DNA of 64,000 bases from Hanstruepera marina. GTDB taxonomy: Bacteria > Bacteroidota > Bacteroidia > Flavobacteriales > Flavobacteriaceae. Location of the stretch: assembly GCF_019880635.1 (NCBI RefSeq), contig NZ_JAINVX010000001.1, positions 744,001-808,000 on the forward strand, in the 5' to 3' direction. Positions 1 through 64,000 of the stretch are shown here, one piece after another; the stretch's first letter is position 1; each line of letters starts with the position of its first letter. The notes beneath the pieces were generated by a model. The model did no database searches and had not been told where the DNA came from. It saw only the letters and a program-made list of their open reading frames with translations. A program made the translations under genes and the position numbers.

Positions 1-648
1 TTGGCTAAATTGATTCTTGTATATTTTAAAAGTGTTTCCCGCAATAAGTCTTTTGCTTAGCGTATCTGATTTTACTTGTACAATTCCTTCAAAACATTGT
101 ACCTCGAAATAATGTGCTCTATTTTTTACATTAAATTCTGTTCCAACTACGGTAACAGTACCTGAACTCGTTACCACATCAAACTTTTTCCCTTTTGCTA
201 CTTTAAAAAAAGCCTCGCCCTCAAGGTTTAATGTTCTATTCTCCTCCCAATTTTTTTCTTTGAAAGTTAGGGATGATAAGGCATTTAGCGTTACTTTAGA
301 ATTGTCTGGAAGCATAACGGTAGTGCTTTCTCCAATTTGGGTGTCTATGTTGGTTGTTTGGTTTAAAATAAAAGAGAAATAAATACCTAAACCAACAACA
401 AGAACAGCAGCAATACGTAAAAATGGCTTGTACCATGATGCTTTTGATTTGTTGGCTGCTTGCTTTTTGTATTGATGTTTAAAATCCTCAAAATCAGCTA
501 TGGTAACATGGTCTGAAGCTTTGAATTTTTTAGCACTATCAATAATCTGTTGATTAAAGGCAAAGTCCTCCTGATTCTGAAAAATCTCTTTCTCTTCATC
601 AGTTAATTCGTTATTTAACCACTTTTTTAATAAGTAATCTTCTTCCAT
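1..648 (-). CDS. FecR-type anti-sigma factor, C-terminus beyond window edge
   Basis: The ATG at 648 opens a frame that stays open to base 1, giving 216 residues. The N-terminal cytoplasmic part starts MEEDYLLKKWLNNELTDEE, the usual sigma-binding helix region of FecR proteins. One membrane helix lies near residues 76-95 (IAAVLVVGLGIYFSF). A periplasmic FecR domain follows, with TTVMLPDNSKVTLNALSSL and GEAFFKVAKGKKFDV. In this family the protein holds an ECF sigma factor at the membrane and releases it on a periplasmic signal. The sigma gene lies 49 bases upstream on the same strand. The C-terminal domain, usually DUF4974 in Bacteroidota, is cut off. The usual TonB receptor partner, if any, would lie outside the window. 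Confidence 0.88.
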   Translation of the reverse strand, partial: MEEDYLLKKWLNNELTDEEKEIFQNQEDFAFNQQIIDSAKKFKASDHVTIADFEDFKHQYKKQAANKSKASWYKPFLRIAAVLVVGLGIYFSFILNQTTNIDTQIGESTTVMLPDNSKVTLNALSSLTFKEKNWEENRTLNLEGEAFFKVAKGKKFDVVTSSGTVTVVGTEFNVKNRAHYFEVQCFEGIVQVKSDTLSKRLIAGNTFKIYKNQFSQ

Positions 649-678
649 CTAATACATTATCTTTATTATATAACAACA

Positions 679-697
679 CACTTTTAAAAAGTCCTGA
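679..697 (-). promoter_or_regulatory. Candidate ECF-sigma promoter element upstream of fecR
   Basis: Read on the minus strand this is TCAGGACTTTTTAAAAGTG. It abuts the sigma-factor stop codon and ends 30 bases before the fecR ATG. The same 19 bases with one mismatch lie at 1316-1334 on the plus strand, 35 bases before the lipoprotein ATG. Similarity continues downstream of both copies (GTTGTT in each). A shared, equally spaced element before two diverging units next to a sigma gene suggests a promoter read by that sigma factor. This is inference. Confidence 0.5.
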
Positions 698-1222
698 TTA
701 TTTAATAGAAAAATTTTTCAATTCAGATTTTAAAATTTTAAAAGCACTGTAAATTCTATATTCTACAACCTTTTTTGTAACGCCTAACATTTCAGCTATT
801 TCAATATGTTTTTTGCCTTCAACTTTGTTGAGTAGAAATGCGACACGTTGTTCTTCACTTAATTTTTCAAGAGCTTTTTTGTAACATTCAAAATATTCAT
901 CTTGTTCTAAAATAAACTCGGGTGTTTCATAATCTTCTTTAACACGGTGAGCTTTTTGGTACTTTAAAACCACTTTTTGATGCTTAATTTCATTAAGCAT
1001 TAAATTGTTGGCAACCTTAAAAAGGAACGATTTGGTTTTGTCTAATGAAACTTTTTTACAATTATTCCATAATTGAATAAAGGCATCTTGAGCTTTATCG
1101 TGGGGATTGTATTGATTTCCATATTTATAATATAAAAAATTGGTAAGGTCTTTAACATATTTATTGTAAACGTGTTTGAAGACCGTTTCATCGCAAATGT
1201 TTTCTTGTAAATCTTTCTTCAA
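698..1222 (-). CDS. ECF RNA polymerase sigma factor, FecI/RpoE type
   Basis: The protein has 174 residues, normal for an ECF factor. Sigma region 2 covers about residues 15-85 (HDKAQDAFIQLWNN, then SFLFKVANNLMLNEIKHQKV). Region 4 covers about 112-165 and contains the helix-turn-helix KHIEIAEMLGVTKKVVEYRI. The start is TTG at 1222; no in-frame ATG lies nearby, upstream or before residue 75. It should direct RNA polymerase to a small local regulon and be held by the FecR protein encoded just downstream. Divergent lipoprotein genes begin at 1370 and share an upstream element with fecR, so they are the likeliest local targets. Confidence 0.92.
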   Translation of the reverse strand: MKKDLQENICDETVFKHVYNKYVKDLTNFLYYKYGNQYNPHDKAQDAFIQLWNNCKKVSLDKTKSFLFKVANNLMLNEIKHQKVVLKYQKAHRVKEDYETPEFILEQDEYFECYKKALEKLSEEQRVAFLLNKVEGKKHIEIAEMLGVTKKVVEYRIYSAFKILKSELKNFSIK

Positions 1223-1315
1223 GGTGATTTTTTGATTACTAAATATATAAATTAAAGTGTAAAAGAGACATTTTATAGTTGGAGTTTGAAAGTTCTAAAA
1301 AAAATCATCTTTTTT

Positions 1316-1334
1316 TCAGGACTTTTTTAAAGTG
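1316..1334 (+). promoter_or_regulatory. Candidate ECF-sigma promoter element upstream of lipoprotein gene
   Basis: TCAGGACTTTTTTAAAGTG matches the minus-strand element at 679-697 at 18 of 19 positions. It lies 35 bases before the ATG at 1370. The two copies form a long inverted repeat around the sigma gene, but each points toward its own downstream gene. That fits a promoter motif better than a transposon end. No TAnnTTTG housekeeping box is evident between here and the ATG. Confidence 0.5.
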
Positions 1335-1369
1335 AGTTGTTTTAGTATTAGAAAGCGAAACATAATACA

Positions 1370-2440
1370 ATGAAACAATTAAAATTACTACACCTATTTG
1401 TATTAACAACCTTAATCTTATTTGGTTGTAGAACTGAAGAGACAGAATATATTGAAGCGCCAACCGATGAGACTATTCAGCCAAATTCTGTAATAGCGAA
1501 CCTCATGAAGTGGACGGCTTCTAATGATGGTTCTATAGATAATATTATTGACTATGCGAATTGTTTTACCATACAGCTACCTGTTTCGGTTACGGCTAAT
1601 GGTATACAAGTTACTATAAATACCATTGACGATTATAACACCATTGAAAGCATTTTTGATGAACTTGATGATGACACCGATACCATTGTGATTAGCTACC
1701 CTATAACAATAATATTAGACGATTTTACAGAAGTTTCAATTGCCAGCTATACAGAATTATTGGGTTTTGCCAATACTTGTAATGGAGAAAATGAAAGTGA
1801 TGACGATATTGAGTGTATAGACTTTATTTATCCAATAAGCGCTTCTGTTTTTAACGTAAATAATGAATTAATTGATACGATATACTTTAATGATGATAGT
1901 GAGCTATATAGTTTTTTAGATGAAATAGAATCAAGCGATATAGTTAGTCTAAATTTTCCAATAACGGTAATCCTTTATGATGATACCCAATTAATTGTCA
2001 ATAGCCAGAATGAATTGGAATTGACCATACAGAACTTTGCCAACTCATGCGATGAGGACGATGATTACGATTTCAATGATGACGATTGTGACAATTGTAC
2101 GCCTTCGCAATTGGAATCGATTTTAACTGACTGTCCAAATTGGATTGTAGATAAGTTGGAACGATTTGGTAATGATTATGACGATTTTTATGATGGTTAC
2201 ATTTTTAACTTCTTTACAGATGGATCTATTGTGGTAGAATATGGCAGTAATACAGATTATGGAACTTGGTCTACTTCTGGCACAGGCAATAATATTGTTG
2301 TTGAAATAGATATACCAGATTTGCCGTATTGCAACAATAATTGGAACCTGCATGAAATACAACAAAATACCGGAGAAACAAAAGTCGATTTTAGAGTAGG
2401 GGACGATGATCGTCTTCGCTATGAAAGTACTTGTAACTAA
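1370..2440 (+). CDS. Acidic lipoprotein with two tandem cysteine-bounded repeats
   Basis: A lipoprotein signal ends at LILFGC (Cys20), so the protein should be exported and lipid-anchored. Two tandem repeats run from about Cys65 to Cys137 and Cys149 to Cys227. Each begins with Cys and a short strand, has a YPIT or FPIT strand followed by an IILDD or ILYDD turn, and ends in FANTC or FANSC. A very acidic Asp-rich linker (about 228-242) leads to a third domain, residues 245-356, with a GTWSTSGTG element reminiscent of lipocalin-like lipoproteins. The Asp-rich stretches could bind calcium or other cations, but that is a guess. I do not recognise a characterised homologue. It is divergent from the sigma gene and shares the fecR upstream element. 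Confidence 0.8.
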   Translation: MKQLKLLHLFVLTTLILFGCRTEETEYIEAPTDETIQPNSVIANLMKWTASNDGSIDNIIDYANCFTIQLPVSVTANGIQVTINTIDDYNTIESIFDELDDDTDTIVISYPITIILDDFTEVSIASYTELLGFANTCNGENESDDDIECIDFIYPISASVFNVNNELIDTIYFNDDSELYSFLDEIESSDIVSLNFPITVILYDDTQLIVNSQNELELTIQNFANSCDEDDDYDFNDDDCDNCTPSQLESILTDCPNWIVDKLERFGNDYDDFYDGYIFNFFTDGSIVVEYGSNTDYGTWSTSGTGNNIVVEIDIPDLPYCNNNWNLHEIQQNTGETKVDFRVGDDDRLRYESTCN

Positions 2441-2468
2441 AATAACAATCAATTAAAAAACTATAATT

Positions 2469-2954
2469 ATGAAATCAGAAATTTTTAAATCATTAGGAGT
2501 AATATTAAGTTTTACATTATTATTTACAACATGTTCACATAGCGATGATGATGGATCCCAAAATAATAACAATACCAATAATCAAATACAACAAATTGAA
2601 AATCAGGTCGAGGCTGGCACATGGAGGATAACCAGTTTTGTTGATTCTGGACAAGATGAAACCAATGATTTTACAGGGTATGGTTTCTTGTTCAATTCCA
2701 ATGGGGAGTTAATTGCCACTCATAGTTCGGGATCTAGTTTAACAGGTGCTTGGTCTGTTTCAGACAGTAATAGTAATGACGATAGTAGTAGTGATATTGA
2801 CTTTAATATTTTCTTCAATGTTTCAGACTCAAACAATTTTGAAGACTTAAATGATGATTGGGATATTGTATCACATTCAGACAATATGATAAAATTACGA
2901 GATGTTAGTGGAGGTAATGGTGGTATAGATACACTAACATTTGAAAAAAATTAA
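2469..2954 (+). CDS. Small lipocalin-like lipoprotein
   Basis: The lipobox LLFTTC puts the lipidated residue at Cys22, followed by an acidic and Asn/Gln-rich linker. The rest (about residues 50-161) contains GTWRITSFVDSGQDETNDF and later LTGAWSVSDS and DTLTFEKN. This is the layout of small lipocalin-like Bacteroidota lipoproteins and resembles the C-terminal domain of the preceding gene. It starts 28 bases after that gene and is probably co-transcribed. Function is unknown. Confidence 0.78.
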   Translation: MKSEIFKSLGVILSFTLLFTTCSHSDDDGSQNNNNTNNQIQQIENQVEAGTWRITSFVDSGQDETNDFTGYGFLFNSNGELIATHSSGSSLTGAWSVSDSNSNDDSSSDIDFNIFFNVSDSNNFEDLNDDWDIVSHSDNMIKLRDVSGGNGGIDTLTFEKN

Positions 2955-3014
2955 AACTGAAAAAGAAAAGTTAAATACACCCCAAATCTTTTGCCCTAAA
3001 GCATGTTAGTAGTT

Positions 3015-3052
3015 AAACTGCTTCAATCAGGAGACTCTTTGAAGCAGTTTTT
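3015..3052 (+). terminator. Rho-independent terminator
   Basis: AAACTGCTTCAA (3015-3026) pairs perfectly with TTGAAGCAGTTT (3039-3050), and the T run continues to 3052. It closes the lipoprotein unit and separates it from the operon starting at 3066. Confidence 0.75.
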
Positions 3053-3065
3053 AAAAAGAAAGTTT

Positions 3066-3446
3066 ATGCGCAAAAAGATTATCATAGTATTATTATTTGT
3101 TGTTATAGTGTTTGTTGGATATAACTATGTCTTTCAAAATCATAGAAATATTCAATTAGAAAACGCGAGCTATAAAATTTCTGCTTTAACACTAGCAAAT
3201 GAATTTCAAGAAAACCTTAGTGGTTCTGAATTAAAATATCTAGACAAAACTATTCAGGTGTCTGGCAAAATTTCAGAATTAAGTAATCTGTCAATCACAT
3301 TAGATGAAACCGTCTATTGCCAGTTTCTAGATGCTCAAAACTTGAAGTTCAAACTAAAAGAAAACATACAGATTAAAGGACGCTTTATAGGCTATGACGA
3401 TTTGTTGGAGCAAATCAAACTAGACCAATGCCATATTATTAATTAA
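3066..3446 (+). CDS. Membrane-anchored OB-fold protein (tRNA_anti-like family)
   Basis: I chose the ATG at 3066 because the upstream in-frame ATG at 3003 would place a terminator hairpin inside the coding region. The protein then has 126 residues, with an N-terminal membrane segment (IIIVLLFVVIVFVGYNYVF). A compact beta domain follows, with the OB-fold pattern LDKTIQVSGKISEL, TVYCQFLD and IQIKGRFIGYDDLLEQIKL. This matches the tRNA_anti-like OB family found in Bacteroidota envelopes, which is not known to bind tRNA. It is the first gene of a tight operon; the cupredoxin gene begins 15 bases later. Confidence 0.72.
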   Translation: MRKKIIIVLLFVVIVFVGYNYVFQNHRNIQLENASYKISALTLANEFQENLSGSELKYLDKTIQVSGKISELSNLSITLDETVYCQFLDAQNLKFKLKENIQIKGRFIGYDDLLEQIKLDQCHIIN

Positions 3447-3461
3447 TTAAAATTTTAAAAC

Positions 3462-4055
3462 ATGAAAACAAAATTACTAATGCTTGTATCTTTAATTACA
3501 ATTGGATTACAAGCCCAAACAACCCACGACCTTATTTGGGAGCGAGGTTTTGTAAGTCCTCAAGCAGATTTAACCATTGATGTAGGCGATACCGTAAGGT
3601 GGACATGGACAGACGATTTGCCGCATACGGTAGAAAATAATACCGGTAGTACCGAAACTTTTGATAGTGGAATATTAACAGGATTGGGGCAAACGTATTC
3701 GTACACATTTACTGTTGAGGGTACAAATCCATATTTCTGCGGAATTCATGGGGCAAATAACATGTCAGGTGTTATAACTGTTCAACAGGGCTTAAGCGTT
3801 GTCGAGTTTGAGAATATGTCAATTAAGTTAACACCTAATCCGGTTCATTCCAACTTATCAATCAAGCTGCCTCAACATTTAACCAATGGAAATTTAAAAG
3901 TAGTTGATTTAACGGGTAAGATAGTGCTAAACAGTACAATTATTAATTCAGGAAATACTATAGATATTAATGTTTCAGATATTAAGTCAGGTATGTATTT
4001 GGTTAGGTTAGAGTTTAATGAAAACACCATTACCAAAAGATTGATAATTCAATAA
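3462..4055 (+). CDS. Secreted plastocyanin-like copper protein with T9SS sorting domain
   Basis: A signal peptide is followed by a cupredoxin domain (about residues 22-108). Predicted type 1 copper ligands are His55 (LPHTVEN), Cys93, His96 and Met101 (YFCGIHGANNM). The Cys-x2-His-x4-Met spacing is that of plastocyanins. The C-terminal part (about 120-197) is a type A T9SS sorting domain, with LTPNPVHSNLSIKL, KVVDLTGKIV and SGMYLVRLEFNENTITKRLI. The protein should therefore cross the outer membrane by the type IX system and be surface-attached or released. Electron transfer is the usual role of such a domain. It is cotranscribed with a barrel protein and a cytochrome. Confidence 0.88.
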   Translation: MKTKLLMLVSLITIGLQAQTTHDLIWERGFVSPQADLTIDVGDTVRWTWTDDLPHTVENNTGSTETFDSGILTGLGQTYSYTFTVEGTNPYFCGIHGANNMSGVITVQQGLSVVEFENMSIKLTPNPVHSNLSIKLPQHLTNGNLKVVDLTGKIVLNSTIINSGNTIDINVSDIKSGMYLVRLEFNENTITKRLIIQ

Positions 4056-4083
4056 ATACAAGAGTGTCAAATCTATTTTTTAT

Positions 4084-4938
4084 ATGATGATGAAAAAACT
4101 ATGTATCCTATTATTCTTGTCGCCAATAGGGCTATTTGCCCAGGAAGATTTGCTGGATGAAATAGATACAGATTCAACCAATAACAGTTATGCAGAGGCG
4201 ACTTTTAAGGCGCTAAAGATTGTTAATTTTGAGTCTACTAAACTTGTGGCAAAAAAAGACTTCACTTTAGTAGTAGCTCATAGATTTGGAAGTATTGAAA
4301 ATGGATTTGACACCTTTTTTGGACTAGATGATGCTGTAACAAGATTAAACTTTATATACGGTATATCTGACGGATTTAATATTGGTATATCAAGAAGCTC
4401 ATATCAAAAAACGTATCAAGGATCCATTAAATATAGATTGTTACGGCAACAAGAAAACGGATTTCCGTTCACTTTGGTAGGGTTTAATGCTATTTTAATA
4501 AACACAGGCTTAAGCGAAGATAATTTGCCGAAATTGGAGTTTGTTAATAGACTAGGCTATACAGTGCAATTTTTACTGGCTAGAAAGATAAATTCAAAGC
4601 TGTCTCTTGAATTGGCGCCGACTTTTTTTCATGATAATTACGTAATGGTCAATGGTCAAGATAATTCACAATTCGCCATTGGTTTTGGAGGACGATATAA
4701 AATCGCTAAACGATGGTCTATAAATGCAGATTATGGATGGCATCTCAATAGAGCATCAGTCTCACCATTTCGTAACCCATTATCAATAGGTGTGGATTTA
4801 GAAACTGGTGGGCATGTTTTTCAAATGCATTTTACAAACGCACAACCTATGAATACAAATTATTTTTTAGGTCAGTCTACTGGTGATTGGAGCGAAGGAG
4901 ATATTTATTTCGGATTTAATTTAAGTCGAACATTTTAA
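4084..4938 (+). CDS. DUF5777-family outer-membrane beta-barrel protein
   Basis: A signal peptide ends near LFAQ and leads to an acidic linker. The rest consists of alternating amphipathic strands typical of a small barrel, ending in aromatic FNLSRTF. ALKIVNFESTKLVAKKDFTL and VVAHRFGSIENGFDTFFGLD match the DUF5777 family as I remember it. The family has no established biochemical role. Three ATGs within four codons (4084, 4087, 4093) make the exact start uncertain. The gene starts 28 bases after the cupredoxin gene and ends 8 bases before the cytochrome gene. Confidence 0.8.
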   Translation: MMMKKLCILLFLSPIGLFAQEDLLDEIDTDSTNNSYAEATFKALKIVNFESTKLVAKKDFTLVVAHRFGSIENGFDTFFGLDDAVTRLNFIYGISDGFNIGISRSSYQKTYQGSIKYRLLRQQENGFPFTLVGFNAILINTGLSEDNLPKLEFVNRLGYTVQFLLARKINSKLSLELAPTFFHDNYVMVNGQDNSQFAIGFGGRYKIAKRWSINADYGWHLNRASVSPFRNPLSIGVDLETGGHVFQMHFTNAQPMNTNYFLGQSTGDWSEGDIYFGFNLSRTF

Positions 4939-4946
4939 AAGTTACT

Positions 4947-5312
4947 ATGAAAACGTTCCAATATATAGTTATTGTTTTTTTGCTAATAAGTTATAGCTGT
5001 ACCTCTGTAAGTGAGGAAGATTTAATAGATGACGCTCCACCTGAAGACACATCTGTAACTTACAACCAACATGTAAAATCTATAATAGATAACAACTGTA
5101 TAAGTTGCCATAGTATGCCGCCAGAAAATGGTGCGCCAATGTCTTTAATTAATTATAATGATGTTAAAGACGCCATGCTTAATAGGGGTTTGGTTGAACG
5201 AATTTCATCAGATAATTTAGGGTTTTTAATGCCATTTGGTGGACCGAGGTTACCGCAGAATCTTATAGATACTGTTGTACAATGGGAAGAAGATGGTTTG
5301 TTGGAGAATTAA
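4947..5312 (+). CDS. c-type cytochrome lipoprotein, mono-haem
   Basis: The N-terminus carries a lipoprotein signal ending at SYSC (Cys18). One haem c attachment motif, CISCH, lies at residues 51-55, and Met95 in FLMPFGG is a plausible distal ligand. The 121 residues fit a small class I-like cytochrome c domain on an acidic linker. As a lipoprotein it should face the periplasm or the cell surface. It lies in the cupredoxin/DUF5777/YceI operon, so electron exchange with the cupredoxin is a reasonable but untested inference. Confidence 0.85.
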   Translation: MKTFQYIVIVFLLISYSCTSVSEEDLIDDAPPEDTSVTYNQHVKSIIDNNCISCHSMPPENGAPMSLINYNDVKDAMLNRGLVERISSDNLGFLMPFGGPRLPQNLIDTVVQWEEDGLLEN

Positions 5313-5331
5313 CTTTTTAATCATAATTGTT

Positions 5332-5883
5332 ATGAAAAAAATATGGATACTCGTTGCGTTTTTAATGTCGTATGTGATGTATGGACAAGATAAATTTTTG
5401 ACTAAATCTGGTTCACTTGTTTTTGAAGCTTCTGTGCCGTCGTTTGAAGAGGTTAAAGCAAAAAATGAATCTACAACAGCGATACTGAACTTGGAAAATG
5501 GTGAAATAGCCGCTTTAGCTTTAGTAAAAGGTTTTAGGTTTAAAAATGCACTTATGGAAGAGCATTTTAATGAAAATTATGCCGAATCAGAATTATTTCC
5601 AAAAGCTACATTTAATGGCGTGATAAATAATTTTTCTGAAATTGATATTGATGATGCTAAAAAAAGTAAAATTCATATCGATGGAGTTTTACAATTTCAT
5701 GGTCAGGAAAAGAAAATCCTTATTAAAGATTCTGATATTTCTAAATCAGGAGATGTAATTGTAATCCAAGGTGAGTTTTATGTTCAGGCTTCAGATTTTA
5801 AAATTGAAATCCCAAAAATTGTGAGCAACAAGCTATCTAATGATGTTTTGGTTAGTTTTGCTTTTAGCCTAAATAAAAAATAG
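5332..5883 (+). CDS. YceI-family periplasmic lipid-binding protein
   Basis: The ATG at 5332 begins a clean signal peptide (MKKIWILVAFLMSYVMYG). An in-frame ATG at 5275 overlaps the cytochrome gene and would spoil that signal. The mature part shows the YceI lipocalin-like pattern: GSLVFEASVPSFEEVKAKN, LVKGFRFKNALMEEHF, FPKATFNGVI and the closing strand VLVSFAFSLN. YceI proteins bind isoprenoid lipids or quinone-like molecules in a beta-barrel pocket. It is the last gene of the operon, followed by a strong terminator at 5929. Confidence 0.87.
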   Translation: MKKIWILVAFLMSYVMYGQDKFLTKSGSLVFEASVPSFEEVKAKNESTTAILNLENGEIAALALVKGFRFKNALMEEHFNENYAESELFPKATFNGVINNFSEIDIDDAKKSKIHIDGVLQFHGQEKKILIKDSDISKSGDVIVIQGEFYVQASDFKIEIPKIVSNKLSNDVLVSFAFSLNKK

Positions 5884-5928
5884 GCTATGTATGGTGTTAA
5901 AAGTTTTCACTATATAGTATAATAAACC

Positions 5929-5960
5929 AAAAAACCCTGACAACAGTCAGGGTTTTTTTT
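5929..5960. terminator. Bidirectional rho-independent terminator
   Basis: CCCTGAC (5935-5941) pairs with GTCAGGG (5946-5952) around an AACA loop, flanked by six A on the left and eight T on the right. It serves the yceI operon on the plus strand and tRNA-Phe on the minus strand. Confidence 0.88.
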
Positions 5961-6035
5961 GGTGGTGCCTCCAGGAATCGAACCAGGGACACAAGGATTT
6001 TCAGTCCTTTGCTCTACCAACTGAGCTAAGGCACC
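5960..6035 (-). tRNA. tRNA-Phe (GAA)
   Basis: The reverse complement folds as a full cloverleaf. The acceptor is GGTGCCT with AGGCACC, the D arm GCTC/GAGC, the anticodon stem AAGGA/TCCTT with loop CTGAAAA (anticodon GAA), and the T arm CCTGG/CCTGG with loop TTCGATT. The 3' CCA is encoded (5960-5962). A promoter lies about 20 bases upstream and the terminator hairpin begins directly after the CCA. Confidence 0.97.
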
Positions 6036-6054
6036 AGTCGCTTAATTGCGGATG

Positions 6055-6086
6055 CAAATATAAAGTTGTTTTTATTATTCACCAAA
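6055..6086 (-). promoter_or_regulatory. Promoter for tRNA-Phe
   Basis: On the minus strand a TTTG (6086-6083) is followed after 20 bases by TATATTTG (6062-6055). This matches the Bacteroidota primary-sigma pattern (TTTG near -33, TAnnTTTG near -7). The predicted start lies about 14 bases before the tRNA. Confidence 0.7.
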
Positions 6087-6124
6087 AGAAAATTTATAAA
6101 AAATCGTTTTGTAAATTTACAGCT

Positions 6125-6132
6125 TATATTTG
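6125..6132 (+). promoter_or_regulatory. Candidate -7 box close to the coaX start codon
   Basis: TATATTTG fits the -7 consensus but ends only four bases before the coaX ATG, so a transcript would be nearly leaderless. The only nearby TTTG, ending at 6111, lies 13 bases upstream, shorter than normal spacing. Confidence 0.3.
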
Positions 6133-6136
6133 GCGT

Positions 6137-6868
6137 ATGAATTTAATAATCGATGTTGGTAATACATTTGTAAAATTTGCCGTTTTTAATAAGAACTCCA
6201 TTCTTGAAAAAAGCAGATTTGAAGTGTCTGATTTTACTACTGAATTTGAAGCGGTTTGTAAAAACTACAAAAGTTTGGGAAATTGTATTATTTCATCAGT
6301 TGGGAATTTTGATCCTGAATATTTGGAGCAAGTTAGTGATAAGCTACACATTGTTTTTTTAGACTCTAATACACCAGTGCCTTTTAAAAATCTATACCAA
6401 ACGCCAACTACTTTGGGTGTAGATAGATTGGCTTTGGTTAGTGCTTCGGCTGTTCAATATCCAGAAAAGAACGTGCTTATTATTGATGCAGGAACCTGTA
6501 TAACTTACGATTTTATTAATGAGCAAAATGAATATTTGGGAGGTGCTATTTCACCAGGTATTCAAATGCGCTATAAATCATTACATAATTTAACAGCTAA
6601 GCTGCCGTTATTGAATATAAAAATGCCTGAACGGTTAATAGGAGATTCATCAGAAGAAGCCATACACTCTGGTGTGATTCTTGGGGTTATAAGTGAAATT
6701 GATGGCGCAATTGATGCCTACAAGCTAAAATATGCAGATTTAACAGTTATTTTAACAGGAGGAAACGCTAATTTCTTGTCAAAACAATTAAAAAGTAGCA
6801 TATTTGCCAACTCTAATTTCCTATTAGAGGGCTTAAACTATATTTTGCAATTTAATTTAAACGCATGA
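6137..6868 (+). CDS. coaX: Type III pantothenate kinase
   Basis: CoaX phosphorylates pantothenate, the first step of coenzyme A synthesis, in the cytoplasm. The sequence has the ASKHA-fold phosphate motif IIDVGNTFVKFAVF at the N-terminus. It also has PTTLGVDRL, IIDAGTCITYDFI (second phosphate/metal motif), LGGAISPGIQMRYKSLH and the late glycine motif VILTGGNANFLS. The 243 residues are normal for the family. Its last codon overlaps the start of the next gene by four bases (ATGA), indicating coupling with the envelope genes downstream. Confidence 0.96.
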   Translation: MNLIIDVGNTFVKFAVFNKNSILEKSRFEVSDFTTEFEAVCKNYKSLGNCIISSVGNFDPEYLEQVSDKLHIVFLDSNTPVPFKNLYQTPTTLGVDRLALVSASAVQYPEKNVLIIDAGTCITYDFINEQNEYLGGAISPGIQMRYKSLHNLTAKLPLLNIKMPERLIGDSSEEAIHSGVILGVISEIDGAIDAYKLKYADLTVILTGGNANFLSKQLKSSIFANSNFLLEGLNYILQFNLNA

Positions 6869-8178
6869 TTAAAAAACTTGTAATAGTTTTTATTTTGACT
6901 TTTGCACTTAAAAGTGTTGCTCAATCAGGAACAACGGCATCTCCATATTCATTTTATGGTATTGGTAGTCTTAAATTTAAAGGTACTGTGGAGAACCGTA
7001 GTATGGGAGGTTTAAGTATTTATTCAGATAGTATCCATATCAATTTAAGAAACCCAGCTGCTTATGGTGGTGAGAATTTAGCCGTTTACAGAAATGAAAA
7101 CAGGCCTGTTACTTTTTCATTGGCAGCTTCCCACACGCAAGTTAAATTGAAAAGTGACTCTGGTAAAGATAACTTAAAGAATTCTTCGCTTGACTATTTC
7201 GCTTTAGCAATTCCAATTGGTAAATTAGGAGTAGGTATCGGATTAATTCCTTACACTTCTGTTGGATTTAAATTGGAAACTTTAAATGATGATGGCACGC
7301 TTAACGAACGTTTTGATGGCGATGGTGGTCTAAACCGTACCTACCTGTCTTTGGGTTACCCAATTACTAAAAACTTAAGCGCAGGTATCGATTTTAGCTT
7401 TTATTTTGGGAATATAAAAAACAGTACAGTTAAATATCTGTATAATACCGATGGCGAGCTCGTTCAATACCAAACTAAAGAGACTAATAGGTCAGACATG
7501 AGTGGATTGAGTGTTAATATAGGTCTGCTTTATAAAGCGAAGCTAGGTGATAAGCTAGATCTTCATTCCGGATTAACATTCCAGCCTGAAACTACATTAA
7601 ATTCAAATAACGATAGAGCTTTTAGTACTATTGTAACCAATTCGTCTACAGGTCAAGAATTTGTGATCAATACCACAGATGCCGGTTTGGAAGAAAGAGG
7701 TTTAGATAAAACCAAAGCCAACATCCCTTACAAGCTGTCATTAGGAGCCGGTATTGGTCAAGAACGCATTTGGTTTGTAGGTTTGGAATATACTTACTTT
7801 AATATGAAAAACTTCTCTAATGAGTTGTATGTCGATAATGGTACAGATTACGAAAACAGTACATCTTTATCTATTGGAGGCTTTATAATCCCCAAGTATA
7901 ATGCGTTTGACAGCTATTTTAAACGTATGGTATATCGTGCTGGAGTTCGGTTTGGAAGTACAGGATTAAATATTAATAATACATCAATTGATGAGTTTGG
8001 CATATCTTTTGGAGTAGGATTACCTGTAGGAACAGATTTCTTTTCAAATGCTAATTTTGGCTTTGAATTCGGAAATCGTGGAACTGTAGATAATAATTTA
8101 GTGAAAGAGAACTATTTTAAATTTCAGTTAGGTTTGTCATTAAATGATAGATGGTTCCAAAAGAATAGATTAAATTAA
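6865..8178 (+). CDS. Outer-membrane beta-barrel protein, FadL/OMPP1-like
   Basis: A signal peptide (KKLVIVFILTFALKSVAQ) precedes about 415 residues of alternating strands. The early part, SPYSFYGIGSLKFKGTVENR and MGGLSIYS with NLRNPAAYGG, resembles the N-terminus of FadL-like barrels in Bacteroidota. Substrate is unknown. It is coupled to coaX by an ATGA overlap and followed 20 bases later by a TPR gene, a gene order I recall from flavobacterial genomes. Confidence 0.75.
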   Translation: MIKKLVIVFILTFALKSVAQSGTTASPYSFYGIGSLKFKGTVENRSMGGLSIYSDSIHINLRNPAAYGGENLAVYRNENRPVTFSLAASHTQVKLKSDSGKDNLKNSSLDYFALAIPIGKLGVGIGLIPYTSVGFKLETLNDDGTLNERFDGDGGLNRTYLSLGYPITKNLSAGIDFSFYFGNIKNSTVKYLYNTDGELVQYQTKETNRSDMSGLSVNIGLLYKAKLGDKLDLHSGLTFQPETTLNSNNDRAFSTIVTNSSTGQEFVINTTDAGLEERGLDKTKANIPYKLSLGAGIGQERIWFVGLEYTYFNMKNFSNELYVDNGTDYENSTSLSIGGFIIPKYNAFDSYFKRMVYRAGVRFGSTGLNINNTSIDEFGISFGVGLPVGTDFFSNANFGFEFGNRGTVDNNLVKENYFKFQLGLSLNDRWFQKNRLN

Positions 8179-8198
8179 AAAATAATAAACTTGATATT

Positions 8199-9581
8199 AT
8201 GAAAACGAAGATTACATTATTAGCACTTATGCTGTTTTTAGGCTTTAATGTTGTCAATGCGCAGCAAAACCAAGAGTGTATGACAAAACTGTCTATATTC
8301 TCTGAATATGCAAAAGCAAAAAACTATAACGCGGCTTATGAGCCTTGGATGTTTGTTAGACAAACATGTCCAAAGTTGCACCTAGCAATTTATAGTCAAG
8401 GAGAAGATATTTTAGAGTACAAAATAGAGAATTCTACTGGTGCTGATAAAATGAATTACATAAACGATTTGATTAAGCTTTGGGATGAACGCCAAGTAAA
8501 TTATGCTAGCAAAACCAAAAAAGGTGAGTATGCTGCTAAATCGTGCCAATTAATGTATGATAACAGAGAGATGTTAAATAAGACTGATGAGGAATTATAC
8601 AATTGTTTTGACGAAGCTTTTAAAGCAGATCGTGAAAACTTTAAAAATCCAAAGTCCTTATACACTTACTTTTCTTTAATGGTTGATTTGTTTGATGCCG
8701 GTAAAAAAACAGATGCAGAATTGTTTAATAAGTATGATGATGTAGTTGAAAAAGTTCAAGAAGAAATTTCGAATTATTCTGAAGATTTAAACAAGTTGGC
8801 AGCTAAAGAGGAAGCTGGACAAAAACTTACAAGCAAGGAGTCTAAATTGAAAAAGTATTACGAAAGTTATCTTAATGCTTACGACCAAATTTCTTCTAGT
8901 ATTGACAAGAAATTAGGAGATCGTGCAAATTGCGAAAACTTAATACCGTTATATACTAAAGATTTTGAAGCTAATAAGACAAATGCGGTTTGGTTACAAC
9001 GTGCTGCTGGAAAAATGTCTGAAAAAGAATGTACAGATGACCCATTATTTTTTAAGTTGGTAAATGCGTATCATGCGTTAAGTCCTTCTGCTAATTCAGC
9101 TTATTATTTAGGTATATTAAAGGATAAAGAAGGCAAGACTAACGAAGCCCTTAAGTTTTATGAGCAAGCCGTTAGTTTAGAAACTGATAATTTCAAAAAA
9201 GCCAAGCTTAATGAAAAAATTGGTGACAAATTGCGTAAGAAAGGTAGTTATGGTAGCGCAAGAACTTATTATGGTAAAGCTTTACAGTTAAACCCTTCTA
9301 ATGGTCGTCCACATTTAAAGATTGCCGATATGTACAACCGTAGTGCTAATAACTGTGGAGAGGATAATTTTTCTAAACGTGCGGTATTCTGGTTAGCAGA
9401 AGCTGAAGCTTTAAAAGCTGGTCGTGTAGATCCAACATTAAAAAACTCTGCGGCTCAATCGGCAGCGAGTTATAAAGCTAAAGCACCTTCTACATCTGAT
9501 ATCTTTACTAAGGGTAATCAAGGTGAAACCATTAAAATTGGTTGTTGGATACAACGTTCAGTAACAGTTCCTAAAATTTAA
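8199..9581 (+). CDS. Periplasmic TPR-repeat protein
   Basis: A signal peptide ending at NVVNAQ is followed by helical repeats. Clear TPR units lie in the C-terminal third (APSANSAYYLG-like helix, GKTNEALKFYEQAVSLE, then YGSARTYYGKALQLNPSNGR). The N-terminal part has paired cysteines (QECMTKLS, RQTCPKLH) conserved in similar secreted TPR proteins. It probably acts as an envelope scaffold; no enzymatic motif is visible. The stop codon overlaps the next start by one base (TAATG), linking it to lptC. Confidence 0.82.
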   Translation: MKTKITLLALMLFLGFNVVNAQQNQECMTKLSIFSEYAKAKNYNAAYEPWMFVRQTCPKLHLAIYSQGEDILEYKIENSTGADKMNYINDLIKLWDERQVNYASKTKKGEYAAKSCQLMYDNREMLNKTDEELYNCFDEAFKADRENFKNPKSLYTYFSLMVDLFDAGKKTDAELFNKYDDVVEKVQEEISNYSEDLNKLAAKEEAGQKLTSKESKLKKYYESYLNAYDQISSSIDKKLGDRANCENLIPLYTKDFEANKTNAVWLQRAAGKMSEKECTDDPLFFKLVNAYHALSPSANSAYYLGILKDKEGKTNEALKFYEQAVSLETDNFKKAKLNEKIGDKLRKKGSYGSARTYYGKALQLNPSNGRPHLKIADMYNRSANNCGEDNFSKRAVFWLAEAEALKAGRVDPTLKNSAAQSAASYKAKAPSTSDIFTKGNQGETIKIGCWIQRSVTVPKI

Positions 9582-10135
9582 TGATTAGAACTTGTAAACA
9601 TATTATTTTGAACATAGTCACGGTTTTTACTGTGACTATGTTTTTTTCGTGTAAAAGTAATTTGGACGAGGTTAGCAAAATAGGTGTTTCAGAAAATGAA
9701 CCAATTGGTGTTGCCGAAAATATTAATTTAAAACGCACCGATTCTGGTCGTGTAATTGCCAACTTAGTTAGCCCGAAAATGTTGGATTTTTCCAATAGAG
9801 ACTTTGCTTATAATGAGTTTCCAGATGGTGTACATCTAGACTTGTATGACGAAAACAATCAAAAGAGCACCGTAATTGCAGATTATGCCATTGTTTATGA
9901 TAAAACGAACCTAATTGATATGCAAGGCAATGTTATTTTAGCTTCACACAAAAAGGATACCTTATTTGCAGAACAATTGTTTTACGACCAAGAGCGCGAA
10001 TGGTTATTTACCAACCAACCTGTTACATTTATTTCGGCTAATAATGTGATTAATGGTGGTGGCTTCGATTCTGATATCGAGTTTAATCAAGCTCAAGTAT
10101 TGGCGGTTGATGGTGCCATTACACTAGATGAATAG
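9581..10135 (+). CDS. lptC: LPS export ABC transporter periplasmic protein LptC
   Basis: The N-terminus has an export signal ending in a lipobox-like TMFFSC (Cys24), common for LptC in Bacteroidota. The remainder is a beta-jellyroll of the LptC/LptA type, with YNEFPDGVHLDLYDENNQ, STVIADYAIVYDKTNLIDM and QGNVILAS, followed by QLFYDQEREWLFTNQPV. LptC hands lipopolysaccharide from the LptBFG transporter to the periplasmic bridge. The other lpt genes are not in the window. Confidence 0.85.
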   Translation: MIRTCKHIILNIVTVFTVTMFFSCKSNLDEVSKIGVSENEPIGVAENINLKRTDSGRVIANLVSPKMLDFSNRDFAYNEFPDGVHLDLYDENNQKSTVIADYAIVYDKTNLIDMQGNVILASHKKDTLFAEQLFYDQEREWLFTNQPVTFISANNVINGGGFDSDIEFNQAQVLAVDGAITLDE

Positions 10136-10199
10136 TGTGTCCTAATTTATTTCCTCACGTATTTTTTAATTATATTTACTTAACTAATTACTATACCCA

Positions 10200-10385
10200 A
10201 TGAAAATCTTTAAGTTTTTTCAATATGCCTATTTGGTGTTTGCTATCTTGTTTATTTATGTAGCAATAGAAAAATATGTAAAGTCCCAAATAATAGATTA
10301 CATCTCTATTTTACTGGCGGCAGTGGCGGTTTTTATGTTCTTTTTTAGAAAGAAATTTAACAAGCGTTTCGATAATAAAGACTAA
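10200..10385 (+). CDS. Small two-helix membrane protein
   Basis: The 61-residue product has two hydrophobic segments (about 8-24 and 33-49) and a basic tail (FFRKKFNKRFDNKD), so the C-terminus is probably cytoplasmic. It lies between lptC and the CBS/hemolysin-type gene with only nine bases to the latter. No function is recognised. Confidence 0.7.
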   Translation: MKIFKFFQYAYLVFAILFIYVAIEKYVKSQIIDYISILLAAVAVFMFFFRKKFNKRFDNKD

Positions 10386-10394
10386 TTCCTGCTT

Positions 10395-11684
10395 ATGAAT
10401 CCAGATGTTGTTATCATAATTACATCACTTATTTTATCTGCTTTTTTTTCAGGAATGGAGATTGCTTATGTGTCTTCCAATAAAATTCATATTGAAATTG
10501 AAAAGAAGCAAAAAGGGTATTTAGCTAAAGTCCTCTCCAAATTAACCGATAAGCCTTCAAAATTTATAGCTACCATGCTTATTGGTAATAATATTGCCTT
10601 GGTAGTCTACGGTTTTTTTATGGGAGACCTTTTAGTTAATTGGTTTCAATCTATGTTACCTTCAGATTCAACAGTTATTAATTACCTTTTTGTAGATTTA
10701 AGCTTATTGACACAAACGGTAATATCAACTTTAATTATACTTATTACGGCAGAATTCCTGCCGAAAGTTTTCTTTCAAATTTATGCCAATTCGTTTCTTA
10801 AAGTATTGGCTTTCCCAGCCTATGTGTTTTATATCGTGTTTTCATGGATTTCAAATTTTGTTATTTGGATATCAGATTTTGTACTAAAAAAATTCTTTAA
10901 AACTGAAGGCGATCAGGTACAGCTTGCTTTTACAAAAGTTGAGTTGGGTCATTATATTAGTGAGCAAATGGAATCGGTTGAAGAGCATGACGATTTAGAT
11001 ACCGAAATACAAATCTTTCAAAATGCTCTGGAATTTTCAGAAGTCAAGGCTAGAGAGGTCATGGTGCCCAGAACCGAAATTATTGCTGTGGACTCCAAAG
11101 AATCCTTAAAAAATTTAAATGGATTGTTTACAGAAACGGGTATTTCCAAAATTATCATTTTCAATGAAAATATAGATGACATTTTAGGCTACGTGCACTC
11201 GTTTGAACTGTTTAAAAAACCAAAAAGCATCAAGGCTATTACTATGCCTGTTGAGTTTGTTCCAGAAACAATGCTTATTAAGGACGTATTGAATGTTCTT
11301 ATAAAAAAGCGAAAGAGTATAGCCGTGGTGTTAGATGAATATGGCGGAACGTCTGGTATTATGACTGTTGAGGATATTGTTGAGGAATTATTTGGCGAAA
11401 TTGAAGACGAGCACGATTCAGTAGTTTTAACTGAAGAGAAATTAGATAACGATTCGTATATTTTTTCAGCACGTCTGGAAGTCGATTATTTAAATGAGAC
11501 GTACAAATTGGAGTTGCCTGAAAATGAGAATTATGAAACATTGGGAGGCTTGATTGTAGACCATACCGAAGGCATTCCAGAAAAAGATGAAGTTGTAATT
11601 ACAGATGAATTTCAATTCACTATTTTAGAAGTTTCAAATACAAAAATAGACCTCGTTAAACTTAAAATACTGCAAGAGGACTAA
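10395..11684 (+). CDS. CNNM/CBS-domain membrane protein (CorC/HlyC family)
   Basis: Residues 1 to about 165 form the CNNM (DUF21) transmembrane domain, beginning with SAFFSGMEIAYVSSNKI. A CBS pair follows at about 210-335 (ARDVMVPRTEI-like stretch AREVMVPRTEIIAV, then AVVLDEYGGTSGIMTVEDIVE). The C-terminal CorC_HlyC domain contains FSARLEVDYLNE and YETLGGLIV. Members are linked to magnesium or sodium transport; the name hemolysin is historical. GldE of gliding bacteria has the same architecture, but no gldD lies nearby, so I do not assign it. Confidence 0.88.
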   Translation: MNPDVVIIITSLILSAFFSGMEIAYVSSNKIHIEIEKKQKGYLAKVLSKLTDKPSKFIATMLIGNNIALVVYGFFMGDLLVNWFQSMLPSDSTVINYLFVDLSLLTQTVISTLIILITAEFLPKVFFQIYANSFLKVLAFPAYVFYIVFSWISNFVIWISDFVLKKFFKTEGDQVQLAFTKVELGHYISEQMESVEEHDDLDTEIQIFQNALEFSEVKAREVMVPRTEIIAVDSKESLKNLNGLFTETGISKIIIFNENIDDILGYVHSFELFKKPKSIKAITMPVEFVPETMLIKDVLNVLIKKRKSIAVVLDEYGGTSGIMTVEDIVEELFGEIEDEHDSVVLTEEKLDNDSYIFSARLEVDYLNETYKLELPENENYETLGGLIVDHTEGIPEKDEVVITDEFQFTILEVSNTKIDLVKLKILQED

Positions 11685-11783
11685 AAACCACGTTATTATT
11701 CCAATTAATGCCAAATTCTACTTTTATTATTAAATAGAAAATGGTATTTTCGCGCACTATATTGTAAAAAATTTAAATGACAG

Positions 11784-13907
11784 ATGGCAGTTTTAAATAA
11801 AATTAGACAACGCTCACTTTTTTTGATATTAATTATCGCTTTAGCGTTATTTTCATTCGTTCTTTCTGATTTGTTTAGAAATAGCGATGCGCTTTCAGCT
11901 AAATCTCAAAATGTAGTGGCAACTATAAATGGGAAAGAAATTACGCGTGAAGATTTCATGCAGAAGGTTGAATTGGCACAAAGACAGTTAGGTCCTAATG
12001 GAACTGCTACTCAAGCCATGAACCGTGTTTGGGATCAAGAAGTGCGTACGGCTGTTTTAGAAACAGAATTCGAAAAGTTGGGTATTTCAGTTGAAAAAGA
12101 CCAAATGCGCGATTTGTTAAAAACCAGTTTGGCCAACAACCCAGATTTTCAAAACGAAGCTGGTATTTTCGACGAAAACAAATTAACTGAATATATCGCT
12201 AATTTAAAGGAAACTTCTGCAATCGCTTATCAGCAATGGGTTGATTATGAGAAGTCTATTGCAACAAATGCCTTGCAACAAAACTACTTTAACATGGTTA
12301 AAGCAGGAATGATAGGTACTCTTGAAGAAGGTAAGCTAGAACATAAATTAGAAGGCGATAAAATTGACATTAAATTTGTTCAAATTCCTTACAGTTCAAT
12401 ACCAGATAGTACAGTAGCCGTTTCTAAATCTGAAATTTCAGCTTATATAAAAGAGCATACAAATCAATATGAAGTTGAGGCATCTAGAAACTTACAGTAT
12501 GTCCAGTTTAAAGAAGTAGCATCTATTGAAGATGAAGCTGATATTGAAAAGGAAGTATCTGCTTATAAAGATGGTAAAGTAGAATATATAAATGGTAGAA
12601 CAGATACCATTATGCCTTTTGCCCAAGTAAAAAACCATGCTAACTACATTAATTTTGTAGCGAATTCAGATGTAAAGTTTAACGATACGTTTATTAAGAA
12701 AACTGCTTTACCAGAAGCTGTTGCTGATACTATTTTTAATATGAACGCTGGAGACGTTTATGGGCCTTATAAAGATAATGGGTTTATTAAATTAACCAAG
12801 GTTGTAGCAGTTACACAGTTGCCAGATTCTGTAAAGGCAAGACATATTTTAATTCCTTTTGTGGGGTCGCGCTCTCAAACCGAAACCACAACACAAACTG
12901 AAGCTGAAGCTAAAAAAACAGCTGATAGTTTAATGGATGTTATAAAAGCAGATAACAGCAAGTTTGTATCCTTATTGGATTTCTCTGCTGATACGGCGAG
13001 TAACGAAAAAGAAGGTGTTTTAGATTGGTACACGTACAATGCCATGGTGCCGGCATTTAGAGATTATACCTTTGAAAACAATACAGGCGATATAGGTGTC
13101 GTAAAATCTCAATTTGGTTTCCACGTGATTGAAATTTTAGGACAGAAAAACCCACAACGTGCCATTAAAATTGGGACTATAGCAAGAAAAATTGAGCCAT
13201 CTGAAGCCACGATAAACCAAGTGTTTAGAGATGCTTCTAATTTTGAAATTGCTTTAGAGAAAGGCGATTTCCAAGCTATGGCAGAAGAAAAAGATTATGT
13301 GGTTCGTCCTGTAAATACGGTTAAGGAACTTGATGAGACTATACCTGGTTTAGGTAACCAAAGAGCCATTGTAAGATGGGCTTTTGAAGAGGAAACAGAA
13401 ATAGGCGAGTACAAGCGTTTTAATGTACCTGGTGGTTATGCCATTGTGCAATTAACAGCCAAAAATAAAGCAGGACTAATGAGCACTGAAGATGCGTCCA
13501 TTACGGCATTGCCTGCAATACGTAAGGAGAAAAAAGCAGCTATGATAAAAGAGCGTATTTCTGCAACAACTGTTGAAGACGTTGCATCTGCTGAAAGTGT
13601 TGCTGCTAGATCTGCTTTGGCAATTAACATGAAAAACCCAACTATATCTGGTGCAGGTAGAGAGCCTTTAGTTGTTGGTACTGCGTTTGCTGTAGGAGAA
13701 GGAGAAACAACAGGTTTAATAGCGGGCGAAACAGGTGTGTTTATGGTGCGTGTTGAGAAATTTACACCTGCAGCTGAATTAGATAATTACCAAGCCTATG
13801 CCAATCAAGTGCAAACAGCAAAAGTAAATACAGTTAACACAAAACTATACAATGCTTTAAAAGAAGCAGCAGAAATAGAAGATAATCGCGCTAAAACGGT
13901 ACAATAG
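11784..13907 (+). CDS. PpiD-like membrane-anchored peptidyl-prolyl isomerase/chaperone
   Basis: One N-terminal membrane helix (SLFLILIIALALFSFVLSDL) anchors a periplasmic protein of about 670 residues. A SurA/PpiD-type chaperone region follows (VVATINGKEITREDFMQKVE). A rotamase domain spans about residues 345-450, with VKARHILIPF at its start and FGFHVIEILGQK at its end. The order helix, SurA_N, parvulin and long C-terminal part is that of PpiD. It probably assists folding of exported proteins at the inner membrane. A 99-base gap precedes it. Confidence 0.9.
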   Translation: MAVLNKIRQRSLFLILIIALALFSFVLSDLFRNSDALSAKSQNVVATINGKEITREDFMQKVELAQRQLGPNGTATQAMNRVWDQEVRTAVLETEFEKLGISVEKDQMRDLLKTSLANNPDFQNEAGIFDENKLTEYIANLKETSAIAYQQWVDYEKSIATNALQQNYFNMVKAGMIGTLEEGKLEHKLEGDKIDIKFVQIPYSSIPDSTVAVSKSEISAYIKEHTNQYEVEASRNLQYVQFKEVASIEDEADIEKEVSAYKDGKVEYINGRTDTIMPFAQVKNHANYINFVANSDVKFNDTFIKKTALPEAVADTIFNMNAGDVYGPYKDNGFIKLTKVVAVTQLPDSVKARHILIPFVGSRSQTETTTQTEAEAKKTADSLMDVIKADNSKFVSLLDFSADTASNEKEGVLDWYTYNAMVPAFRDYTFENNTGDIGVVKSQFGFHVIEILGQKNPQRAIKIGTIARKIEPSEATINQVFRDASNFEIALEKGDFQAMAEEKDYVVRPVNTVKELDETIPGLGNQRAIVRWAFEEETEIGEYKRFNVPGGYAIVQLTAKNKAGLMSTEDASITALPAIRKEKKAAMIKERISATTVEDVASAESVAARSALAINMKNPTISGAGREPLVVGTAFAVGEGETTGLIAGETGVFMVRVEKFTPAAELDNYQAYANQVQTAKVNTVNTKLYNALKEAAEIEDNRAKTVQ

Positions 13908-13926
13908 TTTTTAGCTTAATCCTAAT

Positions 13927-13959
13927 AAAAAAGCCTTTCTGAAAAGAAGGGCTTTTTTT
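13927..13959. terminator. Bidirectional terminator between convergent genes
   Basis: AAGCCTTTCT (13931-13940) pairs with AGAAGGGCTT (13945-13954) around a GAAA tetraloop, with one G-T pair. A and T runs on the two sides allow use on both strands. Confidence 0.82.
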
Positions 13960-14866
13960 ATAAAATTATTTTTGAATACGGAATTACAGTCTTAAACCCT
14001 TTGGCCTTAAAATAGTCTGAAGGGTTTTCTTTTGCGGTTACCAAAACAAAATCGCCTCCCCAAGCACCTAGACTTTTAACAGTACCTGAAAAATCTGGGA
14101 ATAAGCGGTCTTTAACGGGTTGTGTTTTAAGCACAGAACTCATGATAGCTTCATGCTTGTTGATTACAGTCTCAAATTCAGAAAGATTATGGCAATCAAC
14201 AATGTTTTGTGTAATTGAACTTATAGTCTGGATGTCTTGAGTTAAATTCTTCTGATTGTTTCGGTAGGCTTTTATGGCATCTCTACTATTTTGCTTTTGG
14301 TTGAGGTAGACAAAAAACAAATTGTCTATAAATTCAGGGTTGAAATCAACAGTATTAATAAGTCGTTCGGTTTCAGTTAAACGATAGGTTATAGCCGAAT
14401 TATGTTGCGCGCAGGCAATATCATAACCACTACCACCAAATGTAAGTTTAAGTAACTCATAAGGATCTACTTGTGCCCATTGGGCTATATTGTTTATGAG
14501 TGTTGATGAGGTTCCAAGTCCCCAATTTCTTGGGAATGTAAGATGCGTTTCAACGGCCAAATGGTTTAAATTGAAATCAGGATTTAACAGCTTAGCAACA
14601 TGTAAAATTTCCAGAAGCTTTTTTGATGTGTTATTGTGTTTTTGTTTTTTAGGATTGTCAACCTCTTCCTTAAAAAATGTATCTTTAAACCAAACCTCAT
14701 GATTTTCATCATAACTTTTCCAATCAATAAAATCTGATGTGTTTGGGCTAATCACTAAAGACTGCCCGTGTTTAGTGGGTAGTGCTAAAGCCAAAGCTCC
14801 ATCTAACACGAGATATTCTCCGGTAAGCAATAGTTTACCATTGCTGTAAAAGTTTGAATTAGGCAC
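13958..14866 (-). CDS. GYDIA-type GHMP kinase, probable mevalonate-pathway kinase
   Basis: The GHMP-kinase ATP motif is LGTSSTLINNIAQWA, and GGSGYDIACAQHNSAITYRL carries the GYDIA signature that names this Bacteroidota subgroup. The N-terminus SNGKLLLTGEYLVLDGALAL is the usual GHMP start, and LGAWGGDFVLVT is the C-terminal glycine motif. Its start overlaps the end of the HMG-CoA reductase gene by eight bases, so the two are translated as a unit. That context suggests a phosphorylation step on mevalonate or phosphomevalonate; the substrate cannot be read from the sequence. Confidence 0.87.
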   Translation of the reverse strand: MPNSNFYSNGKLLLTGEYLVLDGALALALPTKHGQSLVISPNTSDFIDWKSYDENHEVWFKDTFFKEEVDNPKKQKHNNTSKKLLEILHVAKLLNPDFNLNHLAVETHLTFPRNWGLGTSSTLINNIAQWAQVDPYELLKLTFGGSGYDIACAQHNSAITYRLTETERLINTVDFNPEFIDNLFFVYLNQKQNSRDAIKAYRNNQKNLTQDIQTISSITQNIVDCHNLSEFETVINKHEAIMSSVLKTQPVKDRLFPDFSGTVKSLGAWGGDFVLVTAKENPSDYFKAKGFKTVIPYSKIIL

Positions 14867-16178
14867 GACGTAATGAATTTAAAGCTTCGACAACTGCGCT
14901 GTGTGTAACAACATGCGTTTTAAAGTGCTCAATAAGCTTGTCTTTTTCACTGTTTGTGGCTTCAAACTGATTGAGAATATTCATTAAATGCATTTTCATA
15001 TGGCCTTCTTGAATACCGGTAGTTGTCAATGAACGTAACGCTGCAAAATTTTGTGCTAATCCAGCAACAGCAACAATTTGCATAAGCTCTTTAGCGGTTG
15101 GATGATGCAGAAGTTCCAACGATAACTTTACTAAAGGGTGTAAGCCTGTTAAGCCGCCAATGGTTCCAAGAGCCAAAGGAATTTCAATCCAGAAATAAAA
15201 GATTCCATTTTCAATTTTAGCATGGGTTAAACTTTGATATTTGCCTGATCTACTGGCATAAGCATGAACACCAGCTTCAACAGCTCTAAAATCATTGCCA
15301 GTTGCTAAAACTACAGCGTCTATGCCATTCATAATACCTTTATTGTGCGTAACGGCACGAAAAGGCTCTACTTCAGCTATATTGACAGCTTGAATAAATT
15401 TTTTGGCAAATGCTTCGGGATTTATCGAATTATCATCACTTAATTCAGAAACAGGGCAAGATACTTCAGCCTTTACAAGACATTCGGGAACATAATTGGA
15501 TAGAATGCTCATAACAACTTCAATGTCTTTTTCATCACCCGAGAACTCTTCGAAAGTTAATGCGGCATCTTTAAAGGTTTTTGCAAATTGCTCTAAACAC
15601 GAGTTTATAAAATTGGCTCCCATGGCATCTTTGGTTTCAAAAGTGGCATGAAGCTGATAATAATTTTGTAGATCTTCGGTTTTATCGCGTAATTCAATAT
15701 CCAAAATCCCACCGCCTCGTTTCTCCATATTTTTGGTAATGGGTTTGGAGTCTTCAATAAGTTTTGGCTTAATACTATTGAAGAAGTATTGAAGTTTTTC
15801 AAATTCACCGTTAAACAGGAAATGTACTTGTCCCACTTTGGTTGTAGATAGTACGGTGGCCTTAAATCCGCCCCTTTCTAACCAGAATTTAGCCGCTTTG
15901 CTAGCAGCGGCAACAACAGAACTTTCTTCAATGGCCATTGGGATGGTGTGCAGTTTATTGTTGATTAAAAAATTTGGTGCTACACCTAAAGGGAGGTAAT
16001 AATTGGTTATGGTATTTTCAATAAACTCATCATGAAGTTGTTGCAGTTTTTCATTGGAATTCCAGTATTGTTTTATAATGCTTTTTGCACTTTTATTTTT
16101 TGCAAAATAGGTGTCTACAATCCAATCGATTTTTTTGGATTTAGATAATTTTGAAAAGCCAGAAATTGGTTTGCCCAT
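14859..16178 (-). CDS. mvaA: Hydroxymethylglutaryl-CoA reductase, class II (degradative-type)
   Basis: This enzyme interconverts HMG-CoA and mevalonate. Visible class II features are IPMAIEESSVVAAASKAAKFW (acidic catalytic residue near 84-85), HNKGIMNGIDAVVLATGND (Lys and Asp), the dinucleotide region ALGTIGGLTGLHPL and a late His in IQEGHMKMHL. The 439 residues match class II enzymes. The family label degradative comes from Pseudomonas mevalonii; in Bacteroidota the pathway probably runs toward isoprenoids. It is the first gene of a two-gene unit with the GHMP kinase. Confidence 0.94.
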   Translation of the reverse strand: MGKPISGFSKLSKSKKIDWIVDTYFAKNKSAKSIIKQYWNSNEKLQQLHDEFIENTITNYYLPLGVAPNFLINNKLHTIPMAIEESSVVAAASKAAKFWLERGGFKATVLSTTKVGQVHFLFNGEFEKLQYFFNSIKPKLIEDSKPITKNMEKRGGGILDIELRDKTEDLQNYYQLHATFETKDAMGANFINSCLEQFAKTFKDAALTFEEFSGDEKDIEVVMSILSNYVPECLVKAEVSCPVSELSDDNSINPEAFAKKFIQAVNIAEVEPFRAVTHNKGIMNGIDAVVLATGNDFRAVEAGVHAYASRSGKYQSLTHAKIENGIFYFWIEIPLALGTIGGLTGLHPLVKLSLELLHHPTAKELMQIVAVAGLAQNFAALRSLTTTGIQEGHMKMHLMNILNQFEATNSEKDKLIEHFKTHVVTHSAVVEALNSLRRA

Positions 16179-16197
16179 TAACTTTAAATTGAAAATG

Positions 16198-16205
16198 CAA
16201 AGATA
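16198..16205 (-). promoter_or_regulatory. Promoter -7 box for the HMG-CoA reductase unit
   Basis: Minus-strand TATCTTTG followed by CA is the standard flavobacterial -7 form and lies 20 bases before the reductase ATG, implying a leader of about 14 bases. No clear TTG is seen at the expected upstream distance. Confidence 0.55.
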
Positions 16206-16316
16206 GTATTATTGTGTGAGTTACCTTTAAATTGCCTATTTAACTGTTAATAAATACGGTTTTTTGTTTATTTTTTAGTAAACTTGACATTATTTTAAAA
16301 TTACTATTCTTAATAG

Positions 16317-18548
16317 ATGAAACTCTTTAAATATGCCTTCGTGGTTTGTTTTCTTTCAACCACAATTTTACCTGCTCAAAACAATACCATTACATTAGAA
16401 GAAATTTGGGGAGGTGCTTTTCGCACGGAACGAATGGATGCCTTGCATTCTATGAAAAATGGTCAGCAATATTCTGTGTTGGACATTAATAGAGAAGCCC
16501 GTACGACATCAATAGATGTTTACGATTACAAAACCTTAAGCAAGGTGAAAACTTTGGTGAGTTCCAGCGACATTAATGAAATTAGCTATTTTACAGATTA
16601 CACCTTTAGTGATGATGAAAGCCAAATTCTTTTGGCTACAGAAGTAGAGTCTATTTTTAGACGATCAACTCTAGGAAAATATTATGTTTTCAATACCAAT
16701 TCTAACACTATTACATTGGTGGCAGAAGAAAAAATTCAAGAGCCTACCTTCTCACCTGATGGCCAAAAAATAGCTTATGGGTATAACAACAATTTGTTTG
16801 TTAAAAACCTTAAAACAGGCCAAACTGAACAAATTACTTTTGATGGTGAAAAAAATAAAATCATTAATGGTATTACGGATTGGGTTTATGAGGAAGAATT
16901 TAGTTTTGTTCGTGCTTTCGAATGGAATGCTGATAGTAATCAAATAGCGTTTATTAGGTTTGATGAAACCAATGTACCACAATTCTCTATGGATGTTTAT
17001 GGTGAAGGGCTGTATCCAACCGAAAGTGAATTTAAGTACCCTAAAGCGGGAGAGGCCAATTCAGAAGTATCCTTGCATATCTACAATTTGATTAGTAAGG
17101 AGTTATATGAAGTTAAAGTTGATAAGGCCTACAACGATTTTTATATTCCAAGAATTGAATGGACTAATGCACCTAATATTTTGAGTGCCCAATACATGAA
17201 CAGGCACCAAAACGAATTGGATTTGTGGTTTATTGACACAAAGGAGCAACGCTCCAATTTAGTGCTGGAAGAACGTGATGCAGCCTATGTTGATATAACG
17301 GATAATCTTACCTTTTTAAAAGATAATAGTTTTATTTGGACAAGTGAAAAGGATGGTTTCAATCACATCTATCATTACGATAGCAATGGTGATTTAATCA
17401 ATCAAGTTACCAAAGGTAATTGGGAAGTGACAAATTATTATGGGTTAGATGAAAAGTCTAAACGTATTTTTTACCAATCAACAGAAAATGGCTCTATAAA
17501 TCGTGATGTGTATTCCATTAAATTAAATGGTCGCGATAAAGAGCGTCTTACAAAAAGTACAGGAACAAATAGGGCAGCCTTTAGCGCTGATTTTTCGTAT
17601 TTCATTAATACGTTCAGTAGTGCTACAACACCTCCTGAATATACTCTAAATAGTGCTGAAAATGGCAACCTTATCAAGAGTATAAAGGATAACGATAAAC
17701 TAGCCCAAAAACTGCTGGATTATAAAACATCTAAAAAAGAGTTTAGTACTATAAATGTAAATGGTAACGACCTAAATATGTGGATGATTAAACCGGCAAA
17801 TTTTGATGAGACCAAGCAATACCCATTGTTTATGTATCAGTACTCTGGTCCAGGTTCGCAAAGTGTTTCAAACAGTTGGAATAGCAGTAATGATTATTGG
17901 TATCAGTATTTAGCCCAGAAAGGTTATGTAGTTGTTTGTATTGATGGTCGCGGAACAGGATATAAAGGTGCTGCATTTAAGAAAGTAACTCAAAAAGAGT
18001 TGGGCAAGTATGAATTGGAAGACCAAATTCAAGCTGCAAAACAATTAGGAGAGTTATCTTATATAGACGCTTCTAGAATTGGAATTTGGGGTTGGAGTTT
18101 CGGTGGTTATATGAGTAGTAATGCTTTATTTAAAGGTAATGATGTATTTAAGATGGCCATAGCCGTTGCTCCAGTAACAAGTTGGCGTTTTTATGATACT
18201 ATTTATACAGAACGGTATATGACTACCCCTCAAGAAAACCCTTCTGGTTATGATGATAATTCACCATTGAGCCACGTTGATAAATTAAAAGGAGACTTTT
18301 TGTTGATTCACGGAAGCGCTGATGATAATGTGCATTTACAGAATACCATGCGTATGGTTGAAGCTTTAATACAAGCTGATAAACAATTTGAATGGATGGT
18401 TTATCCAGACGATAATCATGGAATATATGGTGGAAACACACGATTGCATTTGTATAAAAAAATGTCAAATTTTATTGATAAAACATTAGGGGATAAACGT
18501 CCTAAAGTTGAAGAAAAAGACATTGAAAGATCAAATATTAAAGGATAA
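16317..18548 (+). CDS. Dipeptidyl peptidase IV, S9B family serine peptidase
   Basis: DPP-IV removes N-terminal dipeptides (X-Pro or X-Ala) from peptides. A signal peptide ends near ILPAQ, so it acts in the periplasm or at the surface. An eight-bladed propeller domain comes first and contains the substrate N-terminus-binding glutamates in VYEEEFSF (Glu192-Glu193). The alpha/beta-hydrolase domain follows, with catalytic Ser594 (GWSFGGYMS), Asp669 (HGSADDNVH) and His701 (DDNHGIYGG). The 743 residues are normal. Two POT-type peptide transporters follow, the first 18 bases downstream, which fits a peptide-feeding operon. Confidence 0.95.
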   Translation: MKLFKYAFVVCFLSTTILPAQNNTITLEEIWGGAFRTERMDALHSMKNGQQYSVLDINREARTTSIDVYDYKTLSKVKTLVSSSDINEISYFTDYTFSDDESQILLATEVESIFRRSTLGKYYVFNTNSNTITLVAEEKIQEPTFSPDGQKIAYGYNNNLFVKNLKTGQTEQITFDGEKNKIINGITDWVYEEEFSFVRAFEWNADSNQIAFIRFDETNVPQFSMDVYGEGLYPTESEFKYPKAGEANSEVSLHIYNLISKELYEVKVDKAYNDFYIPRIEWTNAPNILSAQYMNRHQNELDLWFIDTKEQRSNLVLEERDAAYVDITDNLTFLKDNSFIWTSEKDGFNHIYHYDSNGDLINQVTKGNWEVTNYYGLDEKSKRIFYQSTENGSINRDVYSIKLNGRDKERLTKSTGTNRAAFSADFSYFINTFSSATTPPEYTLNSAENGNLIKSIKDNDKLAQKLLDYKTSKKEFSTINVNGNDLNMWMIKPANFDETKQYPLFMYQYSGPGSQSVSNSWNSSNDYWYQYLAQKGYVVVCIDGRGTGYKGAAFKKVTQKELGKYELEDQIQAAKQLGELSYIDASRIGIWGWSFGGYMSSNALFKGNDVFKMAIAVAPVTSWRFYDTIYTERYMTTPQENPSGYDDNSPLSHVDKLKGDFLLIHGSADDNVHLQNTMRMVEALIQADKQFEWMVYPDDNHGIYGGNTRLHLYKKMSNFIDKTLGDKRPKVEEKDIERSNIKG

Positions 18549-18566
18549 CTAACTAACACATTATAT

Positions 18567-20069
18567 ATGGCAGATCAATTAGACCATTTTAAAGAAGAAC
18601 CGGAATTATTTGGACACCCAAAAGGGCTATTTTATTTATTTTTTGCTGAACTGTGGGAACGTTTTAGCTTCTACGGTATGCGGGCATTACTTACGCTATA
18701 CATGGTGCAAGAAATCTTTAAGGCCATTGTTGAACGAGATGCCGCAACAGCAGTTGTTTACGCATCTTATGGGTCTTTGGTATATGCATCTACTGTTATT
18801 GGAGGTCAAATATCAGATAAAATTTTGGGTATGCGAAGTTCTATTTTTCTTGGTGGAATTTTAATGGCTTTAGGTCATTTTGTGTTAGCCATAGAAAATG
18901 ATATTGCATTCTTTTTAGCATTAGCATTTATTGTGGTAGGGAATGGGTTTTTTAAACCCAATATATCTACGTTTGTTGGATCGTTATATAAGGATGGCGA
19001 TGTTCGTAAAGACTCTGGTTTTACCATTTTTTATATGGGAATTAATATTGGAGGATTTGTAGCGCCATTATTATGTGGTTGGTTAGCAGCGACATATGGA
19101 TGGCACTATGGATTTGGTTTAGCTGGAATTGGAATGGTAACTGGTTTATTGTTTTTTTGGAGTGGAATTAAAAAAAATGTTTTTGGAGATAGAGGCTTAC
19201 CACCAAATCAAGATGTATTTGAAAAAAAAGTAGTAGGAGTTCCGCAAAAAACATTAATACCAATTTTAGCATTTTTATCGGCTCCTGCTATTGCTTATTT
19301 ATTAGCTTCATGGCAACAAAATTATGTAAGTGGTATTTTTAAATTTGTTGGTTTTGCCGTGTTGGCATATATAGGTTTTATTATGTTTAAATCTACTGCT
19401 GATCAACGGAAGAAATTATTCATGGCAGTATTAATTACATTTTTCATGACCTTATTTTGGGGTTTTCATGAATTATCTGGGAGTGTAATCACCTTATTTG
19501 CATCTCGAAATGTTGATTTATCAATAATTAATGCGAGTCAAACTAATGCATTGAACTCCATGTTTATCATAATTTTAGCAATACCAATTTCTCTGCTTTG
19601 GGCATTTTTATCAAAAAGAGGGCTTAACCCAAGAACACCTTATAAATTTGGGCTTGGTTTAGTTTTGGCTGGTGTCAGTTTTTATATTTTGGCAATGAGT
19701 GGAGGTAGTGCAGATGAAAATGGTATGGTACCAATGGCTTATTTATTTATTATGTACTTTATTATTTCAATTGGAGAGTTGTTTATGTCTCCTGTTGGAT
19801 TGTCTAAAATAACCGATTTATCTCCTAAAAAAGTGGTGGCTTTTATGATGGGTGTTTGGTTTTTATCTTCTGCTTATGCGTTTCAAATCGTAGGATTTAT
19901 TTCTGAACAATTAGCAGTTGAAAGTACAGATGCTAATGTAGGTGGTCTTGATACATTAAATGTTTACATTGATGGATTTAGCCTTATTGCTCAATATGCT
20001 ATTGGAGCCGGTATTATTGTCTTGATTTTTGGACCACTAATGAAGAAACTAATGGGTAACGTACACTAA
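18567..20069 (+). CDS. POT/PTR-family proton-coupled peptide transporter
   Basis: The protein has 500 residues and about 14 hydrophobic segments. The N-terminal helix carries the POT signature in FAELWERFSFYGMRALL (ExxER motif), and later regions show GGQISDKILGMRSSIF, GNGFFKPNIS and FTIFYMGINIGGFVAPL. These proteins import di- and tripeptides with protons across the inner membrane. It lies 18 bases after the dipeptidyl peptidase gene, whose products are its expected substrates. Confidence 0.94.
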   Translation: MADQLDHFKEEPELFGHPKGLFYLFFAELWERFSFYGMRALLTLYMVQEIFKAIVERDAATAVVYASYGSLVYASTVIGGQISDKILGMRSSIFLGGILMALGHFVLAIENDIAFFLALAFIVVGNGFFKPNISTFVGSLYKDGDVRKDSGFTIFYMGINIGGFVAPLLCGWLAATYGWHYGFGLAGIGMVTGLLFFWSGIKKNVFGDRGLPPNQDVFEKKVVGVPQKTLIPILAFLSAPAIAYLLASWQQNYVSGIFKFVGFAVLAYIGFIMFKSTADQRKKLFMAVLITFFMTLFWGFHELSGSVITLFASRNVDLSIINASQTNALNSMFIIILAIPISLLWAFLSKRGLNPRTPYKFGLGLVLAGVSFYILAMSGGSADENGMVPMAYLFIMYFIISIGELFMSPVGLSKITDLSPKKVVAFMMGVWFLSSAYAFQIVGFISEQLAVESTDANVGGLDTLNVYIDGFSLIAQYAIGAGIIVLIFGPLMKKLMGNVH

Positions 20070-20108
20070 TTTAGAATATACTTATATAAAAAATCAAACT
20101 TTTAAACT

Positions 20109-21851
20109 ATGGAACAAAATTCAACCGACCAATTTTTTAAAAGCACTGTATTAGGTCACCCATCCGGATTGTTTGTGCTATTTTTTACTGAAATGTGGGA
20201 GCGTTTTTCATTTTATGGAATGCGTGCTTTACTAGTGTTATTTTTGACAGCATCATTATTTGATGAAGGTTGGGGTTGGCCTAGAGAACATGCCATGGCT
20301 CTTTTTGGGTCTTATGTTGGTTTAGTCTACTTATCTACTATGTTGGGAGGCTATTTTGCTGATAAAATAATTGGGTATAGATGGGCTGTTGTTATTGGTG
20401 CTTTATTGATGACATTAGGGCATGGTTCAATGGCGATAGAGACCCCATGGTCTATATATTTGGGATTAGCATTATTAGTATTTGGTAATGGTTTTTTTAA
20501 GCCGAACATGACCTCTATTATATCAGAAATGTACCAACACAGACCAGAAAAAAAGGATGGAGCCTATACTATTTTTTATATGGGTGTAAATGCAGGTGCT
20601 TTTTTTGGGATTTTATTATGCGGCTATCTTGGTGAAAAAGTTGGTTGGAGTTTAGGTTTTGGATTAGCGGGAATTTTTATGTTGTTTGGACTAATACAAT
20701 TTTGGCTTGCCCAAAATATTTTTGGAGATATTGGATTAAAACCTAAAAAAGATGACGAAAATTCAGTAGAATATTTAGATAAAGACAAGAGAAATCCATT
20801 TACTACATGGCAACTGGTTGTAATTGGGATATGTATTCTTTTAGGGGTTATGTGGATTTTAAATGAGCCAGCCTCATTAGTAACAGACGGTAGGATAAAT
20901 GTCTTTTCCTTTTTGGGAGAAAATGGCAATAATATAGCCATATTAACAGCTATAGGATTATTCGTTTTGCTTTTAATTTACAGACTTACACAATATTCAA
21001 AAACAACTATGGAAAAGCTAATAGCGGTTTCATTTTTTGCTTTTTTAACTATTTTCTTTTGGGCTATTTTTGAGCAGTCACCAGGGACATTAACCATTTT
21101 TGCGCGAGATTATACGGATAGAGTTTTAGATGGAAGCTCTGGTACAATCTTTAAAATTGTAAATTCATGTATGACAATTATCCCCTTAGCTATTATTACC
21201 TGGGTATTGATTTTGCTTTTTAAACAAACATTTAAAAAATATGCTATGGCAAACATAATTTTAGGATTAAGTTTTGTAATAGTTTGGTCTGTAGCAATAT
21301 GGATGCTCAACGACCAAATTAATGAAGAAAATCCTGAAGTACCAGCATCATGGTTTTCTACTTTGAATTCTTTATTTATAATAGCATTAGCTCCTTTGTT
21401 TTCTAAATGGTGGGAGAGTAAATATAATCCATCTGCAAATATGAAATATGGAATAGGTATGTTTTTATTAGCACTAGGAATGGCTTGTGTGGCTTTTGGA
21501 GCAGGAGGAATAGAGCCAGGTGCTAAAACAGCTTCAGTCAGTATGATATGGCTTATTCTAGTTTATCTTTTTCATACAATGGGAGAGTTATGCATTTCGC
21601 CTGTAGGATTATCATACGTAAGTAAGTTAGTCCCGGCAAGAATGATTGCATTTATGTTTGGTGTTTGGTATTTGGCTGTAGCTATAGGCATGAAAGGAGC
21701 GGGTAAATTTGGAGAGAATGTTGATAAAATTGCAGATGAAAACGGTATTAGTTATTTCTTTTGGATGTTAACCATTGTATCTGTTATAGTTGCTTTCTTT
21801 TCAATTATTATGACTCCAGTGATAAAAAGATTGATGCACGGTGTGCGTTAA
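20109..21851 (+). CDS. POT/PTR-family proton-coupled peptide transporter (second copy)
   Basis: This is a 580-residue paralogue of the preceding transporter. It has FTEMWERFSFYGMRALLVLF, GGYFADKIIGYRWA, FGNGFFKPNMTSI and TIFYMGVNAGAFFGI. It is about 80 residues longer, with extra loop or helix sequence in the middle (about residues 215-290). The pair probably arose by tandem duplication and then diverged, which may give different peptide ranges. The gene begins 39 bases after the first transporter and ends at a terminator. Confidence 0.94.
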   Translation: MEQNSTDQFFKSTVLGHPSGLFVLFFTEMWERFSFYGMRALLVLFLTASLFDEGWGWPREHAMALFGSYVGLVYLSTMLGGYFADKIIGYRWAVVIGALLMTLGHGSMAIETPWSIYLGLALLVFGNGFFKPNMTSIISEMYQHRPEKKDGAYTIFYMGVNAGAFFGILLCGYLGEKVGWSLGFGLAGIFMLFGLIQFWLAQNIFGDIGLKPKKDDENSVEYLDKDKRNPFTTWQLVVIGICILLGVMWILNEPASLVTDGRINVFSFLGENGNNIAILTAIGLFVLLLIYRLTQYSKTTMEKLIAVSFFAFLTIFFWAIFEQSPGTLTIFARDYTDRVLDGSSGTIFKIVNSCMTIIPLAIITWVLILLFKQTFKKYAMANIILGLSFVIVWSVAIWMLNDQINEENPEVPASWFSTLNSLFIIALAPLFSKWWESKYNPSANMKYGIGMFLLALGMACVAFGAGGIEPGAKTASVSMIWLILVYLFHTMGELCISPVGLSYVSKLVPARMIAFMFGVWYLAVAIGMKGAGKFGENVDKIADENGISYFFWMLTIVSVIVAFFSIIMTPVIKRLMHGVR

Positions 21852-21876
21852 TCGAAAAAATCGTTAAAATAAACGC

Positions 21877-21905
21877 AAAACACGTCATTCTTGGCGTGTT
21901 TTTTA
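21877..21905 (+). terminator. Rho-independent terminator of the peptide-use operon
   Basis: AAAACACGTCA (21877-21887) pairs with TGGCGTGTTTT (21892-21902) with one G-T pair and a TTCT loop, followed by T residues. Confidence 0.8.
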
Positions 21906-21969
21906 TATTTTAGGAACGGTTATTGAAATGATTTTAACCTCAAATCGACAATAATAAAAAAATAAAAAA

Positions 21970-22515
21970 ATGAAAAAAGTCTTAATTATAGCTATAGCAT
22001 TATTTTTTGCGATACCATTACAAGCGCAAGAAATTAATTGGGTATCGTTAGAAGAAGCTGTTAAACTACAAAAGAAAAAGCCTAAAAAAATCATGATGGA
22101 TGTTTACACCAATTGGTGTGGCCCCTGTAAAATGTTAGATAAAAACACCTTTCATAATAAGGATGTAGTTGATTATGTAAACGAGCACTATTATGCGGTT
22201 AAGTTTAATGCTGAAGGAGACGAGACTATCAATTTTAAAGGACAAACATTTACCAATCCAAATTACGACCCTGCAAAGGCCAACCGTAGAAATTCGGTTC
22301 ACCAATTAGCTAGATATTTTAGTATTCGTTCCTATCCTACCATTGTGTTTTTAGGAGAGGATGGCGAGTTTTTAACACCTGTAATTGGTTATAAAACACC
22401 ACAACAGCTAGAGTTATACTTAAAGCTCTTTAAAGAAGGTGATTATAAAGACTTTAAAACCCAAGCCGATTTTACAGCATATTATGAGGCATTTAAACCT
22501 GAATTTTCAAATTAA
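21970..22515 (+). CDS. Exported thioredoxin-fold protein with CGPC active site
   Basis: A signal peptide (VLIIAIALFFAIPLQAQ) is followed by a thioredoxin-like domain. Its redox motif is TNWCGPCKMLD (Cys50, Cys53), and the cis-Pro region is IRSYPTIVFLGEDG. It has about 40 residues of inserted sequence relative to plain thioredoxin (FNAEGDETINFKGQTF and what follows), typical of thioredoxin_7-like periplasmic proteins. It is likely a thiol reductase or oxidase for envelope proteins. The gene converges on comEC with only eight bases between stops. Confidence 0.88.
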   Translation: MKKVLIIAIALFFAIPLQAQEINWVSLEEAVKLQKKKPKKIMMDVYTNWCGPCKMLDKNTFHNKDVVDYVNEHYYAVKFNAEGDETINFKGQTFTNPNYDPAKANRRNSVHQLARYFSIRSYPTIVFLGEDGEFLTPVIGYKTPQQLELYLKLFKEGDYKDFKTQADFTAYYEAFKPEFSN

Positions 22516-22523
22516 AAAACAAT

Positions 22524-24563
22524 CTATTTTATTATAAAAGCTCCCTTTTTGCCAGTGTAGTGAAAAGGGATGTTTTGTTTTAAACACGTTTGTTGCCACC
22601 GTTTAACATACGATATGTAATTGCTGCCATCGGCTACAACCGTTTTAATCTTTAAACTATCCAATAAACGGTTTAAATTGACTTTAGGAGATTGCCTTAA
22701 CAAAACATAATCCGGCTGAAAAGAAAGATTACGGTAAACGCCTATGCTATCAACTACTAGAAGTGTTTTTCTGTTTAATTTATAGAGGGTTGACATGTTA
22801 TCTTCTTTAGTTGAATCTATAAAATTTCCAACAGTATAATTTTGAATAATGAAATCAGAACGTCGTTTTACAGAATCTAAATCATGGGAGAGCAATAATA
22901 CGTCACCTTGCTTTTTGCCTATTACACTGTGTCTGCTTTTATGGAAAATTACGAGCTCGCTACTGGTTTTATTTGAATAATTAGTGTAAAGACAAACACT
23001 TTGAAAAACGACAATAGAAATTAAAGCATAAATCAGCTTTTTATAATTAAAAGCAACTGATAGTCTTGTTATGCAAACGATTAACAAATAGCAGCTAATC
23101 GTCATAATTAATGTAAAACTTATATTTTTGAATATAAAAGTATCTTGTAGTGATACCCAATTAAAAAACTGATTCATCCACCTGATGAGTGTTTCAAATA
23201 GTAACACTAAAAAGTTGTAGGGTACATTGAATAAAGCTAATACAATGACAATAAAACCACAACTTAAAATAAACCCTAAAAACGGGATAATAACAACGTT
23301 GGATATAAAGAATAAACCAGGAAATTGATGGAAGTAGAATAAGCTTAATGGTAATACTCCTATTTGTGCAGCAATAGACACCGTAAGTAATATTAAAACT
23401 TTGTTTATAAACCAATACTTGGTTTTTATAGCATTAAACAATAGCGGTTGAATACTGACTATGCCTATTACCGCCAAATAACTTAATTGAAACCCTATTT
23501 CAAACAATAGCATAGGGTTAAATAGTAACAACACAAATGCCGAAATAGCCAACGTATTATAAATGTTATAGGGGCGTTTTAGATTCATGGCAATTGCTAC
23601 AGCACTAAACATGGTTACAGCTCGCAAAACCGAAGGTGACAATCCAGCAATAATAGCAAATGCCCAAAGTAATATGAGAATGATTATGGTTTTAAAAATA
23701 TATCCTTTTTTAAAACGTCTAAAAAAGCGAAATAGGTTGTTTAGAATAATTAGAATAATTCCAACATGTAAACCAGAAATAGCTAGAATATGTATAGCGC
23801 CAGCATCAACATATTGTTGTCGGAGTTCATTACTAATATCTTGGCGTTGACCCAAAAACAAGGCCTTTATTACAGCCATTTCATTGGGCTCAAAATGATA
23901 GTTTTCTAGTTTAGATATTACTTTTCTTCTAATATAATCAGCATAACCAAATACAGAATGAATTTTTGTTGACTCAACTGTAGCCAAGGAAAAATCACTA
24001 TATACTTGAGCATATATATTATGATGGTTTAAATACGTTTTATAATCAAATTGATATGGATTTAAAGCTGGGTAAAGTTCTTGTAGCCGTCCTTTTAAAA
24101 TCAATTGCGTGTCGATATTTAATGGTGTATGTATTGAATCTCTTTTAAAGTTCACTAATATTTCTCCAATAACAGTTATAGAATCAACCTTGGTTATTTT
24201 AGCCACATACCTATTGAATGTTGGGTTGGATTTTAGGTTTTCTGTAATTGTTATCGTAATGAGATGTAAGTCATCATTATTCAAATTTATTACATTCGAA
24301 TAGTGGTTGTTAAAGTTCTGTTGGTTGTGAAGGTTCTTTATAGAAATGCCAACAGATATCATGGTAAAATAGACTAGTATTGCAAAGCCCTTATTTTTAT
24401 TAAGGGTTTGCCGTGAAATGAGATAGCCAACAAAAAGGAAGCATAAAAGGCTAGCTGATATAATCAAGCTAACTTTAAAGGGAATGTCACAATAGGCGCC
24501 TAGAATTATACCAATAACTAGACATAGGGTTAGTTTGACTATAGGGAAATCAATTACTTTCAC
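22524..24563 (-). CDS. comEC: ComEC/Rec2-family DNA uptake channel protein
   Basis: The 679 residues follow the ComEC order. There are N-terminal membrane helices and a periplasmic OB-type domain (about 100-200). The competence membrane domain then shows YVDAGAIHILAISGLHVGII and AGLSPSVLRAVTMFSAVA with many helices. A C-terminal soluble domain (about 520-679) stands where other ComEC proteins carry a metallo-beta-lactamase-like domain. That domain here shows LLLSHDLDS but no HxHxDH metal motif. It should form the inner-membrane channel for incoming single-stranded DNA. Other competence genes are not in the window. Confidence 0.88.
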   Translation of the reverse strand: MKVIDFPIVKLTLCLVIGIILGAYCDIPFKVSLIISASLLCFLFVGYLISRQTLNKNKGFAILVYFTMISVGISIKNLHNQQNFNNHYSNVINLNNDDLHLITITITENLKSNPTFNRYVAKITKVDSITVIGEILVNFKRDSIHTPLNIDTQLILKGRLQELYPALNPYQFDYKTYLNHHNIYAQVYSDFSLATVESTKIHSVFGYADYIRRKVISKLENYHFEPNEMAVIKALFLGQRQDISNELRQQYVDAGAIHILAISGLHVGIILIILNNLFRFFRRFKKGYIFKTIIILILLWAFAIIAGLSPSVLRAVTMFSAVAIAMNLKRPYNIYNTLAISAFVLLLFNPMLLFEIGFQLSYLAVIGIVSIQPLLFNAIKTKYWFINKVLILLTVSIAAQIGVLPLSLFYFHQFPGLFFISNVVIIPFLGFILSCGFIVIVLALFNVPYNFLVLLFETLIRWMNQFFNWVSLQDTFIFKNISFTLIMTISCYLLIVCITRLSVAFNYKKLIYALISIVVFQSVCLYTNYSNKTSSELVIFHKSRHSVIGKKQGDVLLLSHDLDSVKRRSDFIIQNYTVGNFIDSTKEDNMSTLYKLNRKTLLVVDSIGVYRNLSFQPDYVLLRQSPKVNLNRLLDSLKIKTVVADGSNYISYVKRWQQTCLKQNIPFHYTGKKGAFIIK

Positions 24564-24584
24564 ATAAGTAAGTTAATAAAAATC

Positions 24585-25109
24585 TTACAAAATGCGCCTA
24601 GCCTGTACAAAAGCGAAGTACCAATACTTCTCTGATAAAAGCGATGTAATAACACCTCTGCTGGTAGTAGAGTGAATAAATTCTACATAATTTGGTCTTA
24701 CGGTAGTCACAATACCAACATGGTTAACCTTTCTGCTATTTTTTTTAGTGGCAAAAAATAATAAATCGCCTTTTTGAACCTCTTTAAGGTCAATCCAATC
24801 ACCTGTTACGGCCAATTGCGAAGTTGTTCTAGGTAATAAAATGTCTTCTTTTTTAAATGCAGTGGTTACCAAACCCGAACAATCCATACCTTTTTTAGTG
24901 GTGCCGCCATACTTGTATTTTACACCATCAAAAGTTTTGGCATAATCAATAACAGCATCAGCTTTTGTGTTATTTGAAACACTAGAATGTTTCGAAACAT
25001 GAGATGCACTTGACTTTTGCGTGTTTCTTGAAGTCGATTTTGAAGTCTTGGACGATTTACAAGACGAAATAACAATTAAGCAACAGAAAATCAGGGCTAT
25101 TTTTCGCAT
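24585..25109 (-). CDS. NlpC/P60 (C40) family lipoprotein, cell-wall endopeptidase
   Basis: I chose the ATG at 25109 because it starts a lipoprotein signal, MRKIALIFCCLIVISSC; a longer in-frame start at 25157 adds residues that break this signal. A Ser/Lys-rich linker follows. The C40 domain then has the catalytic Cys in GMDCSGLVTTAF, His in RKVNHVGIVT and a third polar residue near EFIHSTTSRG. Such enzymes cut stem-peptide bonds in peptidoglycan. The gene lies 21 bases upstream of comEC on the same strand. Confidence 0.9.
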   Translation of the reverse strand: MRKIALIFCCLIVISSCKSSKTSKSTSRNTQKSSASHVSKHSSVSNNTKADAVIDYAKTFDGVKYKYGGTTKKGMDCSGLVTTAFKKEDILLPRTTSQLAVTGDWIDLKEVQKGDLLFFATKKNSRKVNHVGIVTTVRPNYVEFIHSTTSRGVITSLLSEKYWYFAFVQARRIL

Positions 25110-25219
25110 GCCTCGAAAATAAACAATTTTGTTATTAAAAAAATAATAACCTTTCAAAAAATGTTCTTGTCTGAACTACAAATTCTATTATTTTTAGCTT
25201 TAAATTCGAAAAGGTTTTT

Positions 25220-26392
25220 ATGACAGTAGTAGATTTGTTTTCAGGATGTGGTGGCTTGGCTTTGGGATTTAAATGGGCAGGATTCAAAACGCTTTTGGCT
25301 AGTGATGTAGATGGGAATTGTGAAAAAACGTATACTTATAACTTTCCAGAAACCCCATTTATAAAGAACGATTTAAGACATATTTCTACAAAAGAAATTC
25401 GAAAGCATATTTCAGGAGCAGTTGATGTAGTAATTGGAGGACCACCTTGTCAAGGGTTTTCATTGGCGAATAAAAACCGAAATAAAATTAAAGACGATCC
25501 TAGAAATGAGTTGTTTTATGAGTTTGTACGTGTAGTAACCGATTTGAAACCCAAAGCTTTTGTAATGGAAAATGTACGAGGCTTACTGTCTATGCAAAAA
25601 GGTAAAGTTATTCAACTCATGAAAGATGAGTTTGAAAATGCAGGATTGGGTTACCAAGTGGATTATAAAATTCTAACAGCTTCAGATTATGGTGTGCCTC
25701 AAAATCGCCAACGTGTTATAATGATAGGTTTTCGTAAAGATTTGGATAGAGCGCCTGTTTTTCCAAAAAAAACCTACGTTTCTCCGGTTACGGTTTGGGA
25801 AGCCATTTCAGATTTACCTCAAATACAAGCATCAGAAGGTGAAGAAAAAATGACTTATGGATCTGAACCTCAAAACACCTATCAAGAATTTGTTCGAAAC
25901 AACAGTCGAGTTGTTTGTAATCACGTGGCCATGCGCCATACACAACGGTTGATAGATAGATTTAAGGTTATACAAGCGGGTCAGTCTTTGGCTCATGTTC
26001 CTGCTGAGCATGCAGCTGTTAAACGTGGTAAACCATCAGAGAAATCTAAAATAGTCTTTTCGCAAAACAATCAACGGTTGCATGCCAATAAGCCAGCGCC
26101 CACAATAGCAGCGTCATTTCAAAGTAATTTTATTCATCCTTTTTTACACAGAAATTTCACAGCTCGTGAAGGCGCACGTTTACAATCGTTTCCAGATGAT
26201 TTTGTGTTTCAAGGTATGCGAACCAAAATGAGTTGGGAAAAAGGATTGAGTCAGTACCAACAAATAGGTAATGCTGTTCCACCGTTGTTAGGTTACTCTA
26301 TAGGAAATGCCGTTAAGCAAGTTCTGGAAGATTCAGTTAATGGTATAAGTGAAGAACGGCTTTTTGAAGCATTGTCTTCAGTTACTGAATAG
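25220..26392 (+). CDS. DNA (cytosine-5) methyltransferase, apparently orphan
   Basis: All main C5 motifs are present in order: motif I DLFSGCGGLALGF (5-17), motif IV GGPPCQGFS with catalytic Cys77, motif VI MENVRG (116-121), motif VIII QNRQRVIMIG (161-170), motif IX region AREGARLQSFPDDF and motif X QYQQIGNAVPPLLG. The target-recognition region lies about residues 185-310, and its target is not readable by eye. It methylates cytosine in a specific DNA sequence. No endonuclease, Vsr or second methylase gene lies beside it, and it sits between core genes (a C40 lipoprotein gene and lpxB) in opposite orientation. Horizontal gain is plausible. Its 3' end overlaps lpxB by 11 bases. Confidence 0.94.
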   Translation: MTVVDLFSGCGGLALGFKWAGFKTLLASDVDGNCEKTYTYNFPETPFIKNDLRHISTKEIRKHISGAVDVVIGGPPCQGFSLANKNRNKIKDDPRNELFYEFVRVVTDLKPKAFVMENVRGLLSMQKGKVIQLMKDEFENAGLGYQVDYKILTASDYGVPQNRQRVIMIGFRKDLDRAPVFPKKTYVSPVTVWEAISDLPQIQASEGEEKMTYGSEPQNTYQEFVRNNSRVVCNHVAMRHTQRLIDRFKVIQAGQSLAHVPAEHAAVKRGKPSEKSKIVFSQNNQRLHANKPAPTIAASFQSNFIHPFLHRNFTAREGARLQSFPDDFVFQGMRTKMSWEKGLSQYQQIGNAVPPLLGYSIGNAVKQVLEDSVNGISEERLFEALSSVTE

Positions 26393-27494
26393 TATCGTAA
26401 ATTAACTGTGCTGTTTTTTCGCTAGCACCTTTGCCGCCTAATTTCTTTTCTAAATCAAAATAATCTAAAAATAAGCGTTCTCTGTTTTTGACATCTAACA
26501 ACGCATCAAGCTCATTCTTCAATCGTTTTTTTGTAAATGTATCTTGAATAAGTTCGGTTACCACTTCACGATCCATAATAAGGTTTACCAATGAAATATA
26601 ATCTAAATTCACAACGCGTTTGCCAATTTGATAAGATATCCAACTGCCTTTATAACAAACTACTTGCGGCACTTTAAACAAAGCGGTTTCTAGAGTTGCA
26701 GTTCCAGATGTAACTAAAGCAGCTGTTGAAACACTCAATAAATCGTAAGTTTTATTGGAAATAAAATGAACGTTAGTGGTTTTTATAAATTGTTTGTAAA
26801 AATCATACTCTTGACTAGGAGCGCCGGCAATTACAAATTGATAATCCCGATAATATTCTACAATACTCAACATAACCGAAAGCATTTTCTTGATTTCCTG
26901 TTTTCGACTACCAGGTAATAATGCTATGATGGGTTTGTCGCTTAAGCCATGTTCTGCTCTAAACGAAAATTCATCAACCTGTTCGCGGTTGGCTATGGCG
27001 TCGATTAAAGGGTGGCCAACAAACTCTACGGGATAGTTGTGTTTTTTTTCGTAGAAGTCTTTTTCAAATGGCAGGATGACATACATTTTATCAACATCTC
27101 GCTTGATATCATGAATACGATTTTCTTTCCAAGCCCAAATTTGAGGAGAAATGTAATAATGTGTTCTGTAGTCTTTTTGTTTAGCCCATTTTGCAATTCG
27201 GAGGTTAAAACCTGGGTAATCAATAAAAATAATTACATCAGGATTGAAAGCTTCAATATCTGTCTTACAAAAAGCAAGATTTTTTGTTATGGTTCTTAAA
27301 TTCATGACCACTTCAACAAAACCCATAAAGGCTAAATCGCGATAATGCTTTACTAAATCGTTGCTTACATTGGCCATTAGATCGCCACCCCAAAACCTAA
27401 ACGATGCATTTACATCTTCCTTAAGCAAGGCTTTCATAAGATTGGAGCCATGTAAATCTCCAGAGGCTTCTCCAGCAATAATATAGTATTTCAT
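26382..27494 (-). CDS. lpxB: Lipid-A-disaccharide synthase
   Basis: LpxB joins UDP-diacylglucosamine and lipid X to make lipid A disaccharide on the cytoplasmic face of the inner membrane. Conserved elements are IAGEASGDLHGSNLMKAL at the N-terminus, FRFWGGDLMA, VIFIDYPGFNLRIAKWAK, YYISPQIWAWKENRI, VGHPLID and IALLPGSRKQEIKKM. Near the C-terminus lies LVTSGTATLETALFKVPQVV. The 370 residues are typical. A small membrane-protein gene and surE lie just upstream on the same strand. Confidence 0.96.
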   Translation of the reverse strand: MKYYIIAGEASGDLHGSNLMKALLKEDVNASFRFWGGDLMANVSNDLVKHYRDLAFMGFVEVVMNLRTITKNLAFCKTDIEAFNPDVIIFIDYPGFNLRIAKWAKQKDYRTHYYISPQIWAWKENRIHDIKRDVDKMYVILPFEKDFYEKKHNYPVEFVGHPLIDAIANREQVDEFSFRAEHGLSDKPIIALLPGSRKQEIKKMLSVMLSIVEYYRDYQFVIAGAPSQEYDFYKQFIKTTNVHFISNKTYDLLSVSTAALVTSGTATLETALFKVPQVVCYKGSWISYQIGKRVVNLDYISLVNLIMDREVVTELIQDTFTKKRLKNELDALLDVKNRERLFLDYFDLEKKLGGKGASEKTAQLIYDTIQ

Positions 27495-27497
27495 GGT

Positions 27498-27779
27498 TTA
27501 GATGTACTTAAAAACAAAAGTCAATACCGCAACAATTACAGTTGCCAATAACACGCCTCGAGCACGATAATCTTGTCTTTTTCTAATAAACACAAAAAAT
27601 GCAAGCAAGTTTAGAACAGCTCCAAGGCTGACTAATTTGCCTATAAAATTTTCGGCAGCTGCGGCCTTGATTACGGTAGTAAAATCATCGCCATTTCCTA
27701 AAAATGTTGCAGCTAAATATAGGCCAATTGCATTTGCAATTAATCCAATTAAAAATCCAATTAATATCTCTTTTTTCAT
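27498..27779 (-). CDS. Small membrane protein between surE and lpxB
   Basis: The 93-residue protein has three hydrophobic segments (about 5-25, 48-66 and 75-92) and no signal for cleavage. It lies 7 bases after surE and 3 bases before lpxB, so it is part of that operon. I know no function; the conserved-looking order surE, small membrane protein, lpxB suggests an envelope role. Confidence 0.78.
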   Translation of the reverse strand: MKKEILIGFLIGLIANAIGLYLAATFLGNGDDFTTVIKAAAAENFIGKLVSLGAVLNLLAFFVFIRKRQDYRARGVLLATVIVAVLTFVFKYI

Positions 27780-27786
27780 GTAAGTA

Positions 27787-28572
27787 TTATTGTGTTTTTA
27801 CTTCGAAATCCCAAGTATTCAACTGTTGAATGGCTTGATAAGCCGTCAAGTCGAATTGAACAGGTACAACAGATACGTAGCCGTTTTCTAAAGCCCATTC
27901 GTCGGTGTCTTCTCCTTTGTCTAAATTAACAAATTTACCCGTAAGCCAATAATAATCTTTGCCTTGAGGGGTTTTGCGTTTGTCAAACTCTTCTTCCCAA
28001 TTAGCTTTTGCCTGTCTGCAAATTTTAATACCCTTTATTTTATCTTCGGATAGATTTGGAAAGTTTACATTTAGTACAACATCTTTTGGAATGCCATGTT
28101 CTAGAGCGTTTTCTACAATTGACTTCACAATTTTCTTTGTGCCTTCAAAATTGGCATTGTAGTTATAGTCCAACAAAGAAAATCCAATTGCAGGGATACC
28201 TTCTATGCCAGCCTCTAAAGCAGCACTCATCGTTCCGGAATATATAACATTTATTGAAGAATTAGATCCGTGGTTAATACCTGAAACACAAATATCAGGG
28301 CGTCTATCTAAAATTTCATTAACGGCTAGTTTTACACAGTCAGCAGGCGTTCCTGAACAACTGTATTCAGCTTGTTTGCCATCATCTATAATCACTTTTT
28401 CCAAATGCAAGGTAGAGTTTATGGTTATGGCATGACCCATACCACTTTGTGGACTATCAGGTGCAACCACGACAACATCACCAATTTCCTTCATGACATC
28501 AATAAGTGCACGGACTCCAGGAGCTGAAATACCATCGTCATTAGTTACTAAAATTAAAGGCTTTTTTGCCAT
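27787..28572 (-). CDS. surE: 5'/3'-nucleotidase SurE
   Basis: SurE is a metal-dependent nucleoside-monophosphate phosphatase of the cytoplasm. The catalytic Asp pair is in LVTNDDGISAPGVRALI. Other conserved elements are VVVAPDSPQSGMGHAIT, YSCSGTPADCVKLAVNEI, CVSGINHGSNSSINVIYSGT and AALEAGIEGIPAIGFSL. The 261 residues fit the family. It is the first gene of the leftward surE-membrane protein-lpxB unit. Confidence 0.96.
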   Translation of the reverse strand: MAKKPLILVTNDDGISAPGVRALIDVMKEIGDVVVVAPDSPQSGMGHAITINSTLHLEKVIIDDGKQAEYSCSGTPADCVKLAVNEILDRRPDICVSGINHGSNSSINVIYSGTMSAALEAGIEGIPAIGFSLLDYNYNANFEGTKKIVKSIVENALEHGIPKDVVLNVNFPNLSEDKIKGIKICRQAKANWEEEFDKRKTPQGKDYYWLTGKFVNLDKGEDTDEWALENGYVSVVPVQFDLTAYQAIQQLNTWDFEVKTQ

Positions 28573-28725
28573 GCATTAAGTGAATTATTTTAGGGCTAAA
28601 ATACATAAATTAGCTTGGATTCCCTTTATATTTATGCTTTAACAAAAAATTAGTATCAATTGATTATATTGGCATGGTTTTTTCGTTAATTTAGTAATAA
28701 TTAAATGATGCTTATTTTAAGAATT

Positions 28726-30891
28726 ATGAAAAGGAATTATAATATTTTGGTGTTGGTGCTCTTGTTGGCCTTTGCATCGTGTAGTTTTACTACTAAAACA
28801 TTTAGCGACCCTAATAAAGATAAGTTGCTCTTACAAGTTATTACTTATGTTTTAGAGCGTGGTCATTTCGATCCGCAGGATATGAATGATGAATTCTCAA
28901 TGGAAGTGTATTCTGATTATTTAGATAATTTAGATCCATTAAAACGCTACTTCTATCAGTCTGATATTGATGAATTTGAAAAGTATAAAACAGAGATTGA
29001 CGACCAGATTAAGGCTTATGATCTGTCGTTTTTCAATTTAACACATGAACGTTTGTTGCAACGTATTGAGGAAGCAAAAGTAATTTATAAAGAGGTGCTT
29101 TCTAAACCATTTGATTATACCATTGATGAAGAGTTTAGTTCCGACTATGACAGTTCGCCTTATGTTAAGACTAAAAAAGAAATGAAGGAACGCTGGAGAA
29201 AGCAATTGAAGTTTTCTAATATTTCTAATTATGATGAGTTGGTAATTGAGCAAGAGAATCTTGAAAAAAATGCAGATTCTCAAGATGAAGATTCAGAAAA
29301 TGAATCAAAAATAGTTACTCCAAAAACGTCTCAAGAAATTGAAAAAGAAGCTCGCGAGGCTACTTTAAAATCTATTGACACCTATTATACGGATTATATT
29401 GATGACATGCAGCGAAAAGATTGGTTTTCCATGTACATTAATGCAATAGTTGCTGAATTCGATCCGCATACAACCTATTTTGCACCAGAAGATAAAGATG
29501 TGTTTAATCAACAAATGTCTGGTAAGTTAGAAGGTATTGGCGCACGTTTGCAAAAACGTATGGATAACATTAAAATAGTTGAGCTAATTTCTGGTGGTCC
29601 TGCTTGGAGAGGTAAAGATCTTGAAGTTGGTGATATAATCATGAAAGTACGTCAAGAGAATGAAGAACAGCCAGTAAATATTGTTGGTATGCGAATTGAC
29701 GATGCCATAAAACTCATTAAAGGGCCTAAAGGAACTAATGTATATTTGACTATTAAAAAGGTTGATGGTACTGTTGAGGATGTCAAAATCACACGAGATA
29801 TTGTTGAATTGGAGGAAACTTATGCAAAATCTTCAATTGTAGAAAAAGACAATAAGAAGTTTGGTGTTATTGATTTGCCAAAGTTTTACGTAGATTTTGA
29901 AGATTACAAAAAACGTAATGCAGCTTCAGATATTAAACAGGAAATAGAACGATTAAAAGACGAAGGCATGGAAGGTCTTGTATTAGACTTAAGAAATAAT
30001 GGAGGTGGTTCATTACCGGTAGTTGTTGATATTGCAGGTATGTTTATAAAAGACGGTCCTGTTGTTCAGGTGCGTTCTACAGGAGAACCTAAAGAAGTTT
30101 TAGACGATAAAGACAAATCTATTGTTTGGGATGGACCTTTGGTAATTTTGGTGAACGAATTATCGGCTTCTGCTTCAGAAATTTTAGCAGCCGCTATGCA
30201 GGATTATAAACGAGCCATTATTATTGGAAGTAAGCAAACTTATGGTAAGGGAACGGTGCAAAGCTTTTATGATTTAAATAGAATGATTAGAGGCAACAAA
30301 GAGGGTGATTTAGGGGCTCTAAAATTAACAACCCAAAAATATTACAGAATTAATGGCGGATCGGTACAGTTGGAAGGAGTGAAGAGTGATGTTGTTGTTC
30401 CAGACCGTTACAGTTTTATTGATATAGGTGAAAAAGATCAGGAGAATCCTTTAAGTTGGGATGAAATTGATGCAGCCGATTATGAAAGTTGGGATCGTTA
30501 TTTTGATTATGATGCTACTATAAAAAGTAGTTCAAACCGTATGAAAGATAATGAGCAGCTTAAACTTATTGAAGCAAATGCTAAATGGGTTAAAGAGCGT
30601 ATGGACGAAAAGACACACTCTTTGAATTACACAACCTATCGCCAACGTTTGGATTTAAATGAAGAGCAAGCCAAACAATTTGATAAGATATCAGATTATA
30701 AAACTAACCTTACCTTTGAATCACTGCCTTATGAAACGAGATTGTTTGAAAATGATACAATTTTAAAAGAAAAACGGGAGCGTTGGCACACGAGCTTGAG
30801 TCAAGATGTATATATTGAAGAAGCCCTAAATGTATTGGAAGATTTAAAAATGTCATACTCTATAAAAAAGGTAGCTACTGTAAAAGACTAA
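28726..30891 (+). CDS. Tail-specific carboxy-terminal processing protease (Prc/Tsp type)
   Basis: The ATG at 28726 starts a lipoprotein signal (NILVLVLLLAFASC); an earlier ATG at 28705 would only add seven residues. Order: N-terminal helical domain, PDZ domain (about residues 250-345 with LEGIGARLQKRMDNIKIVEL), S41 peptidase domain and DUF3340-type C-terminus. The catalytic Ser lies in NELSASASEILAAAMQDY and the Lys in TYGKGTVQSF. It degrades or trims envelope proteins from the C-terminus. The next gene begins six bases later. Confidence 0.94.
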   Translation: MKRNYNILVLVLLLAFASCSFTTKTFSDPNKDKLLLQVITYVLERGHFDPQDMNDEFSMEVYSDYLDNLDPLKRYFYQSDIDEFEKYKTEIDDQIKAYDLSFFNLTHERLLQRIEEAKVIYKEVLSKPFDYTIDEEFSSDYDSSPYVKTKKEMKERWRKQLKFSNISNYDELVIEQENLEKNADSQDEDSENESKIVTPKTSQEIEKEAREATLKSIDTYYTDYIDDMQRKDWFSMYINAIVAEFDPHTTYFAPEDKDVFNQQMSGKLEGIGARLQKRMDNIKIVELISGGPAWRGKDLEVGDIIMKVRQENEEQPVNIVGMRIDDAIKLIKGPKGTNVYLTIKKVDGTVEDVKITRDIVELEETYAKSSIVEKDNKKFGVIDLPKFYVDFEDYKKRNAASDIKQEIERLKDEGMEGLVLDLRNNGGGSLPVVVDIAGMFIKDGPVVQVRSTGEPKEVLDDKDKSIVWDGPLVILVNELSASASEILAAAMQDYKRAIIIGSKQTYGKGTVQSFYDLNRMIRGNKEGDLGALKLTTQKYYRINGGSVQLEGVKSDVVVPDRYSFIDIGEKDQENPLSWDEIDAADYESWDRYFDYDATIKSSSNRMKDNEQLKLIEANAKWVKERMDEKTHSLNYTTYRQRLDLNEEQAKQFDKISDYKTNLTFESLPYETRLFENDTILKEKRERWHTSLSQDVYIEEALNVLEDLKMSYSIKKVATVKD

Positions 30892-30897
30892 TTTTTT

Positions 30898-31983
30898 ATG
30901 AGTAATAAATCAAACTCATTAAGTCAATTAGCGCTCCAGAAATATAAAAAGAATTTCTGGGGCGTTTTTAGTTTGGTTTTTATCGCGATAGTAGGATTGG
31001 TGTCTATTTTCTCCTATGCTTTTGCACCCGACAATTCGCAACATGCCAATCAAATGCATTTATCTATTCATTCTAAAAATCCAGGATTTTCGGTTAAAAT
31101 GTTAGTAATGCCTGAAGAAGTTATGGTAAAGCAAAATGCATTCAGTAAGTTGTTTTTTGGTCATAAAAATGTCAATACCGAAATACCTGTTTCGGAATAT
31201 CGTATTGTTAACAATCAATTGCACTACACCGAATATGCTGCTGATGGTTTAAAAGGAATTTCAAAAACTATAAACCTTGATACTTATAAAAACAAGCCTT
31301 TTGTAGAAGAACGGACCTTTCTGTTTGGTACTGATAAATATGGAAGGGATTTATTAAGCCGTGTGTTAGTAGGTGCTAGAATATCATTTTTTATAGGTTT
31401 TGTAGCCGTTTTTATTTCTTTGGTTGTAGGGATTTTATTGGGCAGTATTGCTGGTTATTACGGTGGTAAAGTTGACGCCATGATTATGTGGCTAATAAAT
31501 GTATCGTGGTCTATACCAACATTGTTACTGGTTATAGCCATAACCCTTGCGTTAGGTAAAGGGTTTTGGCAAGTATTTATTGCTGTAGGTTTAACTATGT
31601 GGGTTGAGGTAGCTAGAGTTGTTCGAGGCCAGGTTATTAGCGTAAAAGAAATGCAATATGTAACGGCAGCCAGAGCTTTAGGCTTTACTGATGTTCGGAT
31701 TATCGCCAAGCATATTTTACCTAATATCATGGCACCAGTAATTGTGATTTCAGCTGCTAATTTTGCTGCTGCCATTTTAATTGAAAGTGGGTTGAGCTTT
31801 TTAGGTATAGGTGCACAACCGCCTATGTCCAGTTGGGGAGCTATGATAAAAGATCACTACAATTATATTATCCTGGGAAAACCCTATTTAGCTTTAATAC
31901 CTGGGTTTTGTATTATGAGCTTGGTAATGGCCTTTATGCTAATGGGTAATGCCTTACGTGACGCTTTGGATGTTAGGGGTTAA
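30898..31983 (+). CDS. DppC-type ABC transporter permease
   Basis: The C-terminal 230 residues are a binding-protein-dependent permease domain of the oligopeptide type. They have about five helices and the ATPase-contact loop EMQYVTAARALGFTDVRII, and end in GNALRDALDVRG. The OppC_N-type segment at residues 15-45 and the motif LFGTDKYGRDLLSRVLVGAR are also present. A soluble insertion of about 90 residues after the first helix is long for DppC. No binding protein, second permease or ATPase gene lies nearby. It sits six bases after the tail-specific protease gene. Confidence 0.88.
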   Translation: MSNKSNSLSQLALQKYKKNFWGVFSLVFIAIVGLVSIFSYAFAPDNSQHANQMHLSIHSKNPGFSVKMLVMPEEVMVKQNAFSKLFFGHKNVNTEIPVSEYRIVNNQLHYTEYAADGLKGISKTINLDTYKNKPFVEERTFLFGTDKYGRDLLSRVLVGARISFFIGFVAVFISLVVGILLGSIAGYYGGKVDAMIMWLINVSWSIPTLLLVIAITLALGKGFWQVFIAVGLTMWVEVARVVRGQVISVKEMQYVTAARALGFTDVRIIAKHILPNIMAPVIVISAANFAAAILIESGLSFLGIGAQPPMSSWGAMIKDHYNYIILGKPYLALIPGFCIMSLVMAFMLMGNALRDALDVRG

Positions 31984-31986
31984 TAA

Positions 31987-32664
31987 TTAATTGCCTTCTT
32001 TATTAAAAAACCGATTCCAGATTTCTGATTTTAAGTGTTCAGCCATGAATTCAGCGTTGTACTCTCCGTTTCTAACCAAAGTTTCTCCGTTTGGTTTTAT
32101 TAAAGCATAAGAACCGCAAAGGGATGGGGTTTTAAAAAGATTATTTCTAAAAAAATTATCTATATCATTAAAAAAATATTCACCTTTTTTATTTGAATGA
32201 CTTTCGAGTATGATGTCATTCTCGAATAAAGTTATATAAGTAACCCCTTCAGATTTTAATTCTGAACGAGTTCCGTTAGCGAATGCAACTTTATAATCCA
32301 ATTCAGATTTAGTCCATTTATTATCGCGTGATTCAGTAGTACACATATCATCTTTAAATCTGTATTCCAATAAAATGACATGCTTTTTAGGAATTTTTAC
32401 GTTATATATTTTTTTAAACAAACTTCTTATGGAGTCAAAATCCTGAACACTTGTTTCGAATAGCCCTTTTCTTAATTCGATGTAATTGTTGCCGTCTTCA
32501 CCTTTATATTGCCATGCATATAAATTTAGTTGTTCATTTGTCCACTTTTTTCTAAACTCGGCATTGGTTAATTTTGTACCATCAACATCTAGTTTTATAC
32601 TGTGCTGGGCTAGTCCGCTTTGAAAATAAAAGCAAACAATAAATAAAACAATTAAACTTCTCAT
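31987..32664 (-). CDS. Exported protein of unknown function
   Basis: A signal peptide ([18 protein letters not shown]) leads to a 207-residue mature protein without a motif I recognise. It contains [19 protein letters not shown] and a late [18 protein letters not shown], which hints at an alpha/beta fold. Two cysteines (in DDMCTT and PSLCGS) could form a disulfide. It overlaps engB by four bases on the same strand and converges on the permease gene with three bases between stops. Confidence 0.75.
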
Positions 32665-33263
32665 CCTTTAAAATCAGCGTTAATATTAGCTATATAATCT
32701 AAAACTTCATCTTTGCCAATACTTTTAGATGATGAGGTTACAAAGTAATTGGGCATGTCTTCCCAAGTCTCCAGCATTCTCTGCTTATAGGCTTCTACAT
32801 GTTGTGTTATGGCATTCGGTTTTAATTTGTCGGCCTTTGTAAAAATTATTGAAAACGGAATGCCGTTCTCGCCAAGCCAAGTCATAAAATCAAGGTCAAT
32901 AGGTTGTGGCTTATGTCTTATATCAACCAATACAAATGCAGAGACCAATTGTTCACGTAGGCTGAAATACTGGGTTATAAACTTTTGAAATGTTTTTTTT
33001 GCACTTTTGGAAACCCGAGCATAACCATAGCCTGGTAAGTCAACCAAGTACCAATTGCTATTAATTAAAAAGTGATTTATTAACTGCGTTTTTCCTGGTC
33101 TTCCCGAGGTTTTGGCCAAACTTTTTCGGTTGGTAAGCATATTTATCAATGAGGATTTGCCAACGTTACTTCGCCCAATAAATGCGTATTCTGGTAATAA
33201 GTTTTTAGGGCATTTTGAAACATCAGAATTGCTCATTACAAATTCTGCCGATTTAATTTCCAT
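32661..33263 (-). CDS. engB: Ribosome-biogenesis GTPase EngB (YihA/YsxC)
   Basis: EngB is a small TRAFAC GTPase needed for assembly of the large ribosomal subunit. The 200 residues show all G motifs: G1 [15 protein letters not shown]2 region [15 protein letters not shown]3 [13 protein letters not shown]4 FTKADKLK and G5 near VTSSSK. It is flanked on the same strand by an alpha/beta hydrolase gene (13 bases upstream) and an exported-protein gene that overlaps its end. Confidence 0.96.
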
Positions 33264-33276
33264 AATAAAAGCGCTT

Positions 33277-34041
33277 TTAGAAATTTCGTTTAGTTAACCA
33301 ATTATCAAGAATTTGGTTAAACTCATCTGGGTGTTCCATCATTGCTGCATGGCCACATTTGTCTATCCAAAACAAATCAGAATCAGGAAGTAGTTCATCA
33401 AATTCCACTGCGACTTCTGGGGGTGTTACTGTATCGTTTTTCCCCCAAATTATGCAGGTTGGTATGTTCATGTTCGGTAAGTCTTTTGCCATGTTGTGGC
33501 GAATGGCACTTTTGGCAATTGCCAAAGTTTTTATCAGTTTATTTCTATCGTTTACAGTTTCATAAACTTCGTCTACAATCTCTTTAGTGGCAACAGCCGG
33601 ATCGTAAAAAACGTCTTGAGCTTTTTTCTTTATAACTTCGTAATCACTACGCTTCGTGTAACCACCACCCATAGCGCTTTCATAAAGCCCAGAACTACCC
33701 GTTATTATTAGTGCTTTTACTTTTTCAGGGTATAATTTTGTGTGATATAAGCCTATATGTCCACCTAAAGAATTTCCTAATAAAATAACATCATCAAAAC
33801 CTTTGAACTCTATAAAATCGTAAAGGTATTTAGCAAAGCTTTTAACATTAGTCTTTAAAAGCGACATGGTGTATATTGGCAATTCAGGAATGAGGACACA
33901 ATACCCTTTTTTGCTAAAATAATCTGTAACCGAATCAAAATTACTTAAACCACCCATAAGGCCGTGAAGAACAATAATAGGCGTGCCTTCTCCAACTTCA
34001 ATATAACTGAAACTCTTTTCTTTTTTTAATCGATGCACCAT
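33277..34041 (-). CDS. Alpha/beta-fold hydrolase
   Basis: The 254 residues carry the oxyanion-hole stretch [14 protein letters not shown], the nucleophile elbow [12 protein letters not shown], the acid in [12 protein letters not shown] and the catalytic His in [12 protein letters not shown]. This is a complete Ser-Asp-His triad of the MhpC-like esterase/hydrolase group. No signal peptide is present, so it is cytoplasmic. Substrate is unknown. The gene begins the leftward engB unit, divergent from the dcw cluster. Confidence 0.9.
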
Positions 34042-34206
34042 GAATTCTTTACGCTATTCTTAAAAGCAAATATAATTAAATCATTCATAATATATCGGAT
34101 AATTCTAATGCTCTTAAAATTTAAGACCAATCAAGATATTAACAGTTTATGTTATCAACTTTTAAGTGCTTTTTAATTACCTGAATTGCAGGTATTAAGG
34201 GTTTTG

Positions 34207-34226
34207 ATCCGAAAGTTCTATCGGAT
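34207..34226. repeat. Short inverted repeat upstream of mraZ
   Basis: ATCCGA (34207-34212) and TCGGAT (34221-34226) form a perfect inverted repeat with eight bases between, about 50 bases before the MraZ boxes. There is no T run, so a terminator is unlikely; it could be a protein-binding site. Confidence 0.35.
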
Positions 34227-34258
34227 TTATCTTGCTGTTAATCGAAAAATTATCAACA

Positions 34259-34288
34259 ATGTGGTAAAATGTGGTAAAATGTGGTATA
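34259..34288 (+). promoter_or_regulatory. MraZ-box operator: three 10-base direct repeats
   Basis: ATGTGGTAAA occurs twice in tandem at 34259 and 34269, followed by ATGTGGTATA at 34279. GTGG or TGGG cores repeated every ten bases ahead of mraZ are the known binding pattern of MraZ, which represses its own dcw operon. The boxes lie just upstream of the -7 box at 34297, where they would cover the -33 region. Confidence 0.8.
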
Positions 34289-34296
34289 TTTTTCAA

Positions 34297-34304
34297 TATA
34301 TTTG
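34297..34304 (+). promoter_or_regulatory. dcw cluster promoter, -7 box
   Basis: TATATTTG fits TAnnTTTG exactly. Predicted transcription begins near 34310, about 27 bases before the mraZ TTG start. The MraZ boxes occupy the position of the -33 element. Confidence 0.62.
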
Positions 34305-34336
34305 AAACTTAAACTATATAAATAGCTCGAAAAGCA

Positions 34337-34807
34337 TTGAACTCATTAATAGGGACATACGAGTGTAAGGTGGATTCAAAAGGTCGCCTCATGTTGCCAG
34401 CTGCATTAAAAAAGCAGCTGCTTCCTGTTTTGCAGGAAGGGTTTGTATTAAAGCGAGCGGTTTTTCAGCCTTGTCTAGAGCTTTATCCAATGTCTGAATG
34501 GGAAGCTTTAATGCAAAAAGTGAATAAGCTAAATAGGTTTAAGAAAAAGAATAACGATTTCATTCGCAGATTTACAGCAGGTGTAAAAATGATTGAAGTG
34601 GATGCTACAGGTCGTTTGTTAATCCCAAAAGATCTGATTGGTTTTGCAGGCATTTCTAAAGAAATAGTGGTGTCGTCGGCAATCAATATTGTAGAGATTT
34701 GGGATAAGGATCGATATGAGAAAGCTATTGATGATGCTACAGGAGATTTTGCAGATTTAGCTGAAGAGGTAATGGGTCAAGACGATGATGATTATGGAAT
34801 ATCATAA
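34337..34807 (+). CDS. mraZ: MraZ transcriptional regulator of the dcw cluster
   Basis: MraZ is a ring-forming AbrB-like DNA-binding protein. Two repeats are visible: the first with CKVDSKGRLMLPAALKKQL, the second with IEVDATGRLLIPKDLIGFAG, each with the DxxGR core. The 156 residues are typical. The start is TTG at 34337, as no ATG is available at the expected place. The gene overlaps rsmH at its 3' end. Three boxes at 34259-34288 imply autoregulation. Confidence 0.95.
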   Translation: MNSLIGTYECKVDSKGRLMLPAALKKQLLPVLQEGFVLKRAVFQPCLELYPMSEWEALMQKVNKLNRFKKKNNDFIRRFTAGVKMIEVDATGRLLIPKDLIGFAGISKEIVVSSAINIVEIWDKDRYEKAIDDATGDFADLAEEVMGQDDDDYGIS

Positions 34808-35690
34808 TCCGGTACTGTTAAAAGAAACGGTTGATGGTTTAAACATCATTGATGATGGTGTGTATGTGGATGTCACATTTGGAGGTGGAGGTCATAGTAA
34901 AGAAATATTAAGCAGGCTTGGGGAGAAAGGGAGATTGTATGCCTTTGATCAAGATCCTGACGCTCTTGAAAATGCTATTGATGATAAAAGGTTTACGCTT
35001 ATCCATGAAAATTTTAGGTATCTCAAACGGTTTTTAAGGTTTTATGGTGTGAAACAGGTTGATGGTGTTTTAGCAGATTTTGGTGTATCGTCACATCAGT
35101 TTGATGTGGCAGAACGCGGTTTTTCAATCCGTTTTGAAGCCGATTTGGATATGCGAATGAATCAACAAAGTGAGTTGTCGGCTTATCATGTTGTCAACGA
35201 ATATGATGAAGAGCAATTACGACAAGTGCTTTGGCAATATGGCGAATTGCGTCAAGCGCCAGCAATGGCAAGGGTAATTATAGCTGCAAGAAATGTAGAG
35301 CCTATAAAAACCAGTGAGCAATTAAAAACGGTGTTGAAGCAGTTTTTAAACCATAAAAAAGAAAATAAAGTATTGGCTCAAATATTTCAAGCTATTAGAA
35401 TAGAAGTAAATCAGGAAATTGAAGTTTTAAAGGCGTTTTTGCTGCAATCTCAAGAAGTTGTAAAGCCTGGTGGCAGGTTGAGTGTTATTTCGTATCACTC
35501 ATTGGAAGATAGATTGGTGAAGCGTTTCATTAGAAATGGTTTGTTTGAAGGAGAGCCTGAACGTGATGTCTTTGGAAATTTTGAAGTGCCATTTAAAAAA
35601 GTTGGAGGGTTAATTGTTCCAACTTCAGAAGAAATTAAACAGAATAACAGAGCTAGAAGCGCAAAGCTTCGAATAGCAGAGAAGTTATAG
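34785..35690 (+). CDS. rsmH: 16S rRNA (cytosine(1402)-N(4))-methyltransferase
   Basis: RsmH methylates N4 of C1402 in the ribosomal P site. The SAM motif is VYVDVTFGGGGHSKEIL, followed by LYAFDQDPDALENAI, GVLADFGVSSHQFDVAERGFS-type core (ADFGVSSHQFDVAERGFS), LAQIFQAIRIEVNQE and SVISYHSLEDRLVKRF. Four codons hold three possible ATG starts (34785, 34788, 34794); the last gives MEYHNPVLL, the usual N-terminus. The gene overlaps mraZ by 14-23 bases, and ftsL starts directly after its stop. Confidence 0.96.
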   Translation: MMIMEYHNPVLLKETVDGLNIIDDGVYVDVTFGGGGHSKEILSRLGEKGRLYAFDQDPDALENAIDDKRFTLIHENFRYLKRFLRFYGVKQVDGVLADFGVSSHQFDVAERGFSIRFEADLDMRMNQQSELSAYHVVNEYDEEQLRQVLWQYGELRQAPAMARVIIAARNVEPIKTSEQLKTVLKQFLNHKKENKVLAQIFQAIRIEVNQEIEVLKAFLLQSQEVVKPGGRLSVISYHSLEDRLVKRFIRNGLFEGEPERDVFGNFEVPFKKVGGLIVPTSEEIKQNNRARSAKLRIAEKL

Positions 35691-36008
35691 ATGAAAAAAA
35701 GAATCTACAGCATATTAAAAGGAACATTTTTAGTTAGCGATGACGCTTTTAAAAATTGGCGCATGATTCTTTTTATATCGGTTCTGGCCATAATTATGAT
35801 TGCAAGTTCGCATAGTGCTGATAAAAAAGTACATGAAATAGCACGATTAAATAATGAAGTAAAAGAGCTTCGGTCAGAAATGATTGATGCTAGAGGAAAG
35901 CTCATGGATTTGAAAAAAGAAACGAGCGTCGAAATAAAAATGAAGGAAAAAGGTTTGGCCATATCAGAGATACCGCCAACCAAAATTAAAGTTAAATCTC
36001 AAAAGTAG
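35691..36008 (+). CDS. ftsL: FtsL-like cell-division protein
   Basis: The 105-residue protein has a short basic cytoplasmic N-terminus, one membrane helix (MILFISVLAIIMIASS) and a periplasmic coiled coil (VHEIARLNNEVKELRSEM and on). It ends in a basic tail. Size, topology and position between rsmH and ftsI identify it as the FtsL-type divisome subunit that pairs with FtsB and FtsQ. Sequence identity to E. coli FtsL is not evident by eye. It begins immediately after the rsmH stop. Confidence 0.87.
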   Translation: MKKRIYSILKGTFLVSDDAFKNWRMILFISVLAIIMIASSHSADKKVHEIARLNNEVKELRSEMIDARGKLMDLKKETSVEIKMKEKGLAISEIPPTKIKVKSQK

Positions 36009-36014
36009 TTCAAC

Positions 36015-38021
36015 TTGGCAGTAAACGAGAAGAACATATTAAACCGATTGTATTTTGTAGCAGGATGTATGTTCATCTTCGCTCTAGCAGTTGTGTTCAA
36101 ACTGTTGAGTATTCAATTCATCCAAGGCGATAAGTATCGTGGCTTGGCAGAAACGAGAACAATTAAAAATGTTGTTATTCCGGCAAATAGAGGTAATGTG
36201 TATTCGGCCAATGGTAATTTGTTGGCGACATCTGTTCCTAAATACGATATTCGTATAGATGCTATCACGCCTTCGTCAGCAACTTTCGAGAAGTATTTAA
36301 AACCGCTTTGCGATTCACTCTCAAAATTTTCAGGAAAGCCATCATCGTATTACCAGAAAGAAATAAGAAAAGCGCGAGCCAATAAAAACCGCTATTACCT
36401 GTTGGCGCGTAATATTGGCTATTCAGATTATATACGCGTTAGGAATTTTCCATTGTTGAACCTTGGAGCTTTTAAAGGAGGGTTGATTGTAGAGCAGACT
36501 ACAAAACGTGAACATCCTATGGGAGGTATTGCACAGCGTTCTATTGGTTATGAGCGTTTTGATGAAGATGGGAATGTAACACGGGCTGGTATTGATGGTG
36601 CGTTTGGAGCGAAATATCTGCGTGGAAAAGATGGTCAGCGATTGAAGCAAAAAATAGGAAAAGGCCAATGGAAGCCTATTGTGGATTACAATCAGATAGA
36701 GCCTCAAGACGGATACGATGTGTATACTACTATTAGTGTTAACATTCAGGATATTGCCCATCATGCCTTATTACAGCAATTAGAATACTATGAGGCTGAA
36801 CACGGTTGCGTTGTAGTTATGGAAGTTGAAACGGGTGAGATACGTGCGATTTCAAATTTAGGGAGAACATCAAAAGGAACGTATTACGAAAAGCTTAACT
36901 ACGCAGTTGGTGAAGCTCATGAGCCGGGTTCTACCTTTAAAGTAATGGCATTAATGGCTGCTTTAGAAGATAAAGTTATTGATACGTCTACAGTAATAGA
37001 TACCAAAAGCGGTAGAAAAATGTTTTATGGCCGACCAATTACTGATTCACATCATGGAGGTTATGGCAAGATTTCCGCAGCTAGAGCACTTGAGGTGTCT
37101 TCAAATATAGGTTTGGCGACTATTGTAGATGAAAATTATTCAGACAATCCTAAAAAATTTATTAATCGTTTAAGAAGCTGGTCGTTAAATAAGCCGCTTG
37201 GCTTACCAATCATAGGAGAAGGACAGCCAGAAATACCAGAGCCAGGAGATGAAATTTGGAGTAAGAATGCTTTACCATCTATGGCCTATGGCTATAATAT
37301 GGAGTTAACACCTTTACAAACCTTAACATTTTATAATGCTATTGCTAATAATGGTGTCATGGTTAAGCCGCGCTTTATAAGAGAGGTTCGTGAGTTAAAC
37401 AATCAAATTGAAGTGTTTGATCGCGAAATTATAAATAATAAGATTTGTTCGGATAAAACATTAAACGAAATACAGGAAATTCTTAAAAACGCTGTAGTTC
37501 GAGGAACTGGAAGACGTTTGTATTCAGCATATTTTTCTATGGCAGGAAAGACTGGAACCGCTAAAACCGAATACTGGATGGAAGATTATGAAGATAATCC
37601 ACGCTATGTGTCTTCGTTTGCAGGGTATTTCCCGGCAGATAACCCTAAATATTCATGTATAGTTGTTATTCATAAGCCGAGTACTAAAAAGGGCTACTAT
37701 GGAGCCGACGTGTCTGGGCCAGTTTTTAAGAGGATCGCCCAAAAAATATTTACAGATACGCCTATCATTGACGAGGTGCAATCTTTGGATGTAAAAGATA
37801 CCAAAGTTGAAAAAGAATTCGATGGGTATTATGGTGTTTCTGAAAAGTACAAGACCATTATGCCAAGTGTCGTGGGTTTGCCTATAATGGACGCTGTTCC
37901 AATTTTGGAGAATATGGGCTTAAAAGTGCGTATTAATGGAGAAGGGGAAGTAGTTTCACAATCCATATCAAAGGGAGAAAAAATTAAGAAGAATCAAACT
38001 GTAATCATACAAGCGTCATGA
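36015..38021 (+). CDS. ftsI: Division-specific penicillin-binding protein with PASTA domain
   Basis: FtsI (PBP3-type) cross-links septal peptidoglycan. There is one N-terminal membrane helix (FVAGCMFIFALAVVFKLLSI) and a PBP dimer domain, then the transpeptidase domain. Catalytic Ser306 and Lys309 lie in EPGSTFKVM, with SSN in EVSSNIGLA and KTG in MAGKTGTAKTE. A C-terminal PASTA domain covers about 613-668 (MPSVVGLPIMDAVPILENMG). The start is TTG at 36015. The stop overlaps murE by four bases (ATGA). Confidence 0.95.
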   Translation: MAVNEKNILNRLYFVAGCMFIFALAVVFKLLSIQFIQGDKYRGLAETRTIKNVVIPANRGNVYSANGNLLATSVPKYDIRIDAITPSSATFEKYLKPLCDSLSKFSGKPSSYYQKEIRKARANKNRYYLLARNIGYSDYIRVRNFPLLNLGAFKGGLIVEQTTKREHPMGGIAQRSIGYERFDEDGNVTRAGIDGAFGAKYLRGKDGQRLKQKIGKGQWKPIVDYNQIEPQDGYDVYTTISVNIQDIAHHALLQQLEYYEAEHGCVVVMEVETGEIRAISNLGRTSKGTYYEKLNYAVGEAHEPGSTFKVMALMAALEDKVIDTSTVIDTKSGRKMFYGRPITDSHHGGYGKISAARALEVSSNIGLATIVDENYSDNPKKFINRLRSWSLNKPLGLPIIGEGQPEIPEPGDEIWSKNALPSMAYGYNMELTPLQTLTFYNAIANNGVMVKPRFIREVRELNNQIEVFDREIINNKICSDKTLNEIQEILKNAVVRGTGRRLYSAYFSMAGKTGTAKTEYWMEDYEDNPRYVSSFAGYFPADNPKYSCIVVIHKPSTKKGYYGADVSGPVFKRIAQKIFTDTPIIDEVQSLDVKDTKVEKEFDGYYGVSEKYKTIMPSVVGLPIMDAVPILENMGLKVRINGEGEVVSQSISKGEKIKKNQTVIIQAS

Positions 38022-39481
38022 AGTTGTTAAAAGACATACTGTATAAGGTTACTTTAAATGCTGTTGCAGGAAGTACGAATCTTTCTGTAAGCGCCATTGA
38101 ATTTGATTCTAGAAAAGTTAAAAGCAATGATGTATTTGTTGCTGTTAGGGGAACAATTTCTGATGGGCACAATTTTATAGATACTGCAATTGAAAATGGA
38201 GCTGTGGCCATTATTTGTGAACAGCTTCCGAAGACATTATTTGACAATGTAACCTATATAGAAGTCGATAATACATCTAAAGCATTGGCTATAATGGCTG
38301 CCAATTATTACGATGTGCCTTCGGAAAATTTAAAATTGGTTGGTGTAACAGGAACTAATGGCAAAACTACAATTGCAACGTTATTGTTTCAATTATTCAA
38401 AAATGCTGGTTATAAAGTAGGCTTATTATCTACAGTTAAAGTAATGGTTGATAATATAGTGTATCAAGCAACGCATACAACACCTGATTCATTGACTATT
38501 AATAGGTATTTAAAGGAGATGAATGATGTAGGGGTTGAATTCTGTTTTATGGAAGTAAGCTCACATGGTATTCATCAAATGCGTACAGAAGGTTTGCATT
38601 TTACAGGTGGAATTTTCACAAACATTACCCATGATCATTTAGATTACCATAAAACCTTTGCGGAATATAGAGATGTAAAGAAGGGGTTCTTTGATCAACT
38701 GCCAAAAGATGCTTTTGCATTAACCAATGTTGATGATAAGAATGGGCTATTTATGCTTCAAAACACTCAAGCTAGAAAGTTTACTTATGCCTTAAAAGGA
38801 TATGCTGATTATAAAGCACAAATTTTAGAAAATCAGTTTAGTGGCTTGTTGCTTAAAGTAAATGATAATGAAGTTTGGACGCGGTTAATAGGCGATTTTA
38901 ATGCTTATAATGTTTTAGCCATTTATGCGACTGCAGAATTGTTAGGTTTAGAAAGGGTTGAAATATTAAGGCTGGTAAGCGATTTAGAAAGTGTTTCTGG
39001 CCGTTTTCAATATCTCATTTCTGATGATAAAATTACAGCTATTGTAGATTATGCGCACACACCAGATGCCTTAAAAAATGTTCTGGAAACAATAAATAGT
39101 ATTCGAACAAAAAATGAAGAGCTAATTACGGTTGTTGGTTGCGGTGGCGATCGCGATAAAACCAAAAGGCCTAAAATGGGGCATATTGCTTCGGTATTAA
39201 GCACAAAGGTCATTTTTACCAGTGATAATCCAAGGACAGAAAATCCTGAAACCATATTATCTGAAATCGAAGCCGGTGTACAGCCGCAAAATTATAAGAA
39301 AACAGTTTCCATTTCAGATAGAAAACAAGCTATAAAAACAGCTTGTCAAATGGCAAATTCAAACGATATCATATTAATAGCTGGTAAAGGTCATGAAACC
39401 TATCAGGAAATTAATGGTGAGCGCTTTGATTTTGACGATTTTAAAATAGTACAAGAACTTTTAAAACAGTTGCAAAAATAA
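38018..39481 (+). CDS. murE: UDP-N-acetylmuramoyl-tripeptide synthetase, meso-diaminopimelate-adding
   Basis: MurE adds the third amino acid to UDP-MurNAc-dipeptide. The ATP loop is [17 protein letters not shown], the Mur substrate region is [15 protein letters not shown], and the C-terminal domain has [16 protein letters not shown] and [29 protein letters not shown] carries the DNPR signature that goes with meso-diaminopimelate rather than lysine. The 487 residues are normal. It overlaps ftsI by four bases and precedes mraY by one base. No murF follows, unlike in E. coli. Confidence 0.96.
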
Positions 39482-39482
39482 T

Positions 39483-40724
39483 ATGTTGTATTACTTATTT
39501 GAATATTTAGAAACACACTTCCAGATTCCTGGGGCTTCACTTTTTGGTTATATAACCTTTAGAGGCGCCATGGCAATTATACTATCGTTGTTAATTTCTA
39601 CAATATTTGGTAAACGCATAATTAAATTTCTACAGAAGCAACAAGTAGGCGAGACCATTCGTGATTTAGGGTTAGAAGGTCAAGTTGAAAAAGCGGGAAC
39701 TCCAACTATGGGAGGTATAATAATAATTTTAGCGACGCTTATTCCAGTGTTGCTTTTAGCAAAACTAGAAAACATTTATATCATTTTACTCATTGTAACC
39801 ACCTTATGGATGGGAACAATCGGTTTTATAGATGATTACATTAAAAAGTTTAAAAACGATAAAGAAGGTTTAAAAGGGCGATTTAAAGTGCTGGGGCAAG
39901 TGGGTTTAGGTATAATAGTTGGCACAACTTTATTTTTTCATCCAGATGTAACGGTTAAAGAAAAGCTACCAATTGAACAACAACAGGTAATACTTACTAA
40001 TAATCCAGATGCAAAACCATCTGATTTGTTTGAAGAAGAAGAGCGTTCTACTAAAACAACTATTCCTTTTGTCAAGTCAAATGAATTTGATTATGCAGAA
40101 ATCATTACATGGGTGAATTCAGATTGGTCCAAATACGCTTGGATTATTTTTATTCCAATAGTCATATTTATTATAACAGCTGTTTCAAATGGCGCCAATC
40201 TAACCGATGGTATTGATGGTTTGGCAGCAGGTACATCCGCTATCATAGTTCTCACTTTAGGAATTTTTGCGTGGGTATCAGGTAATATCATTTTTTCAGA
40301 ATACCTCAATATAATGTATATCCCAAGGGTTGAAGAAATTACCATTTACATTGCTGCTTTTGTTGGTGCGCTAATAGGGTTTTTATGGTATAACACGTAT
40401 CCGGCTCAAGTGTTTATGGGAGATACGGGTAGTTTAACTATAGGCGGAATAATTGCTGTAATTGCAATTGCGGTAAGAAAAGAGTGGCTTATTCCAGTGT
40501 TGTGCGGCATTTTCTTGGCAGAGAATCTGTCGGTAGTCATGCAGGTAAGTTGGTTTAAGTATACGAGAAAAAAATATGGAGAAGGTAGGCGCATTTTTAA
40601 GATGTCTCCACTTCATCACCACTATCAAAAGTCAGGATATCACGAAAGTAAAATTGTAACCAGATTCTGGATTGTTGGAATACTATTGGCAATTATTTCT
40701 ATTGTGACATTGAAAATTAGATAG
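39483..40724 (+). CDS. mraY: Phospho-N-acetylmuramoyl-pentapeptide-transferase
   Basis: MraY moves phospho-MurNAc-pentapeptide to undecaprenyl phosphate, making lipid I in the inner membrane. About ten hydrophobic helices are present. Conserved polar loops are [24 protein letters not shown] (Asp pair), [30 protein letters not shown] and [23 protein letters not shown]. The 413 residues are longer than E. coli MraY owing to a loop of about 50 residues at about 155-205 after [12 protein letters not shown], common in Bacteroidota. Confidence 0.97.
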
Positions 40725-40725
40725 T

Positions 40726-42057
40726 ATGAAACGGCTTGTGGTTTTAGGTGGAGGAGAAAGCGGTGTGGGGACAGCATTGTTGGGAAAAGCCAAAGGATAT
40801 GATGTTTTTGTGTCTGATAAAGGAAAAATAAAAACAAAATATAGAGACGTTCTTATAAATAATGAGATTGATTGGGAAGATGAACAGCATACAGAATCAA
40901 AAATTCTAAATGCAGATATTATAATGAAAAGCCCTGGCATTCCACATAAAGTGGAAATTGTTCAGAGATTAATAGCAGCCAAAATTCCCGTGATTTCCGA
41001 AATCGAATTTGCCTCAAAATTTACCGATGCAACTATAGTGGGAATCACTGGGAGTAATGGCAAAACCACAACAGCTTCATTAACATATCACATTTTAAAG
41101 CAAGAGCTACATGTTGGTTTGTCGGGCAATATAGGAGACAGTTTTGCTAAACAGGTTCTAGATGAAGACTTTGATAACTATGTCTTGGAGATTAGTAGTT
41201 TTCAATTAGACGATTGCAAGCACTTTAAGCCCAAAATTGCCATAATAACCAATATAACCCCAGACCATTTGGACCGTTATGAGTATGATTTCGAAAAATA
41301 TATCGCAGCGAAATTCAGAATAGCTATGAATCAAGATTCTAACGATTACCTGATTTATGATAGTGATGACAATGTCATTACCAATTGGTTGGAAAAACAC
41401 CCCGTACAATCCACATTATTGCCATTTTCATTGAAAAGACAGATTGAAAATGGAGCGTGTTTAGATAAAGATAATATAAAAATAACAATAGATAACAATC
41501 AAATAATTATGCCTACAAAGGATTTAGCATTAGAAGGAAAGCACAACATTAAAAACGCCATGGCAGCTTCAACAGTTGCCCACTTATTAAAAATTAGAAA
41601 ACAAACTATCCGTGAAAGTTTAGAGAACTTTCATGGTGTTGAGCATCGTTTAGAACAAGTTTTAAAGATTAATAAAGTTCAATATATAAACGATTCAAAA
41701 GCCACAAATGTAAATGCTACTTACTATGCTTTAGAAAGTATGGATGCTCCAACGGTTTGGATTGTAGGTGGCCAAGACAAAGGCAATGATTATACCGAGT
41801 TGTTTCCATTTGTAAATGAAAAAGTGAAAGCAATAATATGTCTTGGTGTTGATAATGAAAAGCTAATGAAGAATTTCAGTTCTATGGTCGATGTGATTGT
41901 TGAAACACAATATATGGCAGAAGCTGTAAAAATAGCTTATAAAATAGCAGAAACAGGTGATAATGTATTGTTGTCTCCAGCATGTGCAAGTTTTGATTTG
42001 TTCGAGAATTACGAAGACAGAGGAAGACAATTTAAGGAAGCTGTAAGAAACTTATAA
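40726..42057 (+). CDS. murD: UDP-N-acetylmuramoyl-L-alanine--D-glutamate ligase
   Basis: MurD adds D-glutamate to UDP-MurNAc-L-alanine. The N-terminal Rossmann domain begins RLVVLGGGESGVGTALL. The ATP loop is VGITGSNGKTTTASLTY, followed by VLEISSFQLDD and ITNITPDHLDRY. The C-terminal domain contains YINDSKATNVNATYYAL and LLSPACASFDLFENYEDRG. Length (443) is normal. The gene starts one base after mraY. Confidence 0.96.
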   Translation: MKRLVVLGGGESGVGTALLGKAKGYDVFVSDKGKIKTKYRDVLINNEIDWEDEQHTESKILNADIIMKSPGIPHKVEIVQRLIAAKIPVISEIEFASKFTDATIVGITGSNGKTTTASLTYHILKQELHVGLSGNIGDSFAKQVLDEDFDNYVLEISSFQLDDCKHFKPKIAIITNITPDHLDRYEYDFEKYIAAKFRIAMNQDSNDYLIYDSDDNVITNWLEKHPVQSTLLPFSLKRQIENGACLDKDNIKITIDNNQIIMPTKDLALEGKHNIKNAMAASTVAHLLKIRKQTIRESLENFHGVEHRLEQVLKINKVQYINDSKATNVNATYYALESMDAPTVWIVGGQDKGNDYTELFPFVNEKVKAIICLGVDNEKLMKNFSSMVDVIVETQYMAEAVKIAYKIAETGDNVLLSPACASFDLFENYEDRGRQFKEAVRNL

Positions 42058-42067
42058 TACTATATAG

Positions 42068-43264
42068 TTGGTGCAAACCGTATTTAAAAATATAAAAGGT
42101 GATCGACTTATCTGGGCAATAGCTGCTCTATTGGCTATTTTCTCGTTTTTGCCTGTTTACAGTGCTGCTAGTAATTTAGCTTATATAGGAGGAAACGGTA
42201 ATACCTTTGCATATTTTGTGAAACATTTTATGCATTTGTTTTTGGGCTTCGCCATTATTTATGGAGTGCATAAAATACCATACCGATATTTTAAAGGCTT
42301 ATCTATTGTTATGATGCCTGTTGTTATCGTGTTGTTGGTGTTAACTATGTTGCAGGGTACCACTATAGAAGGCGCCAATGCAAGTAGATGGATTCAAATA
42401 CCAATAGTAAATATGTCTTTTCAGACATCAACATTCGCATTTGTTGTGCTTATGGTTTATGTCGCACGTTACATGTCAAAAATAAAGGATGTTAATGTTT
42501 CTTTTAAAGAATCAATACTACCGTTATGGATTCCAGTGTTCTTTGTCTTGGGTTTGATTCTGCCAGCTAATTTTTCAACAGCAGCAATCATGTTCTTAAT
42601 GGTCGTGGTATTGGTTTTTCTTGGTGGATATCCAGTTAAATATCTTGCAATAATTATCGGATCAGGCATATTGGGTTTGGTGTTTTTTGTATTGGTAGCT
42701 AAAGCATTTCCAGATGTTATGCCCAATCGGGTTGATACATGGATGAGCCGCATTGAAAGTTTTGCAAATGATGAGGAAACCGAGGCTGATTATCAAATTG
42801 AAAAGGCTAAAATTGCTATCGCATCAGGAGGGATTCAAGGTGTCGGTCCGGGAAAGAGCATTCAAAAGAATTTTTTACCACAATCATCGTCAGATTTCAT
42901 ATTTGCTATCATTGTTGAAGAGTATGGTCTTTTAGGCGGATTTACGTTAATGATTTTCTATTTATGGTTATTATTCAGGATTGTTATTGTTTCGCAAAAA
43001 TCAGATACCATTTTTGGAAAATTATTAGTGTTGGGTGTTGGTTTGCCAATAGTGTTTCAGGCTTTAATAAACATGGCGGTAGCTGTGGAGTTATTTCCGG
43101 TTACGGGTCAAACCTTGCCCCTTATTAGTAGTGGAGGGACATCCATTTGGATGACCTGTTTGGCAGTGGGAATTATTTTAAGTGTGAGTGCAAAACGTGA
43201 AGAAATTAAACAGAAGGAAGAAGCAGAAGACAACCCATTAGAAATACTATCAGAAACTATTTAA
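42068..43264 (+). CDS. ftsW: Septal peptidoglycan glycosyltransferase FtsW
   Basis: FtsW polymerises lipid II at the septum together with FtsI. The 398 residues carry about ten helices of the SEDS family, with [52 protein letters not shown] and [36 protein letters not shown] is the SEDS C-terminal signature. The start is TTG at 42068 or GTG at 42071; no ATG is present there. Its last base is the first base of the murG start codon. Confidence 0.95.
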
Positions 43265-44361
43265 TGAGTCATTATAAAATCATATTGTCAGGGGGTGGAA
43301 CAGGAGGTCATATTTATCCTGCAATTGCAATTGCCAACGAATTAAAGTCACGCTTTCCAGATGCTGAATTTTTGTTTGTAGGAGCAAAAGACCGTATGGA
43401 GATGGAAAAAGTACCGCAAGCTGGATATGATATTATTGGTCTTTGGATATCTGGTATACAAAGACAGTTAACGCTTAAAAACCTTGTGTTTCCAGTCAAA
43501 TTGTTAAGTAGTTTAATAAAATCAAGAGGGATAATAAAACGTTTTAAGCCCGATGTAGTAATAGGAACCGGTGGTTTTGCTAGCGGGCCATTATTGCAAG
43601 TTGCGACATCCAAAGGAATTCCTTCGTTAATTCAAGAGCAAAATTCGTACCCTGGGATTACAAATAAGCTTTTGTCAAAAAAAGCGAATAAGATTTGTGT
43701 GGCTTATGATGGACTAGAGCGATTTTTTCCTGCCGATAAAATTGTAAAAACTGGAAATCCAGTTAGACAAGATTTATTGAACATCAATATAAAACGTCAA
43801 GAAGCCCAAGAGCTGTTTCAACTTGAAAAAGAAAAGAAAACACTTTTGGTTTTAGGAGGGAGTTTAGGGTCTAGACGCATAAATGAACTCATAGAAAAAG
43901 AATTAGATTATTTGCAAACTCATAATGTTCAAGTTGTTTGGCAATGTGGTAAACTATATTATGATAAGTATAAAATATACGGAAATACTAAAAATATACA
44001 GGTGCACGCATTTATAAATAATATGGCTTGCGCTTATGCTTCGGCAGATGTTATAATCTCACGAGCTGGAGCAAGTTCGGTATCAGAACTGTGTATAGTG
44101 GGTAAGCCTGTAATTTTTATTCCATCTCCAAATGTTGCCGAAGATCATCAGGCCAAAAATGCTCAAGCCATAGTTGATGAAGATGCTGGAATATTAATTC
44201 GCGAAAGCGATTTGGAAGTGGATTTTCAAAATAAATTCACACAATTAATGGTGTCCCCTGAAAGGCAAAAACAATTAAGTGAGAATATAAAAAAATTAGC
44301 CTTGGTAAATGCTACAAGTGATATTGTGGATCAAGTGGTAAAGTTGTTAAAACAAAATTAA
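43264..44361 (+). CDS. murG: UDP-N-acetylglucosamine--lipid I N-acetylglucosaminyltransferase
   Basis: MurG turns lipid I into lipid II on the cytoplasmic face. The glycine-rich N-terminal loop is [18 protein letters not shown]. It also has [16 protein letters not shown] and [16 protein letters not shown], then [17 protein letters not shown]. The donor-binding region [19 protein letters not shown] with [17 protein letters not shown] follows. The 365 residues are normal. Start and previous stop overlap by one base. Confidence 0.97.
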
Positions 44362-44362
44362 A

Positions 44363-45715
44363 GTGAATCTAGAAACTGTAGATAACGTTTATTTTATTGG
44401 TATAGGAGGCATTGGTATGAGTGCTCTGGCTAGATATTTCCATGCCAACAAAAAACAAGTTTCAGGTTATGATAAAACACGAACGGAAATAACAGATGAT
44501 TTGAGCGATTTGGGTATTTCCATTCATTTTGAAGATACTGTTGCTAACCTCGACTCAAGCTTGTTGAATGCTAACAATACATTGATAGTTTATACGCCTG
44601 CAATTCCTAAAGATCATAAACAGTTAGCTTATTTTAATAATAACCATTACACGGTTGTGAAACGCGCTGCAATTTTGGGACTAATTACCGAAAACACATT
44701 TTGTTTAGCTGTAGCAGGTACGCACGGGAAAACAACAACGACAAGTATTTTAGGACATTTGTTAAATGCTTGTGATGTTCCGGTAACTGCATTTTTAGGA
44801 GGTATCAGCGAAAACTATAATTCGAATTTAATTCTAAACGGAACCGATGTTACTGTAGTAGAAGCCGATGAATTCGATAGGTCGTTTTTGACTTTGTCTC
44901 CAGATTTGGCCTGTATTACATCAATGGATGCTGACCATTTAGATATTTATGGAGACGCTGAAGCACTTAAAAGCTCCTTTGAAGATTTTGCTAAAAAAAT
45001 AAAACAATCAGGAAAACTGTTTATCAAAAACGGATTGCCGTTACAAGGGATAACGTATGGGATAGACGATGATTCCGATTATGCCGCTTACAATATTAGG
45101 ATAGAAAACGGAACCTATGTTTTTGATGTAAAAACACCAAAAACAATCATTGAAAATATACAATTTAACCTACCTGGTAGACATAATCTGTCGAATGCAT
45201 TAATAGCCTTGGCGATGGCTGTAGAGTATGGTTGCCCTCACCAGCAGCTCGCCAAAGCTTTAGCATCCTATAAAGGTGTTAAACGTAGATTTTCTTACCA
45301 CATTAAAACTAACAGTTTAGTTTACATAGATGATTATGCCCATCATCCAGAAGAAATAAACGCCGTGCATCAAGCTGTGCGTGAAATGTATCCCAATCAT
45401 AGGGTATTGGCGATTTTTCAACCACATTTGTTCAGTAGAACACAAGATTTCGCTGATGACTTTGCCAAAAGTTTATCGCAATTTGATGAGGTTATGTTGT
45501 TGGACATTTATCCAGCAAGAGAGCTGCCTATAGAAGGGGTTAATTCAGGTTGGTTGTTAAGTAAAATTGAAAATAAAAACAAACAGCTTATTTCAAAGAT
45601 TGAGATCATCTCAAAAATAAAAGAAAGCCATGCTACAGTTGTGTTAACCATAGGTGCAGGCGATATTGGTGAAGAAGTTAAACACATAAAACAAAGTTTA
45701 CAATATGCGAGTTAA
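44363..45715 (+). CDS. murC: UDP-N-acetylmuramate--L-alanine ligase
   Basis: MurC adds the first L-alanine to UDP-MurNAc. It begins with the nucleotide fold VYFIGIGGIGMSALARYF, has the ATP loop LAVAGTHGKTTTTSILGHL, then VVEADEFDRSFLTLSPDL and TSMDADHLDIYGD. The C-terminal domain includes YIDDYAHHPEEINAV and FQPHLFSRTQDF. The start codon is GTG at 44363, one base after the murG stop. Its end overlaps ftsQ by 11 bases. Confidence 0.97.
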   Translation: MNLETVDNVYFIGIGGIGMSALARYFHANKKQVSGYDKTRTEITDDLSDLGISIHFEDTVANLDSSLLNANNTLIVYTPAIPKDHKQLAYFNNNHYTVVKRAAILGLITENTFCLAVAGTHGKTTTTSILGHLLNACDVPVTAFLGGISENYNSNLILNGTDVTVVEADEFDRSFLTLSPDLACITSMDADHLDIYGDAEALKSSFEDFAKKIKQSGKLFIKNGLPLQGITYGIDDDSDYAAYNIRIENGTYVFDVKTPKTIIENIQFNLPGRHNLSNALIALAMAVEYGCPHQQLAKALASYKGVKRRFSYHIKTNSLVYIDDYAHHPEEINAVHQAVREMYPNHRVLAIFQPHLFSRTQDFADDFAKSLSQFDEVMLLDIYPARELPIEGVNSGWLLSKIENKNKQLISKIEIISKIKESHATVVLTIGAGDIGEEVKHIKQSLQYAS

Positions 45716-46424
45716 TTGGAACTTCATAAAAATGTTTGTTTTACTGGTATTGGTTATCGGTTTGTTTGCCTTTTCAAATGAAAAAAATGACGAAAGAAAA
45801 ATAGCGAACATTGAGATATTTTTTGAAGGTGAAGACAACCTTTTTATAACACATGAGACTGTTAGTAAATTGTTAATACAAAATCAAGGCACCGTTAAAA
45901 ATATGCCTAAAGAAACTTTAGATTTGAATTTATTGGAATCTGCCCTGAATTCTAATCCAATGATTAAATCTGCTCAAGTGTTTGTCAGTGTTGACGGCGA
46001 TTTGACAGCAGAGATAGAGCAAAAAAAACCAATAGCTCGAGTACGTAGCTCAGAGTCTTTTTATATAGATGAAGAAGGAGGTTACATGCCTTTATCAACA
46101 AACTATACGGCTAGAGTGCCAATAGTTATTGGTAAAGTCACAAAAGACAATTTGAAAACTGTTTTTAAAATGGCACAGAAAATCACAGATGACGATTTTC
46201 TTTTAAAGCATGTAACGCAAATTCATCAAAATGATGATAATCGAATCTCTTTAAGATTAAGGCAGGTAGATTTTGAAGTCTTTGTTGGAGATTTGAATAA
46301 TTTGGATAGAAAAATAAACAATTTAAAAGCTTTCTATAAAAAAGCGGCTAAAGACAAAATTTTAAACAATTACAGTAAAGTGAATCTGCAATTTGATAGC
46401 CAGGTAGTTTGCACTAAATCTTAA
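45705..46424 (+). CDS. ftsQ: FtsQ-like cell-division protein
   Basis: The 239-residue protein has a short cytoplasmic tail, one membrane helix (MFVLLVLVIGLFAFSN) and a periplasmic region. That region resembles a POTRA-type domain (ITHETVSKLLIQNQGTVKNM, LLESALNSNPMIKSAQVFVS) followed by the FtsQ beta domain with RVPIVIGKVTKDNLKTVFK. Position between murC and ftsA supports FtsQ, which links FtsA/FtsZ with the FtsW/FtsI synthase. Confidence 0.9.
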   Translation: MRVNWNFIKMFVLLVLVIGLFAFSNEKNDERKIANIEIFFEGEDNLFITHETVSKLLIQNQGTVKNMPKETLDLNLLESALNSNPMIKSAQVFVSVDGDLTAEIEQKKPIARVRSSESFYIDEEGGYMPLSTNYTARVPIVIGKVTKDNLKTVFKMAQKITDDDFLLKHVTQIHQNDDNRISLRLRQVDFEVFVGDLNNLDRKINNLKAFYKKAAKDKILNNYSKVNLQFDSQVVCTKS

Positions 46425-46427
46425 ACT

Positions 46428-47747
46428 ATGGGAGAAAATATAGCAATAGGATTAGATATTGGAACCACAAAAATTGTGGCCATGGTTGGTCGTAAAAACG
46501 AGTATGGAAAAGTAGATATTTTAGGAATTGGACGCTCTAAAAGTCTAGGAGTGCATAGAGGTGTTGTAAATAATATTACCCAAACTATTCAGTCTATACA
46601 GTTGGCAGTACAGGAAGCTGAAGCAGCTTCAGATATAAAAATTGAAAATGTAACCGTTGGTATAGCTGGACAACATATTCGTAGTTTGCAACATAGCGAT
46701 TATATAACCCGATCGAATTCTGAATTGGTAATAGATGAAGACGATATTGAGCGTTTAATCAATCAAGTTCATAAGTTGGTAATGTTGCCTGGAGAAGAAA
46801 TAATTCATGTGTTACCACAAGAATTTAAAGTAGATGGTCAGGCTGAGATAAAAGAACCCATTGGTATGTATGGTGGACGATTGGAAGCTAATTTCCATGT
46901 GGTAGTTGGTCAGGTGTCATCTATCAGAAATATAGGAAGATGTGTAAAAAGCGCCGGATTAAACCTTGAAGGTATAACACTAGAGCCTTTAGCTTCTTCT
47001 AATGCAGTTTTAAGCCAAGAAGAAAAAGAAGCGGGTGTTGCATTAATCGATATTGGAGGTGGAACAACAGATTTAGCCATTTTTAGAGATGGTATCATTC
47101 GCCATACTGCGGTAATTCCTTTTGGTGGAAATGTAATAACAGAAGACATTAAGGAAGGTTGTTCCATTATAGAAAAGCAAGCTGAATTATTAAAAATAAA
47201 ATTTGGATCCGCTTGGCCGGGAGAAAATAAGGATAACGAAATTGTTTCCATTCCTGGATTAAGAGGCCGTGAGCCAAAGGAAATTACACTTAAAAACTTG
47301 TCTAAAATAATCCACGCGCGTGTAGTTGAGATTATTGAACAGGTTTACGTCGAGATTAAAAATTACGGTCACGAAGAACAGAAAAAGAAATTGATAGCAG
47401 GTATAGTTTTAACTGGTGGTGGAAGCCAATTAAAACATTTAAAGCAATTAGTAGAATATATCACAGGAATGGATACCAGAATTGGTTTTCCCAACGAGCA
47501 TTTAGCTGGCGATAGTGATGATGAGATTACCAGTCCGTTATACGCAACAGCCGTAGGACTTGTAATGGATGGTTTAAAACGCCAAGAACGTAAGAAGGTA
47601 GAGCTAGAGTATCAAGCCTCAATTCAAGAACAGGAAATTAGCGAAGATTCGCACGAAGAAGAAATTGAAGTTCCTAAACCGGAGCGACGCTCTTTTTTAG
47701 ACAAGCTAACCGATAAGGTTAAAGATTTTTTAGATAACGCAGAATAA
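46428..47747 (+). CDS. ftsA: Cell-division actin-like protein FtsA
   Basis: FtsA tethers FtsZ filaments to the membrane. Actin-fold nucleotide motifs are IAIGLDIGTTKIVAMVG, GVALIDIGGGTTDLAIF and AGIVLTGGGSQLKHL. The SHS2-type insert includes VTVGIAGQHIRSLQHSDYIT. After an acidic linker, the C-terminus RRSFLDKLTDKVKDFLDNAE forms an amphipathic helix suited to membrane binding. The 439 residues are normal. It starts three bases after ftsQ. Confidence 0.96.
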   Translation: MGENIAIGLDIGTTKIVAMVGRKNEYGKVDILGIGRSKSLGVHRGVVNNITQTIQSIQLAVQEAEAASDIKIENVTVGIAGQHIRSLQHSDYITRSNSELVIDEDDIERLINQVHKLVMLPGEEIIHVLPQEFKVDGQAEIKEPIGMYGGRLEANFHVVVGQVSSIRNIGRCVKSAGLNLEGITLEPLASSNAVLSQEEKEAGVALIDIGGGTTDLAIFRDGIIRHTAVIPFGGNVITEDIKEGCSIIEKQAELLKIKFGSAWPGENKDNEIVSIPGLRGREPKEITLKNLSKIIHARVVEIIEQVYVEIKNYGHEEQKKKLIAGIVLTGGGSQLKHLKQLVEYITGMDTRIGFPNEHLAGDSDDEITSPLYATAVGLVMDGLKRQERKKVELEYQASIQEQEISEDSHEEEIEVPKPERRSFLDKLTDKVKDFLDNAE

Positions 47748-47780
47748 ATTAATTAATAAAGCACAAATAAAACGTAATTC

Positions 47781-49739
47781 ATGAGCAGCAACAAAGAATT
47801 CGAAACTAGTATTTCATTTGATTTACCGAAAAATCAATCAAATGTAATTAAGGTCATTGGTGTAGGTGGTGGTGGTAGCAATGCCATAAATCACATGTTC
47901 CAACAAGGTATTAAAGGTGTCGATTTTGTCATCTGTAATACAGACGCTCAAGCCCTACAAAATAGTGGTGTTCCAAACAAAATTCAATTGGGTGTTAACT
48001 TAACCGAAGGGTTAGGTGCTGGCGCCAATCCAGATATTGGTGAGAAATCGGCAGTAGAAAGTGTTGAAGATATTCAAAATATGCTGGATACCAACACCAA
48101 AATGGTTTTCATTACCGCAGGAATGGGCGGTGGAACAGGTACAGGTGCGGCACCAATTATTGCCAAAATGGCTAAAGATTTAGATATTCTAACGGTTGGA
48201 ATCGTTACTATGCCTTTTCAGTTTGAAGGCAAAATGCGTAATCAACAAGCACAAATAGGTATCGAGAAGTTACGAAATGTAGTTGATTCGTTGGTGGTAA
48301 TCAATAATAATAAGCTGCGTGAGGTTTATGGTAATTTAGGATTTAAAGCCGGTTTTTCTAAAGCAGATGAAGTTTTATCTACTGCTGCACGTGGTATTGC
48401 TGAAGTTATTACGCATCACTACACACAAAACATCGATTTACGCGATGCTAAAACTGTATTAAGCAATAGTGGAACAGCTATTATGGGATCGGCGACTGCT
48501 TCTGGGCAAGATCGTGCAAAAGAAGCTATTAGAAAAGCGTTAGATTCTCCATTGCTAAACGATAATAAAATTACAGGTGCTAAAAATGTATTGCTGCTAA
48601 TAGTATCTGGAGCTCAAGAAATAACTATTGACGAAATAGGAGAAATCAACGACCATATTCAAGACGAAGCTGGTCACGGTGCCAATATTATTATGGGTGT
48701 TGGTGAAGACGATGCTTTGGAAGAGTCTATAGCTGTAACTATTATAGCTACAGGTTTTGATGTGGATCAACAAGCTGAGATTTCTAATACAGAAGTTAAA
48801 AAAGTAATCCACGCCCTCGAAGATGACCAATCTATGGAGCAAGATTTATCGCGTAAAACCCGAGAACCTGCTATTATAACGCCTAATATTGAATTGGAGG
48901 AAAAAACAGAAATTCCAGTGGTTAAGCATACTCTAGATTTAGAGGAGTTGGAAGAAATAGAAAACCCGTTACAGCCTAAACAGGAGACAAACAATTTAAT
49001 AGCAACAACAGATGAGATTAAAAACATGGAAGTTGTTTATGAAGAAATATTGTCACTTGTAAATGAAGATGAATTTGAAATTACCACAGCGACTAGCCAA
49101 GTTCAAGAACCAACTGTCGAGATTGAAGATGAAGAAGAACAGCAAATCACTTTAAGTTTTGACCTGCCTTTAAGTGAAAATAAGGTAGAAGAACAGCAGA
49201 TAGAGAACAAAGGTGAAGATATGGTGGTTCATGAATTGGATGAAAACATCAAAAAAATGCCTGTAAAGGATTATATCGAACTCATTACAGTTACAGAAAC
49301 TAATGAAGAAGGCGAAATCCGTTATGCTTTGGATGATTATATTGAACTTGAATCAACAATGAACAAAACAACTACAGAAACTAAAGTGAAAGAGAAGGTT
49401 GTTGAAGAAGAAGAGATAGTTTTTGAGAAGAAAGTTGTTGCACCTAAAGAGGAAGAAGTTAGTGAAGAGATTGATCCAATGAACAGTCCTATTTCAGAGC
49501 TTTTAAAAGAACGTGCTGAAGAGCGTAGACGAAAAATGAAAGATTTTAACTATAAATTCAATAATGCAAAAATTGATGATATAGAGAAAATACCAGCCTA
49601 TAAGCGCCAAGGTGTGGATCTGGACGATTCAAAACCATCATCAGAGTCTAACCGATCAAGCACTAGTTTAAGTGTTGATGATAATGATGATATACAATTG
49701 CGCAACAATAATTCGTTTTTACACGACAACGTAGATTAG
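47781..49739 (+). CDS. ftsZ: Cell-division tubulin-like GTPase FtsZ with long acidic linker
   Basis: FtsZ forms the division ring. The GTPase domain (about residues 15-335) shows [29 protein letters not shown], the tubulin signature [20 protein letters not shown] and the T7 loop region [13 protein letters not shown]-like [19 protein letters not shown]. An unusually long linker of about 250 residues rich in Glu, Thr and Val follows. The FtsA-binding peptide [13 protein letters not shown] lies near residue 612. About 35 mostly polar residues follow it, so the core peptide is not terminal. The gene ends the dcw cluster. Confidence 0.96.
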
Positions 49740-49775
49740 ATTAATAGCAACTAAGTTTAGTGTTTAAACTTCAGG

Positions 49776-49811
49776 AAATCCCGAAAAACATCCTTCGATT
49801 TTTCGGGTTTT
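49776..49811 (+). terminator. Rho-independent terminator of the dcw cluster
   Basis: CCCGAAAAA (49780-49788) pairs with TTTTTCGGG (49799-49807), followed by TTTT. It lies 40 bases after the ftsZ stop. Confidence 0.82.
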
Positions 49812-49894
49812 CTATTTAATAAAACTTTGTAAAGATTAGCAAACGCTAAAAGCGTATTTCTTTTTATCTTCGCAAAACTAAAATGGTTTGAATT

Positions 49895-50347
49895 ATGAGT
49901 TTACAGCAAGAGGTAATGACAGCTTTAAAAGATGCTATGAAAGCAAAGGATCAAACTGCTTTAACAGCATTGAGAGCAGTTAAATCAGCTATTTTGTTAG
50001 CGCAGACTGAAAGTGGAGCACAAGCAGACTTGACAGAAGAACAAGAACTAAAGATATTGCAAAAGCAGGTTAAGCAACGAAAAGATAGTGCGGCTGTGTA
50101 TATTGAGCAAGGTCGTGAGGATTTGGCTGCACCTGAATTAGCTGAAGCTGAAATTATCAGTCAGTTTTTACCAGAAGCGTTGAGTGAAGAAGAGATTGAA
50201 AAAGTTGTAGTAACAACTATTGATAGAATTGGAGCAGATGGTATGAAAGATATGGGTAAAGTAATGGGAATGGTTAGTAAAGAGTTGGCCGGTCAAGCTG
50301 ACGGTAAGACCATTTCTAATATTGTGAAACAAAAGTTATCGCAATAA
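49895..50347 (+). CDS. GatB/YqeY-domain protein
   Basis: The 150-residue protein is a stand-alone YqeY domain: TALKDAMKAKDQTALTALR at the N-terminus, then KILQKQVKQRKDSAAVYIEQ, ISQFLPEALSEEEIEKVV and MGKVMGMVSKELAGQADGK. The same domain forms the C-terminal tRNA-binding part of GatB. Its stand-alone role is unproven. tRNA-Arg begins 13 bases after its stop with no terminator between them, so both are probably on one transcript. TATCTTCG at 49865-49872 is a near-consensus -7 box. Confidence 0.9.
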   Translation: MSLQQEVMTALKDAMKAKDQTALTALRAVKSAILLAQTESGAQADLTEEQELKILQKQVKQRKDSAAVYIEQGREDLAAPELAEAEIISQFLPEALSEEEIEKVVVTTIDRIGADGMKDMGKVMGMVSKELAGQADGKTISNIVKQKLSQ

Positions 50348-50360
50348 ATTATAAGAAATA

Positions 50361-50434
50361 GGCCTTGTAGCTCAACTGAATAGAGCACTGGATTTCGGCT
50401 CCAGCGGTTGGGGGTTTGAATCCCTCCAGGGTCA
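50361..50434 (+). tRNA. tRNA-Arg (TCG) with altered D/T-loop contact
   Basis: A complete 74-base cloverleaf: acceptor GGCCTTG with CAGGGTC (two G-T pairs), D arm GCTC/GAGC, anticodon stem CTGGA/TCCAG with loop TTTCGGC (anticodon TCG), and T arm GGGGG/CCCTC with loop TTTGAAT. CCA is not encoded (CGA follows). The D loop reads AACTGAATA, so position 19 is A rather than G, and T-loop position 56 is T rather than C. The changes together replace the G19-C56 tertiary pair by A19-U56. Confidence 0.9.
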
Positions 50435-50439
50435 CGAAT

Positions 50440-50500
50440 AAACACTTCAAAAAGAAAAAATGCCAAGCTCGCTTGAGCATTTTTTTGTTTGAAGTGTTTT
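50440..50500 (+). terminator. Nested hairpin terminator after tRNA-Arg
   Basis: An inner stem ATGC-CAAG / CTTG-A-GCAT (50460-50480, one bulge) is followed by seven T. An outer arm, AAACACTTCAAA (50440-50451) with TTTGAAGTGTTT (50488-50499), encloses it. Confidence 0.75.
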
Positions 50501-50564
50501 CAAAGCGGAGCTTTGAGGGAAAAACAGTCGGGAGATTGTAATCCTGATTTCAAAGCGGAACTTT
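50498..50564. repeat. Two short palindromic direct repeats 50 bases apart
   Basis: TTTCAAAGCGGAGCTTT (50498-50514) recurs as TTTCAAAGCGGAACTTT (50548-50564). The first can fold as CAAAGC-GGA-GCTTTG. Between them AGTCGGGAGATTGTAATCCT (50526-50545) contains a 5-bp stem and 8-base loop resembling a tRNA T arm. No gene is seen between the tRNA and 50660. Confidence 0.55.
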
Positions 50565-50659
50565 AATAAAGATTATTAAGTGCAAAAGGTTTAAAGCTAT
50601 ATAATAGATTTAGTTTATTATAAAAACAATTATTAGATTGCAATTACGTTTCAAATTCT

Positions 50660-51502
50660 ATGATTGACTTACCTAATTTATCAACAGAATACCTCATTAT
50701 GTTTGGCGTTTTAGTTGCCGTGCTAATTGGCTTGATTATCTATGCCGTAGTAAATATGGTAGAGTTAGCTTATGTTATGGTGCGCAAAAAACCACTTTAT
50801 AGACATGGCATTGGTTTTAAAAATAAGTTGCCAGAACCCTACATACAAATATTGACTTCTCAATTTCGCTTTTACAACAAGTTGTCTAACCGTGAAAAAC
50901 GCTTTTTTGAGCATCGTGTGGCTCGTTTTATTTATGATAAGAAGTTTGTTGGAAGAAATGGAATAGTGGTGTCTAATGAAATGGAAATACTTATTTCAGC
51001 AACAGCTGTAATGTTAACCTTTGGGTATCGAAATTATTTTTTGAATTCTCTGGAAATGATTATTATTTATCCTGAAGCTTTCTATTCAAGAACAAATGAT
51101 GCTTATCATAAAGGGGAATATAATCCCAAGATTAAGGCTTTAGTTTTATCGTGGCAAGATTTTTTAAATGGTTATGATATTGCTAATGATAACCTTAATC
51201 TTGGGATTCATGAATTTACTCATGCGTTACATATAAATAGTTTAACAGAACGGCATATTGGAGCTACAATTTTTGGAGACACATTTATAGAGATTACCAA
51301 TTTATTGGCTAACGAAGAAGGTTTAAGAGAGCGTATCATAGCATCTCAATATTTTAGAGACTACGCCTTTACAAACCAATTTGAGTTTTTGGCCGTTATT
51401 ATTGAATCGTTTATTGAAACACCTGAAGAGTTCCGTGCTCAATTTCCACGGCTCTATGCCAAAACAAAACAGATGCTCAATTTTAACTTTGCGCACTATT
51501 AG
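50660..51502 (+). CDS. MtfA-like zinc metallopeptidase, membrane-anchored
   Basis: An N-terminal membrane helix (IMFGVLVAVLIGLIIYAVVN) precedes an MtfA-type domain. Zinc ligands are His184 and His188 in GIHEFTHALHINS (HExxH with Glu185), and a later Glu in NLLANEEGLRE or FLAVIIESFIETPEEF may complete the site. E. coli MtfA is a soluble peptidase linked to the Mlc/glucose-PTS circuit; the anchored form here is a Bacteroidota variant whose role is not known. It lies downstream of the tRNA-Arg repeat region. Confidence 0.83.
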   Translation: MIDLPNLSTEYLIMFGVLVAVLIGLIIYAVVNMVELAYVMVRKKPLYRHGIGFKNKLPEPYIQILTSQFRFYNKLSNREKRFFEHRVARFIYDKKFVGRNGIVVSNEMEILISATAVMLTFGYRNYFLNSLEMIIIYPEAFYSRTNDAYHKGEYNPKIKALVLSWQDFLNGYDIANDNLNLGIHEFTHALHINSLTERHIGATIFGDTFIEITNLLANEEGLRERIIASQYFRDYAFTNQFEFLAVIIESFIETPEEFRAQFPRLYAKTKQMLNFNFAHY

Positions 51503-51578
51503 TTGGTGTTATGATTTTTATCATATTTTTTCTTTTACTACATACGTATCTTTAAGTTCCTAATTAAAATAGATAGTC

Positions 51579-51998
51579 ATGAAGAAAAGAACGCCAATCT
51601 CCGAAATAATGACCAAAAATGTCATTACCCTGAATTATACAGATGAGTTAGAAACTGCCGAGCACTTATTTAAAAAACATCATATAAGACATATTCCTGT
51701 TGTAAGTGGTGATACCATTAAAGGTATTTTAAGTTATACAGATTTATTGCGTATTAGTTTTGCTGATGCTGTTGGTGAAGATGAAGATACCATTGATACA
51801 GTAGTTTATAATATGTTTACCATTGATCAGGTGATGGCAAAAAACATGGTAAGTGTAACATCAGATACGACGATAAAGGAAGTAGCTGAAGTGCTTTCAA
51901 AACGTGAGTTTCATGCATTACCAGTAGTAGATAATGACAGGTTGGTAGGTATTGTAACCACAACGGACTTAATTAACTATCTAATAGCTCAATTTTAA
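51579..51998 (+). CDS. CBS-domain pair protein
   Basis: The 139 residues are two CBS domains: the first starts PISEIMTKNVITLNYTDELE and contains HIRHIPVVSGDTIKGILSYT, the second starts VDQVMA-like IDQVMAKNMVSVTSDTTIKE and contains REFHALPVVDNDRLVGIVTT. Such stand-alone pairs bind adenine nucleotides and act as energy sensors for partners. No partner is apparent here. A bidirectional terminator follows. Confidence 0.9.
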   Translation: MKKRTPISEIMTKNVITLNYTDELETAEHLFKKHHIRHIPVVSGDTIKGILSYTDLLRISFADAVGEDEDTIDTVVYNMFTIDQVMAKNMVSVTSDTTIKEVAEVLSKREFHALPVVDNDRLVGIVTTTDLINYLIAQF

Positions 51999-52013
51999 TT
52001 AAACAATTAAAAT

Positions 52014-52042
52014 AAAAAAGCTCCAGACCTGGAGCTTTTTTT
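52014..52042. terminator. Bidirectional terminator between CBS gene and rpe
   Basis: AGCTCCA (52019-52025) pairs with TGGAGCT (52030-52036), with an A run before and a T run after it, usable on both strands. Confidence 0.85.
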
Positions 52043-52703
52043 ATGAATTAGCAAGTTGTTTCAATTGCTTTATTATTTCAGTAGGGTTATCACTTTTAAA
52101 CACATGGCTACCTGCTACAAAGGCATCAGCTCCTGCATCTGCTAATGCTTTTATGTTTTTGTCTGTAACACCCCCATCAACTTCAATACGTGTATTCAAG
52201 CCTTGGGTATTTGCCATTTCGCGCAATTTTTTAATGCGATTATAAGTCATGTCTTCAAATTTTTGACCGCCAAAACCAGGATTGATTGACATTAAAAGCA
52301 CCATGTAGCATTTTGGTAATATGTCCTCTAGTACTTGTATTGGTGTTGTTAAATTTAAAACTACACCTGCTTTACAGCCATTATTCTCAATTTGGGTAAG
52401 AGTTCTATGTAAATGTACTGTAGATTCGTAGTGTACAGTAATTATGTCGGCACCTACTTTGGCAAATTCTTCAATATAGCGTTCAGGTTTTTCAATCATT
52501 AAATGCACATCCAAAGGTTTGGTAGCATGTTTTTTAATGGCTTGAATTACTGGCATGCCGTAAGAGATGTTTGGAACGAAGTGACCATCCATAACATCAA
52601 TATGAAACCAATCGGCTTCACTATTGTTTACCATTTCAGTATCGCGTTGTAGGTTGCCAAAATCGGCAGCAAGCATAGAGGGTGCAATTATTTTTGAATT
52701 CAT
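52041..52703 (-). CDS. rpe: Ribulose-phosphate 3-epimerase
   Basis: Rpe interconverts ribulose 5-phosphate and xylulose 5-phosphate in the pentose phosphate pathway. TIM-barrel motifs are IAPSMLAADFGNLQRD, WFHIDVMDGHFVPNISYG (metal-binding His and Asp), DVHLMIEKPERYI, MSINPGFGGQKF and IEVDGGVTDKNI. The 220 residues are normal. A TATTTTTG box at 52727-52734 just after the rpoD terminator may be its promoter. Confidence 0.97.
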   Translation of the reverse strand: MNSKIIAPSMLAADFGNLQRDTEMVNNSEADWFHIDVMDGHFVPNISYGMPVIQAIKKHATKPLDVHLMIEKPERYIEEFAKVGADIITVHYESTVHLHRTLTQIENNGCKAGVVLNLTTPIQVLEDILPKCYMVLLMSINPGFGGQKFEDMTYNRIKKLREMANTQGLNTRIEVDGGVTDKNIKALADAGADAFVAGSHVFKSDNPTEIIKQLKQLANS

Positions 52704-52726
52704 GCGAGTTGTGTTGTTTGTTTCGG

Positions 52727-52734
52727 CAAAAATA
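52727..52734 (-). promoter_or_regulatory. Candidate rpe -7 box
   Basis: Minus-strand TATTTTTG fits TAnnTTTG and lies 24 bases before the rpe ATG, directly after the terminator hairpin of the upstream rpoD gene. No clear TTG is seen at the -33 distance. Confidence 0.4.
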
Positions 52735-52773
52735 ATGCAAAAAAGTGAACCCTCGGTAATCAGCCGAGGGTTC
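52735..52773 (-). terminator. Rho-independent terminator of rpoD
   Basis: GAACCCTCGG (52747-52756) pairs perfectly with CCGAGGGTTC (52764-52773). On the minus strand it is followed by a run of T (A residues at 52739-52744). Confidence 0.87.
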
Positions 52774-52845
52774 TTTCATCAATCAAAAAACGAACAGTTA
52801 TGTTTTGTAACTGTTTGTTACGGTTATTTAGTCGTAATTAGCTTA

Positions 52846-53709
52846 CTAACCTAAATATGTTTTTAATATTTTACTTCTAGACGTATGTTTTAATCTACGA
52901 ATCGCTTTTTCTTTAATCTGTCTAACACGTTCACGGGTTAAATCGAACGTTTCGCCAATTTCTTCCAAAGTCATTGGGTGTTGGTTTCCTAAACCAAAAT
53001 ACAAACGAATAACATCAGCTTCACGAGGTGTTAAGGTTTCTAGTGCACGCTCAATTTCTGTACGTAAAGACTCGTGTAATAAATCTTTATCAGGGTTTGG
53101 CGATTCACCAGAGTTTAATACATCATATAAGTTAGAATCTTCACCTTCTACTAAAGGGGCATCCATACTAACGTGACGGCCAGAGTTTTTCATAGACTCC
53201 TTAACATCGTTTATGGTCATATCCAACTCTTTGGCAATCTCTTCAGCACTTGGAGGACGCTCATGAGCTTGCTCTAAAAAGGCAAAGGTCTTATTAATTT
53301 TATTAATAGAGCCAATTTTGTTTAAAGGCAAACGCACAATACGAGATTGTTCTGCCAAAGCCTGTAAGATAGACTGACGAATCCACCAAACAGCATAAGA
53401 TATGAATTTAAAGCCACGCGTTTCATCAAAACGTTGTGCGGCTTTAATTAAGCCTAAATTACCTTCGTTAATCAAATCGGGTAATGTTAAACCTTGGTTT
53501 TGATATTGCTTTGCTACCGATACCACGAAACGTAAATTCGCTTTAGTTAGCTTTTCTAAAGCTATCTGGTCTCCAGCTTTTATACGCTGTGCTAATTCTA
53601 CTTCTTCGTCTGCGGTAATTAAGTCAACTTTTCCTATTTCTTGTAGATATTTATCTAACGAAGCAGTTTCTCTATTGGTAACCTGCTTGGTAATTTTAAG
53701 TTGTCTCAT
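52846..53709 (-). CDS. rpoD: Primary RNA polymerase sigma factor, short Bacteroidota form
   Basis: The protein has region 1.2 ([20 protein letters not shown]), region 2 with the core-binding [17 protein letters not shown] and the -10 reading [17 protein letters not shown], and region 3. Region 4 has [20 protein letters not shown] for the -33 element. Only 287 residues are present because region 1.1 and the long non-conserved segment of E. coli sigma-70 are missing. This is the normal form in Bacteroidota and matches the TAnnTTTG promoters seen here. Confidence 0.96.
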
Positions 53710-53733
53710 GTAAAGAATTTCTGTATTTAAATT

Positions 53734-53751
53734 GTTCGAACATTAATGTTC
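53734..53751. promoter_or_regulatory. Overlapping palindromes upstream of rpoD
   Basis: GTTCGAAC (53734-53741) and the perfect 14-base palindrome GAACATTAATGTTC (53738-53751) overlap and lie 25-42 bases upstream of the rpoD ATG. They could be an operator; no binding protein is known to me. Confidence 0.4.
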
Positions 53752-53892
53752 TAATAAGTTATACGTAAGAAAAGGGTATTTTGTTACAAAAAGTTTAAAA
53801 AATCTTTAAATAAGTCCTTATTGAAGGTTTTTTTTAAATGTTTGACCTTAATGTAGTATATTGACATTCAATTTTTAACCAAAAAAAATATC

Positions 53893-54288
53893 ATGAAAAA
53901 ACTTCTATTTTTATTTCTTGCATTTGGTATGATGCAGGTGTCTGGACAGACATTATCGTCGCTTTCTAAAAGCGCAACCTCTTCCAGTAGTTCTATGATT
54001 GAGAGTTTAGCCGAAAATCAAGTTGAGAGTTTAACTAAAAAATTAAATTTAAGTGAATCGCAACAAAAACAAGTTTCTGGATTAGTTGTAAGTCAGTTAA
54101 AGAGTGAAAAATTCCAAAAGATGTTAAGTGGCATTGGTGCTGATAAGTTAATTGGCTCTGGTGAAACTAGTAAAGTTGACGAACAGGTTCAAAATGCGTT
54201 GTTATTGGATAAAGATTTTCAAAAAGGTATGAGTTCTGTTTTAGATGATAAACAAATGGAAACCATGAAAGGGTATATGCCTAAATAG
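53893..54288 (+). CDS. Small exported helical protein of unknown function
   Basis: A signal peptide (KKLLFLFLAFGMMQVSGQ) precedes a Ser-rich stretch and a helical domain, with VESLTKKLNLSESQQKQVSG and LVVSQLKSEKFQKMLSGIG, then LDKDFQKGMSSVLDDKQMET. The LSESQQKQV and DDKQMETMKGY elements recall small periplasmic helical proteins in which growth-sensing or metal roles have been proposed, but I cannot assign one. It lies alone between rpoD and pnp with its own terminator. Confidence 0.75.
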   Translation: MKKLLFLFLAFGMMQVSGQTLSSLSKSATSSSSSMIESLAENQVESLTKKLNLSESQQKQVSGLVVSQLKSEKFQKMLSGIGADKLIGSGETSKVDEQVQNALLLDKDFQKGMSSVLDDKQMETMKGYMPK

Positions 54289-54300
54289 TAATCGGTATAT

Positions 54301-54334
54301 AAAAAAAGCCCATCAAAATTTGATGGGCTTTTTT
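54301..54334. terminator. Bidirectional terminator between convergent genes
   Basis: AGCCCATCAAA (54307-54317) pairs perfectly with TTTGATGGGCT (54319-54329), flanked by A and T runs. It serves the exported-protein gene and pnp. Confidence 0.88.
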
Positions 54335-54353
54335 ATATATAAACTAAAATAAA

Positions 54354-56597
54354 TTAGTTGTCGTTTTTATCCTCACGAGGCTTTCTGTCATCACGACGGT
54401 TATCACGACCACGATTATCGCGTCCGCGATTGTTATTGCCTCCACGGTTATTGTCACGTTTTGGTCTATCTTGCCAACCTTCCGGTTTTGGTAAAATAGC
54501 TTTACGGGATACTTTTTCCTTTTTTGTTCTAGGATCAACACCAAAGTACTTCACGTCAAAAACATCTCCCATGTTTACAACATCTGATACATTTTCAGTA
54601 CGTTCCCACGCTAATTCACTTACATGTAATAGTACTTCATTTCCAGGCGCTTCAGTATATTCTACAACGGCACCAAAATCAAGCATTTTAATGACTTTTA
54701 CTTCGTAAATGCTGCCCACTTCTGGTTTAAACAATAAAGCATCTATTTTAGCTAAAACAGCATCAATACCTTCTTGTCCTGTTCCAAGAATTTCAACAAT
54801 ACCTTCTTCGGTATCTGGATCTTCATTGATAACAATTGTAGTGTTGGTTTCTTTTTGTAATTCTTGAATCACTTTTCCTCCAGGTCCAATTAAAGCACCA
54901 ATAAATTCATTTGGAATCACACGAGTCACCATTTTTGGAGCGTGAGGTTTCACGTCTGCATTTGGTTGTGCAATAGTATCTGTTAACTTTTCAAGAATAT
55001 GTAAACGACCATCGCGAGCTTGTTTTAAAGCATTTACTAAAATTTCGTACGATAAGCCTTTTACCTTAATGTCCATTTGGCAAGCTGTAATACCATCGGC
55101 AGTTCCAGTTACTTTAAAGTCCATGTCGCCTAAATGATCTTCATCACCTAAAATATCAGATAGTACAGCATATTTATCTCCTTCAGAAATTAAACCCATA
55201 GCAATACCTGAAACCGGTTTTTTCATTTGAACACCAGCATCCATAAGTGCCATAGTTCCCGAACAAACCGTAGCCATAGAAGATGAGCCGTTAGATTCCA
55301 ATACTTCTGAAACCACACGTACCGTATAAGGACAATCTTCAGGAACCATACCTTTTAAGGCACGTTGAGCTAAATTACCATGACCTACTTCACGACGTGA
55401 TGTACCACGAATTGGTCTAGCTTCACCTGTCGAAAATGGTGGAAAGTTATAGTGCAAGTAGAAGCGTTCTTCACCTTCAAAAGAAGGCATATCTATTTGG
55501 TTGGCTTCTCTAGAAGTTCCTAAAGTTACTGTAGCCAATGCTTGAGTTTCACCACGTGTAAAGATAGCTGAACCATGAGTAGATGGTAAATAGTCAACCT
55601 CACACCAAATTGGTCTAATATCAGTTGTTTTACGGCCGTCTAAACGTAAACCTTCGTTAAGTGTCAAGTCACGTACAGCAGCTTTTTCGGCCTTACTGTA
55701 ATATTTTGAAATCAGGCCACCGTAATCTTCTATTTCTTCTTCTGAAAATGAAGCGATAATGTCTTCCTTGATTTCAGCAAATGCAGCACCTCTTTCATGT
55801 TTAGAAGAACCTGCTTTTGCTACAGCATATACTTTGTCGTAAGCCATATCGTGAATTTTCTTCGCTAATTCTTCGTCTTCGCGTTCAGGCTCATATTCAC
55901 GAACTTCTTTCTTTCCGAATGCTTCAGCTAAACGAACTTGCGCAGCACACTGCGTTTTAATAGCTTCATGAGCAAATTTAATAGCTTCAGTCATTTCTTC
56001 TTCAGAAATTTCATCCATTTCACCTTCAACCATCATTACAGAATCGGCACTAGCACCAATAACCATATCAATGTCAGACTCGGCTAATTGTGTTAAAGAA
56101 GGGTTTATGACAAACTCACCATTAATACGTCCAACTCTTACTTCAGAAATTGGGCACTCAAATGGAAAATCTGATAATTGGATAGCTGCAGAAGCGGCCA
56201 ACCCTGCCATGGCATCTGGCATCACATTCTCGTCATGAGACATCAATTGGATCATGACTTGTGTCTCAGAATGGTAATCTTTTGGGAATAGCGGACGCAA
56301 TACACGATCTACTAAACGCATTGTTAATACTTCGCCATCACTTGGTCTTGCTTCTCTTTTGAAAAAACCACCTGGATAACGACCTGCAGCAGCAAATTTT
56401 TCGCGATAATCTACAGTTAAAGGTAAAAAGTCAACATCAGCTGACTTGTAATTGGAAACTACAGTACATAACAACATACAGTTTCCAGATTGAACAACAA
56501 CAGAACCATGCGCCTGCTTTGCTAGTTTTCCGGTTTCAATAGAAATCTCTCTACCGTCACCAAGGTCTATGACCTCTTTAAATACTTTTGGAATCAT
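54354..56597 (-). CDS. pnp: Polyribonucleotide nucleotidyltransferase
   Basis: PNPase degrades RNA 3' to 5' using phosphate. The order is RNase PH domain 1 ([20 protein letters not shown]), a helical linker, RNase PH domain 2 ([46 protein letters not shown]), KH domain ([18 protein letters not shown]) and S1 domain ([20 protein letters not shown]). The tail after about residue 705 is rich in Arg, Gly, Asn and Asp ([14 protein letters not shown]), an RGG-like extension that may add RNA binding. rpsO lies upstream on the same strand, but a terminator and a repeat separate them. Confidence 0.97.
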
Positions 56598-56611
56598 AAA
56601 TTTTTAATTCT

Positions 56612-56642
56612 AATTCCGATTGCTTTTTAGCCTTTCGGAATT
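56612..56642 (-). promoter_or_regulatory. Hairpin in the pnp leader
   Basis: AATTCCGA (56612-56619) and TCGGAATT (56635-56642) are a perfect inverted repeat starting 14 bases upstream of the pnp ATG. In E. coli a double-stranded pnp leader mediates autoregulation; a similar use here is a guess. Confidence 0.4.
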
Positions 56643-56716
56643 CAGTTAAACAATGGTCGTTGTGTTGTTGTGTAGTTGTTGTGAGACCAATGAAAAACTA
56701 TAATTAGCTTCTTCTA

Positions 56717-56820
56717 TTGTCATTGCGAAGCAAATTTAATTTGCTGTGGCAATCTTTTTAGAGATTACCACGTTTCGACTGCGCTCAACGCAGGCTAGTT
56801 ACACTCCTCGTAATGACATT
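56717..56820. repeat. REP/MITE-like palindromic element
   Basis: Outer arms TGTCATTGCGAAG (56718-56730) and the complement of 56806-56818 (TGTCATTACGAGG) match at 11 of 13 positions. Inner arms TGTGGCAATCT (56745-56755) and AGATTACCACG (56762-56772) are also inverted. The whole is a nested palindrome of about 104 bases with no coding capacity, in the pnp-rpsO gap. Its G+C content exceeds that of its surroundings. Such GTCATTGCGA elements occur as interspersed repeats in several bacterial genomes. Confidence 0.7.
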
Positions 56821-56838
56821 GTAACGTTATTATAAAAC

Positions 56839-56861
56839 AAAAAAGAGGCGCGAAGCCTCTT
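56839..56861 (-). terminator. Rho-independent terminator of rpsO
   Basis: AAGAGGC (56843-56849) pairs with GCCTCTT (56855-56861). On the minus strand the hairpin is followed by a T run. It begins nine bases after the rpsO stop. Confidence 0.84.
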
Positions 56862-56870
56862 ATTCTGTGA

Positions 56871-57140
56871 TTATTTTCTTAATCCTAATTCTTTAACAAT
56901 TGCACGATATCTCATGATATCCTTTTTAGTTAAGTAGTCAAGTAATGCACGACGCTTACCTACTAACTTTACTAGTGAACGCTCTGTGTTAAAATCTTTA
57001 CGATTTTGTTTTAGGTGTTCTGTTAAGTGATTAATTCTGTGCGTAAACAACGCAATTTGAGCTTCTGCAGTACCGGTATCGTTTTTACCTTTACCATACT
57101 TTGAGAAAATCTCTTCTTTTACTTCTTTAGTTAAATACAT
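56871..57140 (-). CDS. rpsO: 30S ribosomal protein S15
   Basis: S15 binds the central domain of 16S rRNA early in assembly. The 89 residues match the family: YGKGKNDTGTAEAQIALFTH, RINHLTEHLKQNRKDF, RSLVKLVGKRRALLDYLTKK and YRAIVKELGLRK. It is monocistronic here, with a promoter at 57194-57222 and its own terminator. The leader holds a 7-bp hairpin that might be an S15 autoregulatory site. Confidence 0.98.
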   Translation of the reverse strand: MYLTKEVKEEIFSKYGKGKNDTGTAEAQIALFTHRINHLTEHLKQNRKDFNTERSLVKLVGKRRALLDYLTKKDIMRYRAIVKELGLRK

Positions 57141-57170
57141 GCTAATATTATTGTAAATGATTTTTATGTA

Positions 57171-57189
57171 TTGAAAGCCTTTCTTTCAA
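57171..57189 (-). promoter_or_regulatory. Hairpin at the 5' end of the rpsO transcript
   Basis: TTGAAAG (57171-57177) and CTTTCAA (57183-57189) pair perfectly around a five-base loop. The predicted transcription start near 57188 would put this stem at the very 5' end of the mRNA. Confidence 0.45.
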
Positions 57190-57193
57190 GCGG

Positions 57194-57222
57194 CAAATAT
57201 AGTAATTTTTAACCATTTACAA
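57194..57222 (-). promoter_or_regulatory. rpsO promoter
   Basis: On the minus strand TTG (57222-57220) is followed after 18 bases by TATATTTG (57201-57194), an exact fit to the Bacteroidota primary-sigma consensus. The leader would be about 48 bases. Confidence 0.7.
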
Positions 57223-57320
57223 GTTTTCTTCAAAATAATTATTTCTTCTGAAAAAAGTAATTTTAATTAAACCTTTGCGTTATAAGACTGTCTTAACATT
57301 ATATTAACTATAAAAAAGTA

Positions 57321-58166
57321 ATGATGAAAACATTTAAATTAACAAAGGTGGTTTTAGCTCTTGTGGTTTTAGGGCTGACATTCACTGCATGTACCGAAAA
57401 TGAAACATCAGATCCAGTTTCGGAAGAACAAGATGTATCTGAAGTTGTACAATCTGCTGAAATGGATCAAGTTTCTGCTGCATTAGAAGACTTTATTATT
57501 GATGTTTATGAAGAACAGGAAGATGCAGAAGCGCGTGGTATGTCAATTTCTAGAAAAAATATGCCAGACTGTGTGACAGTTACATTAGTAGCTCAACAAA
57601 ATTTAAGGGAATTAACTATTGATTTTGGAGATGATGGTTGTATGGTTCGAGGACATATGTATCGTGGTCAGATTGTATTAACATATACGCGTGATCCACA
57701 AGCACAACAAATTACTTTGGGCTATGTGTTAAACGATTTTTATTTTGATGAGAAACAAGTTCTGGGCAGCAATTCCATTTTAAAGGAATTATCAAATACC
57801 AACGGAAATCCACAATTTACACATACAGTTGATTTAACAGTTGTTTGGCCAAATGGCGTTCAAGCTTCACGTGATGGACAAATAGTAAGAGAGTGGATTG
57901 AAGGCCACGGATCTGGAGTTTTTACAGATAATGTTTGGGAAGTTACGGGGTATTGGAATGCCCATTTTACTAATGGCAATACGCATACATATGAATCTGA
58001 ATTGCCTCTACGAAGAGAAGCAACATGCTATCATTTTGTTGCCGGATCTATTGATGTGCAACGTACATTTTTTGGAGGCGTATTAGATTATGGAGAAGGT
58101 GACTGTGATAATTTAGCCACCTTTACTTTTAACAATGGTAATACAATAGATATCGTTTTGAGATAA
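57321..58166 (+). CDS. Lipoprotein of unknown function
   Basis: A lipoprotein signal ends at LTFTAC, giving a lipidated Cys near residue 24, followed by an acidic linker. The mature domain (about 80-281) is mostly beta, with VTVTLVAQQNLRELTIDFGD, GQIVLTYTRDPQAQQITLGY, a KELSNTNG turn and VDLTVVWPNG. Four cysteines (in MPDCVTV, DDGCMVR, EATCYHF and GDCDNL) could form two disulfides. I do not recognise the family. It is a single-gene unit ending in a terminator, between housekeeping genes. Confidence 0.78.
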   Translation: MMKTFKLTKVVLALVVLGLTFTACTENETSDPVSEEQDVSEVVQSAEMDQVSAALEDFIIDVYEEQEDAEARGMSISRKNMPDCVTVTLVAQQNLRELTIDFGDDGCMVRGHMYRGQIVLTYTRDPQAQQITLGYVLNDFYFDEKQVLGSNSILKELSNTNGNPQFTHTVDLTVVWPNGVQASRDGQIVREWIEGHGSGVFTDNVWEVTGYWNAHFTNGNTHTYESELPLRREATCYHFVAGSIDVQRTFFGGVLDYGEGDCDNLATFTFNNGNTIDIVLR

Positions 58167-58184
58167 ATTTTAAATACGCATTAT

Positions 58185-58217
58185 AAAAAAAGCGACTGAA
58201 AAAGGTCGCTTTTTTTA
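58185..58217. terminator. Bidirectional terminator between lipoprotein gene and accD
   Basis: AGCGAC (58191-58196) pairs with GTCGCT (58205-58210), extended by the A and T runs on either side. Confidence 0.84.
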
Positions 58218-58219
58218 TT

Positions 58220-59077
58220 TTATTCTCTTAATGGTTGATTGGTAATTAAATCGATATAGAGATTTACTTTCTTTTTTAAATCCTTTCGGTGGGTAATGAA
58301 ATCTAAAAATCCATGTTCCAATAAAAATTCAGAAGTTTGAAACCCTTCTGGCAATTCCTGTCCTGTAGTATCTCTAACTACACGAGGTCCAGCAAAACCA
58401 ATTAGAGCACCAGGTTCAGCAATATTAATATCGCCCAACATAGCAAATGACGCCGTTGTTCCACCGGTTGTAGGGTCTGTACATAATGAAATATAAGGAA
58501 TGCCAGCATCTGCTAATTGAGCTAATTTAACCGATGTTTTTGCCAATTGCATAAGAGATAATGCAGCTTCCATCATACGAGCTCCACCTGATTTTGAAAT
58601 AATCATGAATGGAATTTTCTTTTTTAGAGAATAATCGGCTGCACGCGCTATTTTTTCACCTACAACACTACCCATTGATCCGCCTATAAAAGAAAAATCC
58701 ATACAGGCGACTACTAAATCTTTACCTTTAGATTTACCAACTGCTGTGCGAACAGCATCTTTTAGTTTTGTTTTTTCTTGTGCGGCTTTTAATCGATCTG
58801 GATACTTTTTAGTGTCCTCGAACTTTAGTGGGTCTTTAGACTCTAATTTGATGTCTAATTCTTTATACTTATTATCATCAAATAAGATGCTGAAATATTC
58901 ATTACTACCAATGCGAACATGATAACCGTCTTCAGGGCTAACAAAATAGTTTTGCTCAAGTTCTTTTGCATCAACTATTTTTCCTGTTGGAGATTTATAC
59001 CATAGGCCTCTGGGAGTGTCCTTCTTCTGTTCCGTAGAGGTTTGTATCCCCTTTTCTTTTCTTTTAAACCAAGCCAT
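58220..59077 (-). CDS. accD: Acetyl-CoA carboxylase carboxyltransferase subunit beta
   Basis: AccD with AccA moves the carboxyl group from biotin to acetyl-CoA, the committed step of fatty-acid synthesis. The crotonase-type core has [57 protein letters not shown] and [17 protein letters not shown]. In E. coli the N-terminus is a four-Cys zinc ribbon; here the same region reads [17 protein letters not shown] and [14 protein letters not shown] with no cysteine. fbaA lies 35 bases upstream on the same strand. Confidence 0.96.
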
Positions 59078-59112
59078 TACTATTTCCTTTAGATGTTAGT
59101 TAGGATGCAAAT

Positions 59113-60180
59113 TTATAAAGTATTTACATTATTAAGGTCTTCAAACGCCTTTTTTAAGCGATCAACAAAAGCATTTTCGCCTTTTCGCAACCATACTCTA
59201 GGGTCATAGTATTTTTTATTTGGAACATCCTCGCCATCTGGGTTACCAATTTGACTAGTTAGATAAGCTTCTTTTTCTTTCATGTAATCACGGATGCCAC
59301 TCATAAATGCATATTGCATATCTGTATCAATATTCATTTTTATTACACCATATCCAATAGCCTCACGAATTTCTTCGACAGTAGAACCTGAACCACCATG
59401 GAAAACAAAGTCTATATGATTGTGTCCTACACCATATTTTTCACTAACATAATCTTGAGAATTTTTTAAAATTTTCGGAGTTAGCTTTACATTTCCAGGT
59501 TTATATACACCATGAACATTTCCAAAAGCAGCTGCTATTGTAAATTGATCACTTATTTTACTTAACTCTTCGTAAGCATAGGCGACTTCTTCTGGTTGTG
59601 TGTATAATTTGGAGTCGTCAACATCAGTATTATCAACACCATCTTCTTCGCCACCAGTAATGCCTAATTCTATTTCAAGTGTCATACCTATCTTACTCAT
59701 GCGCGAAAGGTACTGCTTGCAGATTTCAATGTTTTCTTCAATAGGCTCTTCGCTTAAGTCTATCATATGGGAACTGTAAAGTGGTTTTCCAGTTTCAGCA
59801 AAATGTTTTTCACTTGCTTCCAACAATCCATCTATCCAAGGCAGTAATTTTTTTGCACAATGGTCTGTGTGCAAAATAACAGGTACACCATAAGCTTCAG
59901 CCATTAAGTGCACATGTTTAGCACCAGCAATACTTCCAGCAATAGCCGCCTTTTGACCATCATTTGATAAACCTTTTCCGGCGTTAAATGCTGCACCACC
60001 ATTTGAAAATTGAATAATAACAGGTGCGTTTAAATCTCTCGCAGTTTCCAAAACACCATTAATGCTGCTAGAGCCAATAACATTTACTGCTGGTAAGGCA
60101 AACCCTTTTTCTTTAGCTAGTTTAAATATATTTTGAACTTCTTGTCCAGTTGCAACTCCTGGTTTTATGTTATGTGACAT
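59113..60180 (-). CDS. fbaA: Class II fructose-bisphosphate aldolase
   Basis: This zinc enzyme cleaves fructose 1,6-bisphosphate in glycolysis and runs the reverse reaction in gluconeogenesis. Zinc ligands and active-site residues are in VILHTDHCAKKLLPWIDGL, LEIELGITGGEEDGVDN, AAFGNVHGVYKPGNVKL, DFVFHGGSGSTVEEIREA and KMNIDTDMQYAF. The 355 residues match the FbaA (class IIA) group. TATTTTTG at 60204-60211 is a plausible promoter box. Confidence 0.97.
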   Translation of the reverse strand: MSHNIKPGVATGQEVQNIFKLAKEKGFALPAVNVIGSSSINGVLETARDLNAPVIIQFSNGGAAFNAGKGLSNDGQKAAIAGSIAGAKHVHLMAEAYGVPVILHTDHCAKKLLPWIDGLLEASEKHFAETGKPLYSSHMIDLSEEPIEENIEICKQYLSRMSKIGMTLEIELGITGGEEDGVDNTDVDDSKLYTQPEEVAYAYEELSKISDQFTIAAAFGNVHGVYKPGNVKLTPKILKNSQDYVSEKYGVGHNHIDFVFHGGSGSTVEEIREAIGYGVIKMNIDTDMQYAFMSGIRDYMKEKEAYLTSQIGNPDGEDVPNKKYYDPRVWLRKGENAFVDRLKKAFEDLNNVNTL

Positions 60181-60203
60181 GTACTTTTAATTTTAGTGAT
60201 TAA

Positions 60204-60211
60204 CAAAAATA
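60204..60211 (-). promoter_or_regulatory. Candidate fbaA -7 box
   Basis: Minus-strand TATTTTTG fits TAnnTTTG and lies 24 bases before the fbaA ATG, in the short gap after tamL. No TTG is evident at the -33 distance. Confidence 0.38.
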
Positions 60212-60226
60212 AGAAAAAAAGATAGG

Positions 60227-62752
60227 CTAGAAAGGGTAATTGATACCAATGTTATAAACAGCATTTCTGAAGTTGTAATCTTTAAACCAGCGTTCGCCAT
60301 CAGGGTAGGATGGGTCGTAGGTTTTGAAACCAATATCGAATCTGAAAACTAAGAATCCAAAATCATAGCGTAAGCCAAAACCAGAACCTAAAGCAATATC
60401 TTTTAGTGAACTAAAACTATCAAAAGTGGCATTTGGGTCTTGAACATTATCTAGAACATTCCATATATTTCCTGCATCGGCAAATAGTGCACCATATACG
60501 TCATCAAAAATATTAAAACGATATTCTGTATTAAAAGCTAGTTTTAAATTGGCTTCGTTAAATTCGTTATTACTTTCAGAACTACCTGGCCCAAGGCTAT
60601 AGGCTGTCCATGCCCTATTGTCATTTGTTCCACCTGCAAAGAAACTTTTTGCAAAAGGAATACTGTTCGAGTTACCGTAAGGAATGGCGATGCCAAAAAA
60701 GCCACGAACTGCAAAAACGCGTTTTTTACCTAAATCCCAATGTTTTATATAATCGAACTCTGTTTTTACATATTGGGAGAATACCACATCTAAAATTTCA
60801 TAGTTACCATTGGTGTTCTTCTCTTTTCCAAAAACGTTTGACATTAGCGATGCAAAATTACCCGCTGTTTCAACTTTACCTCTAAAAATAAAAAAATTCT
60901 CATCAAACAAACTCTTTCTGTTGTCACGAACATAGCTAAATGCAGAAGAAAAAATAAGGTTGTTTTCTGTTAAACGAGTTTTCCGTTCATCTATATAGCT
61001 GATGTCTTGAACATCATCATCAGTCAATCCAGGCGGCGGCATATCACTTAAAACTTCGTTAATAAATTGATCTGCCTGTTCAGGTATAATTAAATTTTCG
61101 TCCGGGCCAACATATCCAATATCTTGGGCAATTTCATTTAATTGATCGTAAGATGTAGAGTATACGTTAAAATAGTTATTTGGATTTAAGTTTCTTACAT
61201 ATTGAACATTAAACAAATCCAAACGATTTGTAACCTTGGTGTTGGGTTTCCACTGGTAATTAAGGGTTCCAGATAGTGTGCGCTTATCTAAACCAATATT
61301 GGTTTGGCTTGAGGTTGATAAACTAACACTGGATCGTGGCGACATGTACTTGGGTATTAGCTTATCTGTATTAAAAGGTGAAAAAATTCTTGGAAAAGTT
61401 AACATTAAGTCGGCTCCCCATTCTTGGATGTCAAAAAACCTGTCTTCATCATTTGCGGCATCTTTTGATGCACCAATAGAACCAAATGCAGTTAATTGTA
61501 AAGTTTCTGCTTTTCCAAATACATTACGCATTAATATTGAAGGGTTGAATGCCAAACCTATTTGTTGAATATTACTTTGAGAAACCTCTGCACTAAATTC
61601 TAAACCAAACTTTTTTAGCGGTGTTAAAAAAACGTTGGCTGTTAGTGTTGTGTCAGGGTTTTCAACATACTCAATGTTTGGATACTTAAAGGTTCGTAAT
61701 TCTGAAATATAGCGGTAGGAAAGTGTTCGGTCTCTATCTTTAAACACTTCTCCTGGTGTTATAAAAACAGCATCGGTCAATGCTTTTGGTTTAAAACGTA
61801 GCTTGTCGTTGCTGTAAAGGTTGTAGCCATCAACGCTTAAGGAGTCTTTAATGGTTTTGTCCTTGTTTAAATAGGAGTAGTCTGTATAGATATTAACTTC
61901 TTTAATTTTGTAAATTTTAAAAGGCTCTGTACGCGTTGAATCGTCATTTTTTATAATACGATCGCCAATTTGAAGCTCAACGTCTACTTTTTTGTTTGTT
62001 CTTACGGTATCCATTTCAAAAAACACATAATCCTCACTAAAATGATACACGCCATTATTCCTAAAATTACTAGTTAGGCGGTCTTTCTCTAATCCAAAGG
62101 TTTTGGTTTTATAGCGTTCGTTAAGCTTGATGGCAGATTCTTTTTTTGATGACTGATATAATGAATCAATAACGGGAGATTCGATTTTTGTTTTTAGTGA
62201 GTTAACAATATAAGGCTCTCCTGTTTCCACAAAATAATCTACAGTGGCTCTTTTGTTGTCCAATCTATTTGTTTTAGATGTGACTTTTACATTAAACCAA
62301 CCATTATTAAAATAATAAGCTTCAAGTCTGTTTAAAGTTCTATTTGTTTTTTCGTCATTAACAATAATAGGAGCTTCTCCTGTTTTCTTTAGCCATTTAT
62401 TAAAGCCTATTCTGGCTTCGACATATTTGTTTAATTGTTTTTTTGACAAAAACTTTTCTAGACGTTCCCGTTTATTAGGTTTTGAATCTATATTGGAATT
62501 AACAATAGAATCTATATTGGGGCGTGCAAGATTATACAGATATAGCCTAAAAGGAATTCCTAAAAAATTGATGTTCTCTTTTTGGTATAATAAATTATTA
62601 ATAGTTTCAGTTTTATCGACTTTGTCATTTACATAAATGGTATTCTTGTCAAGTAGATGTTCTTCATCACTAACTCTTTTAATAGAATTACAAGATGCAA
62701 GAAGCAAGGCTATAAAAATATTTAATACTATTTTTGAAGAGTCTATTTTCAA
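60227..62752 (-). CDS. tamL: TamL-type lipidated BamA/TamA-family outer-membrane protein
   Basis: I place the start at TTG 62752, which gives MKIDSSKIVLNIFIALLLASC, a proper lipoprotein signal. The ATG at 62827 adds 25 residues that bury this signal. Periplasmic POTRA-like domains follow (LEAYYFNNGWFNVKVTSK, VDYFVETGEPYIVNSLK). The C-terminal half is a 16-strand Omp85 barrel with FFAGGTNDNRAWTAYSLGPG (the RGF-like substrate-loop region), DVYGALFADAGNIWN and the end YNIGINYPF. Lipidated Omp85 proteins of this type are known in Bacteroidota as TamL. The assignment rests on recall, not alignment. Confidence 0.84.
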   Translation of the reverse strand: MKIDSSKIVLNIFIALLLASCNSIKRVSDEEHLLDKNTIYVNDKVDKTETINNLLYQKENINFLGIPFRLYLYNLARPNIDSIVNSNIDSKPNKRERLEKFLSKKQLNKYVEARIGFNKWLKKTGEAPIIVNDEKTNRTLNRLEAYYFNNGWFNVKVTSKTNRLDNKRATVDYFVETGEPYIVNSLKTKIESPVIDSLYQSSKKESAIKLNERYKTKTFGLEKDRLTSNFRNNGVYHFSEDYVFFEMDTVRTNKKVDVELQIGDRIIKNDDSTRTEPFKIYKIKEVNIYTDYSYLNKDKTIKDSLSVDGYNLYSNDKLRFKPKALTDAVFITPGEVFKDRDRTLSYRYISELRTFKYPNIEYVENPDTTLTANVFLTPLKKFGLEFSAEVSQSNIQQIGLAFNPSILMRNVFGKAETLQLTAFGSIGASKDAANDEDRFFDIQEWGADLMLTFPRIFSPFNTDKLIPKYMSPRSSVSLSTSSQTNIGLDKRTLSGTLNYQWKPNTKVTNRLDLFNVQYVRNLNPNNYFNVYSTSYDQLNEIAQDIGYVGPDENLIIPEQADQFINEVLSDMPPPGLTDDDVQDISYIDERKTRLTENNLIFSSAFSYVRDNRKSLFDENFFIFRGKVETAGNFASLMSNVFGKEKNTNGNYEILDVVFSQYVKTEFDYIKHWDLGKKRVFAVRGFFGIAIPYGNSNSIPFAKSFFAGGTNDNRAWTAYSLGPGSSESNNEFNEANLKLAFNTEYRFNIFDDVYGALFADAGNIWNVLDNVQDPNATFDSFSSLKDIALGSGFGLRYDFGFLVFRFDIGFKTYDPSYPDGERWFKDYNFRNAVYNIGINYPF

Positions 62753-62824
62753 GAAGAACTGAATTATAAGTATATTATATTTTTTAAATTTTAGAGAATA
62801 AAATACTATTTGTATTAGCCTTCT

Positions 62825-62832
62825 CAAAAATA
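62825..62832 (-). promoter_or_regulatory. Candidate tamL -7 box
   Basis: Minus-strand TATTTTTG fits TAnnTTTG. Transcription from it would begin near 62819, inside or after the ATG at 62827, which favours the TTG start at 62752. The -33 element is not clear. Confidence 0.35.
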
Positions 62833-62940
62833 CATTATTTCAATTGAAATATGCGCTTAAATTAATTTGTGTTTTTAGAACCAATGTAAACCATCTTTGT
62901 ACTTGCAAAATCAATATAACAATTAACGAAATACGTTTGT

Positions 62941-63672
62941 ATGATATCGAAAAATCAAGTTAAACTAATTCAAAGTTTAAAGCAAAAAAAGTTTAGAAAC
63001 GAATATCAGTTATTTGTTGCCGAAGGTATTAAAACCATTACTGAACTTTTAGCTTCACATTTTGATTTACATCAATTATACGCAACAGAATCCTGCAATA
63101 TTGATGCCAATAATAAAATACTTGTGACAGAAGCTGAATTAAAAAAAATTAGCTTTTTAAAAACACCCAATAAGGCAGTAGCGATTTTTAAAATGCCTAA
63201 AACATTGCCCATAAATCATGACAATTTAATAGTTGCATTAGATGATGTTCGAGATCCTGGTAATTTGGGGACTATAATTCGTTTGTGCGATTGGTTTGGT
63301 GTTAGCGATTTGGTATGCAGTAATGAAACGGTAGATTGTTACAATCCTAAAGTTGTTCAAGCTACTATGGGATCAATTACAAGAGTGAATATAACATATG
63401 CCGATTTAGAACAAGTTTTTAGCAAAAATGATTCACAGATTTTTGGTGCTTTTATGGATGGTGAAAATGTTTACCAATATAATTTGCCCAAAAAAGGCAT
63501 GCTTGTTTTAGGTAATGAAGCTAATGGTATATCACGTTCTATAGAAAATTTGGTAACAGAAAGAATTTCCATTCCGCGTTTTGGCTCATTGCAAGCCACA
63601 GAAAGTTTAAATGTGGCTACTGCAACGGCTATATTGTTAAGCGAATTTAAGAGAAATTTTACTGGAAAGTGA
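62941..63672 (+). CDS. TrmH/SpoU-family RNA 2'-O-methyltransferase
   Basis: An N-terminal substrate-binding domain (LIQSLKQKKFRNEYQLFVAE, then GIKTITELLAS) precedes the knotted SPOUT domain. Its motifs are LDDVRDPGNLGTIIRLCDW, QATMGSITRVNI, LVLGNEANGISRSIENL and IPRFGSLQATESLNVATATA, the last being the SAM-binding knot. These enzymes methylate ribose in rRNA or tRNA; the target nucleotide cannot be read. It is divergent from tamL and overlaps the end of the partial porT gene by 14 bases. Confidence 0.94.
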   Translation: MISKNQVKLIQSLKQKKFRNEYQLFVAEGIKTITELLASHFDLHQLYATESCNIDANNKILVTEAELKKISFLKTPNKAVAIFKMPKTLPINHDNLIVALDDVRDPGNLGTIIRLCDWFGVSDLVCSNETVDCYNPKVVQATMGSITRVNITYADLEQVFSKNDSQIFGAFMDGENVYQYNLPKKGMLVLGNEANGISRSIENLVTERISIPRFGSLQATESLNVATATAILLSEFKRNFTGK

Positions 63673-64000
63673 GGTTTATAAAAACACCTCGAGTTTTCAT
63701 TGAATTAATATTCCCGGTCCAAGGACTATTTGGGTCTACATCAGGAACAATTTCGTCGTTAATAGCAAAAACACCTCTAATGGATGGGGTAAATTTAAAG
63801 AATGCCAAATAAAAATCGATCCCAAAACCAACTTCATAAAATAACATATTGGTTTTGGTTCTAAATTGCCCAGAGCTATTATCGTCAGGGTTTTTTTCAT
63901 TACTTGACAGGTTTATGGCAGTAGATATTCCACCAACCACAAAAGGTTTAAAATTATTTAGACGTTTTGATGAAAATTTAACTAACAACGGAATATAAAT
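63659..64000 (-). CDS. porT: PorT/SprT-like outer-membrane barrel protein, N-terminus beyond window edge
   Basis: The frame is open through base 64000, so only the C-terminal 113 residues are present. It reads YIPLLVKFSSKRLNNFKPFV, then VVGGISTAIN, VGFGIDFYLAFFKFTPSIR and the barrel end RGVFINLTFQ. The pattern is that of PorT-type porins, one of the T9SS-associated proteins. The neighbourhood with TrmH-type and tamL genes matches what I remember of flavobacterial porT loci. A generic porin remains possible. If correct, the T9SS here would serve the cupredoxin at 3462. Confidence 0.68.
   Translation of the reverse strand: MYIPLLVKFSSKRLNNFKPFVVGGISTAINLSSNEKNPDDNSSGQFRTKTNMLFYEVGFGIDFYLAFFKFTPSIRGVFAINDEIVPDVDPNSPWTGNINSMKTRGVFINLTFQ

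Follow-up and report, generated by a model that had tools for sequence, protein, structure and literature searches.

What might five tightly packed envelope genes of Hanstruepera marina do together? They lie in the window, which is the whole 64,000-nucleotide stretch of DNA analysed here (contig NZ_JAINVX010000001.1, positions 744,001 to 808,000), and the first-pass annotation had suggested that their products carry electrons or copper across the outer membrane, with a YceI protein supplying an isoprenoid or quinone. As that annotation had described, the ORF list placed five ORFs at 3066-5883, all on the plus strand and separated by 15, 28, 8 and 19 nt (Table 1), and RNA folding bore out both of the terminators between which they were said to lie. 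The fold of 3010-3060 reached -17.3 kcal/mol (z -4.14; 0 of 200 shuffles were as good), and that of the plus strand at 5925-5962 reached -19.2 kcal/mol (z -4.66; equalled by no shuffle). A terminator consensus scan returned three sites, against 2.4 in shuffles; the downstream hairpin was among them and the upstream one was missed, probably because of its interior loop. Among the near relatives of this locus, a set made up of the best 80 from 573 confirmed loci and not an even sample, 25 of 80 have a relative of the flanking ECF sigma factor no more than five genes away and 16 of 80 have the 1370-2440 gene; the upstream lipoprotein-like pair recurs in the window's nearest relatives (gene maps L167-L188).

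Table 1. Features of the five-gene operon and its flanks, in window coordinates.
Feature	Position	Strand	Basis
ECF sigma factor, divergent; recurrent neighbour, candidate member only	698..1222	-	PF08281 1.5e-12, PF04542 1.4e-8
Two lipoprotein-like genes 5' of the operon, candidate members only	1370-2440, 2469-2954	+	No significant Pfam match
Terminator-like hairpin 5' of the operon	3015..3050	+	RNA fold followed by a U-run
OB-fold protein, 126 aa; OB domain preceded by a single N-terminal helix (predicted anchor)	3066..3446	+	PF12869
Cupredoxin, 197 aa, with type A T9SS sorting tail	3462..4055	+	PF00127, PF18962, TIGR04183
DUF5777 outer-membrane beta-barrel, 12 predicted strands	4084..4938	+	PF19089
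Monohaem c-type lipoprotein, 121 aa; lipobox Cys18, CISCH 51-55, Met95-Pro96, Trp113	4947..5312	+	Motifs, family conservation
YceI-family lipocalin, 183 aa, predicted periplasmic; ATG start, longer TTG form also listed	5332..5883	+	PF04264
Bidirectional terminator 3' of the operon	5929..5958	.	Consensus-scan match on minus strand

The gene identities proposed at first pass were upheld, four by Pfam profiles above their cut-offs and the cytochrome by motif and family. The OB-fold protein was matched by PF12869 (tRNA_anti-like; E 1.4e-11, 44.5 bits, curated cut-off 23.5), the cupredoxin by PF00127 (E 1.8e-9, 38.3 bits, cut-off 21.2) and the barrel by PF19089 (E 9.2e-91, 303.9 bits, cut-off 23.1), and each of these is the single match of its profile in the genome; the YceI protein (PF04264; E 9.1e-8, 33.0 bits, cut-off 23.7) is one of five matches. 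The sorting tail of the cupredoxin was recognised by PF18962 (E 1.1e-14, 54.9 bits, cut-off 27) and TIGR04183 (E 1.2e-13, 50.8 bits, cut-off 23), and sorting-tail matches number 62 genome-wide. Pfam cytochrome profiles scored the haem lipoprotein below threshold (best PF13442, 19.2 bits, cut-off 27), and its identity as a cytochrome rests on the CISCH motif, the lipobox cysteine, the conserved Met-Pro and its family. Across 103 family members, CISCH 51-55 and Met95 are conserved at 0.98-1.00, the lipobox cysteine at 0.99 and Met-Pro at 0.98-0.99; CX2CH or CX4CH is found in every one of the 123 proteins of the cytochrome cluster, and 99 of the 123 pass a simple lipobox pattern.

In a gene-neighbourhood survey, DUF5777 turned up in 115 of the 296 Bacteroidota genomes and 65 of the 140 genera that were sampled. 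The phylum set comprises 134 of 137 loci (L055, L085 and L156 were lost at ORF picking), with ten weak or partial DUF5777 matches left out, and one of its genes (L041) is the same as one in the near-relative set (L205). At a distance of up to four genes from DUF5777, YceI was located in 115 of the 134 readable loci and a haem-c protein belonging to one family in 109/134; in 100/134 the cytochrome stands at the first or second position from the barrel. As a positional control, at positions 1-2 YceI accounted for 113 and haem proteins shorter than 300 aa for 109 of 533 genes, versus 1 and 5 of 385 genes at positions 5-6. Furthermore, 144 of 151 same-strand partners from the operon families that adjoin DUF5777 lie no more than 60 nt away, at a median gap of 9 nt and with 42 of 151 overlapping. 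Gene order and strand differ between lineages, which would suit genes that are neighbours and share no function; however, co-occurrence stands far above the positional control, the spacing is tight and the association persists through rearrangement, and we give co-localisation without joint function almost no credence.

The survey also delimited the set. No YceI was found in 19 of the 134 DUF5777 loci, which indicates that YceI is dispensable for some DUF5777 proteins, and no nearby one-electron carrier was found in 12/134, ten of which have YceI and two of which (L042, L087) reach contig ends. A sister clade of nine DUF5777 rows (support 100) has no YceI and keeps the DUF5777-cytochrome pair beside NrfD/Fe-S genes, which are present in 6/9; one representative of each was matched, NrfD at 8.2e-30, a DsrO-like protein at 6e-53 and a DsrP-like protein at 4.9e-35, the latter two under the NCBI cut-offs. 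These genes resemble the NrfD and Fe-S modules of the DsrOP/Qrc type, which are absent from the window's operon. Within the window's family, the OB-fold protein was found in 71/80 near-relative loci and together with both cytochrome and YceI in 70/80 (best 80 of 573 in each case), and 63 of 75 OB sequences were used in its alignment. Co-conservation of the five genes, on which the first-pass annotation had staked its proposal, thus held across the phylum for barrel, YceI and cytochrome and among near relatives for the OB-fold protein, and failed for the cupredoxin. Judged by sequence, the core recurring over the Bacteroidota sample is the DUF5777 barrel, YceI and one one-electron carrier, joined in the window's family by the OB-fold protein.

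The carrier is not always a cytochrome, since a Rieske or cupredoxin lipoprotein stands in its place in some loci. A blast cluster of Rieske proteins covers 11 loci, of which ten have the strict motif and one (L033) a longer spacing; the regular-expression count of 11 includes one false match (L033, position +4), the Pfam check was made on one member, and nine of the 11 proteins are lipobox-like. Mapped on the gene tree, the Rieske label requires at least five changes, forced by well-supported branches. Cupredoxin lipoproteins occupy the cytochrome's position in three loci (L110, L127, L146), and on the Emticicia plasmid pEMTOL02 the annotated order is Rieske, DUF5777, YceI and c-type cytochrome. 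That haem c, Rieske and cupredoxin proteins can replace one another at one locus points strongly, if circumstantially, to a one-electron function at the outer membrane, and a redox role of the gene set, as had been proposed, is well supported.

Outer-membrane barrels are encoded with c-type cytochromes in MtrCAB, Pcc and Cyc2, and the operon makes the same pairing. It could be imagined that the haem lipoprotein inserts into the barrel or closes its mouth, and that electrons pass straight through, as in Cyc2 or MtrAB, a reading to which the closeness of cytochrome and barrel noted above, also in the nine-row clade without YceI, lends some weight. However, the predicted 12-strand barrel is probably too narrow for a folded cytochrome domain, the operon proteins hold a single haem motif in total, and a Rieske or cupredoxin can stand for the cytochrome. 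Unlike MtrCAB and Pcc, the operon also adds YceI; unlike Cyc2, it encodes barrel and cytochrome as separate ORFs, which rules out a Cyc2-like fusion, and CXXCH occurs in 0 of 134 DUF5777 proteins. Direct electron passage through the barrel, part of what was first suggested, looks unlikely on the strand count of the model, and we consider a compact conduit improbable.

The AF2 model of the barrel (pLDDT 88.4, pTM 0.80) has 12 strands and an N-terminal segment, a candidate for the N-terminal plug expected of a COG4313 channel, in which Phe41 is conserved at 0.98. Its best fold matches are FapF, KdgM and NanC, and its neighbours include sugar porins, the FadL and TodX channels and the COG4313 channel 4rl8 (Z 16.6); a sequence search of solved structures with DUF5777 profile A1, from which L140 and seven other diverse rows were omitted, returned nothing under E 0.1. 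The alignment of near relatives held 72/80 barrels (best 80 of 573). Both H66 and H244 occur in 133 of the 134 DUF5777 sequences, L140 having neither. A shared bis-His haem or metal site formed by the two was considered and is unlikely, because H66 (strand 1) and R104 (strand 3) map to what was taken as the outer strand end, H244 (strand 11) and R282 (strand 12) map to the periplasmic end, and all have lipid-facing parity, a facing deduced from strand assignment and hydrophobic parity in the predicted model. G277, F278, R282 and F284 may be no more than the barrel-assembly signal.

The fold likeness to the FadL and TodX channels and to COG4313 (Phenol_MetA_deg) channels, which for the latter extends to a weak PF13557 match (E 0.0014, 19.2 bits, cut-off 22), admits a further reading in which the barrel imports an aromatic or isoprenoid compound, YceI, as a lipid carrier, takes it up, and the redox protein accepts the electrons released when the compound is oxidised. 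COG4313 channels have been implicated in the uptake of hydrophobic compounds (PMC4493636). The near-invariant residues described for COG4313 are gathered in loops L2-L4, whereas the near-invariant H66 and H244 of DUF5777 are in strands; moreover, DUF5777 stays under the PF13557 cut-off, its context is redox and not catabolism, and no catabolic oxidoreductase recurs among annotated neighbour families, most small families being outside the annotation. Uptake coupled to oxidation seems to us a poor prospect.

YceI proteins are reported to bind isoprenoids including ubiquinone-8 (PMC9113575), and by analogy the operon YceI is likely an isoprenoid or quinone carrier, in agreement with what was first proposed. 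In Burkholderia, the YceI lipocalin BcnA and its genetically linked redox partner, the cytochrome b561 LcoA, limit lipid peroxidation, and ubiquinone-8 is the proposed carrier (PMC9113575). The operon could be the Bacteroidota counterpart of that pair, an outer-membrane antioxidant in which the one-electron lipoprotein would keep a YceI-bound quinol in its reduced state, ready to quench lipid peroxyl radicals. COX1 occurs in all 115 DUF5777-positive genomes, and all 13 COX1-negative genomes (of 296) are without DUF5777; however, this link is confounded by descent, as ten of the 13 belong to one family, where the search found no DUF5777, and DUF5777 is also missing from 168 COX1-positive genomes. 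The PF01292 profile, which we take to represent prokaryotic cytochrome b561, had no match in the window's genome or in four congeners, so that an antioxidant would need another reductant, and where BcnA-LcoA has its b561 the operon has a barrel together with a carrier of the haem-c, Rieske or cupredoxin type. The antioxidant reading also leaves the surface-sorted carriers, the barrel and the NrfD clade unexplained, and we regard it as unlikely, if worth keeping in view. The YceI and ankyrin genes of a Riemerella iron-limitation paper could not be tied to the DUF5777 cluster in the part of it available (PMC5429918).

The cupredoxin retains its type 1 copper ligands (His55, Cys93, His96, Met101), each conserved at 0.95 over 20 sequences including the window's. 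Counted with a domain-only profile (a whole-protein HMM gave 63 matches), its domain was found in 18/80 near-relative loci (best 80 of 573), one of them a fragment (L175), and in 7/134 phylum loci, four of which hold lipoproteins of another type; 18 of 20 domain matches carry the sorting tail. A blast cluster labelled for cupredoxin (17 loci) is mixed, and also contains DOMON and other T9SS-tailed proteins. The cupredoxin is, on these counts, optional and outside the core, and in the window's family it can be replaced by other T9SS-sorted proteins, some of them DOMON proteins, of which one in three tested scored above the Pfam cut-off and in which Met65 and His151 are present in 20/20 aligned. 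T9SS-sorted proteins are, by their sequence, often added to the core in the window's relatives; however, no T9SS-tailed protein was found nearby in 38/80 near relatives (best 80 of 573) and 111/134 phylum loci, so a surface partner is not general. The idea that cupredoxin and partners move or oxidise envelope copper draws on the intact copper site and on CusABC-like efflux genes lying 5' in L124 (ACR_tran 7.3e-86, OEP 2e-17, two CusB-type adaptors) and, as judged from cluster membership and by eye, in L079 and L037. These are just three of 134 loci, unrelated genes intervene in L079 and L037, and the cupredoxin is elsewhere absent or exchanged; the copper transport suggested at first pass found little support, and copper or metal handling is very improbable.

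The reading that we prefer is electron exchange with a lipid-soluble carrier. YceI would ferry an isoprenoid quinone or quinone-like lipid across the periplasm; the barrel would dock YceI and, much as has been put forward for COG4313 channels, open the outer membrane to the hydrophobic carrier; the haem-c lipoprotein, assumed to sit at the outer membrane, would trade single electrons with the quinone-type carrier and the periplasmic cytochrome pool; and the surface cupredoxin would be the electron partner furthest out. Electrons would in this way be exchanged, with no multihaem wire, between the periplasm and the outer membrane or cell surface. The quinone link is suggested by the isoprenoid binding of YceI proteins and by the NrfD/Fe-S genes that adjoin the DUF5777 sister clade. 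In favour of the part given to the barrel are its 12 predicted strands, the COG4313 channel 4rl8 among its fold neighbours and the weak PF13557 match; against a quinone role stand the sub-threshold score of that match and the barrel's best fold matches, FapF, KdgM and NanC, which are not known for quinones. The OB-fold protein is given no explained role by this mechanism. It was modelled by AF2 (pLDDT 93.0, pTM 0.75) and has its closest solved fold in 3f1z (Z 11.4); a CcmE-like haem chaperone, at Z 8.8, was level with tRNA-synthetase and telomere OB folds and was not adopted. For an outer-membrane redox unit with this YceI-quinone, barrel and lipoprotein mechanism as a whole, we estimate a probability of roughly 0.42.

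No paper on DUF5777 or PF19089 was found in the open-licence PMC literature, in keeping with the first impression that no known pathway has this gene set, and the operon is part of a widespread and apparently undescribed outer-membrane redox gene set. A more tentative generalisation, which we find doubtful, is that Bacteroidota possess a general outer-membrane electron-exchange module with a lipid-soluble carrier and no haem wire, in which YceI and the 12-strand barrel would make or tap a quinone pool, the one-electron lipoprotein (haem c, Rieske or cupredoxin) would be pluggable, and in some species a T9SS-sorted cupredoxin or DOMON protein would serve as outer partner. The outer membrane is not an expected site of quinone chemistry, and the proposal offers a first testable role for DUF5777 and its linked YceI copies. 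If it is true, aerobic Bacteroidota without multihaem conduits could exchange electrons at their surface or redox-protect their outer membrane.

The first-pass annotation had described five tightly spaced genes between two terminators, and both parts of that description were borne out: the open reading frames (Table) are separated, in order, by gaps of 15, 28, 8 and 19 nt, and each flanking hairpin is strong relative to shuffled sequence, with a consensus terminator scan recovering the downstream one only. Four of the five proteins matched Pfam families over cut-off, the cytochrome being the exception. The surrounding genome (3.28 Mb, 13 contigs) holds five YceI matches and a single match each for the DUF5777, OB and plastocyanin families, all three of which lie in this operon; the DUF5777 of Hanstruepera flava is 97% identical to that of the window, and the host is thus probably a relative of Hanstruepera within the Flavobacteriaceae. 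A haem-c protein and a cargo of the T9SS (the surface-sorting secretion system) are plausible here, given two PF01578 proteins of cytochrome-c assembly and 62 sorting-tail matches in the same genome. Upstream of the operon, an ECF sigma gene and a FecR-like gene (assigned by cluster and by eye) are divergently arranged at 1-1222, and this pair was seen again near DUF5777 in relatives.

Table. Open reading frames of the operon, in window coordinates
Feature	Position	Strand	Basis
OB-fold	3066-3446	+	Pfam over cut-off
Cupredoxin	3462-4055	+	Pfam over cut-off
DUF5777	4084-4938	+	Pfam over cut-off
Cytochrome	4947-5312	+	Haem motif and family membership; Pfam under cut-off
YceI	5332-5883	+	Pfam over cut-off

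DUF5777 was present in 115 of 296 sampled Bacteroidota genomes and in 65 of 140 genera. For 136 DUF5777 matches, roughly 6 kb of flanking sequence was examined in either direction, and the gene was readable in 134 of 137 loci, the window counted in. Within four genes of DUF5777, YceI was found in 115/134 loci, a haem-c protein of one family in 109/134, the OB protein in 30/134 and a cupredoxin in 7/134. In a positional control, YceI accounted for 113 of 533 genes at positions 1-2 from DUF5777 versus 1 of 385 at positions 5-6, and haem proteins below 300 aa for 109/533 versus 5/385. The window's genome and 20 relatives carry 73 YceI matches in these 21 genomes, approximately 3.5 per genome, and chance adjacency to DUF5777 would therefore be negligible. 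Same-strand adjacent partners lay within 60 nt in 144/151 cases and overlapped in 42/151 (median gap, 9 nt). COX1 was present in all 115 DUF5777-positive genomes and DUF5777 was absent from all 13 COX1-negative genomes, a pattern that fits aerobic life and is confounded by descent, because 10 of those 13 belong to one family.

Several other neighbours were observed. At L140:5977-6867 (- strand; L-numbers denote DUF5777 loci), a strongly diverged DUF5777 lacking both near-invariant histidines lies beside OB and YceI genes, possibly reflecting a change of function. Lipoproteins of the secreted-repeat type (PF03640) occur near DUF5777 in L064, L065, L121, L139, L034 and L256:2745-3635; the L064 protein scores 1.7e-27, L256 was assigned by eye and the others by cluster. 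All 19 members of one barrel-protein cluster that occur near DUF5777 lie directly behind a sigma-factor-like gene (L035, L044, L059, L062, L067, L095, L106, L110, L112, L117, L121, L125, L127, L129, L138, L139, L143, L144 and L146); in the single member inspected, a soluble N-terminal part is followed by one likely membrane segment and then by a PF13568 outer-membrane barrel domain at the C-terminus, and such a protein could by itself relay a signal from the outer membrane to the sigma factor.

Near relatives came from a profile scan of genome contigs: of its 573 loci the best 80 were retained, and by title every one of these is from Flavobacteriales. Among these 80, YceI lay within five genes of DUF5777 in 80, the cytochrome in 74 and the OB protein in 71, with all three together in 70. 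Two layouts were common in this set: the window's own, OB-(T9SS protein)-DUF5777-cytochrome-YceI, and one with cytochrome-YceI on the opposite strand from, or ahead of, OB-DUF5777. A cupredoxin domain was found in 18 of the 80. That the cupredoxin is optional argues against a copper role for the operon; in favour of one, L124 has efflux genes like the CusABC set upstream, and L079 and L037 have similar genes (3/134 loci). These RND and adaptor genes, which resemble metal-efflux components, are at L124:6-5371, L079:51-4504 and L037:9932-12649, in each case upstream of the DUF5777 group.

DOMON-type proteins occupied the cupredoxin slot or its vicinity in 11 of the best 80 of 573 loci and in 9/134 phylum loci; all 20 carry a sorting tail and invariant Met65 and His151. 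Of three tested against Pfam DOMON, one passed the cut-off (3.6e-10) and two fell under it (3.8e-7 and 4.2e-5). The DOMON-type proteins are predicted to bind haem, since in cellobiose dehydrogenase the DOMON cytochrome ligates haem b through a Met and a His. In the phylum set, the T9SS DOMON protein and a small protein with ankyrin repeats (by eye) never occurred one without the other, and both were present in nine loci (L045, L056, L060, L068, L071, L073, L074, L075 and L100). A Reeler protein with CXXCH was present in L224 and, by eye, a similar one in L245; T9SS-tailed proteins of no assigned family occurred in L170, L177, L184 and L185. No T9SS-tailed protein was found within five genes in 38 of the best 80 of 573 loci, or near DUF5777 in 111/134 phylum loci.

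The place of the one-electron protein beside DUF5777, the carrier slot, is variously filled. In the cytochrome cluster (n = 123), 65 members have CX2CH only, 47 CX4CH only and 11 both; the unusual CX4CH spacing thus replaces or joins CX2CH in 58/123 of one family, and both spacings are used. Among 103 members shorter than 170 aa, conservation was 0.99 for the lipobox Cys, 1.00 for the CH pair, 0.98 for Met95, 0.99 for Pro96 and 1.00 for Trp113 (window numbering), and 99/123 of the cluster passed a simple lipobox pattern. Rieske proteins of one cluster (PF00355, 7.3e-7 for the one member tested; 9/11 lipobox-like) occupied the slot in 11 loci, in place of the cytochrome or in addition to it, and a cupredoxin lipoprotein replaced the cytochrome in L110, L127 and L146 and accompanied it in L121. 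The Rieske label requires six changes (gains or losses) on the DUF5777 tree, at least five of these forced by well-supported branches. No one-electron carrier was found near DUF5777 in 12/134 loci, two of them at contig ends. One-electron transfer is the common job of these three kinds of protein (haem c, Rieske, type 1 copper), and carrier swapping is the strongest functional evidence of this analysis.

DUF5777 also occurred on four plasmid records, in each of which a haem-c gene adjoins YceI; that gene has two motifs in Emticicia and a single one in each of the other three, and the annotated order on Emticicia pEMTOL02 is sigma factor, barrel protein, Rieske, DUF5777, YceI, cytochrome. These plasmids (L254-L257) belong to four Cytophagales genera, Aureibacter, Emticicia, Hymenobacter and Persicobacter, and on three of them the haem-c gene is annotated merely as 'hypothetical protein'.

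In a nine-row DUF5777 clade (support 100), the cytochrome adjoins DUF5777 and no YceI was found nearby; 4Fe-4S or NrfD cluster genes were present in 6/9 and an EB_dh protein (PF09459, 1.5e-30, one member tested) in 5/9. The L116 Fe-S and NrfD proteins best matched DsrO and DsrP, with Qrc subunits lower and all under NCBI cut-offs; the NrfD protein passed the PF03916 cut-off. DsrO/DsrP- and Qrc-type modules have menaquinone as working partner. Six more loci without YceI have a dihaem protein beside the cytochrome-DUF5777 couple. The redox link of DUF5777 is thus independent of YceI. The 4Fe-4S and NrfD genes lie near DUF5777-cytochrome pairs in L116, L119, L123, L124, L130 and L137; L116 and L124 each have an uncharacterised membrane protein and a second cytochrome as well, and L116 in addition a hexahaem protein and a second Fe-S/NrfD set. 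No molybdenum catalytic subunit was seen by eye in the L116 stretch read.

An AlphaFold2 model of DUF5777 (73 aligned sequences) has 12 strands, pLDDT 88.4 and pTM 0.80. Its nearest solved folds were FapF (Z 18.3), KdgM (17.8), NanC (17.1), COG4313 (16.6) and LpxR (15.3), with FadL, TodX and OmpLA ranked lower; the cargo does not follow from the fold alone, the top neighbours being sugar porins and a pore for amyloid secretion. In PMC4493636, COG4313 channels are described as barrels of 12 strands whose lumen contains an N-terminal segment, and hydrophobic molecules are proposed to pass through a lateral opening; DUF5777 matches PF13557 weakly (0.0014, under cut-off). Its N-terminal segment has Phe41 conserved at 0.98, and H66 and H244 each occur in 133/134 sequences. 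Hydrophobic parity places H66, H244, R104 and R282 on the lipid side, at opposite membrane interfaces, which in the model would suit contact with a lipid or quinone head group better than a shared haem.

According to PMC9113575, YceI proteins bind isoprenoids, ubiquinone-8 included, and Burkholderia BcnA with the cytochrome b561 LcoA restrains membrane lipid peroxidation; no PF01292 b561 match was found in the window's genome or four congeners. In the proposed mechanism, YceI would ferry a quinone-like lipid to the DUF5777 barrel, which would let it into the outer membrane, and the lipoprotein and lipid would exchange electrons, the outer partner in the window being the T9SS-exported cupredoxin. 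Direction could be either antioxidant reduction of outer-membrane quinones or electron flow to or from the surface. In the open-licence PMC literature, no paper naming DUF5777 or PF19089 was found, nor, among those listed by topic, any on this gene set. BcnA-LcoA, porin-cytochrome conduits, Cyc2 and COG4313 each have characteristic features that the operon lacks, and it resembles a mixture of BcnA-LcoA and COG4313. We class it with the lipocalin-linked envelope redox systems, as a variant of these; the bolder reading, to which we give about three chances in ten, is that it may be a lipid-mediated electron module of the outer membrane.
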